A model generated the notes under the pieces. It was not told the DNA's origin and made no database searches. It saw only the letters and a program-made list of their open reading frames with translations. From Halosegnis marinus (GTDB lineage: Archaea; Halobacteriota; Halobacteria; Halobacteriales; Haloarculaceae): a stretch of 64,000 nt of DNA. Of the stretch, positions 1 through 64,000 are shown one piece after another. Location of the stretch: contig NZ_CP119802.1 in the NCBI RefSeq assembly GCF_029338355.1, positions 992,001-1,056,000 on the forward strand. Reading direction: 5' to 3'. Position 1 is the first letter of the stretch. Each line of letters begins with the position of its first letter. Both the position numbers and the translations under genes were made by a program.

Positions 1-365
1 CGGGCGACGTGTACCCGGACCGCCTCACCAACGCCCGCGCGATAGAGCGGGTGTTCACGCTCGTGGAGACCCGGCGGACGGGAACCGTCGTCGTGAACGG
101 GACGCGCTACGCCCGCATCGAGAGCGTCGCGAACGCCTCGGTCCCGCCGCTGTGGAACGTCACCGTCACGGCGCTCGTCTCCCCCGAGGGGCTGGTCCGC
201 GAGTACCGGGTCGCCTACGACGTGACCCGCGACGACGGGAGCGTCCGCAGCGTCGTCGCGCTGTCGTACACCCGCGTCGGGGAGACGAGGGTGACCCCGC
301 CGCCGTGGGTCGAGTCGATACGGAACGAGACGACCGAGCGGCGGCCGCTCCGGCCGCTTTCGTGA
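1..365 (+). CDS. C-terminal part of a haloarchaeal lipoprotein-like hypothetical protein (5' end outside window)
   Basis: The reading frame is open from the window edge to a TGA stop at 363-365, so only the last 120 or so residues are seen. No start is assigned: an in-frame GTG at 9 is probably internal. The visible part reads as beta-strand-rich and Thr/Val/Arg-rich, with a pattern (NVTVTALVSPEGLVREYRVAY) typical of the C-terminal domains of haloarchaeal secreted or lipid-anchored proteins of unknown function. The N-terminal signal that would prove export is not in the window. It faces the acyl-CoA synthetase gene tail to tail across a gap with a direct repeat. Confidence 0.6.
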   Translation, partial: GDVYPDRLTNARAIERVFTLVETRRTGTVVVNGTRYARIESVANASVPPLWNVTVTALVSPEGLVREYRVAYDVTRDDGSVRSVVALSYTRVGETRVTPPPWVESIRNETTERRPLRPLS

Positions 366-370
366 CTCGG

Positions 371-432
371 TCGCACTGACGGACGGCTCGCGTGTCGCTC
401 CGCTCCCGCTCGCACTGACGGACGGCTCGCGT
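371..432. repeat. Two copies of a 23-base direct repeat between convergent genes
   Basis: The 23 bases at 371-393 (starting TCGCACTGACGGACGG) recur exactly at 410-432, separated by 16 bases. The second copy ends on the first base of the reverse-complement stop codon of the minus-strand acyl-CoA synthetase gene, so it touches coding sequence. No function is known. The position suggests a duplication in an intergenic spacer or a pair of termination signals. Confidence 0.7.
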
Positions 433-2090
433 TACTCGCCGTCCCGCAGCTTCCGGCGCTGTATCTTCCCCGTCGTCGTGGTGGGTAGCGCCTCGACGAA
501 CGCGATCTCTCGGGGGTACTCGTGTTTCGCCAGCGAGTCGCGCACGAGCGCCCGGAGTTCCTCGCGCAGGTCGTCGTCGCCCGCGACGCCGGCGACCGGC
601 TGGACGAACGCCTTGATTATCTCGCCGCGGAGGTCGTCGGGGACGCCCACGACGCCGACCTGCTCGACCGAGGGGTGTTCGAGCAGCGCGCTCTCCACCT
701 CGCCGGGGCCGACCCGGTAGCCCGCGGTGATGATGACGTCGTCGTCGCGCGCCTTGAACCAGAAGTAGCCGTCCTCGTCGCGCCGCCCGAGGTCGCCCGT
801 GAGGTGCCACGACCCGCCCGCGTCGTCCTCGACGGTGGCGGCCGCGGTCTTCTCCGGGCGGTTCAGGTACTCGTGGAAGACGACGGGGTCGGGTTCGCCG
901 CTCGGGGCCGTCCGGCGCACGGCGAGGTGGCCGACCTCGTCGTCGGGCTTCCGCTCGCCGGTGTCGGGGTCGAGGACCGCGACCTCGTGACCGGGCGCGG
1001 GCTTGCCCATGCTCCCCGCTCGCGCGTCGAACCACCGCCGGCAGTTCGTCACGAGGAGGTTCGCCTCCGTCTGTCCGTACAGTTCGTTGACGGGGACGCC
1101 GCCGAGTTCCTCGTCGGCCCACGCCAGTATCTCGGGCGTGAGCGGTTCGCCGCCGGAACAGACGGCTTCCAGCGCGAGGTCCCACTCGTCGGGGTCCTCG
1201 TTCATCAGCATCCGAATCGCGGTCGGGGGGAGGAAGGCGTTGGTGACCGCCTCCCGGGCGAGCACGTCGTAGGCCTCGCGGGCGTCGAACGACCCCATCG
1301 GGTAGCCGACCACCGGCTGTCCGTAGTGCCACGCCGGGAAGAGCAGGTCGCCGAGCGCGCCGATCCACGCCCAGTCGGCGGGCGTCCAGAACGTCCCCTC
1401 GGTGTCGAGTTCGAAGTACATCGAGAACGCCGGACAGTGGCCGAGCCACACGTCGTGACCGTGGAGCACACCCTTCGGCGGCCCCGTCGAGCCGCTGGTG
1501 TACATGACGATAGCGGGGGTCTCCGGTGTCGTTTCGACCCGGTCGAACGCCGCGGGCGCGTCGAGCAGGGCGTCGAACGCGTCGAGTCCGTCGGCGACCC
1601 CCTCCCCGCGCCAGTCCACCTCGACGTGGTGGGCGAGCGCGTCACACGCGGCCGCGGCCTCGCGCACCGCCGCCCGGCAGTCCGTGTCCGCGACGACGGC
1701 GACGGCCCCGGAGTCGTCGAGGCGGCTCTCCAGCCCGTCGGGGCCGAACAGCACGGAGAGGGGAAGCGACACGGCGCCGAGTTTCCAGCAGGCGAGATGG
1801 GTCAGCGGGTTCGCCGGCACCTGCGGCAGAACGACGGCGACGGTGTCGCCCGCGCCGACGCCCCGGGCCGCGAGCGCGTTCGCCACCCGGTCGGAGGCGG
1901 CGTCGAGGTCGGCGAAGGAGTACGTCTCCGCGCGCCCGTCCGGGTAGCGCTGGCGCAGCGCCGGCGCGTCCGTGTCGTCGTGTTTCCGCAGGAGGTCCGC
2001 GACGAGGTTGTAGTCGTCCGGGACGTTCCACTCGAACCCCTCGCGTGCGGCCCCGTAGGTCGGGTAGTCGAGGTCGATGTGCCACGGCAT
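432..2090 (-). CDS. Acyl-CoA synthetase (AMP-forming, medium-chain/acetyl-CoA type)
   Basis: This 552-residue enzyme of the ANL (AMP-binding) superfamily activates a carboxylic acid with ATP and joins it to coenzyme A. All core motifs are present: the phosphate-binding loop YTSGSTGPPKGVLHGHD near residue 195, YGQTE near 335, TGDLGRRDEDGYFWFKARDDD in the hinge region near 440, YRVGPGEVE, and the C-terminal catalytic lysine in TTGKIQRRKL. Length and the WTPADWAWIG segment fit the medium-chain (ACSM-like) group better than short acetyl-CoA synthetases, but substrate cannot be read from sequence. The ATG start gives a complete N-terminal domain. The gene stands alone, 41 bases from the next minus-strand gene upstream. 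Confidence 0.88.
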   Translation of the reverse strand: MPWHIDLDYPTYGAAREGFEWNVPDDYNLVADLLRKHDDTDAPALRQRYPDGRAETYSFADLDAASDRVANALAARGVGAGDTVAVVLPQVPANPLTHLACWKLGAVSLPLSVLFGPDGLESRLDDSGAVAVVADTDCRAAVREAAAACDALAHHVEVDWRGEGVADGLDAFDALLDAPAAFDRVETTPETPAIVMYTSGSTGPPKGVLHGHDVWLGHCPAFSMYFELDTEGTFWTPADWAWIGALGDLLFPAWHYGQPVVGYPMGSFDAREAYDVLAREAVTNAFLPPTAIRMLMNEDPDEWDLALEAVCSGGEPLTPEILAWADEELGGVPVNELYGQTEANLLVTNCRRWFDARAGSMGKPAPGHEVAVLDPDTGERKPDDEVGHLAVRRTAPSGEPDPVVFHEYLNRPEKTAAATVEDDAGGSWHLTGDLGRRDEDGYFWFKARDDDVIITAGYRVGPGEVESALLEHPSVEQVGVVGVPDDLRGEIIKAFVQPVAGVAGDDDLREELRALVRDSLAKHEYPREIAFVEALPTTTTGKIQRRKLRDGE

Positions 2091-2131
2091 ACCGTGGTCG
2101 TCATCCGCACGGGGCTAAAACCCTCGCCGGC

Positions 2132-3790
2132 TCAGAACGGCTTCTCGCGCTCGGGTTCGTCCTCGTCGGACTCCATCTCGCGCAGACGGCTCTCGATGTC
2201 GGAGCTGTCGCCGCCGTCGGCCACCTGTTCGACCGCCCGTTCCGGCTCCGCGTCGACCGCCTCGGCCTCGCCGTCCTCGTCCGCGCCCTCCTCGGCGGCC
2301 GCCGGCTCCGTCTCCGTCTCGGTGTCAGGCCCCTCCACGCTCGTGTCCATCCCGAACGCCGACGAGAGCGCCTCCCGCATCGAGCGGACCTGCGCGGCGA
2401 CCGTCTCCAGTTCCGCCACGTCGGCCGCGAGGTCGCCGCGCTCCTCGCGCGCCTCCGCCTCGACGCGTTCGAGTTCCGCGGTGAGCGTCTCGCGCAGCGC
2501 GTCGAGTTCGGCGTCGAGTTCCTCGCGCGCCGCGGCCACCTCGTCGGCGACGCCCTCGACCTCGGTTTCGAGCGCCGCGCGCTCCGCCTCGGCCTCCGCG
2601 GCGACCTCGTCCAGCCGCGCGTCGAGGTCGTTCACGGCCTCGCGGACCTCGGCCGTCGCCTCGTCCACGCGGTCGGCGAGCGCGTCCCGCTCCTCGCGGG
2701 CCGCCGCCGCCTCTTCGCGCAGGTCGGCGACGACCTCCACGGGCGGTCCCTCCTCGTCGAGCAGCTCCTCCAGCGGCGTCACGTACGCCGCGAGGTCGTC
2801 CACCCGCCGCTGGACGTGGTCGAGGCGCGCCGTCTGACTCCCCGACAGCGTCGCGCCGAGTTCCTCGGCGAGCCGTTCGCGCGTCGCCTCGTCCACCTCG
2901 CCGGCCTCCAGTTCGGCGGCGAGCGCGGCGGCCACGGAGCCGCCGGCGACGCCCGCGGCGGCCGGGGTGGCCGTATCGTCGGTTTCGTCTTCCGTCGCCT
3001 CCTCGGCGTGGTCGTCCAAGGCGTCCGCGTCCCCGTCGTCGTCGTCCGCGTCCGCGTCGACCGCTTCGTCGGGGTCCGCGGGGTCGTCGTCCGCGTCCTC
3101 CGCGTCCGTCGGGTCGGCGAGGTCGAGGGCCGTATCGTCGTCCGTGTCCCCCTCCTCGTCGGCCTCGTCGGCGGCCGCCCCCTCGTCTTCGAGTTCGCGG
3201 ATGGCCGGTTGGAGCGGGCCGTCGGCGTCGTCGGGCTCGTCGCCGTCCGCCGCCTCCACGACTGCCGGTTCGGGGTCGTCGAAGTCCTCCAGTTCCTCGA
3301 TACCGCTGGACTCGGTGCGGGCGGTGTCGGGTTCCTCGTCGCCGCCGCCGCCGAGAAAGCGGCTCACCGCCCCGCGGAGGCCGCTGTCGCTCGTCCCCGA
3401 CGAGCCGCCGCCGGACGTGTCGCTCGACGCGGCCGGGCCGGCGGCCGCGAGCGGGTCGGCGTTGAGGCGGAGCGCCGGCGTCTCCCAGTCAACCTCCAGT
3501 CCCGTGGTGTCGAGATAGGCGCCGTACACGATGGTCAGCGGGTCGTCGGGCGTGACCTCAGCCTCGAACGCGACGCACTCGGCCGTCGCCTCGCCGGTCT
3601 CCGGGGTGTGGTCCGGGTGGAACCCGACCTGGTCGGGACCGACCGCCGCCGGCAGGTCGTCGGTCACGCGAACCGTCGCCGGCGCGTCCGCCGTGACGCT
3701 CAGTTCCACGATGACCCCCTCGCCCTTGACCGTGACCGAGCGCTCGACCCGCGCCGGCCCGTCGGTCGTCGTTACGGACTCCTCGCTCAT
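2132..3790 (-). CDS. Acidic coiled-coil protein with N-terminal beta domain, unknown function
   Basis: The product is about 552 residues and was not recognised. Residues about 10-130 form a beta-rich module (TVKGEGVIVELSVTADAPATVRV). Residues about 140-290 are a low-complexity linker dominated by Asp and Glu. Residues about 310-480 are a long heptad-like coiled coil (repeated REERDAL, EAEAERAAL, AREELDAELDAL), followed by another acidic tail. There is no signal peptide or membrane segment, so it should be cytoplasmic. The ATG at 3790 (MSEESVTT) is preferred over the earlier one at 3817 because it starts right at the conserved-looking module. It lies directly downstream of the RNB exonuclease gene, separated by a strong hairpin. 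A structural or scaffolding role is a guess. Confidence 0.7.
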   Translation of the reverse strand: MSEESVTTTDGPARVERSVTVKGEGVIVELSVTADAPATVRVTDDLPAAVGPDQVGFHPDHTPETGEATAECVAFEAEVTPDDPLTIVYGAYLDTTGLEVDWETPALRLNADPLAAAGPAASSDTSGGGSSGTSDSGLRGAVSRFLGGGGDEEPDTARTESSGIEELEDFDDPEPAVVEAADGDEPDDADGPLQPAIRELEDEGAAADEADEEGDTDDDTALDLADPTDAEDADDDPADPDEAVDADADDDDGDADALDDHAEEATEDETDDTATPAAAGVAGGSVAAALAAELEAGEVDEATRERLAEELGATLSGSQTARLDHVQRRVDDLAAYVTPLEELLDEEGPPVEVVADLREEAAAAREERDALADRVDEATAEVREAVNDLDARLDEVAAEAEAERAALETEVEGVADEVAAAREELDAELDALRETLTAELERVEAEAREERGDLAADVAELETVAAQVRSMREALSSAFGMDTSVEGPDTETETEPAAAEEGADEDGEAEAVDAEPERAVEQVADGGDSSDIESRLREMESDEDEPEREKPF

Positions 3791-3829
3791 GTGTCCGGCT
3801 CTCGTCCCCGTCAGCATGAGTGTTTCCCC

Positions 3830-3852
3830 GCTTTCTCACCGCGTGAGAAAGC
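3830..3852. terminator. Perfect 10-bp hairpin between exonuclease and coiled-coil genes
   Basis: GCTTTCTCAC at 3830-3839 is repeated inverted as GTGAGAAAGC at 3843-3852 with a three-base CGC loop. It begins two bases past the TAA stop of the minus-strand RNB nuclease gene and lies 40 bases before the next start codon. It could be a terminator or processing structure for the nuclease transcript, or an operator for the downstream gene. The symmetry is seen directly; the role is inferred. Confidence 0.5.
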
Positions 3853-3854
3853 CG

Positions 3855-5180
3855 TTAATCGAAGGCTGCGGGGTTCACTTCGGAGGCCGAGCGGTCGAGG
3901 TCGTCGGGGTCGGCGTCCTCCTCGTCGACCACCTCGATGCCGCGGTTGTTCACCGCGTGCGGGTCGAGGCCGACCTCCTGGAGGAAGTCCTTGTAGATGC
4001 GCTCGCAGGTCTCGGCGGCCTTCCCGCGCTCGGAGGCGTGGTCGCACAGGTCCGCGAGCACGACGCCCTCCGGCGTCTCGTCCTGGTAGATTATCCAGTG
4101 GTTGACGAGGTCCGACAGCCGGCGGATGGGCGAGGTGAAGTGGCCGTATATCTCGAAGTTGAGCGCGTGGTGGCCGCCGAACGGGTCGGACATGTACTTC
4201 GCCCGCGGCATGACCTTCATCACGGCCCACTGTATCTTGTCGAGCTGGCGGCCGGGGGCCTCCTCCAGGGTGGCGTTGACGGCCTTCCGGGGGTCGTCCC
4301 ACGCCGCGCCGGGGATGGAGACGCCGTCGAGGTCCTGTATCTCCTGGAGCGCCTCGTCCCACTTCTCGGGGGTCGGCTGCGGGTGGACGCGGAACATCGC
4401 CTCCAGCCCGCGCGACCACTGGAGCTCGTGGGTGACGGCCTTGTTCGCCTTCAGCATGCACTCCTCGATGATGGTGTGGGCGCGGTCGCGGCGCGGATTG
4501 AGCACGAGCGAGCCGTCCTCCTTGCGCTGTTCGTGGAGGCTGTCGGCGAGCTCGTGGACGAGCGTGAGTTCGTCGTGGAGGTCGGCGTCCGCCTCGTCCA
4601 GCCGGTTCTCCGCCTGCTTGTACGTCAGCCGCTCGTCGGAGTGGACGACGGACTTGTAGATGTCGATGGACTCGTTCGACAGCGTCTCGCCGTCTATCTT
4701 CATTTCCACGGTGTGTGCCAGCCGGTCCTCGTTCGGCACGAGCGAGCAGACCGTCTCGGCCAGCGCCGGCGGGAGCATGTGCATCGTGTAGCCGGGCAGA
4801 TAGACGGTGTTGCCCCGCTTGAGCGCCTCCTCCCACATCGCCGTGCCGGGCTGGACGTAGTGGGTCACGTCGGCGATGTGGACCCACAGCCGGTAGCCGT
4901 CGTCCTCGCGTTTGATGGAGATGGCGTCGTCGAAGTCCTGCGCGTCCGCCGGGTCGATGGTGCAGGTCGTCAGGTCCCGGCAGTCGGTGCGGTAGTCCTC
5001 GCCGATCTCGGACTCGATTTCGGCGTCGATGTCCGTGGTGCGTTCCTCGGCCTCGCGGATGACCTCGCTCGGGAAGGCGTCGCGGAGCTCGAACTCCTCG
5101 AACAGCTCCTTCCGCTTGTTGTCGAGGTGGCGGGCGAGATCCTCGTCGATGCGGACGGGACCCTGGTCGTCGTCGGTCAT
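3855..5180 (-). CDS. RNB-domain exoribonuclease (RNase R/II family)
   Basis: The 441-residue protein is the RNB catalytic core of RNase II/R, which digests RNA from the 3' end. The metal-binding loop is visible as CTIDPADAQDFDDAIS near residue 70. The conserved C-terminal motif HFTSPIRRLSDLVNHW near residue 355 carries the expected arginines. The cold-shock and S1 RNA-binding domains of bacterial RNase R (about 800 residues) are missing, as is usual for haloarchaeal members. Haloarchaea lack the archaeal exosome, and published work on Haloferax volcanii assigns 3' RNA decay to this family, so it is probably essential. The ATG at 5180 begins MTDDDQGPVRIDEDLARHL. Confidence 0.9.
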   Translation of the reverse strand: MTDDDQGPVRIDEDLARHLDNKRKELFEEFELRDAFPSEVIREAEERTTDIDAEIESEIGEDYRTDCRDLTTCTIDPADAQDFDDAISIKREDDGYRLWVHIADVTHYVQPGTAMWEEALKRGNTVYLPGYTMHMLPPALAETVCSLVPNEDRLAHTVEMKIDGETLSNESIDIYKSVVHSDERLTYKQAENRLDEADADLHDELTLVHELADSLHEQRKEDGSLVLNPRRDRAHTIIEECMLKANKAVTHELQWSRGLEAMFRVHPQPTPEKWDEALQEIQDLDGVSIPGAAWDDPRKAVNATLEEAPGRQLDKIQWAVMKVMPRAKYMSDPFGGHHALNFEIYGHFTSPIRRLSDLVNHWIIYQDETPEGVVLADLCDHASERGKAAETCERIYKDFLQEVGLDPHAVNNRGIEVVDEEDADPDDLDRSASEVNPAAFD

Positions 5181-5271
5181 GCCCCGGCTTCGAGACGGTT
5201 TCAGTTAGGCGTGTCGGGCGCGAGGGGCAAGCGAGCGAAGCGACCGCAGGCCCTCGTACGAGCGGGAGCGG

Positions 5272-5292
5272 CGCGGGACCGGAGGTCCCGCG
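5272..5292. repeat. Perfect 9-bp hairpin with GGA loop
   Basis: CGCGGGACC (5272-5280), loop GGA, then GGTCCCGCG (5284-5292). It sits upstream of the exonuclease gene and downstream of the small gene at 5443-5661. The identical loop is found in the neighbouring hairpin and in one at 29250. Confidence 0.6.
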
Positions 5293-5302
5293 GACCGTGC
5301 GA

Positions 5303-5319
5303 GCGGGCCGGAGGCCCGC
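5303..5319. repeat. Perfect 7-bp hairpin with GGA loop
   Basis: GCGGGCC (5303-5309), loop GGA, GGCCCGC (5313-5319), ten bases after the previous hairpin. The arms differ in sequence from the first hairpin but the loop is the same. Confidence 0.6.
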
Positions 5320-5442
5320 GAGCAACGAGTGGAGCGAGCGACACGCGAGGCGGGCGTGGCGAGCCCGGAGGGCGAGTCACGGAGCGAACGGGAAGGGAAC
5401 GGCGAACGAGCAACGCGGGCGCGTTCGACCGGAAACGGGGGG

Positions 5443-5661
5443 CTACGCCGTGACCGCGGCGCGCAGGCCCTCGGCGGAGAGGATGAGTCGGCCCGAGTCG
5501 TCCACGGGGTCGAGGAGGCCGCGCTCGCGCAGGCCGGCGGCGACGCCCGCGGGGTCGGCGAGGTCGGTTCGGGCGGGGAGCGCGTCGGGCGCGAGCGCGC
5601 CGTCCGCGCGGGCGAACGCCCGGAGCACGGTCGCCTCGGGGTCGGTGAGTCGCTGGGTCAT
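5443..5661 (-). CDS. Small winged-helix-like hypothetical protein (72 aa)
   Basis: The ATG at 5659-5661 gives MTQRLTDPEATVLRAFARA and a 72-residue protein. The pattern (helix, LPARTDLADPAGVAAGLRERGLL, short hairpin DSGRLILSAEG) resembles a compact winged-helix fold, as in many small haloarchaeal regulators. The frame stays open upstream but in arginine-rich, shadow-like composition, so this internal ATG is chosen. It is the last gene of a minus-strand run that includes the membrane protein at 5685-6113 and the zinc protein at 6119-6412. Confidence 0.6.
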   Translation of the reverse strand: MTQRLTDPEATVLRAFARADGALAPDALPARTDLADPAGVAAGLRERGLLDPVDDSGRLILSAEGLRAAVTA

Positions 5662-5684
5662 ATGCCGGCGTTCCGGAGCATCGG

Positions 5685-6113
5685 CTATGAAACCGGGGGG
5701 TCGGGGCCGACCCGGCCGACGAGGACGTACGCGACGACCAGGGAGGGCGGGAGCGCGGCGGCGACGAACAGGAACTGCGTGACGGGGTCGGGCGGCGGCG
5801 CGAGCGCCGACCCGGCGACGAAGGCGAGCAGCGAGCCGAACCCGAAGGTCCCGACGGTTCGTTCGCGGTCGCCGGGGGGCGAGGCGCGCGCGCCGGCGCG
5901 GCCCGCGGCGACGAGCACGAGGTAGACGGGGAGGACGAACGGCACCGCGGCGCTCGCGACGGCCCACAGCGCCGGGCGGTCGCTGTCGCGGTCGCGGTCG
6001 CGCGCGTCGTCGTACACCCAGACGGCGGCCGCGAGGAGGCCCGCGGGGAGGAGAACCAGGGTGAGGGCGACGACGTTGCTGGGGAGCGACCCCTGGAGAA
6101 CCGGCGTCGTCAC
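5685..6113 (-). CDS. Four-helix membrane protein, unknown function
   Basis: A 142-residue protein with four predicted membrane helices (about 14-34, 47-66, 86-103, 109-131). The first loop carries VWVYDDARDRDRDSDR, a motif seen after the first helix in several haloarchaeal membrane proteins of unknown role. The GTG at 6111-6113 is chosen because it lies five bases after the stop of the upstream zinc-binding gene, which implies co-transcription. The longer frame above it is arginine-rich and overlaps that gene. Confidence 0.65.
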   Translation of the reverse strand: MTTPVLQGSLPSNVVALTLVLLPAGLLAAAVWVYDDARDRDRDSDRPALWAVASAAVPFVLPVYLVLVAAGRAGARASPPGDRERTVGTFGFGSLLAFVAGSALAPPPDPVTQFLFVAAALPPSLVVAYVLVGRVGPDPPVS

Positions 6114-6118
6114 CGCGG

Positions 6119-6412
6119 TTACCGCTCGCTCTCGGAGCGCGGGCCGCGCTCGGTCGCCAGCTCCGCGTACCGCGTCAGGAACGCCTCGCGGTCCGTCTCG
6201 CCCGCGCCGCTCTCGGCGAGCAGCGATTCGAGGTTGCCGCGGGGCTGGTGGTCGATGTCGCGGTGACACGGCTTGCAGAGGTACTCGAACTCCTTGTCCC
6301 GGCGGTCGTAGCGGTCGCCCTCCTTGTCGTACTCGCGCGCGTCGGTTCGGGACACGGTGTCGCCGCAGGCGATACAGGTCACCTGCGTAGCGCGGTCCCG
6401 GTTACCCCACAT
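6119..6412 (-). CDS. Small zinc-binding (HNH/zinc-ribbon-like) protein
   Basis: A 97-residue soluble protein with CIAC near residues 13-16 and CKPCHRDIDH near 46-55, giving four cysteines and nearby histidines for one zinc ion. The LCKPCHRDIDH signature is reminiscent of HNH endonuclease zinc sites, but a full catalytic HNH motif is not evident. It is a haloarchaeal conserved-hypothetical type. The ATG at 6412 starts MWGNRDRATQVTCIAC. It is first in a minus-strand run with the genes at 5685 and 5443. Confidence 0.7.
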   Translation of the reverse strand: MWGNRDRATQVTCIACGDTVSRTDAREYDKEGDRYDRRDKEFEYLCKPCHRDIDHQPRGNLESLLAESGAGETDREAFLTRYAELATERGPRSESER

Positions 6413-6489
6413 GGCTACCCCTTACAAGGGTGTTCACTTAGGGGTTCCTGCCGGGCTGACGCCCGTCTGACAGGGGGACGCCGACGCCG

Positions 6490-7374
6490 TCACCGCAGGT
6501 CGCGCGCGGCCTCCCACGCGCGAACCAGCCGGGCGGTCGTGGCGTTGACCGGCGTCTCGACGCCGTAGCCGGCGACGAACCCCGAGATGGCGTCCACCTC
6601 GGTCCGGCGGCCGGCCTCCACGTCCTGCAGCATCGAGGAACGGTTGGCGGCGGTGGCCTCGGCGACGCGCTCGACGGCCGCGACGGCCGTTTCGTCGTCG
6701 AGGTCGAGCCCGTCGGCGCGGGCGACGCGGGCCGTCTCGCGGGCGGCGTCGCGGGCCACGCCGCCGGCGGGGCCGTCGAGGAGCGCGCCGTTCTCGACGC
6801 GGGCCAGCGCCGTCGTCGCGTTGATGCCGGCGTTGACCGCGAGCTTCTCCCACAGACGCAATGGCATGTCCTCGGCGACGGTCGTGTGGAGGCCGGCGGC
6901 GTCGAAGGCCGTGCCGACCCGGTCGGCGGCCTCGCTGGCACCCCCTCCGCGCGCGCCGAGGACGACCTCCCCGACGCCGGTGCAGGCGACGACCCCCGGC
7001 TCGGTCAGTCGTGCGCCGTAGGTGCAGGTGCCGGCGAGGACGGGACAGTCGAGGTCGGCGGCGAGCGTCGTCTCGTTTCCCATCCCGTTCTGGAGCGAGA
7101 GGCAGGCGTCGAGGGCGACGGGCGCGAGCGCCTCGGCCGCGGCGTCGGTGTCGAACGCCTTCGTCGTCACGACGGCGAGGTCGGCACTCGCGGGCGGGTC
7201 GGTGCGGGCGTCGGGGCGGACGCGCTCGTCGTACGCGCCGGTCAGTTCGAGGCCGCCCTCGCGGACCCGCGAGACGTGCGGCTCCCGGCCGACGAGCGTC
7301 ACCTCGTGGGCGCGCGCGAGCAGGCCCCCCACGAGCGACCCCAGGCTCCCCGCGCCGAGGACGACGACGTGCAT
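6490..7374 (-). CDS. panE: 2-dehydropantoate 2-reductase (ketopantoate reductase)
   Basis: This 294-residue enzyme reduces ketopantoate to pantoate with NAD(P)H, a step of coenzyme A synthesis in the cytoplasm. The N-terminal Rossmann loop is VLGAGSLGSLVGGLLA. The catalytic lysine region reads LWEKLAVNAGINATTALARV near residue 175, and the C-terminal helical domain with TEVDAISGFVAGYG is intact. The length matches the family (290-310). The frame starts at an ATG with the Rossmann strand right at the N-terminus. The gene is monocistronic by spacing, with 37 bases to the upstream rubredoxin-like gene. Confidence 0.9.
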   Translation of the reverse strand: MHVVVLGAGSLGSLVGGLLARAHEVTLVGREPHVSRVREGGLELTGAYDERVRPDARTDPPASADLAVVTTKAFDTDAAAEALAPVALDACLSLQNGMGNETTLAADLDCPVLAGTCTYGARLTEPGVVACTGVGEVVLGARGGGASEAADRVGTAFDAAGLHTTVAEDMPLRLWEKLAVNAGINATTALARVENGALLDGPAGGVARDAARETARVARADGLDLDDETAVAAVERVAEATAANRSSMLQDVEAGRRTEVDAISGFVAGYGVETPVNATTARLVRAWEAARDLR

Positions 7375-7411
7375 ACGCGCAAGCTACGCGCCCGCGGGCA
7401 AAAACGGTCGG

Positions 7412-7708
7412 CTAGTCCTGCTGCCAGTAGTACAGCTCCTCGCCGGGCGCGCCGCAGGCGGGACAGGAATCGGGCATCTCGTTTAGCTCGCCGATCTCGC
7501 CGCACTCCCAGCAGCGCCACTGGAGCTCCTTGATACCGGCCGTGGTGCCGGCCTCGTGTTCGACGGACATGGCGACGACGCCGTCGGCCGTCGCGACGTA
7601 GAAGCCGTGCTCGTCGAGTCCCCGAACCCGACCGAGGCGGTTGCCGTCGTCGTCGTACACGCCCTCGCCCAGACTGACCGCGCGCTCGTCCATGGTTTCA
7701 ACACCCAT
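7412..7708 (-). CDS. Rubredoxin-like zinc-ribbon protein (98 aa)
   Basis: From the ATG at 7708 (MGVETMDERAVSL) the protein has a small N-terminal beta domain (EGVYDDDGNRLGRVRGLDEHGFYVA) like a PRC-barrel fragment. A C-terminal zinc ribbon follows (RCWECGEIGELNEMPDSCPACG) with two CxxC pairs. Such rubredoxin-like proteins are common in haloarchaea, with no defined role. A further ATG at 7693 would also work. It precedes the Fe-S scaffold sufU by 45 bases on the same strand, which may hint at a redox or metal role, but that is inference. Confidence 0.75.
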   Translation of the reverse strand: MGVETMDERAVSLGEGVYDDDGNRLGRVRGLDEHGFYVATADGVVAMSVEHEAGTTAGIKELQWRCWECGEIGELNEMPDSCPACGAPGEELYYWQQD

Positions 7709-7753
7709 GGTAGATATTGCCACGAGAGGGCAAAAACCCACCTGCCGGCGCGC

Positions 7754-8176
7754 TCAGTCCTCCTCGGTCGTGGTCTCGTCGAGCTCCTTGTCGCCGACGT
7801 AGACGGCCGCGCCGTCCTGTGCCACCTTCTCCGCGAGCACGGCGCACTTGATTCGCATCGGGGATATCTCGACGCCGAGCATCTCGACCACGTCGTCGCG
7901 GTCCATCCCGCGCACCTCCGAGAGCGTCTTCCCGCGGAGTTCCCCCGACAGCATGCTGGCCGACGCCTGCGAGATGGCACAGCCGTCGCCGATGAAGGAG
8001 ACGCCCTCGATGGTCTCGTCGTCGTCGGCCAGTTTGACGAACATCTTGATGGTGTCGCCGCACATCGGGTTCTCGCCGACGTGCTCGAAGCTCGCCCCCT
8101 CCATCTCGCCGTAGTTCCGGGGGTTCTTGTAGTGGTCCAGTATCTGCTGGCGGTACATGTCGGAGCCGGTTCCCAT
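7754..8176 (-). CDS. sufU: SufU/IscU-type iron-sulfur cluster scaffold protein
   Basis: The 140-residue protein receives sulfur from a cysteine desulfurase and builds Fe-S clusters. The three conserved cysteine sites are visible: NPMCGDTI near residue 42, GDGCAISQAS near 67 and MRIKCAVLA near 112. The insertion between the second and third sites (SGELRGKTLSEVRGMD) fits SufU more than IscU. The ATG at 8176 (MGTGSDMYRQQILDHYKNP) is chosen; the next one at 8158 is also possible. A TATA-like CCCTTTTGC on the minus strand about 30 bases upstream suggests its own promoter. The partner desulfurase sufS is 1.5 kb away on the same strand. Confidence 0.9.
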   Translation of the reverse strand: MGTGSDMYRQQILDHYKNPRNYGEMEGASFEHVGENPMCGDTIKMFVKLADDDETIEGVSFIGDGCAISQASASMLSGELRGKTLSEVRGMDRDDVVEMLGVEISPMRIKCAVLAEKVAQDGAAVYVGDKELDETTTEED

Positions 8177-8269
8177 CGTTGTCACGTATTGGTGAATGGC
8201 GTGCAAAAGGGTTGTGTGCGGCGACCCGCGCGGGAGAACGTACAAGGGTCGGCGGCCGCTCCCACGTGT

Positions 8270-9706
8270 ATGCGCCCTCCACGCGTCGACCGCCGTACCG
8301 TCCTGCGGAGCCTTCCCGCCGCCGCCCTCGGCCTCGCCGGGGCGGACGTCGCGAGCGGGCAGGAGTCGTTCGCCCCCGCGGGCAGCGTCGTCGTCCGTGA
8401 CGCGACCGAGGCGGTCGTCGACGACGACGGCGTCCACGTCTACGTCGCCGCGGACGACGGACTCGCCGTCGTGGACGTCTCCGACCCCGCCGAGCCGACC
8501 GTCGTCGCGGAGCGCCCCCGCCTCGAAGTCGACGGCGAGCGGGTCCGCGGCTACGCCGACTGCGTCCGCTCGGGGGTCCGCCTCGTGCTCGCCGGGCCGG
8601 CGTCGTCACGGGCCCGGGTCCCGTCCGGCGCGGTCGTCTTCGACGTGTCCGAGCCGGCGAAGCCGGTGCGCACCGGGACCGTCCGAACCGACCACGCCGT
8701 CCACAACGCCGCGCTCTCCGGCGACACGCTGTTCGCGACCGGGACCGGCCTCACGGACGAACCCGTGGTCGCGTACGACGTCACCGACGGGACGGAGCTG
8801 GGCCGCTGGTCCGTGACCGACGCCGGCTACGACGGCGTCCCCGGCGTGTTCCGGTCGTGTCACGACGTGACCGCGGTCGGCGGGACGCTGTTCGTCTCCC
8901 AGTGGGACGCCGGGACGTGGCTCGTCGACGCGAGCGACCCCGCGGCGATGACGGCCGTCGGGCAGGTCGGAGGGCGGCCGGCCGCCGAGTTGCGGGAGAT
9001 ACCGAGCGACGAGACGCTCGCGGAGGCGTACGAGATGCCCGGGAACCACCACAACGCGGCGCTCCACCCGGACGGGGAGCTGCTCGCGGTCGGCCACGAG
9101 GCGTTCGACCTACCGACCGACCGCGTCGGCGCCCCCGCCGGCATCGGGCTGTGGGACGTGTCGGACCCGAGCGCGCCCGAGCGCGTCTCGTCGCTGCGCC
9201 CGCCGGCCGTCGGCGAGCGGATGACCACCGCGCACAACTGTACGTGGCGCGGCGACCGGCTGTACGCCTCCTTCTACCACGGGGGCGTCCGCGTGTACGA
9301 CCTCGCGGACCCCGCGGAGCCGCGCCGGCTGGCGGCGTGGTCGGACCCCGGGAACGCGAGCTTCTGGACGGCGGTCCCCGTCGCCGAGGGGTTCGCCGCG
9401 TCGTCGATGGCGCTCGGCGACGGAACCCCCGCGGCGCTGTACACGTTCCCCGAACCCGACGGCGAGGGGGAACCCGCCGAGACGGGGCTGTGGCCCGGCC
9501 GGGACACGATGGCGACGCCCACACCCACGCCGACCGCGACACCGACGCCAACGCCGACCGCGACACCGACACCGACCGCGACCGCCACCGAGACGGCAAC
9601 GGCGACGGAGACGCCCGGTCAGCCCGGCTTCGGCGCGCTGGCGACGCTGGCGGCCGGCGGCGCGGCGCTCGCGCGGCTGCTCGGTCGCCAGAACGGGGAG
9701 GAGTGA
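8270..9706 (+). CDS. Tat-exported LVIVD-repeat surface protein with PGF-CTERM-like anchor
   Basis: This 478-residue protein has a twin-arginine signal (DRRTVLRSLPAAALGLAG, then a probable cleavage after ASGQ). Repeated modules follow, such as YVAADDGLAVVDVSDPAEPTVVAE, of the LVIVD beta-propeller type, about residues 45-400. A Thr/Pro-rich spacer (about 415-445) leads to PGFGALATLAAGGAALARLLGRQ, which resembles a PGF-CTERM archaeosortase signal. It should therefore be displayed on the S-layer with a glycosylated stalk. Enzyme activity is unknown. The ATG at 8270 lies 31 bases after a TATA-like GTACAAG, suiting a leaderless message. It is divergent from sufU. Confidence 0.85.
   Translation: MRPPRVDRRTVLRSLPAAALGLAGADVASGQESFAPAGSVVVRDATEAVVDDDGVHVYVAADDGLAVVDVSDPAEPTVVAERPRLEVDGERVRGYADCVRSGVRLVLAGPASSRARVPSGAVVFDVSEPAKPVRTGTVRTDHAVHNAALSGDTLFATGTGLTDEPVVAYDVTDGTELGRWSVTDAGYDGVPGVFRSCHDVTAVGGTLFVSQWDAGTWLVDASDPAAMTAVGQVGGRPAAELREIPSDETLAEAYEMPGNHHNAALHPDGELLAVGHEAFDLPTDRVGAPAGIGLWDVSDPSAPERVSSLRPPAVGERMTTAHNCTWRGDRLYASFYHGGVRVYDLADPAEPRRLAAWSDPGNASFWTAVPVAEGFAASSMALGDGTPAALYTFPEPDGEGEPAETGLWPGRDTMATPTPTPTATPTPTPTATPTPTATATETATATETPGQPGFGALATLAAGGAALARLLGRQNGEE
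9514..9611. repeat. Thr-Pro coding low-complexity tract
   Basis: Tandem ACGCCGACC/GCGACACCG units encode alternating TPTPTA and TATE repeats just before the C-terminal anchor of the LVIVD protein. Such tracts form extended, often O-glycosylated stalks in haloarchaeal surface proteins. Confidence 0.8.
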
Positions 9707-9713
9707 GCGGGAG

Positions 9714-10952
9714 TCAGGCGAACAGCTGTCGGGCCTCGTCGACGGCGTCGACGAGCGCGTCCACCTCCTCGCGGGTGTTGTAGAGGTAGAAGGAGGCGCG
9801 GGCCGACGCGGTCGCGCCGAGCACGTCGTGGAGCGGCTGGGTGCAGTGGTCGCCCGCGCGGATCGCGACGCCGTAGTCGTTCACGATGGAGGAGAGGTCG
9901 TGGGCGTGGACGCCGTCGACGTTGAACGCGACGAGCGGGCCGCGGTCGTCGGCCGGCGGGCCGTACACCTCGACGTCGTCGGAGGCCGTGAGTTCCTCGT
10001 GGGCGTAGCGGGCGAGGTCGGTGCTGTGGCGGTGGACGCGCTCCATCCCCACGTCGTCGAGGTAGTCGCACGCCTCGGCGAGGGCGATGCCCTGCGCGAT
10101 GGGCGGCGTGCCGGCCTCGAACTTCCACGGGAGTTCGTGCCACGACGAGTCCTCGAAGGTGACCTTCGATATCATCATCCCGCCGTAGAGGTACGGGTCC
10201 ATCTCCTCCAGCAGGTGTTCCTTCCCGTACAGCACCCCGACGCCGGTCGGGCCGCACATCTTGTGGCCCGAGAAGGCGAAGAAGTCGCAGTCCATCGCCT
10301 TCACGTCCACCGGCTGGTGGGGCACGGACTGCGCGCCGTCCACGAAGATATAGGAGCCGTGGTCGTGGGCGATGTCGGCGAGTTCGCGCACGGGGTTGAC
10401 CGTGCCGAGGGTGTTCGAGGCGTGGACGACGCTCACCATCTCCGTGTCGTCGGTGATGAGGTCGCGGGCCGCTTCCATGTCGAGGTAGCCGTCGTCGGTG
10501 ATGGGGATGTACTTGCACTCCGCGCCGGTCCGCCGGGCTATCTGTTGCCACGTCACCAGCGAGGCGTGGTGTTCCATCTCCGTGAGGACGACCTCGTCGC
10601 CGGGGCCGAGTTCGTTCAGCCCCCACGCGTACGCGACGGTGTTCATCGACTCGGTGGTGTTCTTCGTGAAGACTATCTCCTCGCGCCTGTCCGTGCCGAC
10701 GAACTCGCCGACCGTGTCGTGGGCCTCCTCGTAGGCGATGGAGGCCTCCTGGCTGAGGCTGTGGATGCCCCGGTGGACGTTGGCGTTGTAGCGGTAGTAG
10801 TAGTCCGTGATGGACTCGACGACCCGCTTCGGGGTCTGCGAGGTCGCCGCGTTGTCGAGATAGACGAGCGGCGTCCCGTCGAACTCCCGGTCGAGGACCG
10901 GGAAGTCCTCGCGCAGGGCCGCGACGTCGAGCGTCTCGGAGTGCACTCCCAT
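9714..10952 (-). CDS. sufS: Cysteine desulfurase SufS
   Basis: A 412-residue class V aminotransferase-fold, pyridoxal-phosphate enzyme that takes sulfur from cysteine for Fe-S cluster assembly. Visible motifs are YLDNAATSQTPKRVV near residue 30, NVHRGIHSLSQEA, the substrate strand VHASNTLGTVNPV, and the PLP lysine in CDFFAFSGHKMCGPTGVGVLYG near residue 230. The active-site loop region is IAIRAGDHCTQPLHDVLGA near residue 370. The ATG at 10952 (MGVHSETLDVAALREDFPV) removes a long arginine-rich false extension. It presumably feeds SufU encoded nearby. It ends seven bases from the convergent LVIVD gene. Confidence 0.92.
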   Translation of the reverse strand: MGVHSETLDVAALREDFPVLDREFDGTPLVYLDNAATSQTPKRVVESITDYYYRYNANVHRGIHSLSQEASIAYEEAHDTVGEFVGTDRREEIVFTKNTTESMNTVAYAWGLNELGPGDEVVLTEMEHHASLVTWQQIARRTGAECKYIPITDDGYLDMEAARDLITDDTEMVSVVHASNTLGTVNPVRELADIAHDHGSYIFVDGAQSVPHQPVDVKAMDCDFFAFSGHKMCGPTGVGVLYGKEHLLEEMDPYLYGGMMISKVTFEDSSWHELPWKFEAGTPPIAQGIALAEACDYLDDVGMERVHRHSTDLARYAHEELTASDDVEVYGPPADDRGPLVAFNVDGVHAHDLSSIVNDYGVAIRAGDHCTQPLHDVLGATASARASFYLYNTREEVDALVDAVDEARQLFA

Positions 10953-10990
10953 TGTCCGAATTACGGTTTCGCGGGGTAAGGCTCCTGCGG

Positions 10991-12421
10991 TCAGCCGTCG
11001 AGCGCGCCGCTGCGCGCCCGCCCGGTCCAGCGCGGGCCGGCCCGCCGGTAGAGCGCGAAGCCGACGCCGCCGGCGACGAGCGAGACGCCGACGGCGAGGC
11101 CGGCGACGAGCGTCGGGTCGAGCGGGTAGGCGATGGCGAGGACGACGAGCGGGAGCAGGACGGCCATCATCGCGGCGGTGAACGCGGCGAACACCGGGGT
11201 GTCGAACAGCAGTTCGGTGGGGCGGAGGCCGGCGACGTACGCCGTCACGCCGAACACGTACAGCGAGACGGGGAGGTACACCGCGGCCCCGACGACGAGC
11301 GACCCCAGCCCGAACACGGCCGCGCCGAGCGCGAGGTAGAACAGGCCCGCGGGCACCGCCAGCACGAGGAAGCCGTAGAGCTTCGCGCGGAACACCGCCG
11401 TCAGTTCGACGGGGTACGTGCCGAAGAAGTCGGCGTCGTCGTACTGACACAGCCAGTTGTAGGTGGTGAAGGCGCCGAGCGAGAGCACCGACGCGAGCGT
11501 CAGCCCCGGCGAGGGCGCGACGGGGACGATGTCGGGGAGGTAGCCGAGCAGGACGGCCACGACGCCGAAGACCAGCCCCTGCGAGAACAGCACCTTCCAC
11601 AGCCCCCCGGAGGAACGCGCCACGTCGAGCAGCGACTTCGCGAGCAGGCCCTGTCGGTCGGCGCGGCCGAGCCGGCCGTGGAGCGCGCGGAACTGATTGG
11701 CCGCGGTGCGGGCGGGCGTCCGGCGGTCGAACTCGAACAGCGCGAAGCCGACGGCGGAGCCGACGACGGGGACGGCGAGGCTGACGGCGATGCCGGCCGG
11801 GGTGGGCGCGGCGAACAGGCCGTAGGGAGTGAGCGCGGCCGCGAGGTCCGGACGGAGGACGCCCCCGACGAGCAGGGCGACGGCGACGGCTATCGCCGCG
11901 AGGCGGGCGCGGGTCGCCAGCCCGACGAGCAACAGCGAGAGGCCGACGCCGAAGCCGAACGCGAGCCACGCCGTCGCGAGCAGGCGCGGGACGGCCGCGA
12001 GCGGGAGGTCGGCGAGGACGACGAGCGGGAGCGTCCCGACGACGAGCGGCGCGATGAACAGTATCGCGTAGTAGAGCACGTCCTTCACGACGAAGACGAG
12101 GAGGAGGCGGCGCTCGCTCACGGGGAGGGTGCGCGCGGAGTAGACGAGCAGGGTGGTGTCGCCGAGGAGGTTCTCGAGCGCGTCGCGGCCCACGAGGCCG
12201 ATGCTCCCGACCTGGAGGCCGACGAGCGCGACGACGACGTGGAGCCCCGCGAGCAGGGTGGTCTCGCTCGCCCCCGCGATGGCGAAGAACGTCGCGGTGC
12301 CGGCCGCGAGCAGGGTCAGGAACGCCGGGAAGAGGGCGAAGCGCGCGCCGCCGAACAGCCGCGAGTGCATCCGCCACTCCTCGCGGAGCATCTGGTCGAA
12401 GAGGTAGCGGACGGAGGTCAT
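10991..12421 (-). CDS. ABC-2 type transporter permease
   Basis: A 476-residue integral membrane protein with about ten to twelve hydrophobic segments. Its N-terminus (MTSVRYLFDQMLREEWRMHS) is a cytoplasmic amphipathic stretch typical of ABC-2 exporters. It overlaps the upstream ATP-binding gene by four bases (ATGA), so the two form one transport unit. The exported substrate is unknown; the large size, with long hydrophobic repeats (LVGLATRARLAAIAVAVALLVGG), fits haloarchaeal multidrug or polysaccharide-type exporters, but nothing in the sequence decides. Confidence 0.8.
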   Translation of the reverse strand: MTSVRYLFDQMLREEWRMHSRLFGGARFALFPAFLTLLAAGTATFFAIAGASETTLLAGLHVVVALVGLQVGSIGLVGRDALENLLGDTTLLVYSARTLPVSERRLLLVFVVKDVLYYAILFIAPLVVGTLPLVVLADLPLAAVPRLLATAWLAFGFGVGLSLLLVGLATRARLAAIAVAVALLVGGVLRPDLAAALTPYGLFAAPTPAGIAVSLAVPVVGSAVGFALFEFDRRTPARTAANQFRALHGRLGRADRQGLLAKSLLDVARSSGGLWKVLFSQGLVFGVVAVLLGYLPDIVPVAPSPGLTLASVLSLGAFTTYNWLCQYDDADFFGTYPVELTAVFRAKLYGFLVLAVPAGLFYLALGAAVFGLGSLVVGAAVYLPVSLYVFGVTAYVAGLRPTELLFDTPVFAAFTAAMMAVLLPLVVLAIAYPLDPTLVAGLAVGVSLVAGGVGFALYRRAGPRWTGRARSGALDG

Positions 12422-13179
12422 TCCTCACCCGCGAGCGCGGCCGGGTCGGCGGGGTCGACGGCCACGGAGTCGGCGTCCACGGTGGCGAAGAAGCGGTCGA
12501 GCAGCGTTTCGCCCCCGAGTTCCCGGGGGTCGAGGTCGTCGAGCAGGCGGCCGCGGTTCACGATGCCGACGCGGGTACACACCTCCTGTGCGGTGGCGAT
12601 GAAGTGCGTCGAGAGGAACACGGTGTTGCCGTCGTCGGCGTACGACCGGAAGAACCGCTTCGCCCGCTCCTGGATGATGGGGTCGAGGTTCGTCAGCGGC
12701 TCGTCGATGAAGACGACCTCCGGCTCGTGGAGGAACGCCTGCGTGATGAGCGTCTTCTGGCGCTCCCCCTGCGAGAGGTCCGTACACAGCGTGTCGAGCT
12801 TCGACTCGAAGGCGAGGCGGTCGGCCCACCGCTCGACGCGCCCCTCGATGTCCGTGAGGTCGCGCGCCTCGGCGACGAAGTCGAAGTACTCGCGGACGGT
12901 GAGAAAGGAGGGCGGCCGGCCGTTCTCGGGGAGGATGCCGACGCGCTCGCGGGACCGCACCGGCTCCGCGACGGGGTCGACGCCGGCGACGCGGGCCGTC
13001 CCCTCGTCGGGCACGAGTTGGCCGGTGAGGATGTTGATGGTCGTGGACTTGCCGGCCCCGTTCGGGCCGAGGAAGCCGAACAGCTCCCCCCGCGGGACGG
13101 TGAGGTCGAGCGCGTCGAGCGCGGTCACCTCCCCGTAGCGCTTGGTGAGGCCGTCGGCCTCGATGGCGGGTTCGCTCAT
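12418..13179 (-). CDS. ABC transporter ATP-binding protein
   Basis: The 253-residue ATPase carries a complete nucleotide-binding domain: Walker A GPNGAGKSTT near residue 40, Q-loop, signature LSQGERQK near 140, Walker B VVFIDEPLTNLD near 158 and the switch histidine in FLSTHFIA near 193. It matches the CcmA/ABC-2 exporter class. It is the first gene of a two-gene operon with the permease. The start ATG at 13179 is 42 bases from the next minus-strand gene upstream. Confidence 0.9.
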   Translation of the reverse strand: MSEPAIEADGLTKRYGEVTALDALDLTVPRGELFGFLGPNGAGKSTTINILTGQLVPDEGTARVAGVDPVAEPVRSRERVGILPENGRPPSFLTVREYFDFVAEARDLTDIEGRVERWADRLAFESKLDTLCTDLSQGERQKTLITQAFLHEPEVVFIDEPLTNLDPIIQERAKRFFRSYADDGNTVFLSTHFIATAQEVCTRVGIVNRGRLLDDLDPRELGGETLLDRFFATVDADSVAVDPADPAALAGEE

Positions 13180-13221
13180 TGGCCGGGGTACGGCCGACCG
13201 GTATCTAAAACCGCCGTCCGG

Positions 13222-13980
13222 TCACGCCGGGTCGGCGACGTACTTCCGGGTACCCCACGCCGCGAGCGCGGGGACGCGCGAGACGAGCGCCATCCCGAGG
13301 CGGGTGGACAGGTCGGCGTACACCCTCGCGTCGGTCGATTCCACCTTCGCGGCGAGCTTCCGCCCCACCGCCTCCGGCTCCTGTACCGCGGCGGCGGGAT
13401 AGTCGAGGACGGCCGCGCCGGGGGTCGCGGTCGCCGGCGGGTACATCAGCGTGAACGCGACGCCCGAGTGCCGGAGCTCCGAGCGGAGCGAGCGCGCGAG
13501 CGCCGCTATCGCCCCCTTCGAGGCCGCGTAGCCGGAGAGTCCGGGGTGGCCGACGGCGGCGACGCCGGAACACATGTTGTGGACGATGCCGCTCCCCCGC
13601 TCGCGCATGTGGGGGAGGACCGCCCGGATGGTCCGCACGTAGCCGAGGTAGTTCACGTCGAGTTCCTCGCGGATGTCGGCGAGCGTCCGCTCCTCGAACG
13701 GTGCGAGGGTCAACACGGCGGCGTTGTTGACGAGGATATCGACGCCGCCCCACGCGTCGACCACGTCGTCGACGGCCGCGCGGACCTCGGCATCGACGGT
13801 CACGTCGCAGTCGTACGCGCGGACGCCGTCGTCCCCGGCCGCGAGCGGCGCGAGGTTCGACGTGTCCGTATCGAAGCCGGCGACGCGGTAGCCGTCGTCG
13901 CGGAGCGCGCGGAGCAGGTGGTAGCCGATGCCCCCGTTCGCCCCGGTGACGACGACGACCCGGCCGCTGTCGGTACGCAT
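13222..13980 (-). CDS. Short-chain dehydrogenase/reductase (SDR)
   Basis: A 252-residue classical SDR oxidoreductase. The cofactor loop is VVTGANGGIGYHLL, the structural motif is DILVNNAAVLTL near residue 85, and the catalytic motif is SGYAASKGAIAALARSL near 155. The conserved serine position is in HNMCSGVAAVG. After the catalytic domain the C-terminus has no membrane helix but ends LAAWGTRKYVADPA. Substrate is unknown. The start ATG is at 13978-13980; the frame above it is a long arginine-rich shadow. Confidence 0.88.
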   Translation of the reverse strand: MRTDSGRVVVVTGANGGIGYHLLRALRDDGYRVAGFDTDTSNLAPLAAGDDGVRAYDCDVTVDAEVRAAVDDVVDAWGGVDILVNNAAVLTLAPFEERTLADIREELDVNYLGYVRTIRAVLPHMRERGSGIVHNMCSGVAAVGHPGLSGYAASKGAIAALARSLRSELRHSGVAFTLMYPPATATPGAAVLDYPAAAVQEPEAVGRKLAAKVESTDARVYADLSTRLGMALVSRVPALAAWGTRKYVADPA

Positions 13981-14024
13981 GACGGTACACGGAGGCTTCG
14001 GGAGAGAATGAGCCTGTCGTCGCC

Positions 14025-14660
14025 TCAGACGCCCTCGACCAGCCGTTTCAGCTGTGCGGGCGGCACCGCGCCGCGCGCGCCGTAGCCGTCGTACGCGAAC
14101 GTCGGAACGCCCGTGACGCCCTGCTCGTGGGCCTCCTCGAACAGCCCCCGGACGCGCTCGCGCAGGTCGTCGTCCGCGACCGCCGCACGCACGTCCTCGG
14201 GGTCGACCCCCGCCTCCTCGGCGATGTCGGCGAGCACGTCGGCGTCGCCGATGTCGCGCCCCTCGGTCCACAGTGCCTCGAACACGCCCCAGTCGAAGGC
14301 GAGCCACGTCTCGTAGTCGTAGCCCTCGCGGAGGGCGACGGAGGCGACCTGCGCCGGCAGGGAGTCGACGTCCGTGGCGATTTCGAGGTCCATCTCGACG
14401 CCGTACTCCTCCTGGAGGCGGCGGACGTTCTCCTTGGCCTGCTCGTAGTAGTCGTCGTCCTTCCCGTCGTCGACGGAGTGGTCGATGCTCCCGTCGGGGT
14501 TGCGCTTCTGTGCCCGCAGGTCGAACGGGTGCCACTTTATCTCCAGCGGCTCCTCGCGCGTCTCCAGGTACTGGTCGAGGGAGTGGCGGCCCAGGTAACA
14601 GAACGGGCAGACGTAGTCCGAGAACACCGTTATCGTCTCCGTCGCGTCGGTCTCGCTCAT
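14025..14660 (-). CDS. DsbA-family (FrnE-like) thiol oxidoreductase
   Basis: The 211-residue protein has a thioredoxin fold with active-site CPFC in [15 protein letters not shown] near residue 18. A long helical insertion follows, and the cis-proline strand is [20 protein letters not shown] near 180. This is the FrnE / 2-hydroxychromene-2-carboxylate isomerase-like branch, cytoplasmic (no signal). It probably handles disulfide or selenium/stress chemistry. The neighbouring gene also encodes a thioredoxin-fold protein, so the two may share substrates. Confidence 0.87.
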
Positions 14661-14726
14661 ACCCGCCCGAGGCGCTCGGCGCGGAAAGGCGACTCGCCAC
14701 CGGCCGGCCTCGCCGACCGCGGCAGC

Positions 14727-15074
14727 CTACGCCTCGACGGCCGCGTCGGTGTGCGATTCGAGGAAGGCGACCACGTCCGCCGCCCCCTGGAACCCCTCGG
14801 CCTTGCGGGCGACCTCCTCGCCGTCGCGGAAGAGCAGCAGCGTCGGCACCGAGCGCACGTCGAACCGGCCGACGAGGGGCGCGTCGTCGCGGGGGTTGAG
14901 CAGCCCGACGGCCACGTCGGTGGCCCGCGCGACGTTGCCGAGCACCGGCTCCATCGCCGCACACATCGCACACCCCTCCGTGTAGAACTCCACGAGCGCG
15001 AGGTCGTGGGCGGCCACGAAGGCGTCCAGCGCGTCGCCGTCGGCGAGGCGTTCGGGTCTGGCGTCGGCGTCCAT
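14727..15074 (-). CDS. Thioredoxin-like protein (CAMC active site)
   Basis: A 115-residue thioredoxin fold with active site [17 protein letters not shown] and the cis-proline strand [15 protein letters not shown]. The active site is CAMC rather than the classical CGPC, so its redox potential may differ. The ATG at 15074 ([19 protein letters not shown]) is the only sensible start: upstream codons are arginine-rich and the coding frame extends into mutS territory. It is cytoplasmic and divergent from mutS across 144 bases. Confidence 0.87.
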
Positions 15075-15218
15075 ACCCCGACGAGGGTGTCGCCTGACAA
15101 GAACGTTGGCCGGGTGTGTGAGCGCCGCGCCCGCCTCGTCGCGCGATGGCACGGCGCTCGCCCGGCGTGGTTCCCGCAGCACCGAACGGCATTTCCCCGC
15201 CGGCCCGCTTGCGCGGGT

Positions 15219-17792
15219 ATGGACGACGCGGACGCGCTCGGCCCCCCGGCGAAGATGCGCGAGCGGCGCGGGGAACTCACGCCGATGCTGTCGCAGTACC
15301 TCGACCTCTGCGAGCGGTACCCCGACTCGCTCGTGCTGTTCCAGGTGGGCGACTTCTACGAGACGTTCTGCGAGGCGGCCGAGGTCACGGCGCGCCTGCT
15401 CGAAATCACGCTGACGAAGCGGGAGGACTCGACCGGCCGGTACCCGATGGCCGGCATCCCCGTCGACAGCGCGGAGAGCTACATCGAGACGCTGCTGGAC
15501 GCCGGCTACCGCGTGGCCGTCGCCGACCAGGTGCAAGAGCCCTCCGAGACGACGGGCGTCGTGGACCGGGCCGTCACCCGCATCGTGACGCCGGGAACCC
15601 TCACCGAGGACGCCTTCCTCGACGACGACAACGTCTTCGTCGCGGCGCTGGCCGACGGCGACGACCACGGGGCCGAGCGGGGCCTCGCCGTCCTCGACGT
15701 GTCGACTGGCGACTTCTACGCGACCGGGGGCGAGGCCGGGGCCGTCGCCGACGAGATACAGCGGTTCGCGCCCGCGGAGGCGGTCATCGCGCCCGGCCTC
15801 TCCGCCGACGCGTTCGACGGGGGGACGATGGTGACGCCGTTCCGCCCCGACGCCTTCGACCCCGAGCGGGCGGGCGGGAAGGTGGCCGACTACTTCGGCG
15901 ACCCCGACACCGTTCTCGGGAGCACGGCCGAGGTGCGCGCCTGTGGCGCGCTGCTCGCGTACGCCGAGTACACCCGCGCCGGGGAGGCCGACCGCCTCGA
16001 CTACCTGAACCACCTGACGCGGTACGACCCCCGCGAGTACCTCCTGCTGGACGCGACGGCGCTGCGCTCGCTCGAACTGTTCGAGCGGCGCGCGCTCGGC
16101 GGCGAGGCGAGCGCGACGCTGTTCGACACCGTGAACGAGACGGCCTCGGCGCTCGGCGCGCGACGGCTGACCGACTGGCTCCGCCGGCCCCTGCTGGACG
16201 AGGGCGAAATCGCGGCCCGGCACGACGCCGTCGGCGAACTCGTCTCGGACGTGGTGACCCGCGAGTCGCTCCACGACGACCTGCGGGACGTGTACGACGT
16301 GGAACGGCTGGTGTCGCGGGTGTCGCGCGGCCGGGCGAACGCCCGCGACCTCCGCTCGCTGAAGTCGACGCTCGACGTGGTGCCGCGGCTCCGCGAGGCG
16401 CTGTCCGACGCCGACAGCGACCGCCTGCGCGACCTCCGCGAGCGGCTGGACCCCTGCGAGGACGTGCGTGCGAGAATCGGGAGCGCGCTCGTGGCCGAGC
16501 CGCCCATCGAACTCACGGAGGGCGGCCTCATCGACGAGGGGTACGACGCCGACCTCGACGACCTGCGCGCGACGGAGCGGGAGGGGAAGGCGTGGATAGA
16601 CGACCTCGAAGCCGACGAGCGCGAGCGCACCGGCATCGACTCGCTGAAGGTCGGCGTCAATCAGGTCCACGGCTACTACATCGAGGTGACGAACCCCAAC
16701 CTGGACGCCGTGCCGGACGACTACCAGCGCCGGCAGACGCTGAAGAACAGCGAGCGGTTCGTCACGCCGGAACTGAAGGAGCGCGAGGAGGAGATAGTGA
16801 CCGCCGAGGAGCGGGCCGACGACCTCGAGTACGCGCTGTTCACCGACCTGCGCGACGAGGTGGCGGCGGAGACGGAGCGGATACAGGCCGTCGCGGACGC
16901 GCTCGCGGCGCTGGACGCGCTCCAGTCGCTCGCCACCGTCGCCGCGGAGCGCGACTACACCCGGCCCGAACTGGGCGCGGACGGCTTCCACATCGAGGGG
17001 GGGCGCCACCCGGTCGTGGAGCGCACCCAGCCGAACTTCGTGCCGAACCCGACCGACCTCGACCGCGGCACCGTCGCCGTGATTACGGGCCCGAACATGG
17101 CCGGGAAGTCGACGTACATGCGGCAGGTCGCGCTGATACAGGTGCTCGTGCAGGCCGGGAGCTTCGTCCCGGCCGAGGCGGCGTCGCTCCCGGTCGTGGA
17201 CCGCGTGTTCACCCGCGTCGGGGCCTCCGACGACATCGCGGGCGGGCGCTCGACGTTCATGGTCGAGATGACGGAACTGGCGACCATCCTGCGCGCGGCG
17301 AGCGAGGAGTCGCTCGTCCTGCTGGACGAGGTCGGTCGCGGGACCTCGACGACCGACGGGCTGGCGCTGGCGCGCGCGACGGTCGAGCACGTCCACGACG
17401 TCGTGGGCGCGACCACGCTCTTCGCCACCCACCACCACGAACTCACGGCGACGGCGGACCGGCTGGACCGCGCGCGGAACCTCCACTTCGCGGCCGACGG
17501 CACCGGTGAGGCGGTGGACTTCACCCACCGGCTGCGGGAGGGACCGGCCGGAGCCTCCTACGGCGTCGAGGTGGCCCGCTCGGCCGGCGTGCCGGACCCG
17601 GTCGTCTCCCGGGCGCACGAACTGCTGGACCGCGAGGGGGCGGCGGCGACCCCCGACGAACCGGCCGTCGCGGCCAACGGCGGCGTGGACGAGGCCGTCT
17701 TCGACCGCCTGCGCCGGACGGATATCGCGAACACGACGCCGCTGGAGGCACTCGACCTGCTCGCGGAGCTCAAGGCCGCGACCGACGAGTAG
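15219..17792 (+). CDS. mutS: DNA mismatch repair protein MutS
   Basis: The 857-residue protein recognises mismatches and small loops in DNA. The mismatch-reading loop is [10 protein letters not shown] near residue 40. Connector, lever and clamp domains follow, and the ATPase has Walker [14 protein letters not shown] near residue 624 and Walker [17 protein letters not shown] near 700. The C-terminal helix-turn-helix dimer segment ([13 protein letters not shown]) is present. The length agrees with bacterial-type MutS1, acquired by haloarchaea. The ATG at 15219 ([20 protein letters not shown]) is preferred over the long upstream frame. No mutL is in the window. Confidence 0.96.
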
Positions 17793-17836
17793 CCCCCGCC
17801 GGCGACTTATCCGCGTCGAGCGTGAAGCCCGGACGA

Positions 17837-18379
17837 ATGCGCGCCTTCGTCTCGGCGGACCTCGACGACCTGACCGACGCGGTGGCGGCCACGCAGGAAC
17901 CGCTCGACCACGCGGGCGTCGACCCCGTCGCGCCGGAGGGGGCCCACGTCACCGTGAAGTTCCTCGGCGAGGTCGACGACCCCGACCCGGTCGTCGCGGC
18001 GCTGGAGCGGGCCGTCGCCGACGCGGGCGTCGAGCCGTTCACGGCCGAGGTCGGCGGCTACGGGGTCTTCCCGTCGCCGGAGTACATCTCGGTGATATGG
18101 GCCGGCGTCCGCGGGGGGAGCGACGAACTGACGCGGCTGCACGAGGCCGTCGAGCGGGAAACGACGGCGCTGGGGTTCGACCCCGAGGAGCACGAGTTCA
18201 CGCCGCACGTCACGCTCGCGCGGATGCGCGACGCCCGGTCGAAGTCCGTGATACGGGAGGTCGTGACGGAGCGCGACCCGACGCTCGGCGAGCAGCGCGT
18301 CGAGGAGCTCCGCCTCACCGAGTCGACGCTCACGGACGACGGCCCGCGCTACGAGACGGTGGCGCGGGTGCCGCTGTAG
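17837..18379 (+). CDS. thpR: RNA 2',3'-cyclic phosphodiesterase ThpR
   Basis: A 180-residue 2H phosphoesterase (formerly 2'-5' RNA ligase). Both HxTx catalytic motifs are visible: HVTVKFLGEVDDPD near residue 38 and HVTLARMRDARS near 125. It opens 2',3'-cyclic phosphates on RNA ends. The ATG at 17837 (MRAFVSADL) puts the first strand at the N-terminus as in the family; the GTG at 17822 is less likely. It follows mutS by 44 bases on the same strand. Confidence 0.9.
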   Translation: MRAFVSADLDDLTDAVAATQEPLDHAGVDPVAPEGAHVTVKFLGEVDDPDPVVAALERAVADAGVEPFTAEVGGYGVFPSPEYISVIWAGVRGGSDELTRLHEAVERETTALGFDPEEHEFTPHVTLARMRDARSKSVIREVVTERDPTLGEQRVEELRLTESTLTDDGPRYETVARVPL

Positions 18380-18445
18380 CGTTCGGCCCGCCTAAAAATA
18401 TCGGGGAGCCGATAGGTTCAGGGCCGTCGAGCGTCGAGTGCCGAC

Positions 18446-19246
18446 ATGGCCGCGCTGGACGCGTACGTGCTGGTGTTCGCGGCGGGGCTCGTCACCGCGC
18501 TCGCGACCGGGCTCGGCGCGCTCCCCTTCTTCGTCGTCCGCGAGGTCTCGGACAGGCTGAACGTCGTGCTGTGGGGCGTCGCCTCCGGCATCATGCTGGT
18601 CGCGAGCGCGTTCGGGCTGGTTCCGGAGGGGCTGGCGACGGGGTCGCCGACGATGGTCGTCGCGGGCCTGCTCGCGGGCGTCGTGCTGGTCGTCGTCGCG
18701 CACGACTACCTCGCCGACGCGGACATCGACCCGAAGGAGTACGAGGAGGCCGACTTCCGGAAGCTCGTGCTCATCCTCGGCGTGCTCACGGTCCACTCGT
18801 TCCCCGAGGGCATCGCCATCGGCGTCTCGTTCGCGGAGCTGAACCTGACGACGGGGCTGGCGCTGTTCGGGTTCACGGTCCCGGCGCTCGCGGTGGCGAT
18901 GACCGTCGCCATCTCCGTCCACAACGTCCCCGAGGGGGTCGCCATCTCGATTCCGCTGCGCGACATGGGGCAGTCGCCGTGGCGGATGGTCGGCTGGTCG
19001 GTGTTCTCCAGCCTGCCCCAGCCCATCGGCGCGGTGATCGCGTTCGGGTTCGTACGGCTGGCCGCGCCGGTGCTCCCCTTCGGCTTCGGCTTCGCGGCCG
19101 GCGCGATGGCGTACCTCGTCGTCTCGGAGTTCGTCCCCGAGGCGCTTTCGGCGGGGGCGGACCTCGCGGGCGACGGCTACCGGGAACTCGCCGCCGGCAT
19201 CGGCGGTGGCGGCGCCGGGATGGCGCTGTTGCTCGTCCTCGTCTGA
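18446..19246 (+). CDS. ZIP family metal transporter
   Basis: The 266-residue membrane protein has about eight helices and the two ZIP signatures [15 protein letters not shown] (helix 4) and [13 protein letters not shown] (helix 5), which form the metal path for zinc or related divalent ions. The usual histidine-rich loop is replaced by an acidic one ([14 protein letters not shown]). The ATG at 18446 fits a first membrane helix beginning near residue 5. A CCTAAAAATATC TATA-like element lies 40-55 bases upstream. Confidence 0.88.
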
Positions 19247-19286
19247 GCCGCGGTCGGGGGGCGTCCGCGCCGGCCGAAAGGACAGG

Positions 19287-19293
19287 GATAAAT
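19287..19293 (+). promoter_or_regulatory. TATA box of the L39e operon
   Basis: GATAAAT is centred about 30 bases before the L39e start codon at 19320, the spacing expected for a leaderless haloarchaeal mRNA. It probably drives the whole rpl39e-ftsY run. Confidence 0.5.
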
Positions 19294-19319
19294 GCTCGGA
19301 CGACGAACGCCCGTCCACT

Positions 19320-19472
19320 ATGGGCAAGAAGTCGAAGGCGAAGAAGAAGCGGCTCGGCAAGCTGGAGCGGCAGAACAGCCGCGTGCCGGCGTGGGTCATC
19401 ATGAAAACGGACCGTGACACGATGCAGAACCCGAAGCGCCGCAACTGGCGGCGGAGTAACACGGACGAATGA
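19320..19472 (+). CDS. rpl39e: 50S ribosomal protein L39e
   Basis: This 50-residue basic protein ([20 protein letters not shown]...[11 protein letters not shown]...RRNWRRS) is L39e, which lines the ribosomal exit tunnel. Its strong positive charge stands out in an acidic proteome. It overlaps the L31e gene by four bases (ATGA), so the two are translationally coupled. The order L39e-L31e-aIF6-LX-prefoldin-FtsY is conserved in archaea. Confidence 0.97.
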
Positions 19473-19744
19473 GCGCGAGCGACTTCGAGGAACGCGTCGT
19501 CACCGTTCCCCTGCGCGACGCGAAGGCCGAGGCGAAGCACAAGCGCGCGGACAAGGCGATGTCCATCGTGCGCTCGCACCTCGCGAAGCAGTTCGCCGTG
19601 GACGGCGACGACGTGCGCCTCGACCCCTCCATCAACGAGGCCGTGTGGGAGCGCGGCCGCGCACAGCCCCCGTCGAAGCTCCGCGTCCGCGCGGCGCGCT
19701 TCGACGAGGACGGCGAGACGGTCGTCGAGGCGGAGACGGCGTAA
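19469..19744 (+). CDS. rpl31e: 50S ribosomal protein L31e
   Basis: A 91-residue protein matching the archaeal/eukaryal L31e family: [35 protein letters not shown], then [15 protein letters not shown]. It sits near the tunnel exit of the large subunit. It overlaps L39e by four bases, and the aIF6 GTG start follows one base after its stop, so all three are made together. Confidence 0.97.
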
Positions 19745-19745
19745 C

Positions 19746-20411
19746 GTGCTCCGGGCGGCCCTCGCCGGCTCCTCGTACGTCGGCGTCTTCGCCCGTGCGA
19801 CGGACGACGTGTTGCTCGTGCGGCCCGACCTCGACGAAGAGCTCCGCGACTCCTTCGCCGACGAGCTCGACGTGCCCGCTGTCGCCACCACGGTCGGCGG
19901 CTCCGGCACCGTCGGCGCGCTCGCGACCGGCAACGAGAACGGCCTGCTCGTCTCCTCGCGCGTCTCCGACCTGGAGCGCGAGCGCATCGCCGAGGTGACG
20001 GACCTCGACGTCCACGAGCTACCGGGGCGCATCAACGCCGCCGGCAACGTCGTCCTCTGTAACGACACCGGCGCGTACGTCCACCCGGACCTCTCCCGGA
20101 AGGCGGTCCGGGCCGTGAAGGACGCGCTCGACGTGCCCGTCGAGCGCGGCGATATCGCGGGCGTCCGCACGGTCGGCACGGCCGCCGTCGCCACGAACGA
20201 CGGCGTCCTGTGCCACCCGAAGGCGACCGACGAGGAGCTCGACTTCCTGGAGGACCACCTCGACGTGCCCGCCGACATCGGCACCATCAACTACGGCGGC
20301 GCGCTCGTCGGCTCCGGGCTGGTCGCCAACTCCTCCGGCTACGTCTGCGGCGAGGAGACGACCGGGCCGGAGCTCGGCCGCATCGAGTCCGCCCTCGGCT
20401 TCATCGACTGA
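19746..20411 (+). CDS. eif6: Translation initiation factor aIF6
   Basis: The 221-residue protein has the five-fold repeated alpha-beta architecture of IF6, with signatures [57 protein letters not shown] and [17 protein letters not shown]. It binds the 50S subunit and prevents premature joining with 30S. The start is GTG at 19746. It lies in the conserved ribosome/targeting operon. Confidence 0.96.
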
Positions 20412-20482
20412 CGCCGTTTCTCCCCCTTCTCCCGGAGGTCGGGATAGAAGGATACTTCCCGCTCGCGCGACCCCTTTCGTGT

Positions 20483-20656
20483 ATGAGTGAGTTCACGGTG
20501 AGCGGCCGATACCAGGCCCGCGACGGCTGGCAGGAGTTCGAGATGAGCGTCGAGGCGCCGAACGAGTCGGTCGCCGAGGAGCGCACGTACGCGAACCTCG
20601 GGTCCCAGCACGGGCTCAAGCGCACGGGCATCGACATCGGGGGTGTCTCCGCATGA
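20483..20656 (+). CDS. rpl18a: 50S ribosomal protein L18a/LX (L20a)
   Basis: The 57-residue protein MSEFTVSGRYQARDGWQEFE... with the ending LGSQHGLKRTGIDIGG matches the archaeal LX (L18ae) family, a small-domain large-subunit protein. It starts at ATG 20483, 71 bases after aIF6, and overlaps the prefoldin gene by four bases. It is too short for many gene callers. Confidence 0.93.
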   Translation: MSEFTVSGRYQARDGWQEFEMSVEAPNESVAEERTYANLGSQHGLKRTGIDIGGVSA

Positions 20657-21126
20657 GCATGGGAGGCGGCGGCGGCGCGATGCAGGAGCTCCAACAGCAG
20701 ATGCAGGCGCTGGAGGAGGAGACGGAGGAGATAGAGGCCGAGATCGAGGAGCTGCGCGACGAGCAGGCCGACATCGACGACGCCGTCGAGGCCATCGAGA
20801 CGCTCGACAGCGGGGCGACGGTGCAGGTGCCGCTCGGCGGCGGCGCGTACGTCCGCGCGACGGTCGAGGACATGGACGAGATCGTCGTCTCGCTCGGCGG
20901 CGGCTACGCGGCCGAGCACGAGGAGGACGACGCGATCGATACCCTCGAGCGCAAGCAGGACGCCATCGACGACGAGATCGACGAGCTGACCGAGGAGGTC
21001 GGCGAGATCGAGGCCGAGCGCGAGCAGCTCGAACAGCAGGCCCAGCAGATGCAACAACAGCAGATGCAGCAGATGCAACAGCAGATGGGCGGGATGGGCG
21101 GCGACGAGGGCGACGAGGAGGAGTAG
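20653..21126 (+). CDS. pfdA: Prefoldin subunit alpha
   Basis: The 157-residue chaperone subunit has two coiled-coil arms (about 8-45 and 95-140) joined by beta hairpins (SGATVQVPLGGGAYVRATVEDMDEIVVSLGGGYAAE). It ends in a Gln/Met-rich tail (QQMQQQQMQQMQQQ) followed by acidic residues. With the beta subunit (elsewhere) it forms the hexamer that hands unfolded proteins to the thermosome. It overlaps LX by four bases and is followed directly by ftsY (one base gap). Confidence 0.95.
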   Translation: MSMGGGGGAMQELQQQMQALEEETEEIEAEIEELRDEQADIDDAVEAIETLDSGATVQVPLGGGAYVRATVEDMDEIVVSLGGGYAAEHEEDDAIDTLERKQDAIDDEIDELTEEVGEIEAEREQLEQQAQQMQQQQMQQMQQQMGGMGGDEGDEEE

Positions 21127-21127
21127 G

Positions 21128-22189
21128 ATGTTCGACTCGCTGAAGGAGAAGCTCGGGCGGTTCCAGGACGACGTCGAGGAGGAGGCCGAGGCGGCCGACG
21201 AGGCCGAGGAACCGACCGACGCCGACCCGGAGGCGAACGCGAGCGACGCGGAACCGACGGAGAGCGCCGACGCCGGTGAGGAAGAGGACGAGGTGAACCC
21301 CTCGGGCGACAGCCTCACCGAGCGCGCGAAGCTGTTCGCCACCGGCAAGGCGAAGATAACCGCCGAGGAGCTGGAGGGGCCGCTCGAACAGCTCGAACTC
21401 GCGCTGTTGCAGGGCGACGTGGAGATGAGCGTCGCGCGCGACGTCGTCGAGGGGCTGCGCGAGGAGCTCGTCGGGCAAACCCGCGCGCAGGTGAAGACCG
21501 GCGAGATCGTCATCGAGGAGGCCATCGGCAAGGCGCTGCTCGACGTCATCGACGTCGGCGAGTTCGACTTCGACGCGGAGATCGCCGCCCGCGAGAAGCC
21601 CGTGACGATAATCTTCACCGGCGTCAACGGCGTCGGGAAGACGACGACCATCGCGAAGCTCTCGCGCTACCTGGAGGAGCGCGGCTACTCCGTCGTGATG
21701 GCGAACGGCGACACCTACCGCGCCGGGGCGAACGAACAGCTCCAGCGGCACGCCGACAACCTCGACACGAAGCTCATCAGCCACGAGCAGGGCGGCGACC
21801 CGGCGGCGGTCATCTACGACGCCGTCGAGTACGCCGAGGCGAACGACATCGACGTGGTGCTCGGCGACACGGCCGGGCGGCTCCACACCTCGAACGACCT
21901 GATGGCCCAGCTGGAGAAGATAGACCGCGTCGTCGGCCCGGACATGACCCTGTTCGTGGACGAGGCCGTCGCCGGACAGGACGCGACCCAGCGCGCCAAG
22001 GAGTTCAACGACGCCGCGGAGATAGACGGCGTCGTGCTCACGAAGGCCGACGCCGACTCGCAGGGCGGCGCGGCCATCTCCATCGCCCGCGTGACGGGCA
22101 AGCCAATCGTCTTCCTCGGCACCGGGCAGGGGTACGACGACATCGAGCAGTTCGACCCCGAGACGATAGTCGAGCGGCTCACCGGGTAG
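21128..22189 (+). CDS. ftsY: Signal recognition particle receptor FtsY
   Basis: The 353-residue GTPase is the membrane docking partner of SRP54. It has an acidic N-terminal A-domain (residues about 10-65, very Glu/Ala-rich), an NG domain with G1 GVNGVGKTTTIAKL near 165, G3 VVLGDTAGRLHTSNDLM near 245, and the closing loop GTGQGYDDIEQFDPE. The SRP54 gene is 3.2 kb downstream on the same strand. Confidence 0.96.
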   Translation: MFDSLKEKLGRFQDDVEEEAEAADEAEEPTDADPEANASDAEPTESADAGEEEDEVNPSGDSLTERAKLFATGKAKITAEELEGPLEQLELALLQGDVEMSVARDVVEGLREELVGQTRAQVKTGEIVIEEAIGKALLDVIDVGEFDFDAEIAAREKPVTIIFTGVNGVGKTTTIAKLSRYLEERGYSVVMANGDTYRAGANEQLQRHADNLDTKLISHEQGGDPAAVIYDAVEYAEANDIDVVLGDTAGRLHTSNDLMAQLEKIDRVVGPDMTLFVDEAVAGQDATQRAKEFNDAAEIDGVVLTKADADSQGGAAISIARVTGKPIVFLGTGQGYDDIEQFDPETIVERLTG

Positions 22190-22230
22190 CCACTAGGTAC
22201 TTTCTTTCCGGCCGGTTCCCTCGTAGGAAC

Positions 22231-22860
22231 GTGAACCCCGCAGTCACCCCCGAGCGCCGCGAGCGCGTGCGCGAGGTCGTCGGGCGCTACCGACGACGCG
22301 CCCGCCTCCTCCGGGTCGCCCTCCTGCTCCCCTTCGTCGTGGCGGTCGTCGCCGCAGCAGCCGTCGGGAACGCGCTCGCCATCGTCGGCGTCGGCCTCGT
22401 CGGCGTCGCCCTGCTCGTCGGCCCGGTGCTCGACCCCACCGCCCGCGCCGTCTACGTTACCGACGCCGACCCGGACGCGGTCCGCGACGCGCTCGCCGGG
22501 CCGTACTCGCCGCCGCTCGCGCTCGTCTGGGGCCGTGGCGAGGTCCGGGCGACCGACCGCGGCGGCGAGTACGAGTGGTCGATGCTCGGCGGACTCAGGT
22601 CCGCGACCCTGTCGTGGGACGCCGAGGACCGCGAGGAGGGACAGCGCGTCGTCTATGCCGCGAACGGAGAGCCGAAGGCGTACTACGACACGGCCGTCCG
22701 CCGCGAGGACGGGGAGACGGTGCTCGACATCGAGACCCGGTACGAGGGCCGCGTGGGCCTGAACGTCCTGCCGGGGGTCCTCGCCGCGCGCGGCCTGCGT
22801 CGCGAGGTGTGGGCCGCGCAGGGGTACGAGCGCCGGACACGGGAGGGCTCGCTGGTCTGA
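22231..22860 (+). CDS. Membrane-anchored hypothetical protein (209 aa)
   Basis: Not recognised. The GTG at 22231 starts a basic N-terminus (ERRERVREVVGRYRRRARLLRV), two adjacent membrane helices (about 29-68) and a C-terminal soluble domain of beta strands (WGRGEVRATDRGGEYEWSMLGG, VLDIETRYEGRVGLNVLPGV). By the positive-inside rule the soluble domain is cytoplasmic. Its TGA stop abuts the stop codon of the facing S9 peptidase gene with no spare base. Confidence 0.65.
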   Translation: MNPAVTPERRERVREVVGRYRRRARLLRVALLLPFVVAVVAAAAVGNALAIVGVGLVGVALLVGPVLDPTARAVYVTDADPDAVRDALAGPYSPPLALVWGRGEVRATDRGGEYEWSMLGGLRSATLSWDAEDREEGQRVVYAANGEPKAYYDTAVRREDGETVLDIETRYEGRVGLNVLPGVLAARGLRREVWAAQGYERRTREGSLV

Positions 22861-24891
22861 CTACTCGTCGCTGTCCTCGTCGTTCTCGCCCGCCGACAGC
22901 CCGTCGTTGCGCTCGCGGTCGAGCGCGCGCGGCACGTCGTGGTGGGCGGAGTAGCCGTCGAACCACCGGACGATGCGCTCGATGCGGTCCACGACGTGGG
23001 CCGGCTCGCCCGCGCGCGAGAGTTCGTGGCCCTCGCGCGGATAGCGAACCAGCCGGGTATCGACGCCGACCCGTCGGAGGTAGCGGTAGAACATCTCGCC
23101 GTTGCACATCGGGACGCGGTAGTCCTCCTCGGAGTGCATCACGAGCGTCGGCGTCGTGACGTTCTGCACGTAGTTGACGGGCGACTGCTCGGCGAGGTAC
23201 TCCGTGTCCTCCCACGGGAGGGCGTCGAAGTCCCCCTCGACGAGCTTGTACGCGCCGTCGGTCGAGCCGTAGAAGGAGGCGAGGTCGTAGACGCCCCGCT
23301 GGGCGACCGCGCCCTCGAAGCGGTCGGTGTGGCCGACCATCCAGCCGGTCATGAAGCCGCCGAACGAGCCGCCGGTGAGGAACTGCTGGCTCTCGTCCAC
23401 GTCGTCGCGCGCGGCGACCGCGTCCGCGCCGTTGAGCACGTCGGTCATCGTCACGTCGCCCCAGTCCTCCGCGATGCCCTTCGCGAACGCCTCGCCGTAG
23501 CCGAGCGAGCCGCGGGGGTTCGACCAGAAGACGACGTAGCCGCGCGCCGCGAGCGTCTGGAACTCGTGCCACATCCCGCCGCCCGCGACCCACGTGACGT
23601 GGGGACCGCCGTGGACCTCCACCGCGAGCGGGTACTGCTCGCCGTCCTCCGCGTCCGGCGGTGTCAGCACCCACCCCTCGACGGTGTGGCCGTCGCTCTC
23701 GAAGGAGACGGGTTCGGGGACCGAGTAGGCGTGCGAGTCGAGGTAGTCGGCGTTCACCGCGGAGAGGCGCGTCAGGTCGCCGTCGGCGTAGGCGAACACG
23801 TCCGCGGGGTGCTCGGCCGTCGAGCGCGGGACGGCGACGGTGCCGCCGGCCGCGTGGAGTTCGGTCGCGCCGCCCTCGCCGACGAGCGTCTCCAGTTCGA
23901 CGCCGCCGTCGAACGTCGCGCGCCGGACGACGACGTTCCCCTCGTCGGGCGTGAGGAAGTAGAGGTCGCCGTCGTCCCACGCCATCGAGCGCGAGCGGTG
24001 GAGCGTGCGGTCGAGGTCGGCCGTGACCGTCGTCTCCTCGTCCGTTTCCGGGTCCAGAACGCGCACGTCGGTCGGCTGCATCGAGGCGCGGTCCTCGGGC
24101 GTGTACGGGTACGCGAGGCGGCCGTCGGCGGCCACCTCGACCTGCGGGCCGTAGTCGGTCGTCGTAAAGACGTGTTCGGCCTCGCCGTCGCCGTCCGCGG
24201 GGACGCGCTCGACGTCGAACTCGATGGAGTCGTCCGGGTCGTCGACGGGCGTCTTCACCGCGTAGTAGAGGCTGTCGTCGTCGGCCCACGCCGGGAACTG
24301 GTAGTCGCGGTCGCCGTCCGTGAGCCGCGTCACATCCTCGGTGTCGAGGTCGACGACGTACACGTGCGAGCGCCCGCCGTCGAAGTACGACCGGAACGCC
24401 CGGTAGACGGTGCGGTCCTCGACGCGGGGGTCCGGTTCCTCGCGCTCGTACTCCTCGTCGGCGTCGAGGTCGTGTCCCGCGTCGCGCTCCTCGGCGGTCG
24501 CGGTCTGGGTGAAGGCGATGCGCGTGCCGTCGGGCGACCACGCGACGTTCGAGACGCCGCCCACGACGTTCGTGACGCGCTCGGACTCGCCGCCGTCGGC
24601 GGGCACGACGCGCAGCTGCGGGACGCCCTCCGTGCCGCGGTCGGAGACGAACGCGAGGCGGTCGCCGGCGGGCGACCACGTCGGTTCGGCGTCGTTCCCC
24701 TCGCTCGCGGTGAAGCGCCGCGGCTCGGCGCTCCCGTCGGCGGGGACGGTGTAGACGGTCGTCTCGTAGCTCTCGTCGTCCTCGGGTACCTTTCGCAGGA
24801 ACGCCACGCGCTCGCCGTCGGGCGCGACGCTCGGGCCGGCGACCTGCGCGAGGTCGTGGTAGTCGCTCGCGCGGACCGGGTCGTTGCTCAT
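22861..24891 (-). CDS. S9 family peptidase (acylaminoacyl-peptidase type)
   Basis: This 676-residue serine peptidase has an N-terminal beta-propeller (TolB/WD-like blades such as EPTWSPAGDRLAFVSDRGTEG, residues about 20-400) and a C-terminal alpha/beta-hydrolase domain. The nucleophile is Ser510 in TGGSFGGFMTGWM, the acid is in the HSEEDYRVP region and the histidine is in YPREGHELSR. It cleaves short peptides, N-acylated ones in related enzymes. No signal peptide is seen, so it is cytoplasmic. The ATG at 24891 begins MSNDPVRASDYHDLAQV. Confidence 0.92.
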   Translation of the reverse strand: MSNDPVRASDYHDLAQVAGPSVAPDGERVAFLRKVPEDDESYETTVYTVPADGSAEPRRFTASEGNDAEPTWSPAGDRLAFVSDRGTEGVPQLRVVPADGGESERVTNVVGGVSNVAWSPDGTRIAFTQTATAEERDAGHDLDADEEYEREEPDPRVEDRTVYRAFRSYFDGGRSHVYVVDLDTEDVTRLTDGDRDYQFPAWADDDSLYYAVKTPVDDPDDSIEFDVERVPADGDGEAEHVFTTTDYGPQVEVAADGRLAYPYTPEDRASMQPTDVRVLDPETDEETTVTADLDRTLHRSRSMAWDDGDLYFLTPDEGNVVVRRATFDGGVELETLVGEGGATELHAAGGTVAVPRSTAEHPADVFAYADGDLTRLSAVNADYLDSHAYSVPEPVSFESDGHTVEGWVLTPPDAEDGEQYPLAVEVHGGPHVTWVAGGGMWHEFQTLAARGYVVFWSNPRGSLGYGEAFAKGIAEDWGDVTMTDVLNGADAVAARDDVDESQQFLTGGSFGGFMTGWMVGHTDRFEGAVAQRGVYDLASFYGSTDGAYKLVEGDFDALPWEDTEYLAEQSPVNYVQNVTTPTLVMHSEEDYRVPMCNGEMFYRYLRRVGVDTRLVRYPREGHELSRAGEPAHVVDRIERIVRWFDGYSAHHDVPRALDRERNDGLSAGENDEDSDE

Positions 24892-24936
24892 ACCGTTCGC
24901 TGGGAAGGCCGCGACATGAATCCGACGGAGACGGCG

Positions 24937-25278
24937 TTACAGGGCCTCCCGCGCGGCGAGGCCGGCGAGCGCGAGCGTCGCCCCGCCGGCGACGCCGCCG
25001 AGCCACCGCCGGGCGCGCGTGCTCTCGAACAGGGCGCGGGCGCGACCGGCCGCCAGCGCCGCCGCGTCGGACAGCGCCGGGGCGGCCCGCACCAGCGCGG
25101 CGAGGCCGACGACGGCGGCGACCGTGTGGACACAGACGCCGACGGCCACCCCGAGCGCGGCCCGGACGCCGGCGGCGCGGCCCGCGGCCACCGACTGCGC
25201 GAGGACGAACGCCGTGTCCGGGCCGGGCACGAGTATCAGCGCGACCGCGGCCGCGAGGTAGGTGACGAGGCCGGGCAC
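24937..25278 (-). CDS. Shortened LysE/RhtB-family exporter (probably inactive remnant)
   Basis: From the GTG at 25278 the protein (113 aa) opens like LysE-family amino acid exporters: AAAVALILVPGPDTAFVLAQSVAAGRAAGVRAALGVAVGVCVHT. It then jumps near residue 65 to a C-terminal segment like the family's last helix (RRWLGGVAGGATLALAGLA). Normal members are about 200-210 residues, so roughly 90 central residues are missing without a frameshift. That removes two or three helices and should abolish transport unless halves assemble. The call rests on the N-terminal PGP motif and could be wrong. Confidence 0.6.
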   Translation of the reverse strand: MPGLVTYLAAAVALILVPGPDTAFVLAQSVAAGRAAGVRAALGVAVGVCVHTVAAVVGLAALVRAAPALSDAAALAAGRARALFESTRARRWLGGVAGGATLALAGLAAREAL

Positions 25279-25408
25279 GCCCGCCGGTTCGCGGCCGCGG
25301 ACATAAACCCCGGCGCGACCGGCGGGGCCGCGGGGACGCCGCGGGCGGGGCCGTCGGCGCACGACCGACGGAAAAGCGTTTACCGCGTCGGCGGCGTAGG
25401 TTCTGCAA

Positions 25409-26797
25409 ATGGTACTCGACGACTTGGGGAGCTCCCTCCGCGGCAGTCTCGACAAGCTGCGGGGGAAGTCCCGCCTCGACGAGGAGGACGTCGAGGAGAT
25501 AGTCAAGGAGATACAGCGCTCGCTGCTGCAGGCCGACGTCTCCGTCGACCTCGTGATGGACCTCTCGGAGGACATCCGCGAGCGGGCGCTCAACGAGGAG
25601 CCACCGGGCGGCACGAGCGCGCGCGACCACGTCCTCCGCATCGTCTACGAGGAGCTCGTCGGGCTGGTCGGCGAATCGACCGACCTCCCGCTCGAATCAC
25701 AGACCATCATGCTCGCCGGCCTGCAGGGGTCGGGCAAGACCACCTCCGCCGCGAAGATGGCGTGGTGGTTCTCGAAGAAGGGGCTGCGCCCGGGCGTCAT
25801 CCAGACGGACACGTTCCGCCCCGGCGCGTACGACCAGGCGAAGCAGATGTGCGAGCGCGCCGAGGTGGAGTTCTACGGCGACCCCGACAACGACGACCCC
25901 GTGGACATCGCCCGGAAGGGGAAGGAGGAGCTGTCGGACGTGGACGTGCTCATCGTTGACACGGCCGGCCGCCACGCGCTGGAGGACACCCTCATCGGCG
26001 AACTGGAGGAGATAGAGCGGGTCGTCGACCCGGACCGCAATCTGCTCGTGCTCGACGCGGCCATCGGGCAGGGCGCGAAGGACCAGGCCGACGAGTTCGA
26101 GAGCGCCGTCGGCATCGACGGCGTCGTCATCACGAAGCTCGACGGGACGGCGAAGGGCGGGGGCGCGCTCGCCGCCGTCGACCGGACGGACTCCTCCATC
26201 GCCTTCCTCGGCACCGGCGAGGAGGTCCAGGACATCGAGCGGTTCGAGCCCTCGGGCTTCATCTCCCGACTCCTCGGGATGGGCGACCTCAAGCAGCTCA
26301 CCGAGCGCGTCGAGCGCGCGATGGAGGAGACGGGCCAGACCGAGGAGGACTGGGACCCCGAGGAGATGATGAAGGGGGAGTTCACCCTCCACGACATGCG
26401 CAAGCAGATGGAGGCGATGAACAACATGGGGCCGCTCTCGCAGGTGATGGACATGATTCCGGGCCTCGGCGGCGGGCTGAAGGACCAGCTCCCCGACGAC
26501 GCGATGGACGTGACCCAGGAGCGGCTTCGCGACTTCGAGGTCATCATGGACTCGATGACCGACGACGAGCTCGCGAACCCCCGCTCCGTCTCGAAGTCCC
26601 GCATCGAGCGGGTCGCGCGCGGCTCCGGCAAGTCCGAGGAGCAGGTGCGCGAACTGCTCGAACAGCACAAGATGATGTCCCGGATGATGAAGCAGTTCTC
26701 CGGGATGGGCGACGGCGACATGCAGCGGATGATGAAGAAGATGCAGGGCGGCGGCGGTGGCGGCGGCATGGGCGGGATGGGACCGTTCGGCGACTGA
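25409..26797 (+). CDS. srp54: Signal recognition particle protein SRP54
   Basis: The 462-residue GTPase binds signal sequences and 7S RNA. The N-domain is at 1-90, G1 [15 protein letters not shown] near 106, and G3 [17 protein letters not shown] near 185. The closing [27 protein letters not shown] leads to a methionine-rich M domain (residues about 300-445: [20 protein letters not shown]). It ends with a glycine run. A TATA-like CGTTTACC lies about 30 bases before the ATG. The partner receptor FtsY is just upstream. Confidence 0.97.
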
Positions 26798-27056
26798 TTC
26801 GAACCGTTCACACCCGCCCGCGGTACCGTTGTTTCCGGGCGAAAGGAGCCGTTTAGCCCCGTCCGTCGCGTCCGCCCCGACGACGGCCGTATTCGGTCGT
26901 TCCCCGCCCCCGTCGCGAGCGAACGTGCAACACGGCTGAAACGTCGATGCGGTTATCCCCTCCGCCGTCGAGGAAGGAACGAAGACACGTCGGCGGCCGA
27001 ACGGTCGTGCGACCCGTGACTCGGGCCTCACTCCCCTCGACAGTGTCGCATACATC

Positions 27057-27542
27057 ATGAACTACACAGACATCAAGACGCTCCTCTCGGAGGAGGACGC
27101 GGTATCGCCGGTCATCGGCGTCATCCTCATGGTCGCCATCACGGTCATCCTGGCCGCAGTCATCGGCACGTTCGTGCTCGGGCTGGGCGACCAGGTCCAG
27201 TCCAGCGCGCCCAACGCGAACTTCGAGTTCCAGTACGACGGAGGAGCCGATGGAGCTATCGATGACTCGACAAACGCTGACGACTCGTTCACAATCACTC
27301 ACAACGGCGGTCAAGACGTTGATTCGTCCAATGTTCAAATCCTAGTCGATGGCACAGCAGTTCCCGATACCAACCTATCGCCTGGTAGCTGGGACACCAC
27401 CATCTCGACGGGCAGCAGCTACACTGCGACTGAAGATGGTTCGAACAATGTCTTTGGTGGCGGCGAGAGCATCCGCGTCGTCTGGACCTCGCCCAACGGC
27501 GGTTCCTCGAACACCATCGGGCAGTCGACCGTCCCGAACTGA
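27057..27542 (+). CDS. Type IV pilin (PilA-like, archaeal H-domain)
   Basis: The 161-residue pilin begins MNYTDIKTLLSEEDAVSPVIGVILMVAITVILAAVIGTFVLGLG. The prepilin peptidase should cut before the hydrophobic H-domain, near the EEDAVSPVIG motif, which is the haloarchaeal PilA signature (DUF1628-type). The rest is a Gly/Asn/Thr/Ser-rich surface domain. The coding sequence after about base 27235 is visibly poorer in G and C and uses A/T-ending codons, unlike the N-terminal part. It stands alone after a 259-base spacer, so it is probably transcribed singly. Confidence 0.9.
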   Translation: MNYTDIKTLLSEEDAVSPVIGVILMVAITVILAAVIGTFVLGLGDQVQSSAPNANFEFQYDGGADGAIDDSTNADDSFTITHNGGQDVDSSNVQILVDGTAVPDTNLSPGSWDTTISTGSSYTATEDGSNNVFGGGESIRVVWTSPNGGSSNTIGQSTVPN

Positions 27543-27692
27543 GGCCGACCTTCCTTCCGTTTTCACGACCGAGAGCGAGAGCTATCGTACGTCCGGGAGC
27601 GACAGGTAGCCCCGGCTGGGGAGGGACGCGACGACGACGGCCCCGACGACCACACCCGCCGGCCTTTTGCCGTCGCCGGGTGACCCCCGCGT

Positions 27693-28271
27693 ATGAGCGT
27701 TCGCGACACCGCGACGGAGGCCTACCGGGAGGCCCTGCCGGTGGTCGCGATAAGCGCCGTCGGGGGGCTGTTCGCGGGCGTCGTCCTCGGGGGGATGGAG
27801 GCGGAACTGTCGGCGATTCCCGGCCTGCTGCTTCTGGTTCCCGCGCTGCTCGCGACGCGGGGGAACGTGTACGGCTCGCTCGGCGCGCGGTTGGCGAGCG
27901 CGCTCCATCAGGGGCTGGTGGAACCCCGCTTGGACCTCGCGGACGAGCGGACGCGCGCGGCGGTCGCGGCGGCGATGGCGAACGGCGTCCTCGTGAGCTG
28001 TTTCGCGGCGGTCGCGGGGTTCGCGCTGCTCGCCGTCCTCGGGCGAGACCACGCGAGCCTCGCGTCGCTCGTCGGCGTCGCGCTCGTCGCCGGACTGGTC
28101 TCCGGGCTCCTGCTCACCCTCGCCGTCGTCGTCGTGGTGTTCGTCGGCTACCGCCGCGGGCTCAACCCCGACACCCTCGCCGGGCCGGTGGTGACGACGA
28201 CGGGCGACGTGGTCGGCGTGGCGACGATGCTGCTCGCCGCGCGGCTGGTGCTCGCGCTCGGGGGTGGGTAG
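27693..28271 (+). CDS. MgtE/SLC41-like magnesium transporter, first half
   Basis: A 192-residue membrane protein with about five helices and the MgtE-like stretch LLLVPALLATRGNVYGSLGARLASALHQG near residue 50. The family normally carries this module in a longer protein or as two tandem repeats. Here the partner repeat is the next gene, whose ATG follows this stop codon with no gap. Together they would give the ten-helix SLC41-like pore. Confidence 0.8.
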   Translation: MSVRDTATEAYREALPVVAISAVGGLFAGVVLGGMEAELSAIPGLLLLVPALLATRGNVYGSLGARLASALHQGLVEPRLDLADERTRAAVAAAMANGVLVSCFAAVAGFALLAVLGRDHASLASLVGVALVAGLVSGLLLTLAVVVVVFVGYRRGLNPDTLAGPVVTTTGDVVGVATMLLAARLVLALGGG

Positions 28272-28826
28272 ATGGCCCGGTGGACCGTCCGCGCCATCGT
28301 CGCGGACATGCTCCCCGTCCTGCTCGTGTTGACGCTCGTGGAACTGGGCTCGGGGCTGGTGCTCGACACGCTCCAGTCCACCCTCCTGCGATACCCCTCG
28401 CTGTTGGTGCTCGTTCCCGTCGTCATCGGCGCGGCGGGGAACCTCGGCTCCATCATGGCCTCGCGGCTCTCCACCGCGACGCACCTGGGCCTGCTCTCCT
28501 TCGAGCCGACGGACCCGACGCTCGCGGGCAACGCGCTCGCGACCGGCGCGCTCGCGGCCACGCTGTTCCCCCTCGTCGGCGCGGGCGCGTGGGGCGTCCA
28601 GGCGCTCGTCGGCGGGGCGGCGCTCCCGCTCTCGACGGTCGTGCTCGTCGCGGGGCTCTCCGGCGCGGCGCTGGCGGTGCTGTCCGTCGTGGTGAGCGTC
28701 GCGGCCACGTACGCCGCCTACCGACTCGGCGCGGACCCCGACGACGTGGTGCTGCCCGTCGTTACGAACACGTGCGACGTGCTCGGCGTGCTCGTGCTGT
28801 TCGGGGTTGTCCGCGTCGTTCTCTGA
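28272..28826 (+). CDS. MgtE/SLC41-like magnesium transporter, second half
   Basis: The 184-residue partner of the previous gene has the corresponding motif VLVPVVIGAAGNLGSIMASRLSTATHLG near residue 48 and the C-terminal VVLPVVTNTCDVLGVLVLFG. In the previous protein the equivalent is VVTTTGDVVGVATMLLAARL. The matched helices argue for a duplicated ancestor split into two genes and assembled as a heterodimer. It ends against the stop codon of the microprotein gene on the other strand. Confidence 0.8.
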   Translation: MARWTVRAIVADMLPVLLVLTLVELGSGLVLDTLQSTLLRYPSLLVLVPVVIGAAGNLGSIMASRLSTATHLGLLSFEPTDPTLAGNALATGALAATLFPLVGAGAWGVQALVGGAALPLSTVVLVAGLSGAALAVLSVVVSVAATYAAYRLGADPDDVVLPVVTNTCDVLGVLVLFGVVRVVL

Positions 28827-28949
28827 CTACTCGATGTCGAGGTCCTCGTCCGTCGGGTAGAACCGGTCGAGGATGTCGTCGAGGTACTCGATGGCCCCGA
28901 ATATCAGGACGAACAGCCCCACGCCGAACGCGATGGAGAGCGGTTCCAT
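28827..28949 (-). CDS. Single-helix membrane microprotein (40 aa)
   Basis: The frame reads MEPLSIAFGVGLFVLIFGAI, then EYLDDILDRFYPTDEDLDIE. It has one membrane helix (about 5-22) and an acidic amphipathic tail. The codon use (GC-rich third positions) and exact tail-to-tail fit with the MgtE-like gene (TGA directly followed by CTA) support a real gene. Similar tiny proteins are common near transporters in haloarchaea. A regulatory or subunit role for the magnesium transporter is only a guess. Confidence 0.6.
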   Translation of the reverse strand: MEPLSIAFGVGLFVLIFGAIEYLDDILDRFYPTDEDLDIE

Positions 28950-29395
28950 AGCGTGTCATACGGTGTCACGACCTAAGTGTCTGTGGGAGGGGTGGTGTTC
29001 GGACGCTTCGGTCGGACGAGGATAGGTGCGAACGCTTCGAAACCGCTCGGAGTCGTATAACACCGGAAACACCTCGAAAGCCCCGAGGCGGACCGGGAGC
29101 GTCGCTCGCTGCGGTGCTGTCCTCGGCGGACTCGAAGGGCGAGCAAGGCGCGGCGCGGGCGACCGGAGGGAGCGCGCGCCGCGACACGAACGGGGAGCGA
29201 AGCGACCCGTGAGTCGGGACGACGGCGCGAAGCGGTGAGCACCGCAGGTGGTCGTCGGAGACGACCCCGAGGAGCGCGCCGTTCGCACCGAGTCCCGTGC
29301 AGCGAGGGCTTCGGAAGTGTCGTCCGTGGTTACGGAACGGCGGAAGGAGCGGACGAAAAGCGAGAAAACGGAAAACCGGAGAACGGAAGCCGCGA
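28950..29395. other. 446-base intergenic region with GC-rich hairpins, no gene seen
   Basis: The stretch between the microprotein start and the livF stop contains no open frame with credible protein composition; those present are arginine-rich shadows. It holds a 9-bp inverted repeat (CGCGGCGCG at 29149-29157 with CGCGCCGCG at 29175-29183), a GGA-loop hairpin at 29250-29266, and GAGCGAAGCGA-type words as at 5.2 kb. An AT-richer patch near 29055-29075 (GTCGTATAACACCGG) could be a promoter. Confidence 0.5.
29250..29266. repeat. Perfect 7-bp hairpin with GGA loop
   Basis: GGTCGTC (29250-29256), GGA loop, GACGACC (29260-29266). It shares the GGA loop with the two hairpins at 5.27-5.32 kb although the stems differ. 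Confidence 0.6.
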
Positions 29396-30160
29396 CTAGC
29401 CGCCGAGGTAGAGCCGCGAAACCTCGGGGTTGTCGAGCAGGCCGTCGGCCTCGTCCTCGTAGGCGACGGTCCCCTGGTCGAGGACGTAGCCGTAATCCGA
29501 GATGGCGAGGCCCTTCTTGGCGTTCTGTTCGACCATCAGGATCGCGGTGCCGAGGTCGTTGACCGCCTGCACGTCGGCGAACACCTCGTCGGCGGTGTTC
29601 GGTGCCAGTCCGGCCGAGGGCTCGTCGATGAGGAGCACGTCGGGCTCCATCACGAGCGCGCGGGCGAAGGCGAGCACCTGTCGCTGGCCGCCGGAGAGGG
29701 TGCTGGCCTTGGCCTCGCGCTTCTCCTCCAGTATCGGGAAGCGGTCGTAGAGGCCGTCGATGACGGGGCCGAGGTCGTCGTCGCGCGCGACCCCGCCCAT
29801 GCGGAGGTTCTCCGCGATGGAGAGGCTCCCGAACACGTTGTCCGTCTGCGGGACGTAGCCGACGCCCTCGCGGACGATGTCCTCCGGGGCCATCCCGCCG
29901 ATGTCGCGGCCGTCGAACCGGACGCTCCCGGTCCACGGGGTCAGCATCCCGAAGACGGTCTTGAGCACGGTGGACTTCCCCGCGCCGTTCGGCCCGACGA
30001 GACAGGCGATCTCGTCGCGCGCGAGCGTGAGCGAGAGGTCGTCGAGCACCTGCACCTCGCCGTAGCCCGAGTCCACGCCGTCGACTTCGAGGACGGTATC
30101 GTCGGGCGCGGCGTCCGCGGCGTCCTCGCCGAACAGCGGGTCGTCGCCCGCGTCGCTCAC
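29396..30160 (-). CDS. livF: Branched-chain amino acid ABC transporter ATP-binding protein LivF-like
   Basis: The 254-residue ATPase has Walker A GPNGAGKSTVLKTVFG, LivF-type YVPQTDNVFGSLSIAENLRMG, signature LSGGQRQVLAFARAL and Walker B VLLIDEPSAGLAPN. The start is GTG at 30158-30160, overlapping the livG stop by four bases (GTGA). An acidic N-terminal extension of about 30 residues (DAGDDPLFGEDAADAAPDD) precedes the domain and is unusual for the family. It is the last gene of a five-gene minus-strand operon. Confidence 0.9.
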   Translation of the reverse strand: MSDAGDDPLFGEDAADAAPDDTVLEVDGVDSGYGEVQVLDDLSLTLARDEIACLVGPNGAGKSTVLKTVFGMLTPWTGSVRFDGRDIGGMAPEDIVREGVGYVPQTDNVFGSLSIAENLRMGGVARDDDLGPVIDGLYDRFPILEEKREAKASTLSGGQRQVLAFARALVMEPDVLLIDEPSAGLAPNTADEVFADVQAVNDLGTAILMVEQNAKKGLAISDYGYVLDQGTVAYEDEADGLLDNPEVSRLYLGG

Positions 30161-30972
30161 GCGCCACCACCCCCGAGGTACGCGTCGATGACGCGGTCGT
30201 CGGCGCGGACGGCATCGGGCGAGCCCTCGACGAGGACGCTCCCCTGGTCGAGGACGATGATGGGGTCGGCGAGGTTCATGATGAACTCCATGTCGTGTTC
30301 GATGATACACAGCGTCACGTCCTCCTCCTCGTTGAGGCGGCGGACGTGCTCGCGAAGGGTGTTCGCGAGCGTGGGGTTGACCCCCGCGACCGGCTCGTCG
30401 AGCATCAACAGGTCCGGCTCGGTGAGCATGGCGCGCGCCAGCTCCACGAGCTTCATCTGCCCGCCCGAGAGGTCGGTCGCGGGCTGGGTCGCCAGATGCC
30501 CGATCTCGAACCGTTCGAGCATGGCGTGGGCGTCCTCGATGTTGGCCGTCTCGGCGGCGCGGACGCCCTCCGGGTCGGTGAAGAGCTTCACGAACGACTC
30601 GCCGGGCTGGTTCCGCGGGCCGACGAGCATCGCCTCGCGGACGGTCATCCCCTCCAGCTTCCGGGGAGTCTGGAACGTCCGGACGAGCCCCTCGGCGGCC
30701 ACCTCGTGGGGGGCCGCGCCGGTCACGTCGGTCCCGTTGACCGTGACCGTGCCGCCGTCCGGCTCGTAGAAGCCGGAGACGAGGTTGAAGATGGTGGACT
30801 TGCCGGCGCCGTTCGGGCCGATGAGGCCCGTGATGGTGCCCCGCTCCACGGCGAAGGAGGCGTCGTCGGTGGCGACGAGGCCGCCGAACGTCTTGCGGAG
30901 GCCCTCGACGCGGAGGACGGCGTCCTCCTTGTCGAGGTTCGGACCGTCGTGGACGCCGCTCGTCTCACTCAC
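30157..30972 (-). CDS. livG: Branched-chain amino acid ABC transporter ATP-binding protein LivG-like
   Basis: The 271-residue ATPase carries GPNGAGKSTIFNLVSGFYEPDGG, the LivG-specific VRTFQTPRKLEGMTVREAMLVG, signature LSGGQMKLVELARAM and LLMLDEPVAGVNPTLAN. Of two GTG codons, that at 30972 (overlapping the livM stop by eight bases) is preferred; the alternative at 30981 adds three residues. It energises the LivH-LivM pore together with LivF. Confidence 0.9.
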   Translation of the reverse strand: MSETSGVHDGPNLDKEDAVLRVEGLRKTFGGLVATDDASFAVERGTITGLIGPNGAGKSTIFNLVSGFYEPDGGTVTVNGTDVTGAAPHEVAAEGLVRTFQTPRKLEGMTVREAMLVGPRNQPGESFVKLFTDPEGVRAAETANIEDAHAMLERFEIGHLATQPATDLSGGQMKLVELARAMLTEPDLLMLDEPVAGVNPTLANTLREHVRRLNEEEDVTLCIIEHDMEFIMNLADPIIVLDQGSVLVEGSPDAVRADDRVIDAYLGGGGA

Positions 30973-32407
30973 GGTCCTCACCCCCGTCGTCGGCGTCGGC
31001 GGTGGTGGTGTCGTCGGCGTCCGCGGTGTCCGCGGACTCGTCGGGTGCCGACCCCTCGTCCGCCGCCGCGTCGGTCGCGGCGGTCTCGTGGGCGCCCGCG
31101 GTCGCGCCGTCCTCGATGGTCTCGCGCGGGTTCGTCTCGCCGGGGCCCGACGACTCGGCGACCGAGGCGGGCCAGACGAGTTCGCGCTGGGGCGGCAGGA
31201 CGCCCTGCGGGCGGAACCGCATCACGAGGACGATGAGCAGCCCCACGGCGAGCAGCCGCGTGGACGCGAAGTTGTTCACGACCGTCGCGTAGGTCGTCGC
31301 CACCAGCTCCGGGAACGAGACGGCGAGGTCGGTAAAGGGGATACCCAACGACGGAAGCGCCTCGGGGAGCAGGTCGCCGAGGAAGCGCGTCCCCTCGCGG
31401 ATGGCGATGACGACGAAGCCGCCGAACATCGCGCCGCGGTTCGAGCCGCTCCCGCCGAGGATGACCGCGATCCACACGTAGAACGTGTTGATGGGTTCGA
31501 GGTCGCCCGGGCTGACGAAGAGGTTCAGGTGGGCGTAGAAGACGCCCGCCAGCGCCATGATGACGCTCCCGAGCACGAACGACTGCATCTTCAGCGAGTA
31601 GGTGTCCTTGCCGAGCGCCTCCGCGAGGTCCTCGTCGGCGCGGACGGTGCGGAGCACGCGCCCCCACGGCGAGCGGTGCGCGCGCCGGAGGACGGCGTAG
31701 ACCACGGCGACGAAGACGAAGACGAGCGCGACGTTCACGAGCGCCTGCCAGAACGGCGTGTCGAGCGTGAACCCGAGGATTCGCGTCGAGTAGACGCCCG
31801 GTATCGACACCTCCAGCTCCGCGACGCGGAGCGTGGGCATCGTCTCGGGGAACGTCCCCAGCAGGGGCCACCCCTCGAAGAAGCCGGGGAGGCCGCGGAG
31901 CCCCGCGCTCCCGTTCGTCACGTCCTGTTGGTTCAGGATGAGGACGCGGACCACCTCGGCCAGCCCCAGCGAGGCGATGGCGAGGTAGTCGGCCCGGAGC
32001 CGGAGCGTCGGGACGCCGATGGCGACGGCCACGACGGCCGCGAGCACGATGGCGACGAACAGGCCGACGAGCGTGAGCGGCACGACGCCGAGGAGCAGCG
32101 ACCCCGACAGGCCGATGGGGGAACTCGACGCCGTGAGCAGGGCCGTCCCGTACGCCCCCAGCCCGAAGAACGCGGCGACGGAGAAGTTGATGAGCCCCGT
32201 GTACCCCCACTGGGCGTTGAGCCCGAACGAGAGCAGGACGTACATCCCGACGAGGCCGACGAGGTAGAGGAAGTACGTCGGCGAGAGCCCCCCGGTGATG
32301 AGGCCGAACAGCAGCAGGACGGAGAGGCCGACGACGAACGCCGACACCCCCTGCTCGGCGGCCGTGAGGCCGTCGAACCGCCCGCCCAGGCGGTCGGCGA
32401 CGCTCAC
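30965..32407 (-). CDS. livM: Branched-chain amino acid ABC transporter permease LivM-like
   Basis: The 480-residue permease has about ten helices and the LivM signatures LLSFGLNAQWGYTGLINFSVAAFFGLGAYG and RVLRTVRADEDLAEALGKD, the loop that contacts the ATPase. It ends with a hydrophilic, strongly acidic tail of about 70 residues (Asp/Ala/Thr-rich) that bacterial LivM lacks. The start is GTG 32405-32407, overlapping the livH stop by four bases. Confidence 0.9.
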   Translation of the reverse strand: MSVADRLGGRFDGLTAAEQGVSAFVVGLSVLLLFGLITGGLSPTYFLYLVGLVGMYVLLSFGLNAQWGYTGLINFSVAAFFGLGAYGTALLTASSSPIGLSGSLLLGVVPLTLVGLFVAIVLAAVVAVAIGVPTLRLRADYLAIASLGLAEVVRVLILNQQDVTNGSAGLRGLPGFFEGWPLLGTFPETMPTLRVAELEVSIPGVYSTRILGFTLDTPFWQALVNVALVFVFVAVVYAVLRRAHRSPWGRVLRTVRADEDLAEALGKDTYSLKMQSFVLGSVIMALAGVFYAHLNLFVSPGDLEPINTFYVWIAVILGGSGSNRGAMFGGFVVIAIREGTRFLGDLLPEALPSLGIPFTDLAVSFPELVATTYATVVNNFASTRLLAVGLLIVLVMRFRPQGVLPPQRELVWPASVAESSGPGETNPRETIEDGATAGAHETAATDAAADEGSAPDESADTADADDTTTADADDGGEDRE

Positions 32408-33351
32408 GACGCCTCCTCCCCGGCGATGCCGGACGGCCTGAACAGCAGCACCGCGACCATGATGAGGAAGGCCACGGCGTTGGCGTACTGGCTCCCGATG
32501 GGGATGCCGAACGCGTCGGGGACGAGGGGTATCTCGGCCCCGAGGTCGGGCAGTATCGGCATCAGCTGGTTCACCATCCCGATGAGGAAGCCGCCGGCCA
32601 TCGCCCCGTAGACGGAGCCGATGCCGCCGAGGATGACCGCGGCGAAGACGACCAGCAGGATGTCGAACCCCATCCGGGGCGATATCTGGTTGTAGAGGCC
32701 GAGGAACGCCCCGCCGGCGCCCGCCAGCCCCGCGCCGAGTATCCACGTCCATATCTCGACGCGGTTGGTGCGGATGCCCGCGACCCGCGCGAGGTCCGGG
32801 TTATCGGCGGTGGCGCGCATCTTCCGCCCGAGGTCCGTGTACTGCAGCAGGGCGTGGAGCCCCGCGACGAGCACCGCCGCGGAGGCCACGATGGCCACGT
32901 CGTGGACGGTCATCCGGATACCGTAGGGCAACAGCGCCTCGATGGGCCGCTGGAGCTCGATGTCGAACTCGAACGGCTGGGCGCCGAAGCCCAGCCTGAT
33001 GACCGAGCGATAGACGAACGCCACCCCGATGGAGGTGATGAGCAGGCCGATGGAGTCGATGTCCAGCGGCTCGTACACCAGCCGGTGGGTGAGCACGGCC
33101 ACGAGGGCCGCGACGGCGACGCCGGCCGCGAGCGCGACGAAGAAGCCGAGCGGGAGCCCGAGCACCTCGCCGCCGAGCGCGCCGACGAACCCGAAGGTGA
33201 CGAGGGAGGTGTACGCCCCCACCGTCATCGTGTCGCCGTGCGCGAAGTTCGCGAAGTCGGCGATGGAGTACACCAGCGACAGGCCGATGCTCGCGAGGAC
33301 GATGATGCTGGAGTACACCAGCCCGTTCGCGAGGTATTCGAGGACGGACAT
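32404..33351 (-). CDS. livH: Branched-chain amino acid ABC transporter permease LivH-like
   Basis: The 315-residue permease begins MSVLEYLANGLVYSSIIVLASIGLSLVYSIADFANFAHGD, the typical LivH N-terminus. It has ARVAGIRTNRVEIWTWILGAGLAG, the coupling-loop region, and about eight helices. It lies seven bases after the binding-protein gene and overlaps livM by four bases. Confidence 0.92.
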   Translation of the reverse strand: MSVLEYLANGLVYSSIIVLASIGLSLVYSIADFANFAHGDTMTVGAYTSLVTFGFVGALGGEVLGLPLGFFVALAAGVAVAALVAVLTHRLVYEPLDIDSIGLLITSIGVAFVYRSVIRLGFGAQPFEFDIELQRPIEALLPYGIRMTVHDVAIVASAAVLVAGLHALLQYTDLGRKMRATADNPDLARVAGIRTNRVEIWTWILGAGLAGAGGAFLGLYNQISPRMGFDILLVVFAAVILGGIGSVYGAMAGGFLIGMVNQLMPILPDLGAEIPLVPDAFGIPIGSQYANAVAFLIMVAVLLFRPSGIAGEEAS

Positions 33352-33357
33352 CCCCGA

Positions 33358-34653
33358 CTAGCCTTCGATGGTGCCGGTCTGGACGTACTCGTGGTCCTGG
33401 ACGGTGAGGATCTGGAGGAAGCCGACCGGGTCCCCGTTCTCGTCGAAGTCGATGGGACCCGAGACCCCCTGGTAGTCGATGTCGGAGGCGGAGCCGTCCT
33501 CGCCGAGCACGTCCATCGCCTCGGCGAAGGTGAACACCTCCTCGCCCTCCGGACGGGTCACGTCGCGGACGGTCGCCTGCAGGCCCGCGCCCGTGAACTC
33601 GTCGGCCGTCGCGATGGACAGCGCCGCCGTGATGACGCAGTCGTAGGCGAACGCCGACCACGAGGTCGGGGCCTCGCCGTACGCGTCCTCGAACTCCGAG
33701 GCGAAGTTCTGGTAGTTCTCCTGGTCGATGGCCGCCGAGGGGGTGGCTATCTTCATCCCCTCGAGGCTCCCCTCCGGCGTGGAGGAGAGCACGTCCGGGC
33801 CGGCGACGGAGTCGGCGCCGTAGTACTGCGCCTCGTAGCCGTTGGAGTACGCCTCCTGGGCCATCGAGGTGAACTCCGGCTGGTAGGTGATGAACAGCCA
33901 CGCGTCCGCGCCGGAGTTGGCCATCGCCGACACCGTCGAGGAGTACGACGACTGGCCCTGGTCGTGGGGCTGGTCGTAGGCGATGTCGCCGTCCCACTCG
34001 CTGCGGAAGGTCTCCGCGAGCCCCTGCCCGTAGTCGTTGTTCACCCACGCGAGCGCGACGGAGTCGTAGCCGTCGTCGGCGATGATGTTCGCCAGCGCCG
34101 ACGACTGCGTGGAGCCGGTCGGCGACATGCGGAGCAGGCCGGGGAACTCGGTCAGTTCGGTCCCCGTGGAGTTCTGGCTCAGCTGGACCACGTCGGTCCC
34201 CTGGATGACCGACTCGTAGATGGCGAGCGAGACGCCGGAGCCGACCGCGCCGATGAGGAACGGGACGCCGTCCTGATTGACGAGCTTCTGGGCCGCCGAG
34301 ACGCCGGCCTGCGACTGGCTCTCGGAGTCCTCGACGATGATGTCGAGCGGGCGGCCGCGGATGTTCCCGGCGTCCTCGATGGACTGCAGCGCCAGCTCCA
34401 TCCCGCGCTCGTTGCGCTGGCCGAACGCCGACAGCGAGCCCGTGAGGGAGTTGACCATCCCGATGGAGTACGGCTCGCCGCTCATGTCGCCGTCCGTCTC
34501 GGTGGCAGTCGCGCCGCCGTTGCCGTCGCCGCCCGAGTCCGTCTCGGTCGCCGTACTGTCCGTCGAAGTCACACAGCCGGCGGTCAGCGCGAGCGCCCCC
34601 GCCCCCGAAGCGGTCAGAACGTCGCGCCGCCGGATGTTGGTATCGTCTCCCAT
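33358..34653 (-). CDS. Tat-exported lipoprotein, substrate-binding subunit of the Liv-type ABC importer
   Basis: The 431-residue protein starts MGDDTNIRRRDVLTASGAGALALTAGC, a twin-arginine signal ending in a lipobox, so it is lipid-anchored outside the membrane. A Ser/Thr/Asp/Gly-rich linker (about 27-60) precedes a periplasmic-binding-protein type 1 fold (IGMVNSLTGSLSAFGQRNERGMELALQSI ... IVEDSESQSQAGVSAAQKLVNQD). It captures branched-chain amino acids or a related solute such as urea or amides and passes it to LivHM. The ATG at 34653 is chosen so that the signal is N-terminal. It is the first gene of the operon. Confidence 0.9.
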   Translation of the reverse strand: MGDDTNIRRRDVLTASGAGALALTAGCVTSTDSTATETDSGGDGNGGATATETDGDMSGEPYSIGMVNSLTGSLSAFGQRNERGMELALQSIEDAGNIRGRPLDIIVEDSESQSQAGVSAAQKLVNQDGVPFLIGAVGSGVSLAIYESVIQGTDVVQLSQNSTGTELTEFPGLLRMSPTGSTQSSALANIIADDGYDSVALAWVNNDYGQGLAETFRSEWDGDIAYDQPHDQGQSSYSSTVSAMANSGADAWLFITYQPEFTSMAQEAYSNGYEAQYYGADSVAGPDVLSSTPEGSLEGMKIATPSAAIDQENYQNFASEFEDAYGEAPTSWSAFAYDCVITAALSIATADEFTGAGLQATVRDVTRPEGEEVFTFAEAMDVLGEDGSASDIDYQGVSGPIDFDENGDPVGFLQILTVQDHEYVQTGTIEG

Positions 34654-34753
34654 AGTGAATCCGGTCGCACGTTTCGCCACGCCAAGGATGTATATGCCGC
34701 CGACCATGGTCGGGGACTCGCAGTATTCGCCGCGAGCGGGGCCGAGCCGACCG

Positions 34754-35464
34754 TCAGGGGTCGAGGAGCTTCGCCTCGGCCTTCCGCAGGTGTTCGAGCA
34801 GAGTGGTCTTCGAGACGCCGAACTCGTCGGCGAGTTCGCGGGTCGTCGCCTCGCGGGGCCAGCGGTAGTAGCCGGCGTCGCGGGCGGCCTCGAACGTCTC
34901 GCGCTGTTTCGGCGTCAGCGAGTCGAGCCGCTGTTCGCGCTCGGAGCGGGCGGTGTCGCCCGCGGTGATGGCCGCCACCTCCACCTCCGCGCCGGCGTCC
35001 GCTCGCACCCCGTCGAGCGCCGGCTCGATCTCCGAGCGGTCGCCGGCGAAGACGACCTGCCACTCCTCGCGGCCGTTCTCGATGCGGACGGGCGCGCTGT
35101 GGACGAAGCCGTGTTCGAGCAGCGTCGGACACACCATGTCGTTCGGGTCGTACTCCAGGAAGAACTCGCGGACGACGCTGCCCGGCGCGTCGCGGGCGCG
35201 CCCGAACCGCTGTTGGAGCTCCTGGACGTCGCCGGCGTGGGGCGACGCCTCTATCTCCGTGAGCAGGCGCTCGACCTCGGCCTCCGTCTCGCCGAAGGCG
35301 GTGAACAGGCCGTTGACCGACTCGGGGCGGTCGGCCTCGGGCGAACTGTACACCGCGTGGGCGAGCACCCCGCCGTCGACGTGCTCGGTGGCCCCGATGG
35401 CCCAGCAGTCGGGGTGCCACAGGTCCAGCGTCAGCCGCGTGCCGGCGTTCGCGGTGTAACTCAT
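34754..35464 (-). CDS. Bat-type (HTH_10) transcription regulator
   Basis: The 236-residue protein has an N-terminal sensor-like domain (residues about 1-165) and a C-terminal bacterio-opsin-activator helix-turn-helix: LTPKQRETFEAARDAGYYRWPREATTRELADEFGVSKTTLLEHLRKAEAKLL. Such HTH_10 regulators are a haloarchaeal speciality. It lies 100 bases upstream of the Liv operon on the same strand and may control it, or the divergent aldehyde dehydrogenase 95 bases away. No ligand is obvious. Confidence 0.88.
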   Translation of the reverse strand: MSYTANAGTRLTLDLWHPDCWAIGATEHVDGGVLAHAVYSSPEADRPESVNGLFTAFGETEAEVERLLTEIEASPHAGDVQELQQRFGRARDAPGSVVREFFLEYDPNDMVCPTLLEHGFVHSAPVRIENGREEWQVVFAGDRSEIEPALDGVRADAGAEVEVAAITAGDTARSEREQRLDSLTPKQRETFEAARDAGYYRWPREATTRELADEFGVSKTTLLEHLRKAEAKLLDP

Positions 35465-35559
35465 ACGGGTGCAGAGACCGTTGGCGAACTTGTATGTGAC
35501 GCCCTCTCACCGACCATGGGAGGAAAGACGGTATGAAGGTCGGGAGAGCACCCCGAGGT

Positions 35560-37083
35560 ATGTCGGACACCTATCGGCACTACATCGACGGCGAGTGGAC
35601 GGACGGCGCGGGGTCGGAGACGTTCGACTCCACGAACCCGGCCACGGGCGAGACGCTCGGCACCTTCCGCCGGGGTACCGAGAGCGACATCGACGCGGCG
35701 CTCGCGGCCGCCGACGCGGCCGAGGAGGGGTGGCAGGCGCTCAGCCACCCCCAGCGCGCGGAGTACCTCTGGGACATCTACTACGAGCTGAAGAGCCGCC
35801 ACGAGGAACTCGGCGAGGTCGTCACCAAGGAGTGCGGCAAGGAGATATCCGAGGGGAAGGCCGACGTGACCGAGGCGTGGCACATGGTCGAGTGGGCCGC
35901 CGGCGACGCCCGCCACCCGAAGGGCGACGTCATCTCCTCCGAGATTCCCTCGAAGGACGCGTACATGCGCCGGAAGCCGCGCGGCGTCGTCGGCTGTATC
36001 ACGCCGTGGAACTTCCCGGTCGCCATCCCCTTCTGGCACATGGCCGTCGCGCTGGTCGAGGGGAACACGGTCGTCTGGAAGCCCGCCGAGCAGACGCCGT
36101 GGTGCGGGCAGATCATCGCCGAGATGTTCGAGGACGCCGGCATCCCCGACGGCGTGTTCAACATGGTACAGGGCTTCGGCGACGTGGGCGCCGAGATAGT
36201 CGAGGACGAGCGGGTCGATACGGTCCTCTTCACGGGCAGCGCCGAGGTCGGCCACGAGGTCGCGGAGAAGGTCGCCCAGCAGCCCGGCAAGCTCGCCGCC
36301 TGCGAGATGGGCGGGAAGAACAACATCGTCGTCACCGAGGAGGCGGACCTCGACATCGCCGTCCACGCCGCCGTCATGTCGAGCTTCAAGACGACGGGCC
36401 AGCGCTGTGTCTCCTCCGAGCGGCTCGTCGTCCACGCCGACGTGTACGACGAGTTCAAGGAGCGGTTCGTCGAGATCGCGAGCGAGGTGGCCGTCGGCGA
36501 CCCGCTCGACGAGTCCACGTTCATGGGGCCGCTCATCGAGCCCGAACACCTGGAGAAGGTCCGCTCGTACAACGACCTCGCGAAGGAGGAGGACGTGAAC
36601 GTGCTCGTCGACCGCACCGAACTCGACGACGACGAGATTCCCGACGGCCACGAGGACGGCAACTGGGTCGGCCCGTTCGTCTACGAGGCCGACGCCGACG
36701 CGCCGCTACGGTGTACCCACGAGGAGGTGTTCGGCCCGCACGTCGCGCTCCTGAAGTACGACGGCGATATCGAGCGCGCCGTCGAGGTCCACAACGACAC
36801 CGACTACGGGCTCGCGGGCGCGGTCATCTCGGAGAACTACCGGCAGATAAACCACTACCGCGACAACGCCGAGGTCGGGCTGGCGTACGGCAACCTCCCG
36901 TGTATCGGCGCGGAGGTCCACCTCCCGTTCGGCGGCGTGAAGAAGTCCGGCAACGGCTACCCGAGCGCCCGCGAGGTCATCGAGGCCGTCACCGAGCGTA
37001 CGGCGTGGACGCTCAACAACTCGAAGGACATCGAGATGGCGCAGGGCCTGAGCGCGGACATCAAGACCTCGTCGGACGAGTAA
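35560..37083 (+). CDS. NAD(P)-dependent aldehyde dehydrogenase family protein
   Basis: The 507-residue enzyme oxidises aldehydes to acids. The cofactor loop is WNFPVAIPFWHMAVALVEGNTVVWKPAEQTP. The catalytic glutamate is Glu249 in ACEMGGKNNIVV and the nucleophile Cys283 in TTGQRCVSSERL. The EVFGPHVALLKYDGDIE and PFGGVKKSGNG motifs are intact. The pattern suits the group that includes alpha-aminoadipic semialdehyde/1-pyrroline-5-carboxylate-like members, but substrate is uncertain. The ATG at 35560 (MSDTYRHYIDGEW) is preferred over one at 35533 by homology-like N-terminus. It is divergent from the Bat regulator. Confidence 0.9.
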   Translation: MSDTYRHYIDGEWTDGAGSETFDSTNPATGETLGTFRRGTESDIDAALAAADAAEEGWQALSHPQRAEYLWDIYYELKSRHEELGEVVTKECGKEISEGKADVTEAWHMVEWAAGDARHPKGDVISSEIPSKDAYMRRKPRGVVGCITPWNFPVAIPFWHMAVALVEGNTVVWKPAEQTPWCGQIIAEMFEDAGIPDGVFNMVQGFGDVGAEIVEDERVDTVLFTGSAEVGHEVAEKVAQQPGKLAACEMGGKNNIVVTEEADLDIAVHAAVMSSFKTTGQRCVSSERLVVHADVYDEFKERFVEIASEVAVGDPLDESTFMGPLIEPEHLEKVRSYNDLAKEEDVNVLVDRTELDDDEIPDGHEDGNWVGPFVYEADADAPLRCTHEEVFGPHVALLKYDGDIERAVEVHNDTDYGLAGAVISENYRQINHYRDNAEVGLAYGNLPCIGAEVHLPFGGVKKSGNGYPSAREVIEAVTERTAWTLNNSKDIEMAQGLSADIKTSSDE

Positions 37084-37130
37084 ACCCCCCTTCTCCCGTT
37101 CTCCCCGTCTCTCCCTATCCGTCTCTCCCC
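37084..37130. terminator. Pyrimidine-rich spacer between convergent genes
   Basis: After the aldehyde dehydrogenase stop the sequence is almost pure C and T with single G's: repeats of TCTCCC(C)G until the facing methyltransferase stop at 37131. Pyrimidine tracts follow other stops in the window (20419-20440, 52740-52775). They may act as archaeal termination signals on the plus strand. Confidence 0.35.
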
Positions 37131-37730
37131 CTACCCGTCGAGCGTCGCCAGCACGAACTCCGTGCTCGACCCGAGCGGGTCGTCGGCCGCGAGCGTTCGG
37201 TAGTCGGTGAAGCCCGCGCGTTCCAGCTGCGAGAGCGTCGCCTCGCGCCCGGGCGCGGAGAAGAACATCTCCCCGCCCATCCACCCCCGGCGGACGGTCT
37301 CGAACCGTCCCGAGGGGAGCGTCGCCAGAACCCGACCGCCCGGGCGGAGCACGCGGGCGAACTCGCGGTACACCGCCGGCTGGTCGTCGCGCGGGACGTG
37401 GAAGACGGCGTGGTAGGCGGTTACGGCGTCGAAGGCGTCGTCGGCGAAGGGGAGCGCGACCATGTCGCCGCGGACGAGCCGCGCCCCCGGGACGCGCTCG
37501 CGGGCGAGTTCGAGCGCGCGGGCGGCGAAGTCGAGGCCGACGCTCCTCGGTGGGAGGTTCGCGAGCGTGCGCGCTCCGTCGCCACAGCCGACGTCGAGCA
37601 CGTCGGGGTCGGCGGGCAGTTCGGCGAGCAGGTCGTCGAGCAGCGCGGCGTCGGAGCCGGTCGGGTCGCGCCGGCGGGCGTACTCGTCGCTGACGCCCTC
37701 CCACGCGAGCCGCACGTCGTCGCGGTCCAT
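37131..37730 (-). CDS. SAM-dependent methyltransferase, class I
   Basis: The 199-residue protein has the class I motifs: VLDVGCGDGARTLANL (motif I), VGLDFAARALELAR, VRGDMVALPFADDAFDAVTAYHAVFHV (motif III) and LRPGGRVLATLPSG. The overall pattern resembles ubiquinone/menaquinone biosynthesis-type (UbiE-like) methyltransferases. Substrate cannot be inferred. The last residues carry an acidic tail. It is followed on the same strand by the DUF7521-type gene cluster after a gap of 25 bases. Confidence 0.85.
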   Translation of the reverse strand: MDRDDVRLAWEGVSDEYARRRDPTGSDAALLDDLLAELPADPDVLDVGCGDGARTLANLPPRSVGLDFAARALELARERVPGARLVRGDMVALPFADDAFDAVTAYHAVFHVPRDDQPAVYREFARVLRPGGRVLATLPSGRFETVRRGWMGGEMFFSAPGREATLSQLERAGFTDYRTLAADDPLGSSTEFVLATLDG

Positions 37731-37755
37731 GGGGCGGCTACGCGCCCGGGGACCT

Positions 37756-38031
37756 TCACTGCTCGACGAACAGCGCGTAGAAGATGGTGGCGAAGCCGAG
37801 CGCGGTGAAAGCGCTCTCCACGACGAAGGCGAGCTGTCGGTCCACCGGGCCGATGGTGTCGACGGCCCCGGCGAGGAACGACCCCATGGTGATGATGCCG
37901 AAGCCGAGCGCGAGCGCGCCCAGCGCGTCCGCGTCCGTCCGACGGTACGCCTTGTAGCTGTAGTACGTTATCACGGCTCCGAGACCGAGGGTGACGGTCT
38001 TGAGCCCCGCGACGACGAGTGGATGTGTCAT
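37756..38031 (-). CDS. Small membrane protein paired with a regulator (DUF7521-like)
   Basis: The 91-residue protein has three predicted helices (MTHPLVVAGLKTVTLGLGAVITYYSYKAYRRTDADALGAL...). It overlaps by four bases the start of the winged-helix gene upstream. Haloarchaea repeatedly pair such membrane proteins with a small HTH regulator, so the pair could form a membrane-linked sensing unit. That interpretation is inference. Confidence 0.75.
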   Translation of the reverse strand: MTHPLVVAGLKTVTLGLGAVITYYSYKAYRRTDADALGALALGFGIITMGSFLAGAVDTIGPVDRQLAFVVESAFTALGFATIFYALFVEQ

Positions 38032-38396
38032 GTCGAGTCTCGCACCTCCTGCCACAGTTTCGCGACGCGCTCCTCGGGCGACCCGGCCGGTCGGTCCACC
38101 TCGACGGAGAGGTCGCGGTTCTCGGCCAACAGCACGTGGACGGCCTCGAAATCGACGACGTAGCGGGTCGTGTGGTGGCCGTCCGTCCGCAGTTCGGTCG
38201 ACTCCTCGACGAGCGACGCCTCGGCGAGCATGTCGAGTTTCCGGTAGACGGTCGAGCGGGCGATGTCGCACTCGCCGGCCACCTCGTCGGCCGTGTGCGG
38301 CTCGTCGAGGACGGCGATTATCTCCCGGCACGCCGGGTCGTCGAGCGCGTTCAGCACGGCCTCGATATCTATCTCGTCCGCGAACGGGTTGCTCAC
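38028..38396 (-). CDS. ArsR-like winged-helix transcription regulator
   Basis: The 122-residue protein has an ArsR-like winged helix: DIDIEAVLNALDDPACREIIAVLDEPHTADEVAGECDIARSTVYRKLDMLAEASLVEES, then a wing hairpin (HHTTRYVVDFEAV). It is coupled to the membrane protein downstream (ATGA) and to the Bat-type gene upstream (four-base overlap), so all three are one operon. Confidence 0.86.
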   Translation of the reverse strand: MSNPFADEIDIEAVLNALDDPACREIIAVLDEPHTADEVAGECDIARSTVYRKLDMLAEASLVEESTELRTDGHHTTRYVVDFEAVHVLLAENRDLSVEVDRPAGSPEERVAKLWQEVRDST

Positions 38397-39025
38397 GCCG
38401 GCACACCCCCGTCGAGGTAGTCGTCCAGCAGGGCGGCCTGCGCGCGCCGGAGCGCCTCGCTACACGTGGACTTCGCCATCCCGAGGTCGTCGGCGAGCGC
38501 CGCGAGCGAGCAGTCGCGCGGCGTCTCGAAGTAGCCCCGGTCGCGCGCGACCCGGAGGACGCGCCGCTGACGGGGCGTGAGCGGGGCGAGCGGGTCGGTG
38601 GCCGCGGTCACCGCCTCCACAGTGAAGGCGAGTCCGGCGGCGTCGAGTTCGTCGGAGAGCGCCGACAGCGCGGGGCGGGGCGCGACGACCGAGACGGAGA
38701 GCCTCCCGTCGGCGACCGTGCACGGGAACTCCGGCGGCGTGCCGGCGGCCGCGAACGCGTCGAACGGGGACGGGTCGTCGAGCGCGACGCGGCAGATGGC
38801 GGTGTCGCCGTCGCGCGCGAGCGGGTCGACGGCGGCCGCGGCCGTCTCGGCGAGCGCCCCGACGACCGCCGGGCCGTCGGCGGCCGTGACCTCGGCGAGC
38901 AGCGTCGCGCCGTCGGCGTTCGAGACGGCGGACCGGACGCGGAGCCGGGCCTCCGGACTGGCCCGAGAGACGCGGCCGAGCGGCCCGTCGGGCGGGAGCG
39001 TGACGGCGAGTCGTGCGCGTGGCAT
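38393..39025 (-). CDS. Bat-type (HTH_10) transcription regulator
   Basis: The 210-residue protein has a variable N-terminal sensing domain and ends with LTPRQRRVLRVARDRGYFETPRDCSLAALADDLGMAKSTCSEALRRAQAALLDDYL, an HTH_10 DNA-binding domain. It is divergent from the multicopper oxidase gene, with a shared 159-base promoter region carrying a TATATAAA and a GAACATGTTC palindrome. It is a natural candidate for the regulator of the copper cluster. Confidence 0.87.
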   Translation of the reverse strand: MPRARLAVTLPPDGPLGRVSRASPEARLRVRSAVSNADGATLLAEVTAADGPAVVGALAETAAAAVDPLARDGDTAICRVALDDPSPFDAFAAAGTPPEFPCTVADGRLSVSVVAPRPALSALSDELDAAGLAFTVEAVTAATDPLAPLTPRQRRVLRVARDRGYFETPRDCSLAALADDLGMAKSTCSEALRRAQAALLDDYLDGGVPA

Positions 39026-39089
39026 CGTCCCCCTCGTCCGGTCCTCGCCGTGGGAGCCACATTACCCTGCCGGGAGCGGCGCGAACACC

Positions 39090-39098
39090 CTATATAAA
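39090..39098. promoter_or_regulatory. TATA box in the divergent copper-cluster promoter
   Basis: CTATATAAA lies 60-65 bases before the Bat gene (reverse) and 87-95 bases before the oxidase gene (forward). Either direction is possible; the minus-strand spacing fits a normal short leader, while the plus-strand message would have a longer one. Confidence 0.5.
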
Positions 39099-39107
39099 CA
39101 AGTGACC

Positions 39108-39117
39108 GAACATGTTC
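39108..39117. promoter_or_regulatory. GAACATGTTC palindrome beside the TATA box
   Basis: A perfect 10-base palindrome starting 10 bases from the TATATAAA element, inside the divergent promoter of the Bat regulator and the multicopper oxidase. It is a plausible operator for the regulator encoded next to it. Confidence 0.4.
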
Positions 39118-39148
39118 ACGACAGTCCCGCCGACGCGGACTCGGCGTT

Positions 39149-39168
39149 GGGGGCTACAAGTGTCCCCC
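39149..39168. promoter_or_regulatory. GGGGG-CCCCC inverted repeat around a TATA-like element
   Basis: GGGGG (39149-39153) and CCCCC (39164-39168) flank CTACAAG, a weak TATA-like word 25-31 bases before the oxidase ATG at 39185. This second promoter would give a leaderless message. Confidence 0.35.
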
Positions 39169-39184
39169 GTATACGACGGCGTGT

Positions 39185-40327
39185 ATGACACCGGACATCG
39201 GCGCACCCGGCACTGGTATCACGCGACGGGAGTTCGTGGCCGCGACGGGGACCGCGGGGGTCGCCGCGGCGGCCGGCTGTACGACCACGACCGAGCCCGC
39301 CGTCGAGGAGCGGGGCGGCTCGCGGGCGGCGATGGAGCCGTCGCTGCCGACGACGAGTCCCCCCGAGGTCGTCGACATCAACGAGCGGGGCGGGTCGGTC
39401 ACGCTCCGGACGGTGGCGGCGGCACACGAGGTCCACCCCGGTCAGTCGATGGGCGGCCCGGTGCGGCTCCCGACCGTCTGGGCGTGGCAGGCCGACGACG
39501 GGGAGCCGTCGGTTCCCGGCCCCGTCCTCCGCGTCGAGGAGGGGACGGAGTTCGAGATAACGCTCGACAACACCGGCGTGGAGATGCCCCACACGTTCCA
39601 CGTCCACGGGCTGCAGACGACGTGGGAGAACGACGGCGTCCCGACCTCGACCGGCATCACCGTCGGGCCGGACGAGACGCACACCTACCAGTTCACCGCG
39701 AACACGCCCGGCACGCACATCTACCACTGTCACTACCAGACGCCCCGACACATCGAGATGGGGATGTACGGGGCGCTCCGCGTCGACCCCGAGGGGTACG
39801 AGGAGGCGGACAAGGAGTACTTCATGACGTTCAAGGAGTGGGACTCGCGGCTCTCGCGCCAGTTGGCCGGCGGGGACGCCACCTACGACATCACGAACCG
39901 CCGGCCCGACGTGTTCACCATCAACGGGAAGTCGGCGCCGCGGACGCTCCACCCGGAGGACGGCTCGCCGGTCATCGTCGATAGCGGCGACACCGTCAGG
40001 CTCCACCTGACGAACGCCGGCTTCCGCGCCCACCCGATGCACACCCACAACCACCGGTTCCGGGTCGTGGAGCGCGACGGCTCGCCGGTGCCCGAGGCCG
40101 CCCAGTACGCCCGCGACACCCAGAACATCGGGCCGGCCGAGCGGTACACGGTGGAGTTCGAGGCGGACGCGGACCCCGGCATCTACCTCATGCACTGTCA
40201 CAAGGTGGACCACGTCACGAACGGCTCCACGTACCCCGGCGGGATGTTGACGGGTATCGTCTACCGCGAGGCGATGGACACGGACATCTTCGCCCAACTG
40301 ATGGAGTACGCCGGCTACGAGGGGTGA
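39185..40327 (+). CDS. Tat-exported two-domain multicopper oxidase
   Basis: The 380-residue protein has a Tat lipoprotein signal (GITRREFVAATGTAGVAAAAGC). Two cupredoxin domains follow, each with HXH and HCH motifs: HFHVHG and HIYHCHYQTPRHIEMGM in domain one, and HPMHTHNHRF and MHCHKVDHVTNGSTYPGGM in domain two. The paired motifs indicate a trimer with type 1 copper in both domains plus shared type 2/3 clusters, i.e. a laccase- or nitrite-reductase-related two-domain oxidase. It acts outside the membrane. The halocyanin gene follows with a four-base overlap and is its probable electron donor. Confidence 0.86.
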   Translation: MTPDIGAPGTGITRREFVAATGTAGVAAAAGCTTTTEPAVEERGGSRAAMEPSLPTTSPPEVVDINERGGSVTLRTVAAAHEVHPGQSMGGPVRLPTVWAWQADDGEPSVPGPVLRVEEGTEFEITLDNTGVEMPHTFHVHGLQTTWENDGVPTSTGITVGPDETHTYQFTANTPGTHIYHCHYQTPRHIEMGMYGALRVDPEGYEEADKEYFMTFKEWDSRLSRQLAGGDATYDITNRRPDVFTINGKSAPRTLHPEDGSPVIVDSGDTVRLHLTNAGFRAHPMHTHNHRFRVVERDGSPVPEAAQYARDTQNIGPAERYTVEFEADADPGIYLMHCHKVDHVTNGSTYPGGMLTGIVYREAMDTDIFAQLMEYAGYEG

Positions 40328-41322
40328 TTCCGATGGCGACGCGCAGGGGGTTCATGACGGCGATGGCGGCCGGGGCGGGCGCGACGCTCGCCGTCGGCCC
40401 GGCCGCCGCACAGTCCGGCGTCGACCTGACGGACTGGCTCTCGGACGTCGACAACGCCGGGAGCGTGGTCGACAGAACCGGGACGAGCGAGACGACCGTG
40501 GCCGTCGGCGCGGACGGCAACGGCGGCGCGTTCGGCTTCGGCCCGCCGGTCGTCCGGGTCGACCCCGGTACCACGGTCACCTTCGAGTGGACCGGCGGCG
40601 GCGGGAGCCACAACGTCGTGGCCGACGACGGGAGCTTCGAGTCCCCGATGCAGGGGAGCGAGGGGGCGACGTTCGCCCACACGTTCGAGTCGGCGGGCGT
40701 CACCCGCTACTACTGTTCGCCCCACGAGACGATGGGGATGAAGGGGGTCGTCGTCGTCGGGGACGCGCAGGTGACGCTGCCCGGCGGCGCGACGCCCACG
40801 CCCACCGCGACCGAGACCGAGACGGCCGAGCCGCGGTCGTTCGACGGCTGGCTCGCGAACACCGACAACTACGACGGCGTCGTCGACCGGCGCGGCGAGG
40901 AGGAGGTCGTGGTCGAGGTCGGCGCCGAGGGGAACGGCGGCCCGCTCGCCTTCGAGCCGGCGGCCGTCCGCGTCTCCTCGGGGACGACGGTGAAGTGGGA
41001 GTGGGTCGGCCCGCGCCGCTACGACGTGGTCGACCCCGACCTCGGCTACGGCTCCGAGCAGGTCACGGGAGAGGGGTACGGCTACGCCGTCGAGTTCAGC
41101 GAGAACGGGCTCTCGAAGTACGAGTGTACGAAGTACGGCGACCAGGGGATGCGCGGCGTCGTGGTCGTCGGCGACGGCCCGCGGGAGACCCTGAGCTGGC
41201 AGGGGGTGGGTGCGGCCGGCCTGCTCGGAAGCCTGCTCGCCGTGCCGCTCGCGGCCGGGGTGCGCCTGCACGCGAAGACGACGACGCGCGCGGGCAAGAA
41301 CTTCGGCCGGGGCGACGAGTAG
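40324..41322 (+). CDS. Tandem halocyanin-domain protein with degenerate second copper site
   Basis: The 332-residue protein starts GTG at 40324, overlapping the oxidase stop, or ATG at 40333. It has a Tat signal (RRGFMTAMAAGAGATLAVGPAAAQ), two cupredoxin domains, and a C-terminal membrane helix (GVGAAGLLGSLLAVPLAAGV). Domain one keeps the type 1 copper ligands (GSHNVVADD and YYCSPHETMGM). In domain two the first ligand region reads PRRYDVVDP and the second YECTKYGDQGM, so both histidines are replaced while Cys and Met remain. A second cupredoxin without a normal copper centre is unusual. The protein is membrane-anchored and extracellular. Confidence 0.86.
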   Translation: MIPMATRRGFMTAMAAGAGATLAVGPAAAQSGVDLTDWLSDVDNAGSVVDRTGTSETTVAVGADGNGGAFGFGPPVVRVDPGTTVTFEWTGGGGSHNVVADDGSFESPMQGSEGATFAHTFESAGVTRYYCSPHETMGMKGVVVVGDAQVTLPGGATPTPTATETETAEPRSFDGWLANTDNYDGVVDRRGEEEVVVEVGAEGNGGPLAFEPAAVRVSSGTTVKWEWVGPRRYDVVDPDLGYGSEQVTGEGYGYAVEFSENGLSKYECTKYGDQGMRGVVVVGDGPRETLSWQGVGAAGLLGSLLAVPLAAGVRLHAKTTTRAGKNFGRGDE

Positions 41323-41354
41323 GCGTTTAGTCGCTCGCCCGTCTCCGTCCGCGT

Positions 41355-42326
41355 ATGTGGGAGGTCCTCGACGTGCTGCCCGGCGTGGCCCGGCGCGTCG
41401 TCGAGATAGCCGCGTTCATCGCGCTGGGGGTGACCCTCGCGGACCTGCTGGTCTCGTTCGGCCTCGTCGAGCGGGTCGCGCGCGTCTCGAAGTACCTGAC
41501 GCGCCCGGCGAACCTCCCGGACGAGGTGGGGACGGCCATCGTGACGACGGCTGCCTCCACGACGGCCGGCTACGGGATGCTCGCGGAGTTCCGCGAGTCG
41601 GGTCGCCTCTCGGACCGCGCGACGCTCGTCGCGGTGACGATAAACACGTTCTTCGGCTTCGTCCAGCACATCTTCACGTTCTACGCGCCGGTCCTGATAC
41701 CGATACTCGGCCTCGAAGTGGGGCTGTTGTACGTCGGGTCGCGCGCGGCCATCGCGCTCGCCATCACGCTGACGGGCGTCCTCGCCGGGGCGCTGCTGCT
41801 GTCGGGGCGCGACCGGGCGACCGGGCCCGTGGAGGCCGACGGCGGGGCGGTCGGCCGCGACCGGCCCGACGACCTCGCCGGCAAACTCCGTCGCGCCGCG
41901 GGGCAGGGGTACGACAAGACGAGGGACATCCTCCCGCGCCTCGCGGTCATCTACGCCGTCGTCGCGGTGGTGACGGCGAACGTGGACGTGACGGCGGTGA
42001 CGGCCGGCGCACAGCCGCTCGCGGACCTCGTCGGCCTCCCGGTGGCCGCCGCGCCCGTCGTCGCCGTCTTCGCCATCGACACGACGAACGGCGCGCTGTT
42101 CCTCGCCTCGCTCCCCGCGGGCACGTTCACGCCCGAGCAGGCGGTGGCGACGATGCTCGTCGGCGGCATCGTCTCCTTCGCCGTCTCGACGTTCAAGCGC
42201 TCCATCCCGTTCCAGTACGGCATCTGGGGCGCGGAGTTCGGCTCGAAGGTGGTCGTCGTGAACACGCTCCTGAAGGTCGGCTTCATCGGCCTCGCCGTCG
42301 GCCTCCTGCTGTACGGGCCGGTCTGA
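41355..42326 (+). CDS. Gate-domain (nucleoside-recognition type) membrane protein
   Basis: The 323-residue protein has about nine membrane helices and the duplicated Gate-like pattern: IVTTAASTTAGYGMLAEFRESGRLSD in the first half and VFAIDTTNGALFLASLPAGTFTPEQAV with FKRSIPFQYGIWGAEFG in the second. Such proteins are annotated as nucleoside recognition or spore maturation-like and may be transporters. It lies 32 bases downstream of the halocyanin gene and could be in the same transcript, but no link to copper is known. Confidence 0.75.
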   Translation: MWEVLDVLPGVARRVVEIAAFIALGVTLADLLVSFGLVERVARVSKYLTRPANLPDEVGTAIVTTAASTTAGYGMLAEFRESGRLSDRATLVAVTINTFFGFVQHIFTFYAPVLIPILGLEVGLLYVGSRAAIALAITLTGVLAGALLLSGRDRATGPVEADGGAVGRDRPDDLAGKLRRAAGQGYDKTRDILPRLAVIYAVVAVVTANVDVTAVTAGAQPLADLVGLPVAAAPVVAVFAIDTTNGALFLASLPAGTFTPEQAVATMLVGGIVSFAVSTFKRSIPFQYGIWGAEFGSKVVVVNTLLKVGFIGLAVGLLLYGPV

Positions 42327-42359
42327 GCGGGGTCGGGACACGCCGGTGTGCCATGCTAT

Positions 42360-42373
42360 GTACAACCATGTAC
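42360..42373. promoter_or_regulatory. GTACA-ACCA-TGTAC inverted repeat upstream of a small gene
   Basis: A perfect 5-bp inverted repeat with a 4-base spacer lies in an AT-rich patch (42340-42410) containing further GTAC words. It is 133-147 bases upstream of the small gene at 42507 and is a candidate operator. Confidence 0.4.
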
Positions 42374-42506
42374 GAACACGAACATTCATTACATACAGGC
42401 CCCTCGGCGGAGACACACATGCACGCTGTACACAACGCATCCTTCTGACCCTCCGAGTGCAGCGTGCGGCGACCGACCCCGAGACACCCCCCACCCCCGA
42501 GACCAC

Positions 42507-42689
42507 ATGAGCACGACAACGACGACCCGACCCCGCCCCGGCCAGCGAACCGAGACACGACCCGACCCGACGCGCTGGGAGGACGAGCGCGAGGTGACGA
42601 CGGCGAACGCGCCGCGCACCTTCGACTACCGCTGCGAGCGCCGGATGCCGAACACCGCCGACGGCGAGAACGAGTCCGTCCCGCGCTAG
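42507..42689 (+). CDS. Small hydrophilic hypothetical protein (60 aa)
   Basis: From the ATG at 42507 (MSTTTTTRPRPGQ) the protein is Arg/Thr-rich, rather basic, and has no membrane helix, then ends FDYRCERRMPNTADGENESVPR. Cysteine is single. Codon use is not very convincing, but the stop codon overlaps exactly with the stop of the facing gene (CTAG), a pattern shared by two other gene pairs here. An AT-rich promoter-like region precedes it. I do not recognise the family. Confidence 0.5.
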   Translation: MSTTTTTRPRPGQRTETRPDPTRWEDEREVTTANAPRTFDYRCERRMPNTADGENESVPR

Positions 42690-43549
42690 GGCTCCTCGTC
42701 GATGAGCACGCGCGCCTCCCCGTCGAGGACCACCTCGCCCTCGTCGTCGCGCACCCGCGTCGTCAGCCGGTAGCGCGCGTCCCCGAGTTCCTCCGCGACC
42801 GTCAGTTCCGCCGTCACGCGCGTCCCCGGCCGCACCGGCGCCGTGAAGTCGCAGTCCTGCCCGAGGTAGATGGGCATCCCCGGAAGCCGCGCGACCGCCG
42901 CCGAGACGACGCCCGTCGTGAGTACGCCGTGGACGATGCGCCCGCCGAAGCGGGTGTCGCCCGCGTACGCGTCGTCGAGGTGGAGGGGGTTCGTGTCGCC
43001 CGTCGCGTCCGCGAACGCCTCGACGTCGGCCTCGGAGAGCGTCTTCGAGAAGGTGAACTCGTCGCCGACGGCCACCTCCTCGCCCCCGACGAACGCCCAG
43101 TCGTCCATGTCGCGGAACTCGCCGCGCGCCACGTCCGGGCGGTCGGTCGCGCGGTCGCGCTCGGCGGCGTGCGGGAGCGCGTACGCGAGGTCGGTCGCGG
43201 TCAGGACCCCGCGGAGGCCGCCGTCGTCCACCACGAGCAGGTGGTGAACGCCGTGGTCGCGCATCGTCGCCGCGGCCTGTACCCCGGTGGTCGTCGGCTC
43301 GACGGTGACGAGCGTCTCCGTCATGGCGTCGGCGACGCGCGTCGCGTCGAGGTCGAGCCCCGCCGCGACGGCGCGGCTCAGGTCCCGGCCGGTGACGATT
43401 CCGACCGGCGCGTCGCCCTCGTCGGTCACGACGACGCTGCCCACGTCGGTGCCGTGGAGGTACTCCGCGACGGCCCGCAGGGGCGCGGCCGGGCCGACCG
43501 TCTCGACGTCGGTGCTGGCGAGGTCGCCGGCGGAAAGCGGCGCTGGCAT
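42686..43549 (-). CDS. CBS-pair and MaoC-like hydratase fusion protein
   Basis: The 287-residue protein has two CBS domains (MPAPLSAGDLASTDVETVGPAAPLRAVAEYLHG..., residues about 1-125), which usually bind adenosine nucleotides. A MaoC hot-dog fold follows (DEFTFSKTLSEADVEAFADATGDTNPLHLDDAYAGDTRFGGRIVHGVLTTGVV, residues about 155-285) with the (R)-hydratase motif. It could be an enoyl-CoA hydratase-like enzyme controlled by nucleotides. The ATG at 43549 is the natural start. Confidence 0.83.
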   Translation of the reverse strand: MPAPLSAGDLASTDVETVGPAAPLRAVAEYLHGTDVGSVVVTDEGDAPVGIVTGRDLSRAVAAGLDLDATRVADAMTETLVTVEPTTTGVQAAATMRDHGVHHLLVVDDGGLRGVLTATDLAYALPHAAERDRATDRPDVARGEFRDMDDWAFVGGEEVAVGDEFTFSKTLSEADVEAFADATGDTNPLHLDDAYAGDTRFGGRIVHGVLTTGVVSAAVARLPGMPIYLGQDCDFTAPVRPGTRVTAELTVAEELGDARYRLTTRVRDDEGEVVLDGEARVLIDEEP

Positions 43550-43624
43550 GGGGGGAGCGACGACCCCGCGCCACAAGAAGCCCACCGGGGAGAGCCTGAA
43601 GGTCGCGCGGGCCGAAGGCGGGGT

Positions 43625-44656
43625 ATGGACCGCGCGCTCCCGAGCGGCCTCGTGGACTGGTCGCTGCTCGTCGGGGTCGCCCTCCTCGTTGGGACGGGCC
43701 TTGCGAGCCTCGTCGCCCGCCCGGGGGACGCGTGGCTGTTCGTCGTCCACGGGGGCGCGGGCGTCGCGCTCGTGGGGTTCCTCGGCGTGAAACTGTGGCG
43801 CGTCCGCGCCCGGGTCCGGGCCGGCGTCCGGGCGCGTTCGGGCACCGTCGCGCTCTCCGTCCTCCTCACCCTGCTCGCCGTCGCCGCGCTCGCGTCGGGC
43901 GTCGCGTGGGTGTTCGGCGCGACGATTCCCGGCCCGTGGACCCTGCTCGTCGCCCACGCCGCCGTCGGCGTCGTCACGGCCGTCGTCCTCGTCGTCCACC
44001 TGCGCGACCGCTTCGCGCCCCCGTCGCGCGCCGACCTGACCGAGCGCCGGGGCGCGCTCGCGTGGGCCGGGATGGTCACCGTCGGCGCGGCCGCCTACCG
44101 CGTCACCGACGCGCTCGGCACGGAGCGACGCTACACCGGCTCTCGCGAGCAGGGCTCCGGCGAGGGGAACCGCTTTCCGGTCACGGCGTGGGTGGCCGAC
44201 GACCCCGACCCCGTCGGGGCGGACGACTGGACGCTCGCGGTGACGGGCCTCGTGGACGAAGCGACCGAGTACGGCTACGGCGACCTCCCGGCCGACACGG
44301 CCGAGCGGGCGCTGCTCGACTGTACGAGCGGCTGGTACTCCGACCACGAGTGGACCGGCGTGCGCGTCGGGGACCTGCTCGACGCGGCGGGGACGGGGGA
44401 GGACGCGGGGTGGGTGCAGTTCCGCTCCGTGACGGGCTACCGGTGGTCCCTGCCCGTCGAAGAAGCGCGCGACGCCCTGCTCGCGACCGCGGTGGACGGC
44501 GAGCGGCTGAGCCACGGCCACGGCTTCCCCCTCCGGCTGGTCGCGCCCGGACGCCGCGGCTTCCAGTGGGTGAAGTGGGTCCGGGAGGTGCGGGTGACGC
44601 GCCGGCGCGACCGCTCGGAGTGGGTCGCGATCAACGTCTCGGGGCTCGGGGACTAG
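43625..44656 (+). CDS. Membrane cytochrome-molybdopterin oxidoreductase fusion (sulfite oxidase/MsrPQ type)
   Basis: The 343-residue protein has four membrane helices with conserved-looking histidines (VVHGGAG near residue 40, VAHAAVG near 119, VVHLRDRF near 130) that could bind haem b. A sulfite-oxidase family molybdopterin domain follows (residues about 165-343). The molybdenum-ligating cysteine is Cys233 in LLDCTSGWYS, and the domain also carries SVTGYRWSLPVEEA and RLVAPGRRGFQWVKWVREV. In bacteria the analogous MsrQ and MsrP are separate proteins. It may reduce sulfoxides or other oxyanions. It starts at ATG 43625. Confidence 0.82.
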   Translation: MDRALPSGLVDWSLLVGVALLVGTGLASLVARPGDAWLFVVHGGAGVALVGFLGVKLWRVRARVRAGVRARSGTVALSVLLTLLAVAALASGVAWVFGATIPGPWTLLVAHAAVGVVTAVVLVVHLRDRFAPPSRADLTERRGALAWAGMVTVGAAAYRVTDALGTERRYTGSREQGSGEGNRFPVTAWVADDPDPVGADDWTLAVTGLVDEATEYGYGDLPADTAERALLDCTSGWYSDHEWTGVRVGDLLDAAGTGEDAGWVQFRSVTGYRWSLPVEEARDALLATAVDGERLSHGHGFPLRLVAPGRRGFQWVKWVREVRVTRRRDRSEWVAINVSGLGD

Positions 44657-45294
44657 GGCAGGTCCGCCGGCGACGCCACGTCCTCGACGTGAACCGCCCG
44701 CCAGCCGGCGGCCCGCGCCCCCTCGATGTCGGCCTCGGTGTCGTCACCCACCATCGTGTGGTCGTCCGCGGGGAGCCGCTCGGCGGCGTGCGCGAACACG
44801 CCGGGGGCGGGCTTGGCCACGCCGGCGTCGTAGGAGGTGACCACCGAGTCGAACCGCCCCGCGAGCCCGACGGCGTCGAGCTTCCCCCGTTGCCACGCGC
44901 CGACGCCGTTCGAGACCACGCCGAGCGGTCGCTCGGCGAGCGCGCCGAGGAGCGCCGGCATCCCCTCACGGACCGTCGCGGCGCCGTATTCGAGGTCGCG
45001 GAGCGCGGCGACGAACCGCTCGGGGTCGGCGTCCGCGTCCGCGGCGTCGATGGCCGCCCGGGCACCGACCTCGTAGGGATTCGGCTCGACGGGCCGCAGC
45101 CGCTCGAAGAAGGCGGTCGAGTACGCCTCGGCGACGGCCGGGTCGCGCGTGTCGAGCACGCGCTCGCAGGCGTCGGCGAGGAGGTCGGCGTAGGGACGGT
45201 CGAAGACCATCAGCGTTCCGTCGAGGTCGAAGTGGACGGCGTGCACGCCGGACGGGGCGGCGGAACCGGGGAAACCGTTCCCCCGGCGTGTCAC
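44653..45294 (-). CDS. HAD superfamily hydrolase
   Basis: The 213-residue phosphatase-like enzyme has motif I FDLDGTLMVFD near residue 23, motif II SNGVGAW, the conserved lysine in VAKPAPGVFAH and motif IV MVGDDTEADIEGARAAG. The cap domain is C1 alpha-helical type. Substrate is unknown. The GTG at 45294 overlaps the UPF0201 gene stop by four bases, making it the last gene of a three-gene operon. Its stop shares the CTAG with the molybdenum gene on the other strand. Confidence 0.87.
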   Translation of the reverse strand: MTRRGNGFPGSAAPSGVHAVHFDLDGTLMVFDRPYADLLADACERVLDTRDPAVAEAYSTAFFERLRPVEPNPYEVGARAAIDAADADADPERFVAALRDLEYGAATVREGMPALLGALAERPLGVVSNGVGAWQRGKLDAVGLAGRFDSVVTSYDAGVAKPAPGVFAHAAERLPADDHTMVGDDTEADIEGARAAGWRAVHVEDVASPADLP

Positions 45295-45698
45295 CCGGTG
45301 ACGGGCTCGCCGTCCTCGGTCGGCGGCGCGACGTGGTCGACGTACGACTCGAAGTCCGGGTCGTGGACGACGACGGTCACCTCGATGTCGCCGAGTTCTC
45401 CCGGCGACCCGACGGCGAAGTTGACGACGCCCTGGAAGGCGGCGGCCTTCTTCAGCGCGAACGTCGTCGTGTTCCCCTCCCGCCCGCCGAAGAACGCGCC
45501 GCGGGCGGTGTCGAGGATGGCCTGCTCGCGGAGCAGTTCCGAGAACCCCTCCAGACCGTGGGCCTCGCCGCGGAGTTCCCCGTCGGCGTGTTCGAGGTCA
45601 GCGCCGGGGAACACGTTCGCCACGGCGCGCTCGACGCGGTCGGGGAGTTCGGTCTCCCGGACGGGCGTGCGTATCTCCACGTCGACCGAGTATATCAT
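45291..45698 (-). CDS. UPF0201 (DUF54) RNA-binding-like protein
   Basis: The 135-residue protein begins MIYSVDVEIRTPVRETELPDRVERAVANVFPG and ends with PDFESYVDHVAPPTEDGEPVTG, the pattern of the archaeal UPF0201 family, related to ribosomal L5-like RNA-binding folds. It is coupled to the UPF0200 gene by ATGA. In Archaeoglobus the two families are one fused protein, which implies joint work, perhaps in RNA modification or coenzyme A chemistry. The function is not established. Confidence 0.87.
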   Translation of the reverse strand: MIYSVDVEIRTPVRETELPDRVERAVANVFPGADLEHADGELRGEAHGLEGFSELLREQAILDTARGAFFGGREGNTTTFALKKAAAFQGVVNFAVGSPGELGDIEVTVVVHDPDFESYVDHVAPPTEDGEPVTG

Positions 45699-46225
45699 CC
45701 GAGCACCTCCCGCACGTCGGCGCGGAACGCGTCGAGGCTGCCGTCGTTCTCTATCCGGCGGTCGGCGCGTTCGAGCGCCGCGCCCAGTCCGAAGCCGAGT
45801 TCCCGCTCGTCGCGCTGTTTCAGCGTCTCGCGGGCGCTGTTGTCCCGGCCGCGCGCGTCGATGCGCTCGGCGCGCGCCTCGAAGGGCGCCTCCACCGCGA
45901 CGAGGACGAAGTCGTCCCCGAACGCCTCGCGGAAGCGGGCGAGTTCGTCCGCCGACCGGAGACCGTCGACGAGGACGGTGTCCGCGTCGTCGAGCGCCTC
46001 GCGTATCATCGGGATGGAGCGCTCCGCGACCGCGAGGGGACCGTCCTCCTCGCGGAGCGCGGCCGCGACCTCCCCGTGGTGGTCCGCGGGGTCGAGCCCG
46101 CGGCGACGACACTCCCGCCGGATGACGTCGCCCATCGTGACGACGGGAACGCCGAGGTCGCGCGCCACCGCGGCGAACTCCCCCTTCCCGCTGCCCGGCA
46201 GGCCGACGGTTCCGATGACTCGCAT
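45695..46225 (-). CDS. UPF0200 family nucleoside-monophosphate-kinase-like ATPase
   Basis: The 176-residue P-loop protein has MRVIGTVGLPGSGKGEFAAVARDLGVPVVTMGDVIRRE, the Walker A and base-binding segments of the UPF0200 family (related to dephospho-CoA and adenylate kinases), and DTVLVDGLRSADELA as a Walker B-like strand. The ATG at 46225 is chosen; the frame above it is arginine-rich. It is the first gene of the UPF0200-UPF0201-HAD operon and is divergent from the YccF-like gene. Confidence 0.87.
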   Translation of the reverse strand: MRVIGTVGLPGSGKGEFAAVARDLGVPVVTMGDVIRRECRRRGLDPADHHGEVAAALREEDGPLAVAERSIPMIREALDDADTVLVDGLRSADELARFREAFGDDFVLVAVEAPFEARAERIDARGRDNSARETLKQRDERELGFGLGAALERADRRIENDGSLDAFRADVREVLG

Positions 46226-46309
46226 CGTCCGTTCTTCCGCGGAGCGGCCGATAAGCGCTGTGACTCGCCGCGCCACAAGGGCCTTCCCCGCGCGCGGCCT
46301 CACCGTCGT

Positions 46310-46684
46310 ATGGGTCGCCCGTTCCTCGTCCGCGCGCTGTGGTTCGTCCTCGTCGGCTGGTGGCTCACTCCCGTGGTCGTCAACATCGCGTGGGCGCTCA
46401 ACGCCACGATACTGCTCATCCCGCTGGGTATCAAGCTCGTCAACCTCGTGCCGACGGCGCTGTCGCTCGCGGAGCCGCGCGGCCTCGACGCCCCCGACTC
46501 CGGGCGCGGACAGACGAACCTCCTCGTGCGGGCCGCCTACTTCCTGCTCGTCGGCTGGTGGCTCTCGTGGCTGTGGGCCAACCTCGCGGCCTTCCTCGCG
46601 GTAACAATCGTGGGGCTCCCGGTCGCGTTCTGGATGTTCAACCGCCTACCGTACGTCACGTCGCTGTACCGCTTCCACGGCTGA
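46310..46684 (+). CDS. YccF-like membrane protein
   Basis: The 124-residue protein carries a repeated module: LVRALWFVLVGWWLTPVVVNIAWALNATILLIPLGIKLVN and LVRAAYFLLVGWWLSWLWANLAAFLAVTIVGLPVAFWMFNRLP. Each copy has two helices, typical of the YccF (DUF307) domain. The two modules are separated by a hydrophilic stretch of about 20 residues. Function unknown. The ATG at 46310 begins MGRPFLVRALWFVLVGWW. It is divergent from UPF0200. Confidence 0.85.
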   Translation: MGRPFLVRALWFVLVGWWLTPVVVNIAWALNATILLIPLGIKLVNLVPTALSLAEPRGLDAPDSGRGQTNLLVRAAYFLLVGWWLSWLWANLAAFLAVTIVGLPVAFWMFNRLPYVTSLYRFHG

Positions 46685-46991
46685 CCGCGACACGCCGTCG
46701 CACTCGCGCCGGCCCCACGAGCCCCAGTATATAAACACGGTCACCGTGCCGGCCGGTAGCCCGGCCTACGGTCGCCGTCGCGGCCGGAACGGTTCGACGT
46801 GCTAGCACGGTATTCTGCCGGGGGTCGCGGGCCGAAAACCGTCCGACACCGGGGCCGGTACGGTGACCGTGCCGTCGCGCCGCGGGACCGTTCGGACGGT
46901 TCACCGGCCGCCGGACTCGGGACGGTCTACTCGCCTTATATCCCGAAACGGCGGAGTAGCGCCTACGATTCGCGAGAATCCGTGAAACACA
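46685..46991. promoter_or_regulatory. 307-base control region upstream of the von Willebrand A gene
   Basis: The spacer contains a TATA box (TATATAAA, 46728-46735) touching the palindrome ACGGT-C-ACCGT (46737-46747). A second ACGGT-G-ACCGT (46860-46870) sits 123 bases on, an imperfect ACGGT-TC-ACCG (46896-46906) follows, and a second TATA (CTTATATCC, 46935-46943) lies 49-57 bases before the start codon. No protein gene is seen in this interval. The repeated palindrome suggests a dedicated repressor or activator. Confidence 0.5.
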
Positions 46992-48230
46992 ATGACCACC
47001 CAAACACCCACCACCTACCCGCTGACCCGCCGCGCAGTCCTCAAGAGCGCCGCGGCCGCCGGGGCGTTCTCGGCGTTCGGCGTCGCGGGCACCGGCTTCG
47101 TCGGGCGCGCGGCCGCCGACGACCACACCGTCATCAACACCTGTAACGACCTCGACGTCGTCGTCGCGCTGGACTACTCCGGCTCCATCCGGAGCGCCGG
47201 CACCTGGCCGGACATCCAGAGCGGCGTCGAGAGCTTCTTCGGCGTCGTCCCCGAGGACGTCCAGCTCGGGATGGTCCTGTTCGGGGACGCCCCGGACGCC
47301 CGCGCCTACGCGCCCGGCGACTACCTCCGGCTCGCGACGGCGGCCAACGTCGGGATCCTCCAGGGCGAGGTTCCCGCGGCCACGCCGCCGGGCGAGAACG
47401 CCACCCACATGCCCGGCGCGCTCGCGTTCGCCGACGCCATCCTCGACCAGGAAGGGCGCGACGGCAACGAGGTCATCATCCTGGTGACCGACGGCGGCCC
47501 GAACTACCAGAACGGCATCGTCGGTGACGGCGCGGCTCCCCCGGCCGACGACACCACGTTCCCCTACGGCACCTTCGAGTTCACGGGCGGCACGACCGGC
47601 GGCGAGAACGGTATCGCCGGCGAGGCCGGCGAACTCGCCGAGACGACCGCCATCGCGACCGCCATCAAGGACGCCGGCGTCCGCATCATCACGGTCGGTA
47701 TCGGCCAGAACGTGGCGGGCTTCGACGACTACCTCGAGAACAACGTCGCCAGCACGCCCGAGGACTTCGTCGCGGTCGCGGAGGCCGAGGACCTCGGCGC
47801 GCAGCTCCAGGCGCTCCTCACGGAGATCTGTGACGAGTGTCTCCCGTGTGACGACGATGGCCAGCTCGCCAAGTTCGAGTACGTCGTCGAGTACGACGAG
47901 GAGGGCGTCGTCACCTTCGACGGCTTCCGCCCCGACGGCGACGCCGGCGACTTCGCGTACGTCTCCTACGAGAACAAGGAGGGCGCGACCTACGACCCCG
48001 CCACCGCGACGTTCGCCACGGAGTACTGCTCCGTGTGGGCGGTCGTGAAGGCCGGCCAGGAGTTCAGCGTCACCGAGCTGACCGCGACGGACGGGCAGGT
48101 CACGGCGGAGTACGTGGCCCCCTACGCAATCAGCTTCGTCGCGTTCTTCTGCAGCGAGGACGCGGCGACGGCGTTCGCCGAGTCGTTCCCCTCCCGCGGG
48201 CGGGGCCGCAACGGCCGCCGCGGCCGCTAA
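46992..48230 (+). CDS. Tat-exported von Willebrand factor A domain protein
   Basis: The 412-residue protein has a Tat signal (LTRRAVLKSAAAAGAFSAFGVAGTGF, cleaved near GRAAADD). A von Willebrand A domain follows with the metal site DYSGSIRSAGTW near residue 60 and VILVTDGGPN near residue 160, a four-cysteine patch (ICDECLPCDDDG) near 280, then a beta domain (EEGVVTFDGFRPDGDAGDFAYVSYENKEG). It ends in an unusual cationic tail (SRGRGRNGRRGR). There is no obvious lipid or PGF anchor. It may mediate adhesion or protein binding at the surface. The ATG at 46992 fits the Tat signal. Confidence 0.86.
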   Translation: MTTQTPTTYPLTRRAVLKSAAAAGAFSAFGVAGTGFVGRAAADDHTVINTCNDLDVVVALDYSGSIRSAGTWPDIQSGVESFFGVVPEDVQLGMVLFGDAPDARAYAPGDYLRLATAANVGILQGEVPAATPPGENATHMPGALAFADAILDQEGRDGNEVIILVTDGGPNYQNGIVGDGAAPPADDTTFPYGTFEFTGGTTGGENGIAGEAGELAETTAIATAIKDAGVRIITVGIGQNVAGFDDYLENNVASTPEDFVAVAEAEDLGAQLQALLTEICDECLPCDDDGQLAKFEYVVEYDEEGVVTFDGFRPDGDAGDFAYVSYENKEGATYDPATATFATEYCSVWAVVKAGQEFSVTELTATDGQVTAEYVAPYAISFVAFFCSEDAATAFAESFPSRGRGRNGRRGR

Positions 48231-48296
48231 CGGCTGCCGAACGGATTCTCCCCCAACCCGTTTCCCTTTTTATCGGTCCGACGTTACCCGGCGGCG

Positions 48297-48371
48297 GGGC
48301 GCGTAGCTCAGCCAGGAGAGAGCGTCGGACTTCTAATCCGATGGTCGTGGGTTCGAATCCCACCGCGCTCG
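48297..48371 (+). tRNA. tRNA-Arg (anticodon UCU)
   Basis: A 75-nt tRNA with all arms: acceptor GGGCGCG (48297-48303) pairing with CGCGCTC (48364-48370), D-arm GCTC...GAGC, anticodon stem TCGGA/TCCGA with loop CTTCTAA (anticodon TCT), and T-arm GTGGG TTCGAAT CCCAC. The CCA end is not encoded. The discriminator base is G. It reads AGA and AGG arginine codons, both rare in haloarchaeal genes. Copies of its 3' end follow downstream. Confidence 0.95.
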
Positions 48372-48460
48372 CTATCTCCGAGCGACAGCGAGGAGGAGCG
48401 AGGCAAGTGGGATTCGAATCAGGGAGGACGCGCGCAGCGGAGCGAGCACGTCCGACCGTG

Positions 48461-48481
48461 GTTCGAATCCCGCCGCGCTCG
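48461..48481 (+). repeat. Near copy of the tRNA-Arg 3' end (attachment-site-like)
   Basis: Twenty of 21 bases match 48351-48371 of the tRNA (GTTCGAATCCC, then A to G, then CCGCGCTCG), 110 bases further on. Tyrosine recombinases of integrating elements recreate such tRNA ends at their att sites. Confidence 0.5.
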
Positions 48482-48509
48482 TCGCTTCGCTCCTCGTGCG
48501 GCGTAGTTC

Positions 48510-48528
48510 GCAAAGCCTGCGGCTTTGC
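48510..48528. repeat. 8-bp hairpin with TGC loop
   Basis: GCAAAGCC (48510-48517), TGC, GGCTTTGC (48521-48528). It sits between two copies of the tRNA end. Confidence 0.55.
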
Positions 48529-48537
48529 TCACTCCCG

Positions 48538-48558
48538 CCGCGCTCGCTATCTCCGAGC
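48538..48558 (+). repeat. Second tRNA-end copy with flanking sequence
   Basis: Twenty-one bases, starting CCGCGCTCGCTATC, repeat exactly the tRNA acceptor end plus its downstream flank at 48363-48383. This copy therefore includes the sequence outside the tRNA, unlike the copy at 48461. Confidence 0.55.
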
Positions 48559-48794
48559 ATCGGGGGCGAGCGACAGCGAGGGAGAGCGCGATAGGTATTC
48601 GAGTCCGTTCGTGGCGTCCGTTCGTCGGTGCTCGCGCGGTTTTCCGGGGTGTAATCGAACGGACGCGGCATCCGATGTCGGGAGACACACGACTGTTTGA
48701 TACTACATCGCATATATGCCTGAAAAGTCACCGAACGGGCCGAATATAAGGACATATGGACAACATACACCGTCGAAAGACCATTGCACGCAAA

Positions 48795-48801
48795 CTTTAT
48801 C
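48795..48801 (+). promoter_or_regulatory. TATA-like box before the small transcription unit
   Basis: CTTTATC ends 27 bases before the ATG at 48829, the spacing expected for a leaderless message in haloarchaea. Confidence 0.35.
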
Positions 48802-48828
48802 CCCATCTACCTGGACGAACGGAGTGTA

Positions 48829-48915
48829 ATGTCCGAAAACGTGTGCGAGATACGGCCGGTCGGCGTGGAGACGCCGACGAACGGTCGGAAAGGGAACGAC
48901 GGGGTGGTCGGCTGA
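48829..48915 (+). CDS. Possible 28-residue small protein
   Basis: ATG at 48829 opens MSENVCEIRPVGVETPTNGR and a stop follows at 48913-48915. The only support is a TATA-like box at the right distance and the GC-rich third-position pattern. After it come a perfect palindrome (GTACCATGGTAC, 48934-48945), a hairpin at 48950-48965 and a long inverted repeat. It may be a leader peptide, an RNA, or chance. Confidence 0.25.
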   Translation: MSENVCEIRPVGVETPTNGRKGNDGVVG

Positions 48916-48966
48916 ATCGGGACCGTCCGGTTCGTACCATGGTACACCTCACGGCAGCAGCCGTGC

Positions 48967-49006
48967 GGGGGTGCGGTCGCGCTCAGACACACGATAGCGC
49001 ACCCCC
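48967..49006. terminator. 9-bp inverted repeat downstream of the small unit
   Basis: GGGGGTGCG (48967-48975) pairs with CGCACCCCC (48998-49006) across 22 bases, right after a CACGGC-AGCA-GCCGTG hairpin (48950-48965). These two structures could end or stabilise a short RNA beginning near 48828. Confidence 0.4.
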
Positions 49007-49051
49007 AGCGCCGTCATCGACGGCGTGTGGTCCTTTCTGCCCCTCGCGGGG

Positions 49052-49456
49052 CTACTCCGACGATACCTCGACCAGCTCGCCCTCGACGGCGAGCCGGTCG
49101 CCGCCGCGTCGCTCCACGACGACGCCGGCGGACACCTCCGGGAACAACCGCTCGAAGGCGTCCGGATAGCGGTCGAGCGCGCGCTCGACGGCGACGACGT
49201 CGGTCACGGTAAGGCGGTCGCCCGACAGGTCGAGCGAGCGGTCGCGCTCGACGGCGTCGGAGACCGACTCGCGGGCGACCGGCCCGACCCTGATACCGAC
49301 CGTGAAGGGGTCGAAGTCGGTGGCGCGCAGGAACTCCGGCGCGCTCGCGGCGCGCTCGCCGTCGGCCCACGCGACGTACTTCCCGACCGAGCGGCCGACG
49401 GACGTAACCCCCGTCACCCCCCTGAGGTCGTCGCCGTCGGCGAGCCAGACGCGCAT
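49052..49456 (-). CDS. Hypothetical protein coupled to the M29 aminopeptidase gene
   Basis: Not recognised. The 134-residue protein (MRVWLADGDDLRGVTGVTSVGRSVGKYVAWADGERAASAP...) has a helical C-terminal part (VSDAVERDRSLDLSGDRLTVTDVVAVERALDRYPDAFERL) and an N-terminal beta section. It has no signal or membrane helix. Its ATG follows the aminopeptidase stop codon with no gap, so the two are made together. Confidence 0.65.
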   Translation of the reverse strand: MRVWLADGDDLRGVTGVTSVGRSVGKYVAWADGERAASAPEFLRATDFDPFTVGIRVGPVARESVSDAVERDRSLDLSGDRLTVTDVVAVERALDRYPDAFERLFPEVSAGVVVERRGGDRLAVEGELVEVSSE

Positions 49457-50551
49457 CTACGCTTCGAAGCCGTCCTCGAACCGGAAGGTCCCGTTCCGCT
49501 GGACGACCTCCCCGTCCACCTCGATGACAGAGTCCTCGCTCATATCGACGATCATGTCCACGTGGACCGCGGAGTCGTTGTGTTCGTTCCCCTCGCCGAC
49601 GCAGGCGTCGTAGGCCCGGCCCACGGCGAGGTGGACGGTGTCGCCCATCTTCTCGTCGAACAGCATGTTGTACGTGAAGCGGTCGATGTCGCGGTTCATC
49701 CCGATACCGAGTTCGCCGACGCGGCGCGCGCCCTCGTCGGTCGTGAGGATGTCGTCGAGGGTGTCGGCGTTCTTCTCGGCGTCCCACTCGACGGCCTCGC
49801 CGCCCTCGAAGCGGAGACGGGCGCCCGTTATCTCCTTCCCGCGCTGGTAGACCGGCTTGTCGAAGAACACCTCGCCCTCGACGCTGTCGGGGACGGGCGC
49901 GGTGAACACCTCGCCGCCGGGGAGGTTCGCGTGGCCGTCGTCGTTGAGCGTCTCGTTGCCGGCGACGCTCATCCGCAGGTCCGTGTCCTCGCCCGACCGG
50001 ATGCGGACCTCCTCGGCGTCGTCCATGATCTCCTTCATCTGCGCCTGGTGTTCCCGCACCGCGTCCCAGTCCTTCAGGACGGCGTCGTAGACGAAGTTCT
50101 CGTACGCCTCGGTGGACATCTCGGCGAGCTGAGCGTTGGCGGCGGCGGGGTACTGCGTGAGACACCAGGTCTTGCCGAGGCGCGTCTCCAGGAGGGGCTG
50201 GCGCGCCTGCGAGTAGGCCGTCTGGACGTCGCCGTCGATGTCCGACTCCTCGGTGACGTTCTCGTCGCCGCGGACGGCGATGTAGGCGTCCATCGCCTCG
50301 AACAGCGCCGTCTCGTGCTCCGGCAGGTCGAAGTCGCCGTCGTGGTTGCGCAGGTACGCGCGGCGGAACCGCTTGCCCGTTCGCTGGCGGACGACGAGCG
50401 GGTTCGCGCCGACGTCGGCGAGCGCCTCGTGGAGCGCGACGACGAAGTCGTCGGCCACGGGGTGGGCGTCGATGACCACGTCGTCGCCCGCCTCGGCCCC
50501 GACGGAGTGGTTGACGACGACCTCGGCGTGCTCGCGGATACGTGGGTCCAT
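49457..50551 (-). CDS. M29 family aminopeptidase
   Basis: The 364-residue metallopeptidase starts MDPRIREHAEVVVNHSVGAEAGDDV. Metal ligands are seen in NLPGGEVFTAPV near residue 200 and RYTYN-like DRFTYNMLFDEKMGDTVHLAVGRAYDACVGEGNEHNDSAVHVDMIVDM near residue 320. This agrees with the AmpS/thermophilic aminopeptidase group, which uses two divalent metals. It trims N-terminal residues from peptides inside the cell. The start ATG is at 50551. The threonine aldolase gene begins 85 bases away on the other strand. Confidence 0.88.
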   Translation of the reverse strand: MDPRIREHAEVVVNHSVGAEAGDDVVIDAHPVADDFVVALHEALADVGANPLVVRQRTGKRFRRAYLRNHDGDFDLPEHETALFEAMDAYIAVRGDENVTEESDIDGDVQTAYSQARQPLLETRLGKTWCLTQYPAAANAQLAEMSTEAYENFVYDAVLKDWDAVREHQAQMKEIMDDAEEVRIRSGEDTDLRMSVAGNETLNDDGHANLPGGEVFTAPVPDSVEGEVFFDKPVYQRGKEITGARLRFEGGEAVEWDAEKNADTLDDILTTDEGARRVGELGIGMNRDIDRFTYNMLFDEKMGDTVHLAVGRAYDACVGEGNEHNDSAVHVDMIVDMSEDSVIEVDGEVVQRNGTFRFEDGFEA

Positions 50552-50635
50552 GTCCGGGCCTCGGTGCGTCCGGTGAAGCCGGTTTCGGTGCCGCCCGACC
50601 GTCGCGTATTTGCCCGCGCGGTCGCACCCTCCGGT

Positions 50636-51643
50636 ATGACCGATTTCCGCTCGGACACCGTCACCCGACCGTCGGAAGCGATGCGCGACGCCGCGCGCGA
50701 CGCCGAGGTGGGCGACGACGTGTACGCCGAGGACCCGACCGTCAACGAACTGGAGGCCCGCGCCGCCGACGTCGTCGGCACGGAGGACGCGCTGTACGTC
50801 CCCTCCGGGACGATGGGGAACCAGATCGCCATCCGCACCCACACGGAGCCGGGCGACGAACTGCTCTGCGAGCGCGAGAGCCACGTGTACAAGTGGGAAC
50901 TCGGCGGCATCGCCCAGCACTCCGGCGTGCAAGCACGGACGATAGACGGCGACGAGCGCGGCGTGATTACGGCCGCGCAGGTCCGCGAGGAGTACGTCGC
51001 CGCGGACGGTCATCGCCCGGGGACGAGCCTGCTGTGTCTGGAGAACACCCACAACAGCAAGGGCGGGACGGCCATCGCGCCCGAGGACGTCACCGCGGCG
51101 GCGGAGGCGGCCCGCGAGCGCGGCGTCGCCGTCCACCTCGACGGCGCGCGGCTGTTCAACGCCGCGGCGGCGCTCGACGTCCCCGCGAGCGACCTCGTCG
51201 CCCCGGTGGACACCGTCATGTTCTGCCTCTCGAAGGGGCTGGGCGCGCCCGTCGGCTCCGTGCTGGCCGGCCCCGCCGAGTTCATCGAGCGCGCACACCG
51301 CGCGCGGAAGCTGTTCGGCGGCGGGATGCGGCAGGCGGGGGTGATAGCCGCCCCCGGCCTCCTCGCGCTCGGGAACCGGACGCGGCTGGAGGAGGACCAC
51401 GCGAACGCACGCCTGCTCGCGGAGGGGCTGTCGGGCGTCGAGGGGCTCTCGGTCCACGACCCGGAGACGAACATCGTGCTGGCCGACACCGAGCGGCCGG
51501 CGAGCGAGTTCCTCGCGGCACTGGAGGACGAGGGCGTCCGCGCCTCGGAGTTCGGGGAGCACCAGGTGCGCTTCTGTACGCACTGGGACGTGGACGGGTC
51601 GGACGTCGAGGCGGCCGTGACGGCCGCGGAGCGCGCGAGCTAG
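50636..51643 (+). CDS. Low-specificity L-threonine aldolase (beta-eliminating lyase family)
   Basis: The 335-residue fold-type I PLP enzyme begins MTDFRSDTVTRPSEAM, has GTMGNQIAIRTHTEPGDEL, DGARLFNAAAAL, and the PLP lysine in DTVMFCLSKGLGAPVGSVLAGP near residue 200. It cleaves threonine to glycine and acetaldehyde. The ATG at 50636 is preceded by a TATA-like CGCGTATTTGCC. It ends in CTAG shared with the facing microprotein gene. Confidence 0.92.
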   Translation: MTDFRSDTVTRPSEAMRDAARDAEVGDDVYAEDPTVNELEARAADVVGTEDALYVPSGTMGNQIAIRTHTEPGDELLCERESHVYKWELGGIAQHSGVQARTIDGDERGVITAAQVREEYVAADGHRPGTSLLCLENTHNSKGGTAIAPEDVTAAAEAARERGVAVHLDGARLFNAAAALDVPASDLVAPVDTVMFCLSKGLGAPVGSVLAGPAEFIERAHRARKLFGGGMRQAGVIAAPGLLALGNRTRLEEDHANARLLAEGLSGVEGLSVHDPETNIVLADTERPASEFLAALEDEGVRASEFGEHQVRFCTHWDVDGSDVEAAVTAAERAS

Positions 51644-51783
51644 TCCCGCTTCGACCCCTCGCGCAGGCCGTCGGTGAAGGCGAGGAGGGTGCGGCGGACG
51701 AACAGGTAGATGCCCAACACGACGAGGAGGAGCACCGCGATGATGGCGACGAGCGCCGGGTCCACGCCACCGGTATTGACCAT
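51640..51783 (-). CDS. Single-helix membrane microprotein (47 aa)
   Basis: The protein reads MVNTGGVDPALVAIIAVLLL, continues into VVLGIYLFVR and ends with a basic tail (REGSKRD). One membrane helix spans residues about 10-30. The coding strand overlaps the threonine aldolase stop by CTAG. The haloarchaeal single-helix families include many such uncharacterised proteins. The ATG at 51783 is clear. Confidence 0.6.
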   Translation of the reverse strand: MVNTGGVDPALVAIIAVLLLVVLGIYLFVRRTLLAFTDGLREGSKRD

Positions 51784-51856
51784 GCACCGGGCTTGCCCGT
51801 CGCGCGTATAGACGTTTCCCTCCGTCGGACGGGCGCGTGACGGCGTGGCGCGGTCG

Positions 51857-51866
51857 CATAAAACTC
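51857..51866 (+). promoter_or_regulatory. TATA box of the membrane-anchored winged-helix gene
   Basis: GCATAAAACT lies 27-36 bases before the GTG start at 51893, consistent with leaderless transcription. This spacing also decides the start codon against the longer frame that begins at 51845. Confidence 0.5.
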
Positions 51867-51892
51867 ATGACGAGGGCTCCGTATACGAACAC

Positions 51893-52657
51893 GTGAGTCT
51901 CCTGCCCTCCACGCCGGACGTCTCAGCCGACGGCGACCCGCGGGTCGTCGGCGTCGACAGCGAGGACGCCGACGAACTCCTCGCCGCGCTCTCCTCGAAG
52001 ACGGCGCGGCGCATCCTGGCGGCGCTCCACGACGAGCCCGCGCCGCCCTCGCGTATCGCCGACAGCGTGGACAGTTCCCTCCAGAACGTCCAGTACCACC
52101 TGTCGAACCTCGACGACGCGGGGGTCGTGGAGGTCGTCGGCACCGCCTACTCGGAGAAGGGCCGGGAGATGGACGTGTACGCGCCGGCCGACCAGCCGCT
52201 CGTCATCGTCGCCGCCGAGGAGGAGCAGGCGTCGGGGTTGCGGGCGGCGCTGTCGCGCTTCCTCGGCGGGGTCGCCGCCCTGGTCGTCGGGAGCGCCGCG
52301 GTCCAACAGCTGTACGGCGGCGGCGTTCTGCCGTCGATGGGCTCCGGGGCGCCCATCGAGCAGGGCGGCGACGCGGGCGGCGCGCCGGTCACGGACACGG
52401 CCGCCGAGGAGACGGCCACCGCGGCCCCGACGACGACGCCCACGGCGACGGACGGCGGCATCGGCATCGCCGAGGTGACCGACACCGCCACGGCGACGGC
52501 GACGCGGGCGGCGACCGAGACGCCGGAGCCGACCCGGACGGCGGTCGAGACGGTCGCGACCGGCGGCGACGCCGTCGGAACGCTCCCGCCGGGCGCGCTG
52601 TTCTTCCTCGGCGGGTTCGTCGTCCTCGTCGCGGCCGTCGCGCTGTCCGTTAGGTGA
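51893..52657 (+). CDS. Membrane-anchored ArsR-like winged-helix protein with Thr-rich outer stalk
   Basis: The 254-residue protein has an N-terminal winged helix (ADELLAALSSKTARRILAALHDEPAPPSRIADSVDSSLQNVQYHLSNLDDAGVVEVV). A membrane helix follows near residues 118-137 (LGGVAALVVGSAAVQQL), then a Thr/Ala/Pro-rich linker of about 85 residues (like a surface stalk), and a second helix at the C-terminus (GALFFLGGFVVLVAAVALSVR). It would hold its DNA-binding domain inside the cell and expose the linker outside. It may be a one-component membrane regulator. The start is GTG 51893. Confidence 0.8.
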   Translation: MSLLPSTPDVSADGDPRVVGVDSEDADELLAALSSKTARRILAALHDEPAPPSRIADSVDSSLQNVQYHLSNLDDAGVVEVVGTAYSEKGREMDVYAPADQPLVIVAAEEEQASGLRAALSRFLGGVAALVVGSAAVQQLYGGGVLPSMGSGAPIEQGGDAGGAPVTDTAAEETATAAPTTTPTATDGGIGIAEVTDTATATATRAATETPEPTRTAVETVATGGDAVGTLPPGALFFLGGFVVLVAAVALSVR

Positions 52658-52774
52658 AACGCCCGTTTGAGCCTACGGTACGGCTTTTTAACGACGGGGT
52701 GTAGCGACTGTTGCTGACGCATCGGCCCTCCGACCCCCCGCCACGTCAGCCCTCCCCCCTCCCCCTACCCGTTC
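52658..52774. other. 117-base convergent spacer with promoter-like and C-rich segments
   Basis: A T-rich run (GGCTTTTTAACG, 52683-52694) follows the stop of the winged-helix gene and may terminate it. A C-rich tract (CCCTCCCCCCTCCCCCTACCC) ends at the facing phosphoesterase gene. No gene is seen. Confidence 0.4.
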
Positions 52775-53296
52775 TCACAGCTCCAGTTCGAACCGCTCGA
52801 ACACGTCCCCCTCCGGCGAGACGAGCCTGCCGTCGAGCACCTTCGCCGACGGGACGAGTTCCGCGTGGGCCGCGCGGTGGAAGCGCGGCTCCGCGTGGCT
52901 CCCCGGGTTGAGGACGGGCACCGACCCGAGCCGGCCGAAGCCGGGGTCGTGACTGTGGCCGACACAGACGAGGTCCGCGTTCGCCTGCCGGCCGAACAGC
53001 GCCAGCGACGTGTCCGTGTGTTCGTGGCCGTGCGCGAGCGCGAGGCGGAGGCCGCCGTGGTCCACGACGCGCGTGTCGGCGGTCCGGTCGCGAACCTCGG
53101 GCGTGTCGTTGTTCCCGTAGACGGCGGCGAAGTCGGCCCCGGCGTCGGCTGTCGTGCGTTCGAAGGCGTCGAGCACGGCGGGGGTGACGAAGTCGCCGCA
53201 GTGGCAGACCAACGCGGCCTCGCGGACCGCCTCGCGGGTCCGGCCGGCGAGACGGTGCCCCTCGCGGCCGTGCGTGTCGGAGAGGACGACGATCAT
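52775..53296 (-). CDS. YfcE/MJ0936-like metallophosphoesterase
   Basis: The 173-residue phosphodiesterase has MIVVLSDTHGREGHRL, VCHCGDFVTPAVLDAFE, YGNNDTPEVRDR, LALAHGHEHTDTSLAL and CVGHSHDPGFGRL, the five metal-site motifs of the calcineurin-like fold. It hydrolyses phosphodiesters with a two-metal centre in the cytoplasm. Physiological substrate unknown. The next gene upstream is divergent. Confidence 0.92.
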   Translation of the reverse strand: MIVVLSDTHGREGHRLAGRTREAVREAALVCHCGDFVTPAVLDAFERTTADAGADFAAVYGNNDTPEVRDRTADTRVVDHGGLRLALAHGHEHTDTSLALFGRQANADLVCVGHSHDPGFGRLGSVPVLNPGSHAEPRFHRAAHAELVPSAKVLDGRLVSPEGDVFERFELEL

Positions 53297-53355
53297 TGCG
53301 CCCGGTTCGGCCGGTCACGGTAAGGGCTTTCCCGTCCCGCCGAGAGGCCGGCGTA

Positions 53356-54315
53356 ATGGCAAGCAGCAAGTCGGTGGTGCTCGCGGCGCTCGTCGCCAAC
53401 GGGGCCATCGCGGTGCTGAAGTTCGGCGGCTATCTCCTCACGGGCTCGCCGGCGATGCTCTCCGAGACGTACCACTCGGTCTCCGACACCGGCAATCAGG
53501 TCTTCCTCCTCATCGGCATCCGCTACGGGGGGAAGTCGGCGACCCGCGAACACCCGTTCGGCTACGGGAAGGCGCAGTTCTTCTACTCGTTTCTCGTCTC
53601 CGTGCTCCTGTTCGGCATCGCCGGGTGGGAGTCGCTGAAACACGGCTACCACGCCATCACGCACCCGGAGCCGGTGAACACGGGGCTCGTCGCGCTGCCC
53701 GTCCCCCTCCCCGCGGTGGGGCCGGAGATACCGAGCGTCTGGGTGAACTACACCGTCCTGCTCGGCGCCATCGCGTTCGAGACGTACGCGTTCAAGAAGG
53801 CGTACGACGCGATGTCGAAGCAGATAGCCGACCACGAGTGGTCCGGCTTCCGCGAGGCGTTCCGCAAGACGGCGGACGTGACCGTCCTCACGGCGCTCAC
53901 CGAGGACGCCATCGCGCTCGGCGGCGCGGGCATCGCGCTGTTCGGCGTGTTCCTCTCGCAGTACACCGGCAACCCCATCTACGACGCCGTCTCCGCGGCG
54001 CTCATCGGCGTGATGCTGATGGGCTTCGCCGTCGCGCTCGCGTGGGAGAACAAGCGGCTCCTCTTAGGCGAGTCGCTGCCCGCGTCCGAGGAGCGCGACC
54101 TCCGGGCCATCGTCACGAACCACGAGGGCGTCGTCGGCATCGACGACTTCCGGACGGTCTACTTCGGGCCGAAGCAGGTGCTCGTCACCACGGACGTGTC
54201 GTTCGACCCCGCGTTCGACACCGTGGAGATGGACGACACCATCTCGGCCATCGAGGCGGAGCTGCTGGACGCGGAGCCGGACATCTCGAAGATATACATC
54301 GAGCCGGAGCGGTAG
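53356..54315 (+). CDS. Cation diffusion facilitator (CDF) metal exporter
   Basis: The 319-residue protein has six membrane helices with the CDF motif MLSETYHSVSDTGNQVFLL in helix 2 (the metal-binding HxxxD pattern), TREHPFGYGKAQFFYSFLVS, helix 5 ALTEDAIALGGAGIALFG and a C-terminal metal-sensing ferredoxin-like domain (VTTDVSFDPAFDTVEMDDTISAIEAELL). It exports zinc, iron or manganese by proton antiport. The ATG at 53356 (MASSKSVVLAALVANGAIAV) follows an upstream TATA-poor region; the frame continues 20 residues upstream but that part is arginine-rich. Confidence 0.9.
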   Translation: MASSKSVVLAALVANGAIAVLKFGGYLLTGSPAMLSETYHSVSDTGNQVFLLIGIRYGGKSATREHPFGYGKAQFFYSFLVSVLLFGIAGWESLKHGYHAITHPEPVNTGLVALPVPLPAVGPEIPSVWVNYTVLLGAIAFETYAFKKAYDAMSKQIADHEWSGFREAFRKTADVTVLTALTEDAIALGGAGIALFGVFLSQYTGNPIYDAVSAALIGVMLMGFAVALAWENKRLLLGESLPASEERDLRAIVTNHEGVVGIDDFRTVYFGPKQVLVTTDVSFDPAFDTVEMDDTISAIEAELLDAEPDISKIYIEPER

Positions 54316-54473
54316 CGAACGGGCGGACCGGAAGACCCGAGCCGGCGGTTCGCACGGTCGCCTCGACCGGCCCGGACCGCTCGTCAGGTCACCCGTCGGG
54401 TGGTCGCGCTCCCGCGGTTGAACGTTCGCCGCGAACGGGAACGACGGACCACTTCCGCCGCGCCGCCCGACCC

Positions 54474-54480
54474 TTTTTAT
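54474..54480 (+). promoter_or_regulatory. TATA box of the helicase gene
   Basis: TTTTTAT is located 22 bases before the GTG start at 54503, a spacing for a leaderless message. Confidence 0.45.
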
Positions 54481-54502
54481 CCGAGAACGACCCACGACCG
54501 GT

Positions 54503-56677
54503 GTGGCAGAGACGGCGTCGTTCCTCCGCTACTTCCCGTACGAGGAACCCTACGAGCACCAGCGCGAGGCGATGGGGCGCATCAGCGACGCGCTCGCCGA
54601 CGGCCGGGACGTGCTGTTCGAGGGAGCCTGCGGCACCGGGAAGACGCTCGCGTCGCTCGTCCCCGCGCTGGAGTACGCCGAGCGCGAGGACAAGACGGTC
54701 GTCATCACGACGAACGTCCACCAGCAGACGCGCCAGTTCATCGAGGAGGCGCGCGCCATCACCGACCAGCAACCCCTCCGGACCGTCGTCTTCCGCGGGA
54801 AGGGGTCGATGTGTCACATCGACGTGGGCTACGAGGAGTGTCAGGCGCTCCGCGACACGACGCGCCAGCTGGTCGAACAGGAGTCGGAGCTCGCTGAACT
54901 GGAGGAGCGCGAGGCCGAACTGCTGGACGCGGCGCAGGACGGCAACGAGCGGGCCGCGGAGGCGCGCTCGTCGGTGATGGACGAACTGGAGTCGGTCGAG
55001 GAGGGCGTCGAGGCGCTGCGCGAGGAGTCGAACGTCTGCGAGCGCTTCTACGCGAACCTCACCGAGGACACAGACGACTTCTACGCGTGGCTCAACGACG
55101 ACGTGCGGACGCCCGACGACGTGTACGAGTACGCCGAGCGCGCGGGCTACTGCGGCTACGAGCTGCTGAAGGAGGGGATGGAGGGGGTGGACCTGGTCAT
55201 CTGTAACTACCACCACCTGCTCGACCCGATGATACGCGAGCAGTTCTTCCGGTGGGTTGGCCGCGACCCCGAGGACGTGGTCGCCGTCTTCGACGAGGCG
55301 CACAACATCGAGGAGGCCGCCCGCGACCACGCCAGCCGGGAGCTCACGGAGACGACGCTGACGGGCGCGCTGGAGGAGCTGGAGGACGTGGACGACTACC
55401 GCGTCGAGGCGGCGGAACGGGTCGTCGGCGCGTACCGGACGGCGCTCGAACGCACCTACGACGGCGCGCTGTCCATCGGGGCGCGCGAGGCCGTCGGCGA
55501 CGACTGGGAGGACCTCGCCATCGAGAACGAGGAGGGGCGCGACGACCTGACGCTCGCCTTCCTCGACGCCTACGAGGGGCCGGGTTTCCGCGCGGACCTG
55601 GAGGAGGCGCTGAACCTCGGCGCGACGCTCGACCGCCGCTACCAGGAGCAGTACAAGGACGGCGAGACGACGACGCGCAAGGAGTGTCGCGTCCTGCAGG
55701 CGGCGGGCTTCATCGACGAGTGGATAGACGGCTCCGACGCCGCGGCGGCGTACCCCGTCGTCTCCGTGCGCCGCGACGACGCGGGCGTGTACGGCCGCGC
55801 GGAACTGTACGCGTGTCTCCCGCGCTCCGTGACCGAGCCGCTGTTCGCGGAGCTGCACGCCTCCGTGCTCATGTCCGCGACCCTCCGGCCGTTCGACGTA
55901 CTGTCGGACGTGCTCGGCGTCGGCGGCGACGACGAGCCGCTGACGATGGCGTACGGCGAGCAGTTCCCCGAGTCGCGCCGGCGAACGTACGCCGTCGATA
56001 TCCCGGCGCTGTTCGCCAGCACCCGCGACGACCCCGGCACGCAGGAGACGGTGACGGAGATGCTGTCGGACGCCGTCGAGTTCACCCCCGGCAACACGCT
56101 CGTCTTCTTCCCCTCCTACGCGGAGGCGGAGCGGTACTACCACCGCGTCGAGGGGTCGGCGACGCCGTACCTCGACCGGCCGGGCGTCCGGGCACAGGAG
56201 CTGAAGGAGGAGTTCGTCGCGGACGACGACGGCGTGCTGTTCACCTCGCTGTGGGGTACCCTCGCCGAGGGGGTGAGCTACGACGGCGACGACGCGCGCA
56301 CCGTCGTCGTCGTTGGCGTTCCGTATCCCCATCTGGACGACCGCACGGAGGCGGTCCAGCGCGCCTACGCCACCGCGTTCGGCGGCGACGAGGACGCCGG
56401 GTGGCAGTACGCCGTCGAGGTTCCCACCGTGCGGAAGACCCGGCAGGCGCTCGGGCGCGTGGTCCGGTCGCCGGAGGACTTCGGCGTTCGAATCCTCCTC
56501 GACGAGCGGTACACGCAGCGTAACGCGCGCGAACTCGGGGACTACTCCGTGTTCGGGTCGTTCCCGGAGGAGGAGCGGGCCGAGCACATCGACATCGACC
56601 CCGGGAAGCTGAAGTACGCGATGTTGAACTTCTACGCCGACATGGACGCGTGGGACGGCGACCCGCCGACGCCGTAG
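54503..56677 (+). CDS. XPD/Rad3-like Fe-S DNA helicase
   Basis: This 724-residue SF2 helicase unwinds DNA 5' to 3'. Walker A is GACGTGKTLASLVPA near residue 42, the DEAH box is VVAVFDEAHNIEEAARDH near 258, and motif VI is VRKTRQALGRVVRSPEDFG near 640. Cysteines at about 104, 113, 179 and 217 are placed like the four ligands of the XPD 4Fe-4S cluster, though this is read by eye. GTG 54503 is the start. In archaea XPD probably acts in repair. It depends on Fe-S assembly by SufU/SufS. Confidence 0.9.
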   Translation: MAETASFLRYFPYEEPYEHQREAMGRISDALADGRDVLFEGACGTGKTLASLVPALEYAEREDKTVVITTNVHQQTRQFIEEARAITDQQPLRTVVFRGKGSMCHIDVGYEECQALRDTTRQLVEQESELAELEEREAELLDAAQDGNERAAEARSSVMDELESVEEGVEALREESNVCERFYANLTEDTDDFYAWLNDDVRTPDDVYEYAERAGYCGYELLKEGMEGVDLVICNYHHLLDPMIREQFFRWVGRDPEDVVAVFDEAHNIEEAARDHASRELTETTLTGALEELEDVDDYRVEAAERVVGAYRTALERTYDGALSIGAREAVGDDWEDLAIENEEGRDDLTLAFLDAYEGPGFRADLEEALNLGATLDRRYQEQYKDGETTTRKECRVLQAAGFIDEWIDGSDAAAAYPVVSVRRDDAGVYGRAELYACLPRSVTEPLFAELHASVLMSATLRPFDVLSDVLGVGGDDEPLTMAYGEQFPESRRRTYAVDIPALFASTRDDPGTQETVTEMLSDAVEFTPGNTLVFFPSYAEAERYYHRVEGSATPYLDRPGVRAQELKEEFVADDDGVLFTSLWGTLAEGVSYDGDDARTVVVVGVPYPHLDDRTEAVQRAYATAFGGDEDAGWQYAVEVPTVRKTRQALGRVVRSPEDFGVRILLDERYTQRNARELGDYSVFGSFPEEERAEHIDIDPGKLKYAMLNFYADMDAWDGDPPTP

Positions 56678-56695
56678 CGGTCGGGGCGCCCCCGG

Positions 56696-56803
56696 TCAGG
56701 TGAACGCCGAGTCGCAGTCCGGACAGTAGTACGGCGAGTCGGGGCCGGCGTACGGGGTCGACACCGCGCGCGACGACCCGCAGTGCGGGCAGTCGTCGGT
56801 CAC
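56696..56803 (-). CDS. 35-residue zinc-ribbon microprotein
   Basis: The frame from GTG 56803 reads MTDDCPHCGSSRAV, then a short loop, then YYCPDCDSAFT. Two CxxC pairs (CPHC and CPDC) make one zinc site, a compact zinc ribbon. It is convergent with the helicase gene, ending 18 bases from its stop. Haloarchaea encode many such tiny zinc proteins of unknown use, which standard gene finders omit. Confidence 0.6.
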   Translation of the reverse strand: MTDDCPHCGSSRAVSTPYAGPDSPYYCPDCDSAFT

Positions 56804-56893
56804 GGACGGGCCTCGCGGCCGAGGTGTGAGGGCGGATACACACCGGAGTATCGCGCTCCACAGTATTAATTACGCCCCCTGAACGTGGAAGAA

Positions 56894-57379
56894 TCACGCC
56901 GGCAGGGAGACCGACTCCACTTCGAGTTCCCGGCCGGGATGCCAGAACGCCAGCCGCTCGACCGTCCACTCGAACGGCTCTATCCCCCGTCCGAGCAGGT
57001 CGGCGGCGTCGCCGCCGCGGCAGATAGTCACGTGCGGGTCGTACTCGTCGCCCTCGAAGCCGGGGACGGGGTCGAACACCTCACAGAGGGCCTCGTGGAC
57101 GCGCAGGAGTTCCGGCGACTCGACGGCGAGGTAGGCGACGGGGGCCTTGCCCGTCGGCGGCTGTCGGAACAGGTCCACCTCGGTCACGCGCGCGGCGAAG
57201 GGGGGCGTTCCGTCGAGGGCCTCGCGGGCGCGCCGGGCCATCGACTCGTAGCGCTCGTCGGGGAGGCGCTTGGCGACGAGGCTGTGGCCCCGGCGGGGGG
57301 TGGCGGTGAGACACTCGCTCGCGAGGCCGCGGGCGAGCCGGACCACCTCCCCGGGGACGGGGACGTTCACGCTGTACAC
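56894..57379 (-). CDS. 2H phosphoesterase (2'-5' RNA ligase-like)
   Basis: The 161-residue protein has the two expected HxS/TX-type motifs: RRGHSLVAKRL near residue 31 and DEYDPHVTICRGGDA near 114, plus VTEVDLFRQPPTGKAPVAYLAVES between. It is distinct from ThpR at 17.8 kb, so this genome has two members. It probably handles cyclic phosphodiesters in RNA or nucleotides. The GTG at 57379 (VYSVNVPVPGEVV) is chosen, since the frame above is arginine-rich. Confidence 0.8.
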   Translation of the reverse strand: MYSVNVPVPGEVVRLARGLASECLTATPRRGHSLVAKRLPDERYESMARRAREALDGTPPFAARVTEVDLFRQPPTGKAPVAYLAVESPELLRVHEALCEVFDPVPGFEGDEYDPHVTICRGGDAADLLGRGIEPFEWTVERLAFWHPGRELEVESVSLPA

Positions 57380-57402
57380 GGTCGGAGAAAGGCGGTCGGC
57401 GT

Positions 57403-57570
57403 CTAAATCCTGTCGAGGAGGAACAGGATGATGAGTATCACGAGCACCAGCCCGATGATGGAGTCGAACGCCCCGAGCGCGAGGTCGACGACCGCGTCGA
57501 GCACCTCCAGCCCGATCCAGATGACCACGAGCACGAGCACGAGCTTCAGCAGGTCGTCGGCTTCTACCAT
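57403..57570 (-). CDS. Small two-helix membrane protein (55 aa)
   Basis: From ATG 57570 the product begins MVEADDLLKLVLVLVVIWIGLEVLDAVVD and ends IIGLVLVILIILFLLDRI. Two hydrophobic helices (about 10-26 and 37-53) make a small hairpin; ten-odd acidic residues lie between. It is a conserved-hypothetical haloarchaeal type. The TATA box of the arginine leader begins 89 bases upstream of its start on the other strand. Confidence 0.7.
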   Translation of the reverse strand: MVEADDLLKLVLVLVVIWIGLEVLDAVVDLALGAFDSIIGLVLVILIILFLLDRI

Positions 57571-57658
57571 GGGCCCGCCTGCTCGCGGCGGCGGCATAAG
57601 CGGTACGGCCGACACGTGGCGTGTTATCACGGTCGGCGAGGGTTGCGGGTGCGCAAGC

Positions 57659-57666
57659 GTTTAATA
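57659..57666 (+). promoter_or_regulatory. TATA box of the arginine leader/argGH transcript
   Basis: GTTTAATA is centred 28-29 bases before the leader ATG at 57692. Transcription would begin near 57688-57692 and give the small leader frame no untranslated sequence, while argG would then be about 170 bases inside the mRNA. Confidence 0.5.
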
Positions 57667-57691
57667 GCGCGAGGTGGCTACGGTGGAGTAG

Positions 57692-57775
57692 ATGACGACC
57701 ACTGCCGCTGTCCGTGGCACGCTCGCCGCCAGCGGCGGCCGCGCTTTCTCCGTGCGACCGCGACCGGGCCTCTGA
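57692..57775 (+). CDS. Putative 27-residue arginine leader peptide
   Basis: The frame MTTTAAVRGTLAASGGRAF continues to ...SVRPRPGL and stops at TGA 57773-57775. It holds four arginines; the last two are CGA, a codon rare in this GC-rich genome, separated by one residue just before the stop. It precedes argG by 85 bases and starts where leaderless transcription is expected. A hairpin overlaps its stop. It could sense arginyl-tRNA levels for the arginine operon. Chance is possible. Confidence 0.4.
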   Translation: MTTTAAVRGTLAASGGRAFSVRPRPGL

Positions 57776-57780
57776 GCCCG
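57765..57780. promoter_or_regulatory. Hairpin over the leader peptide stop codon
   Basis: CGGGC (57765-57769) pairs with GCCCG (57776-57780); the loop CTCTGA includes the stop. A ribosome halted at the CGA codons would cover this hairpin. Attenuation is inferred, not shown. Confidence 0.35.
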
Positions 57781-57860
57781 TAATCACATTTCTCCCCACG
57801 ACGGTCGCCCCGCTTTCGACGACACCGCCCGGTCGGCGGTAGCCACACACCACACAACAC

Positions 57861-59165
57861 ATGACGGAGAAAGTCGCGCTCGCCTTCTCGGGCGGGCTCG
57901 ATACGACGGTCTGCGTACCGCTGCTGAAAGAGGAGTACGGCTACGACGAGGTCGTGGCCGTGACGGTCGACGTCGGCCAGCCCGAAGAGGAGTTCGCCGA
58001 GGCCGAGGAGACGGCCGAGGCGCTCGGGCTGGAGATGCACGTCGTGGACGCGAAGGCGGAGTTCGCCTCGCTGTGTCTCGACGCCGTGCGCGCGAACGCG
58101 ACGTATCAGAGCTACCCGCTCGGGACGGCGCTGGCGCGCCCGGTCATCGCGTCGGCCATCCTGAGCGTCGCCGAGGAGGCCGGCTGTACCGGCATCGCCC
58201 ACGGCTGTACCGGGAAGGGGAACGACCAACTGCGCTTCGAGGCCGTCTGGCGCGACTCCGACCTCGAGGTCATCGCGCCGGTGCGCGAACTCGGCCTCAC
58301 GCGCGAGTGGGAGAAGCAGTACGCCGCCGAGCGCGACCTGCCCGTGGAGGGCGGGTCGGGCGGCGACTGGTCCATCGACACGAACCTCTGGTCGCGCTCC
58401 GTCGAGGGGAAGGAACTGGAGGAGCCGTCGTACGTCCCCGGCGAGGAGATATACGAGTGGACGAGCGCGCCGACGGGCGAGACGGAGGAGATAACCCTGA
58501 CGTTCGAGGAGGGGTACCCCGTCGCGCTGAACGGCGAAGAACTCGGCGCCGTGGAACTCATCGGGGAGCTGAACGACCTCGCCGGGAGCTACGGCGTGGG
58601 GCGCACGGACGCGATGGAGGACCGCATGCTCGGGCTGAAGGTGCGCGAGAACTACGAGCACCCGGCCGCCACGACCCTCCTGAGCGCCCACAAGGGGCTC
58701 GAGGACCTCGTGCTCACGAAGGAGGAGCGGTCGTTCAAGACGCAGGTGGACAACGAGTGGGCGGAGAAGGGGTATCAGGGCCTCGTTGACGGCCCGCTCG
58801 TGAAGGCGCTCGACGCCTTCATCGCGACGACGAACGAGCGCGTCACCGGCACCGTCACGGTCCGCTTCGAGGGCGGGCAGGCGCGCGTCGTCGGACGCGA
58901 GTCGCCGTACGCCGTCTACTCGGCGGAGGCCGCCTCGTTCAACACCGAGGACGTGACCGGCGGCATCGAGCAGGCCGACGCGACGGGCGTCGCCAAGTAC
59001 CACGGCTTCCAGGAGCGCCTCGCCAACAGGACCATCGAGGCCGCGAACGTCGCCGCGGGGAAGACGGCCGCCGACGGCGGTGAGCCCTCAAAGCCGACGC
59101 TCGACGGCGAGTCGCCGCTGTCCGGGACCGACATCGACGAGACGGTTAGCGAGCTAGAGGAATGA
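57861..59165 (+). CDS. argG: Argininosuccinate synthase
   Basis: The 434-residue enzyme joins citrulline and aspartate using ATP, the first half of the final steps of arginine synthesis. The ATP loop is ALAFSGGLDTTVCVPLLKEEY; others are TIAHGCTGKGNDQLRFE and DTNLWSRSVEGKELEEP. Length is slightly above bacterial ones because of an acidic tail (STELE-type ending). The ATG at 57861 follows a 190-base leader region. The stop overlaps argH by four bases (ATGA). Confidence 0.96.
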   Translation: MTEKVALAFSGGLDTTVCVPLLKEEYGYDEVVAVTVDVGQPEEEFAEAEETAEALGLEMHVVDAKAEFASLCLDAVRANATYQSYPLGTALARPVIASAILSVAEEAGCTGIAHGCTGKGNDQLRFEAVWRDSDLEVIAPVRELGLTREWEKQYAAERDLPVEGGSGGDWSIDTNLWSRSVEGKELEEPSYVPGEEIYEWTSAPTGETEEITLTFEEGYPVALNGEELGAVELIGELNDLAGSYGVGRTDAMEDRMLGLKVRENYEHPAATTLLSAHKGLEDLVLTKEERSFKTQVDNEWAEKGYQGLVDGPLVKALDAFIATTNERVTGTVTVRFEGGQARVVGRESPYAVYSAEAASFNTEDVTGGIEQADATGVAKYHGFQERLANRTIEAANVAAGKTAADGGEPSKPTLDGESPLSGTDIDETVSELEE

Positions 59166-60622
59166 GCGACGACGAGAGGTCCGGGGACGTGGTGCGCCGG
59201 GAGCGGTTCAGCGGCGGCCCCGCCCGCGGGTTCCTCTCGTCGCTCGACGCCGACGAGCGCATCTTCCGCGCGGACCTGCAGGTCGACCGCGCGCACGTCG
59301 TGATGCTCGCGGAACAGGGCATCGTCGGCGACGACGAGGCCGGCGAGATACTCGCAGCGCTGGGCGAGGTGGAGGCCGCCGGCCACGGCGCGCTCCCCGA
59401 CGGCGAGGACGTCCACGCCGCCATCGAGACGGCCGTCATCGACCGTATCGGTCCCGTCGGCGGGAAGATGCACACCGCGCGCTCGCGCAACGACGAGGTG
59501 GCGACCTGTCTGCGCCACCGCCTGCGCGCCGACGCGCTCGCGCTCGCGGGGACGGTCGTCGGCGTCCGCGAGACGCTGTGTGCCGTCGCGGAGTCGCACA
59601 CGACGACGGTGATGCCCGGCTTCACCCACCTCCAGCCGGCACAGCCGACGACGGTGGCGCACTACCTGCTGTCGTACGAGTCGGCGCTGGCCCGCGACAC
59701 GGAGCGCCTGCTCGCGGCGTACGACCGGACGAACCGCTCGCCGCTGGGCGCGGCGGCGTTCGCCGGGACGACGTTCGACGTGGACCGCGAGCGCGTCGCC
59801 GACCTGCTCGGCTTCGACGGGGTCGTCGAGAACTCGATGGACGCCTCCTCGGCCCGCGACTTCCTGACGGAGACGGCCGCGGCGGCCGCGGCGCTCGCGA
59901 CGACGCTCTCGGGGCTGGCCGAGGACCTCGTCGTCTTCGCCAACAAGGGGTACGTGGACCTGGACGACGACTACGCCTCCACCTCCTCCATCATGCCCCA
60001 GAAGAAGAACCCGGACACGCTCGAACTCGTCCGCGCGGTCGCGGGCGATGCGAGCGCGGGCCTGAACGGCGTCCTGACGACGCTGAAGGGGCTACCGCGC
60101 GCGTACAACCGCGACCTCCAGCGCGCCCACGGCCACGCGTTCGACGCCGTGGACGCCGTGGCCGACGCGACGGAGGTGGCGGGCGGCGCGGTCGCCACCG
60201 CCGACTGGAACGGGGCGGCGCTGGCCGACGCCGCGGGCGAGGGCTTCTCGACGGCGACGGGCGTCGCGGACCTGCTCGCCGCGGGCGGGATGCCGTTCCG
60301 GACGGCCCACGAGATCGTGGCCGGTGCGGCGGAGCGCCTCGACGGGGGCGACGAACTCGCCGCCGTGGAGGCCGCGGCCGAGGACGCCGGGGTGGACCTC
60401 GACGCGTACGTCGAGCACGCGGCCCTGGAAGCGGCGCTCGACCCCGCGGAGAGCGTCGCGGCCCGCGACTCGCACGGCGGGCCCGCGCCCGCCGCCGTCG
60501 AGGGCGCGCTCGACCGCGCCGCGGGCGACATCGCGGAGGCGGAGACGGCGGTCGGGGCGCGCCGCGAGGCGCTCGCCGACGCCGAATCGGCGCTGGAAAC
60601 CGAGGTGGACGCGTATGTGTGA
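59162..60622 (+). CDS. argH: Argininosuccinate lyase
   Basis: The 486-residue enzyme splits argininosuccinate into arginine and fumarate. The signature loop is TSSIMPQKKNPDTLELVR near residue 275, and the substrate region TARSRNDEVATCLRHRL and VMPGFTHLQPAQPTTV are intact. It overlaps argG by four bases and is the last gene of the argGH unit. A gap of 209 bases with a new promoter precedes lysW. Confidence 0.96.
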   Translation: MSDDERSGDVVRRERFSGGPARGFLSSLDADERIFRADLQVDRAHVVMLAEQGIVGDDEAGEILAALGEVEAAGHGALPDGEDVHAAIETAVIDRIGPVGGKMHTARSRNDEVATCLRHRLRADALALAGTVVGVRETLCAVAESHTTTVMPGFTHLQPAQPTTVAHYLLSYESALARDTERLLAAYDRTNRSPLGAAAFAGTTFDVDRERVADLLGFDGVVENSMDASSARDFLTETAAAAAALATTLSGLAEDLVVFANKGYVDLDDDYASTSSIMPQKKNPDTLELVRAVAGDASAGLNGVLTTLKGLPRAYNRDLQRAHGHAFDAVDAVADATEVAGGAVATADWNGAALADAAGEGFSTATGVADLLAAGGMPFRTAHEIVAGAAERLDGGDELAAVEAAAEDAGVDLDAYVEHAALEAALDPAESVAARDSHGGPAPAAVEGALDRAAGDIAEAETAVGARREALADAESALETEVDAYV

Positions 60623-60733
60623 GCCGCGCACCCCCGTGGGACGCGGCCGGCCGACGCCGCGGCCCCTCGCGCGACCGCCGGCCCCGGCCGGGAACGAATA
60701 ACAACATCCTGATACACGAGTCGGGAACCGGGC

Positions 60734-60748
60734 CGGAACGCCGTTCCG
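60734..60748. promoter_or_regulatory. Inverted repeat upstream of lysW promoter
   Basis: CGGAAC (60734-60739), GCC, GTTCCG (60743-60748): a perfect 6-bp palindrome with a 3-base centre. It is 26 bases upstream of a TATA-like TTATTTTTAC (60774-60783). A candidate operator for the lysW-argXCBD operon. Confidence 0.4.
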
Positions 60749-60773
60749 AACCGATAGCGGCGGCGCTGAGTCG

Positions 60774-60806
60774 TTATTTTTACTTGACACGTCCGATGCG
60801 CTTAAG
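60774..60806 (+). promoter_or_regulatory. lysW promoter TATA elements
   Basis: Two AT-rich words lie before lysW: TTATTTTTAC (60774-60783) and CTTAAG (60801-60806). The second is 26-31 bases before the start codon and suits a leaderless message; the first would give a short leader. Confidence 0.45.
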
Positions 60807-60831
60807 GGGGTGAGGACGGGATAGTGTGACG

Positions 60832-60996
60832 ATGGCAGAATGCATCGAGTGCGGGGCCGACGTGTCCCTGCACGACGACCTGGAAGTCGGAGAGATCGTG
60901 GACTGTGCCACCTGTGGCGCGGAACTGGAAGTGCTCGCGACCGACCCCGTCGAGCTCGACGCCGCGCCCGAACTGGAGGAGGACTGGGGCGAGTAA
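60832..60996 (+). CDS. lysW: Amino-group carrier protein LysW
   Basis: This 54-residue acidic protein (MAECIECGADVSLHDDLEVG...) has a zinc ribbon (CIECG and CATCG) and ends EDWGE, the universally conserved LysW tail whose final glutamate carries the growing substrate. It is the carrier for arginine (and possibly lysine) biosynthesis in archaea. The gene is just 165 bases, so many annotation pipelines miss it. ArgX starts 15 bases after its stop. Confidence 0.97.
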   Translation: MAECIECGADVSLHDDLEVGEIVDCATCGAELEVLATDPVELDAAPELEEDWGE

Positions 60997-61010
60997 CCCC
61001 CGACGGGCCA

Positions 61011-61880
61011 ATGCGAATCGGAATGCTCTACTCGCGCATCCGCCGGGACGAGAAGCTCCTGCTCTCGGAGCTGCGCGAGCGCGGTCACGAGGTGACGAAG
61101 ATCGACGTACGGAAACAGCGGTTCGGCCTCGGGGAGCCGCCGGCGGACTTCGCGGACCTCGACCTCGTCGTGGACCGCTGTCTCGCGACCTCGCGGTCGC
61201 GGTACGTGACCCGGTTCGCGGCCCACTACGACGTGCCGGTGGTCAACCACCCGGAGACGGCGGCGGTGTGTGCCGACAAGGCGCGCAACAGCCTCGTCCT
61301 CGCGGAGGCGGGCGTCCCCACCCCCGCGACGGAGGTGGCGTTCACGAAGGAGGCGGCGATGGAGGCCATCGAGGGGTTCGGCTACCCCTGCGTGCTCAAG
61401 CCCGTCGTCGGCTCGTGGGGCCGGCTGATGGCGAAGATAGACTCCCGCAACGCGGCCGAGGCCATCCTCGAACACAAGGAGACGCTCGGCCACTACGAGC
61501 ACAAGGTGTTCTACGTCCAGGAGTTCGTCGAGAAGCCGGGTCGGGACATCCGCGTTCTCGCCACGGACGGCGAACCCGTCGCGGCGATGGCCCGCTCGTC
61601 GGACCACTGGCTCACGAACGCCGCGAAGGGCGCGGAGACGGAGCACATCGAGGTGGACGACGAGATGCGCGACCTGGTCGAGACGGCGAGCGACGCCGTC
61701 GGCGGCGGCCTCCTCGGCGTCGACCTGATGGAGACGGGCGACTCCTACACCGTCCACGAGGTGAACCACACGGTCGAGTTCAAGGCGCTGAACGAGGTCG
61801 CCGAGGTCGACGTGCCCGCGACGGTCGTCGACTGGCTGGAGGCGCGCGCCGAGCGCGGCGTCCGGGAGGCCGTCGTATGA
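61011..61880 (+). CDS. argX: LysW-glutamate ligase ArgX (LysX family)
   Basis: The 289-residue ATP-grasp ligase attaches glutamate (arginine route) or aminoadipate (lysine route) to the C-terminal glutamate of LysW. Motifs: MRIGMLYSRIRRDEKLLL start, KPVVGSWGRLMAKI (ATP-grasp), and HEVNHTVEFKALNEV (metal/substrate loop). Since argG, argH, argC, argB and argD are adjacent, the glutamate-linked arginine role is the likely one. The ATG at 61011 is 15 bases after lysW. The stop overlaps argC by four bases. Confidence 0.92.
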   Translation: MRIGMLYSRIRRDEKLLLSELRERGHEVTKIDVRKQRFGLGEPPADFADLDLVVDRCLATSRSRYVTRFAAHYDVPVVNHPETAAVCADKARNSLVLAEAGVPTPATEVAFTKEAAMEAIEGFGYPCVLKPVVGSWGRLMAKIDSRNAAEAILEHKETLGHYEHKVFYVQEFVEKPGRDIRVLATDGEPVAAMARSSDHWLTNAAKGAETEHIEVDDEMRDLVETASDAVGGGLLGVDLMETGDSYTVHEVNHTVEFKALNEVAEVDVPATVVDWLEARAERGVREAVV

Positions 61881-62908
61881 GGGCGAGCGTCGTCGGCGCG
61901 TCCGGCTTCACGGGCGGGGAACTGTGCCGGCTCATCGACACCCACCCGGAGTTCGAACTCGCGCAGGCGACCTCGCGCGAGTACGCGAACAAGACGGTCG
62001 GCCACGCGCACCCGAACCTCCGGCACCTCGACGTGCGCTTCTCGGAGCCGTCCGACCTCGAGTCCGTGGACGTGCTGTTCGCCGCGACCCCCCACGGCGT
62101 CTCGATGGAGCACATCGACGGCTTCCGCGACGCCGCGGACCTCGTCGTGGACCTCTCGGCGGACTTCCGGCTCCCCTCGGTCGAGCCGTACGACGAGTAC
62201 TACGACGGCCACGCCCGCCCGGAGCTGCTCGACGAGGCGGAGTACGCGCTCCCGGAACTCAACCGCGAGAACCTCCCCGGCGCGGACCTCGTCGCGGCGG
62301 GGGGCTGTAACGCGACGGCCTCCATCATGGGGCTGCTCCCGCTGTTCGAGAACGGAATCCTCGACGGCGACGAGCGCGTCGTCGTGGACGTGAAGGTCGG
62401 CTCCTCGGAGGGCGGCGCGGGCGGCGGGCGGGCCGCCTCCCACGCGGAGCGGTCGGGCGTCGTCCGGCCGTACGCCCCGACGGGCCACCGCCACGAGGCC
62501 GAGATAGCCGAATACCTCGGCATCGACGTGGCGTTCACGGTTCACGCGGTGGACATGATACGCGGCGCGAGCGCGACGTGTCACGTCTTCCCGGACGGCC
62601 CCGTCTCGAAGGGCGACCTCTGGGGCGCCTACCGCGGAAGCTACGAGGACGAACCGTTCGTCCGCATGGCCTCGGGCGGGGGCGGCGTCTACCGCTACCC
62701 CGAGCCGAAGGCCGTCGCCGGGTCGAACGTCGCGGAGGTCGGCTTCGAACTCGACCGGTCGAACCGCCGCGTCGTCGTCTTCTCCGCGATAGACAACATG
62801 ATGAAGGGCTCCGCCGGGCAGGCGGTCCACGCCGCCAACATCGCGCTCGGCATCGAGGAGACGGCGGGGCTGGAGTTCACCGGCCTCCACCCGGTGGGAG
62901 CGCCGTAG
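61877..62908 (+). CDS. argC: N-acetyl/LysW-gamma-glutamyl-phosphate reductase
   Basis: The 343-residue NADPH enzyme reduces the phosphorylated LysW-glutamate to the semialdehyde. It starts MRASVVGASGFTGGELCRLI (Rossmann loop) and the catalytic Cys144 is in AAGGCNATASIMGLLPL. HEAEIAEYLGIDVAFTVHAVDMIRGA and GSAGQAVHAANIALG follow. The ATG overlaps the argX stop (ATGA), so the pair is coupled. A 22-base spacer and mini-frame then precede argB. Confidence 0.94.
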   Translation: MRASVVGASGFTGGELCRLIDTHPEFELAQATSREYANKTVGHAHPNLRHLDVRFSEPSDLESVDVLFAATPHGVSMEHIDGFRDAADLVVDLSADFRLPSVEPYDEYYDGHARPELLDEAEYALPELNRENLPGADLVAAGGCNATASIMGLLPLFENGILDGDERVVVDVKVGSSEGGAGGGRAASHAERSGVVRPYAPTGHRHEAEIAEYLGIDVAFTVHAVDMIRGASATCHVFPDGPVSKGDLWGAYRGSYEDEPFVRMASGGGGVYRYPEPKAVAGSNVAEVGFELDRSNRRVVVFSAIDNMMKGSAGQAVHAANIALGIEETAGLEFTGLHPVGAP

Positions 62909-62930
62909 CGTGCGTGCGGTTTTTCATACC

Positions 62931-62987
62931 ATGACGACCGACGATTTCCATACGACGACGAGTACGGCCGTGGAGGGAAGCGAATGA
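62931..62987 (+). CDS. 18-codon mini-ORF overlapping argB start
   Basis: The frame MTTDDFHTTTSTAVEGSE ends in TGA at 62985-62987, overlapping the argB ATG at 62984 by four bases. It starts 22 bases after the argC stop, downstream of GGTTTTTCATACC. Ribosomes ending here could restart on argB, so its translation would set the amount of the kinase. It may be chance, but the exact fit is notable. Confidence 0.3.
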   Translation: MTTDDFHTTTSTAVEGSE

Positions 62988-63796
62988 CCGTCGTCGTCAA
63001 GATCGGCGGCGCGCGGGCGGTGGACCCGGCCGGCGCGCTCGCCGACATCGCCGACCTGGACGAGGACTGCGTCGTCGTCCACGGCGGCTCGACGGCGGTG
63101 GACGACACCCTCGAAGCGATGGGGAGGGAGCCCGAGTACGTGGAGACGCCCTCGGGCGTCGTCGGGCGCTTCACCGACGAGGGGACGATGGACGTGTTCA
63201 AGATGGCGCTGCCGGGGCTCGTCAACACGGACCTCGTGACCGGCCTGCGCGAGGCGGGCGTGGACGCCGTCGGCCTCTCGGGCGTGGACGGCGGGCTCCT
63301 GACCGGGGCGCGCAAGTCCGCGGTCCGGGTCGTGGAGGACGGCAAACGCAAGATTCGGAGAGGGGACCACTCGGGCACCATCGAGTCGGTGAACGCCGAC
63401 CTGCTGGAGACGCTGCTCGCGGCCGGACACACCCCGGTCGCGTCCCCGCCGATGCTGGCCGACGACGGGGTCGCGGTGAACACGGACGCCGACCGCGCGG
63501 CCGCCGCCGTGGCGGGCGCGCTCGGGGCGACGCTCGTCGTCCTGACGGACGTTGAGGGCGTGTACGCCGACCCGGACGACCCCGCGACGCGCATCGCGTC
63601 GGTGGCGACGCCCGAGGAGTACGAGGCGCTCACCGAGGCCGCGGAAGGGTTCATGACGCGGAAGGTGATGGCCGTGACCGAGGCGCTCGAAGCCGGGGCG
63701 ACGGAGGCCGTCGTCGCGTCGGCGAACGCCGACTCGCCCATCGTCGCGGCGCTCGACGGCGGCGGGACGCACGTCCTGCCGGGGGCGATAGCATGA
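62984..63796 (+). CDS. argB: LysW-glutamate / N-acetylglutamate kinase
   Basis: The 270-residue amino-acid kinase phosphorylates the side chain of LysW-linked glutamate (or acetylglutamate). It starts MTVVVKIGGARAVDPAGALA; VVHGGSTAVDDTLEAMG, VGLSGVDGGLLTGARK, VNADLLETLLAAGHTPV and NTDADRAAAAVAGALG are the ATP and substrate motifs. It overlaps argD by four bases. The ATG at 62984 is confirmed by the KIGG start of the fold. Confidence 0.94.
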   Translation: MTVVVKIGGARAVDPAGALADIADLDEDCVVVHGGSTAVDDTLEAMGREPEYVETPSGVVGRFTDEGTMDVFKMALPGLVNTDLVTGLREAGVDAVGLSGVDGGLLTGARKSAVRVVEDGKRKIRRGDHSGTIESVNADLLETLLAAGHTPVASPPMLADDGVAVNTDADRAAAAVAGALGATLVVLTDVEGVYADPDDPATRIASVATPEEYEALTEAAEGFMTRKVMAVTEALEAGATEAVVASANADSPIVAALDGGGTHVLPGAIA

Positions 63797-64000
63797 GTTC
63801 GTTCGTCTTCTCCGAGAAGCCCATCCCCATGGCGTCGGGCGAGGGGATGTACCTGAGCGCCGAGGACGGGACGGAGTACCTCGACTTCGGAGCCTCCTAC
63901 GCCTGCGTCCCGGTGGGCCACTCCCACCCGGACGTGGTCGAGGCGACCGTCGAGCAGGCGGAGGACCTGTTCTACGTGCAGGCGTCCTACCCGGCGGCCG
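63793..64000 (+). CDS. argD: LysW-gamma-semialdehyde / acetylornithine aminotransferase (3' end outside window)
   Basis: Only 69 residues are seen before the window ends: MSSFVFSEKPIPMASGEGMYLSAEDGTEYLDFGASYACVPVGHSHPDVVEATVEQAEDLFYVQ. This is the N-terminus of class III PLP aminotransferases of the ArgD/LysJ group, including the conserved DG-x-EYLDF and GHSHPDV. It would transaminate the semialdehyde to LysW-bound ornithine. The start ATG overlaps the argB stop by four bases, continuing the operon. Confidence 0.9.
   Translation, partial: MSSFVFSEKPIPMASGEGMYLSAEDGTEYLDFGASYACVPVGHSHPDVVEATVEQAEDLFYVQASYPAA

Follow-up and report, generated by a model that had tools for sequence, protein, structure and literature searches.

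An arginine-codon leader conserved ahead of argG in haloarchaea, a candidate ribosome-mediated attenuator

Introduction

Textbook accounts of bacterial regulation include attenuation through the translation of a leader peptide. In the window analyzed here, a stretch of 64,000 nucleotides from Halosegnis marinus, argG is preceded by a short arginine-rich open reading frame (ORF) whose stop codon lies in a hairpin, which raises the question of whether a leader of this kind could control arginine synthesis in an archaeon. A search confined to an open-access library turned up neither a leader-peptide attenuator in archaea nor any account of a haloarchaeal argG leader. The initial annotation had read the element as a translation-linked arginine sensor, and this reading is now supported by order-wide conservation and strong codon-level selection; that arginine is sensed, and that control acts on transcription, is inferred. 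The element probably gauges charged tRNA-Arg as a ribosome-mediated attenuator and thereby controls the expression of argGHWXCB.

Architecture of the argG leader and its operon

The features of the locus are listed in Table 1. The positions of the TATA box, the ATG, the 27-residue frame, the hairpin with the stop in its loop and the 85-base gap before argG, all of which had been given in the initial annotation, were found to be right on re-reading, and its four Arg codons with two CGA near the stop were confirmed from the sequence. These codons are, in order, CGT, CGC, CGA and CGA, with the CGAs at 57755–57757 and 57761–57763, and the stop, TGA, occupies 57773–57775. The rarity of CGA in the genes of the window had been missed. 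On the basis of the distance from the TATA box to the ATG, transcription is predicted to start at or next to the leader ATG and thus to yield a leaderless mRNA, the form reported for 72% of transcripts in Haloferax volcanii (PMC8576121). Downstream, argG, argH, argW/lysW, argX, the argC-like gene and argB/lysZ lie on the same strand, and the leader therefore heads an arginine operon. A gene for a small hydrophobic protein (57403–57570, minus strand), divergent from the leader, is apparently kept in the genus and has no NCBIfam match.

Table 1. Features of the leader and the arginine operon (positions in the window)
Feature	Position	Strand	Basis or remark
TATA box TTTAATA	57660–57666	+	leader promoter; read from sequence
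Leader ORF MTTTAAVRGTLAASGGRAFSVRPRPGL, 27 codons + TGA	57692–57775	+	ATG at 57692; sequence and conservation
Control codons CGA-CCG-CGA (Arg-Pro-Arg)	57755–57763	+	immediately 5' of hairpin
GC hairpin CGGGC (57765–57769)-CTCTGA-GCCCG (57776–57780)	57765–57780	+	sequence, arm covariation
G-free tract TAATCACATTTCTCCCCAC	57781–57799	+	3' of hairpin; sequence
Second hairpin ACCGCC-CGGTC-GGCGGT	57824–57840	+	20 nt before argG; sequence and fold
argG, argininosuccinate synthase	57861–59165	+	first operon gene; NCBIfam NF010392 (637 bits), TIGR00032 above cut-off
argH, argininosuccinate lyase	59162–60622	+	TIGR00838 above cut-off
argW/lysW-type amino-group carrier protein	60826–60996	+	TIGR01206 above cut-off; NF041070 below its cut-off
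argX (LysX/RimK-family ligase)	61011–61880	+	TIGR02144 above cut-off; start by inspection
argC-like reductase gene	61877–62908	+	ORF, position and sequence, no profile scan; start codon at 61877
argB/lysZ-type kinase	62984–63796	+	NF010661 above cut-off

Distribution among haloarchaea

In 123 haloarchaeal argG upstream regions, a sample in which a few genomes occur twice (e.g., L012 and L142), the short ORF and its hairpin are kept across the order, with 120 of the regions showing an Arg-rich tract and a hairpin after it. When a strict detector combining a TATA box, an ATG, an Arg-rich end and a stop in the hairpin was scored against Markov shuffles, the full arrangement exceeded the 99th percentile of the shuffles in 106 of the 123 regions; the feature is far more than a product of chance. 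The element is present in 13 of the 16 argG-bearing families of the order (f1, f3–f7, f10 and f12–f17), f16 being represented by one locus at which no in-frame stop was scored, and it was not seen at argG of f2, f9 and f11 in a search that included the deep families. The argG genes without the leader are L262, L265 and L267 (f2), L271, L272, L274 and L275 (f9) and L273 (f11); these three families are deep or have small genomes, and their ArgG proteins are 57–65% identical to that of the window. Two second argG copies (L015 and L095), each placed immediately after another gene and each from a genome with a further argG copy, also lack the element, and one genome (G045) has three argG matches.

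The layout is constant. A TATA-like hexamer lies 29–34 nt, start to start, upstream of the leader ATG in 116 loci, followed by an ORF whose length varies from about 20 to 50 codons and then by the Arg tract, the hairpin and a tract almost without G. Over ATG-to-hairpin lengths of 53–143 nt, the first in-frame stop falls inside the hairpin in 112 of the 116 loci with a TATA-spaced ATG, against a random-frame expectation of one third (p about 5e-48 if the loci were independent, which they are not fully). Absence of the short ORF or hairpin from related genera had been named in the initial annotation as grounds for refuting its reading. These genera instead conserve the ORF, its CGA-rich end, the placement of the stop within the hairpin and the distance from the TATA box.

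The element is also specific to argG. A covariance model of its core ranks the leader of the window first in the 2.8 Mb genome (E 7.9e-6, against 0.10 for the runner-up) and detected no convincing second copy in 29 genomes of the family; second matches in L305 and L306, considered as further copies, fall within coding genes and were dismissed as chance hits. A scan of about 30 genomes each for a leader of the same design upstream of hisG, trpC, leuA and carA found none, at a stringency comparable to that at which 17 of 28 argG leaders were recovered. No consistent Arg-rich leader was found in the argG upstream regions of methanogens, other archaea and bacteria, and an Rfam search of 57500–57950 gave no match up to E 1.

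The hairpin and the adjacent tract

The arms of the hairpin change in step among loci, as in GGGCC/GGCCC, GGGGTC/GACCCC, CGGGC/GCCCG, GGGGC/GCCCC, GACGGGC/GCCCGTC and GGCCC/GGGCC, and the exact reversal of the second pair, GACCCC/GGGGTC, occurs in L269. Since the detector demands complementary arms, the arm tally alone is biased, and native and swapped arm halves were compared at the same loci in a chimera test, in which the native halves gave an average of -12.2 kcal/mol and the swapped halves -10.1 +/- 0.2 kcal/mol. In a MAFFT alignment with fixed pairs, where arms of unequal length shift the register, the covariation signal was absent. At 104 of 106 loci, the first base of the stop falls within the hairpin loop or on its border. 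The stops at these loci comprise 70 TAG, 34 TGA and 2 TAA, and the G of TAG opens the 3' arm; the preference for TAG possibly reflects a structural constraint.

Within the 15 nt 3' of the hairpin, G makes up 1–3% of positions against a background of 26% (120 loci). The tract is rich in T and C and contains no U run beyond a few residues, and at the locus of the window it is likely to be an exposed termination or loading site. A conserved antiterminator was sought across the order by fold and chimera comparison, and none was common, which counts against the attenuator reading; the Arg tract pairs with RNA farther downstream only slightly better than in chimeras (z -2.3, controls near 0), a lineage-bound signal that makes such pairing possible in some genera. 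The whole-leader fold of the window's own sequence, a single sequence, is somewhat stable (z -2.3). The second hairpin of the window (Table 1) is conserved in the genus and recurs in L010, L089, L105 and L256 in a similar form with apparent compensation but is not order-wide; its GCCCGGT could pair with the complementary ACCGGGC in the leader hairpin. At several loci (L108, L111, L112, L120, L172 and others), a conserved element, (G)GGTTAGC, occurs 45–70 nt past the leader hairpin, often after a CCGAAA...TTTTCGG inverted repeat.

These structures bear on what a leader ribosome might control. The same sensor could have another output, the ribosome deciding either the cleavage or decay of the leader RNA by aCPSF1 or another RNase or the translation of argG, while transcription is unchanged. 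Cleavage, like termination, could take place at a hairpin with single-stranded, G-free RNA behind it, and aCPSF1 itself terminates through transcript cleavage (PMC8116511). However, the T/C-rich tract resembles the termination motifs reported in haloarchaea (PMC7237163), and the distance from the leader stop to argG, 68–178 nt with a median of 138, is too great for simple translational coupling. This alternative is accordingly judged unlikely, and termination of transcription is favored as the output of the putative attenuator.

Codon selection at the leader end

Arg codons concentrate 4–7 codons 5' of the leader stop, and the last 12 leader codons contain a mean of 4.4 of them. In this segment, CGA accounts for 316 of 463 Arg codons (68%) vs 30 of 801 (4%) in 43 argG genes, an enrichment of about 55-fold in odds, whereas CGC accounts for 12 of 463 (2.6%) vs 572 of 801 (71%). 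The proportion of CGA is 69% when distinct tails alone are counted (n = 89) and 16% of Arg codons in the heads of the same ORFs. CGA is very rare in the genes of the window, with 3 occurrences among 135 Arg codons in five genes. The use of a rare codon agrees with theory, in which attenuators gain sensitivity from codons that are rare or selectively charged and rarity does not by itself explain everything (PMC1183508). In 81 of 106 loci, the last CGA or CGG starts 4–5 nt before the 5' arm of the hairpin, close enough for a ribosome stalled there to cover that arm. The leader of the window holds two CGAs only, which counts against reading it as an attenuator.

Outside the Arg residues, the peptide sequence shows no conservation among loci, and the codons rather than the peptide are therefore under selection. 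Selection on the decoding of particular Arg codons would predict this pattern, and neither an arrest peptide nor a motif for binding would. A nascent peptide could nevertheless act if free arginine in the exit tunnel stalled the ribosome, as in the fungal arginine attenuator peptide (AAP) or bacterial SpeFL, and many leaders do end in RRPG(L/R/S)-stop. The hairpin sequence in part fixes this end, other endings are common (RRRAL, RRAF, RPRR and RRGR), the upstream part of the peptide is unconserved, and the strong preference for CGA over its synonym CGC points to codons, not peptide; peptide arrest is thus very unlikely. Alternatively, the conservation of GACGACGACCGGG and the inverted repeat in many lineages could indicate that an arginine-responsive protein binds here, to DNA or RNA, with the CGA repeats forming part of the binding motif and the ORF incidental. 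Such a site is highly improbable, since the frame is kept over the very different ORF lengths given above, the Arg codons remain Arg while the nucleotide motif shifts among mixtures of CGG, CGA, CCG and TTC, and the stop codon stays in the loop regardless of the arm sequence. Decoding of the Arg codons by the leader ribosome, as in an attenuator, would account for these features.

Promoters of argG

Some lineages carry a proximal TATA element (AATTTA/TTTAAG) about 25–45 nt before argG itself (e.g., L012, L036, L106, L112 and L114). It was found in 17 of 17 loci of f4, 5 of 5 of f6 and 18 of 29 of f7 and in none of f1, f5 and f12. A promoter at this position, which counts against the attenuator reading, would bypass the leader, and the leader could therefore govern at most part of argG expression in f4, f6 and most of f7, while in f1, the family of the window, the leader promoter is the only evident one. 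One-promoter and two-promoter lineages have the same leader in common, and in several families the (G)GGTTAGC element sits between the leader and the proximal promoter. An independent small protein gene whose terminator merely precedes argG, as its own promoter, its terminator-like hairpin and the second argG promoter of some families might suggest, is scarcely credible, for the protein is unconserved apart from Arg and matches no family, and the small ORF was not found elsewhere in the genomes and is tied to argG in the 13 families.

Proposed mechanism

Based on these features, a possible mechanism can be proposed for attenuation at argG. Transcription would begin at the leader ATG, and the first ribosome would load on the leaderless mRNA close behind RNA polymerase. 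When Arg-tRNA is sufficient, the ribosome would decode the CGAs, reach the stop in the loop and depart; the hairpin could then fold with the G-free tract bare, and transcription would stop short of argG, with termination brought about by the T/C-rich tract on its own or by aCPSF1/FttA, an archaeal factor. When Arg-tRNA is scarce, the ribosome may stall on the CGAs, 4–20 nt upstream, with its front edge over the 5' arm, and the stalled ribosome would shield the downstream RNA, allowing polymerase to proceed into the operon. The operon would be repressed when arginine is plentiful.

Several of these steps have precedents. Ribosomal proteins are recovered together with purified haloarchaeal RNA polymerase, which is biochemical support for coupling in this group (PMC8576121). 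In H. volcanii in vivo, transcription is terminated by a hairpin and T-stretches (PMC7237163), and aCPSF1/FttA, which has been likened to Rho, is proposed to compete with the coupled ribosome (PMC8116511). The full proposal, that an archaeal attenuator is near-universal in haloarchaea, senses tRNA-Arg through CGA, couples leaderless translation to polymerase and terminates by aCPSF1/FttA via one stop-holding hairpin without an antiterminator, has in our estimate an even chance of being correct. If true, it would explain the regulation of arginine synthesis in haloarchaea and would provide a small, ready-made test bed in archaea for coupling, ribosome stalling and factor-dependent termination.

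Comparison with known systems

Like the haloarchaeal element, T-boxes and amino acid riboswitches are leader RNAs before amino acid operons, but here a single short hairpin lies inside an ORF, and Rfam gives no match. Fungal AAP and bacterial SpeFL likewise tie an upstream ORF to arginine metabolism; they depend on a conserved nascent peptide, whereas the haloarchaeal leader conserves only Arg codons, mainly CGA. In TnaC-type leaders that act via Rho, the stop adjoins a G-poor, C-rich tract, where release or stalling of the ribosome exposes or covers a site for the termination factor. The haloarchaeal leader similarly has its stop beside a G-poor tract but, unlike TnaC, has no conserved arrest peptide; to our knowledge, Archaea lack Rho.

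In bacteria, arg genes are usually controlled by ArgR and not by a leader peptide, and the closest parallels are found in other amino acid operons. Unlike bacterial attenuators, the haloarchaeal leader has a predicted leaderless start and a single simple hairpin that holds the stop, with no conserved antiterminator and no long U run. Like the bacterial trp, his, leu, thr and ilv leaders, it is a short ORF at the 5' end whose control codons specify the amino acid made by its operon and lie directly before a hairpin, upstream of the first biosynthetic gene, and, as in the bacterial leu leader, the control codons are of a rare type.
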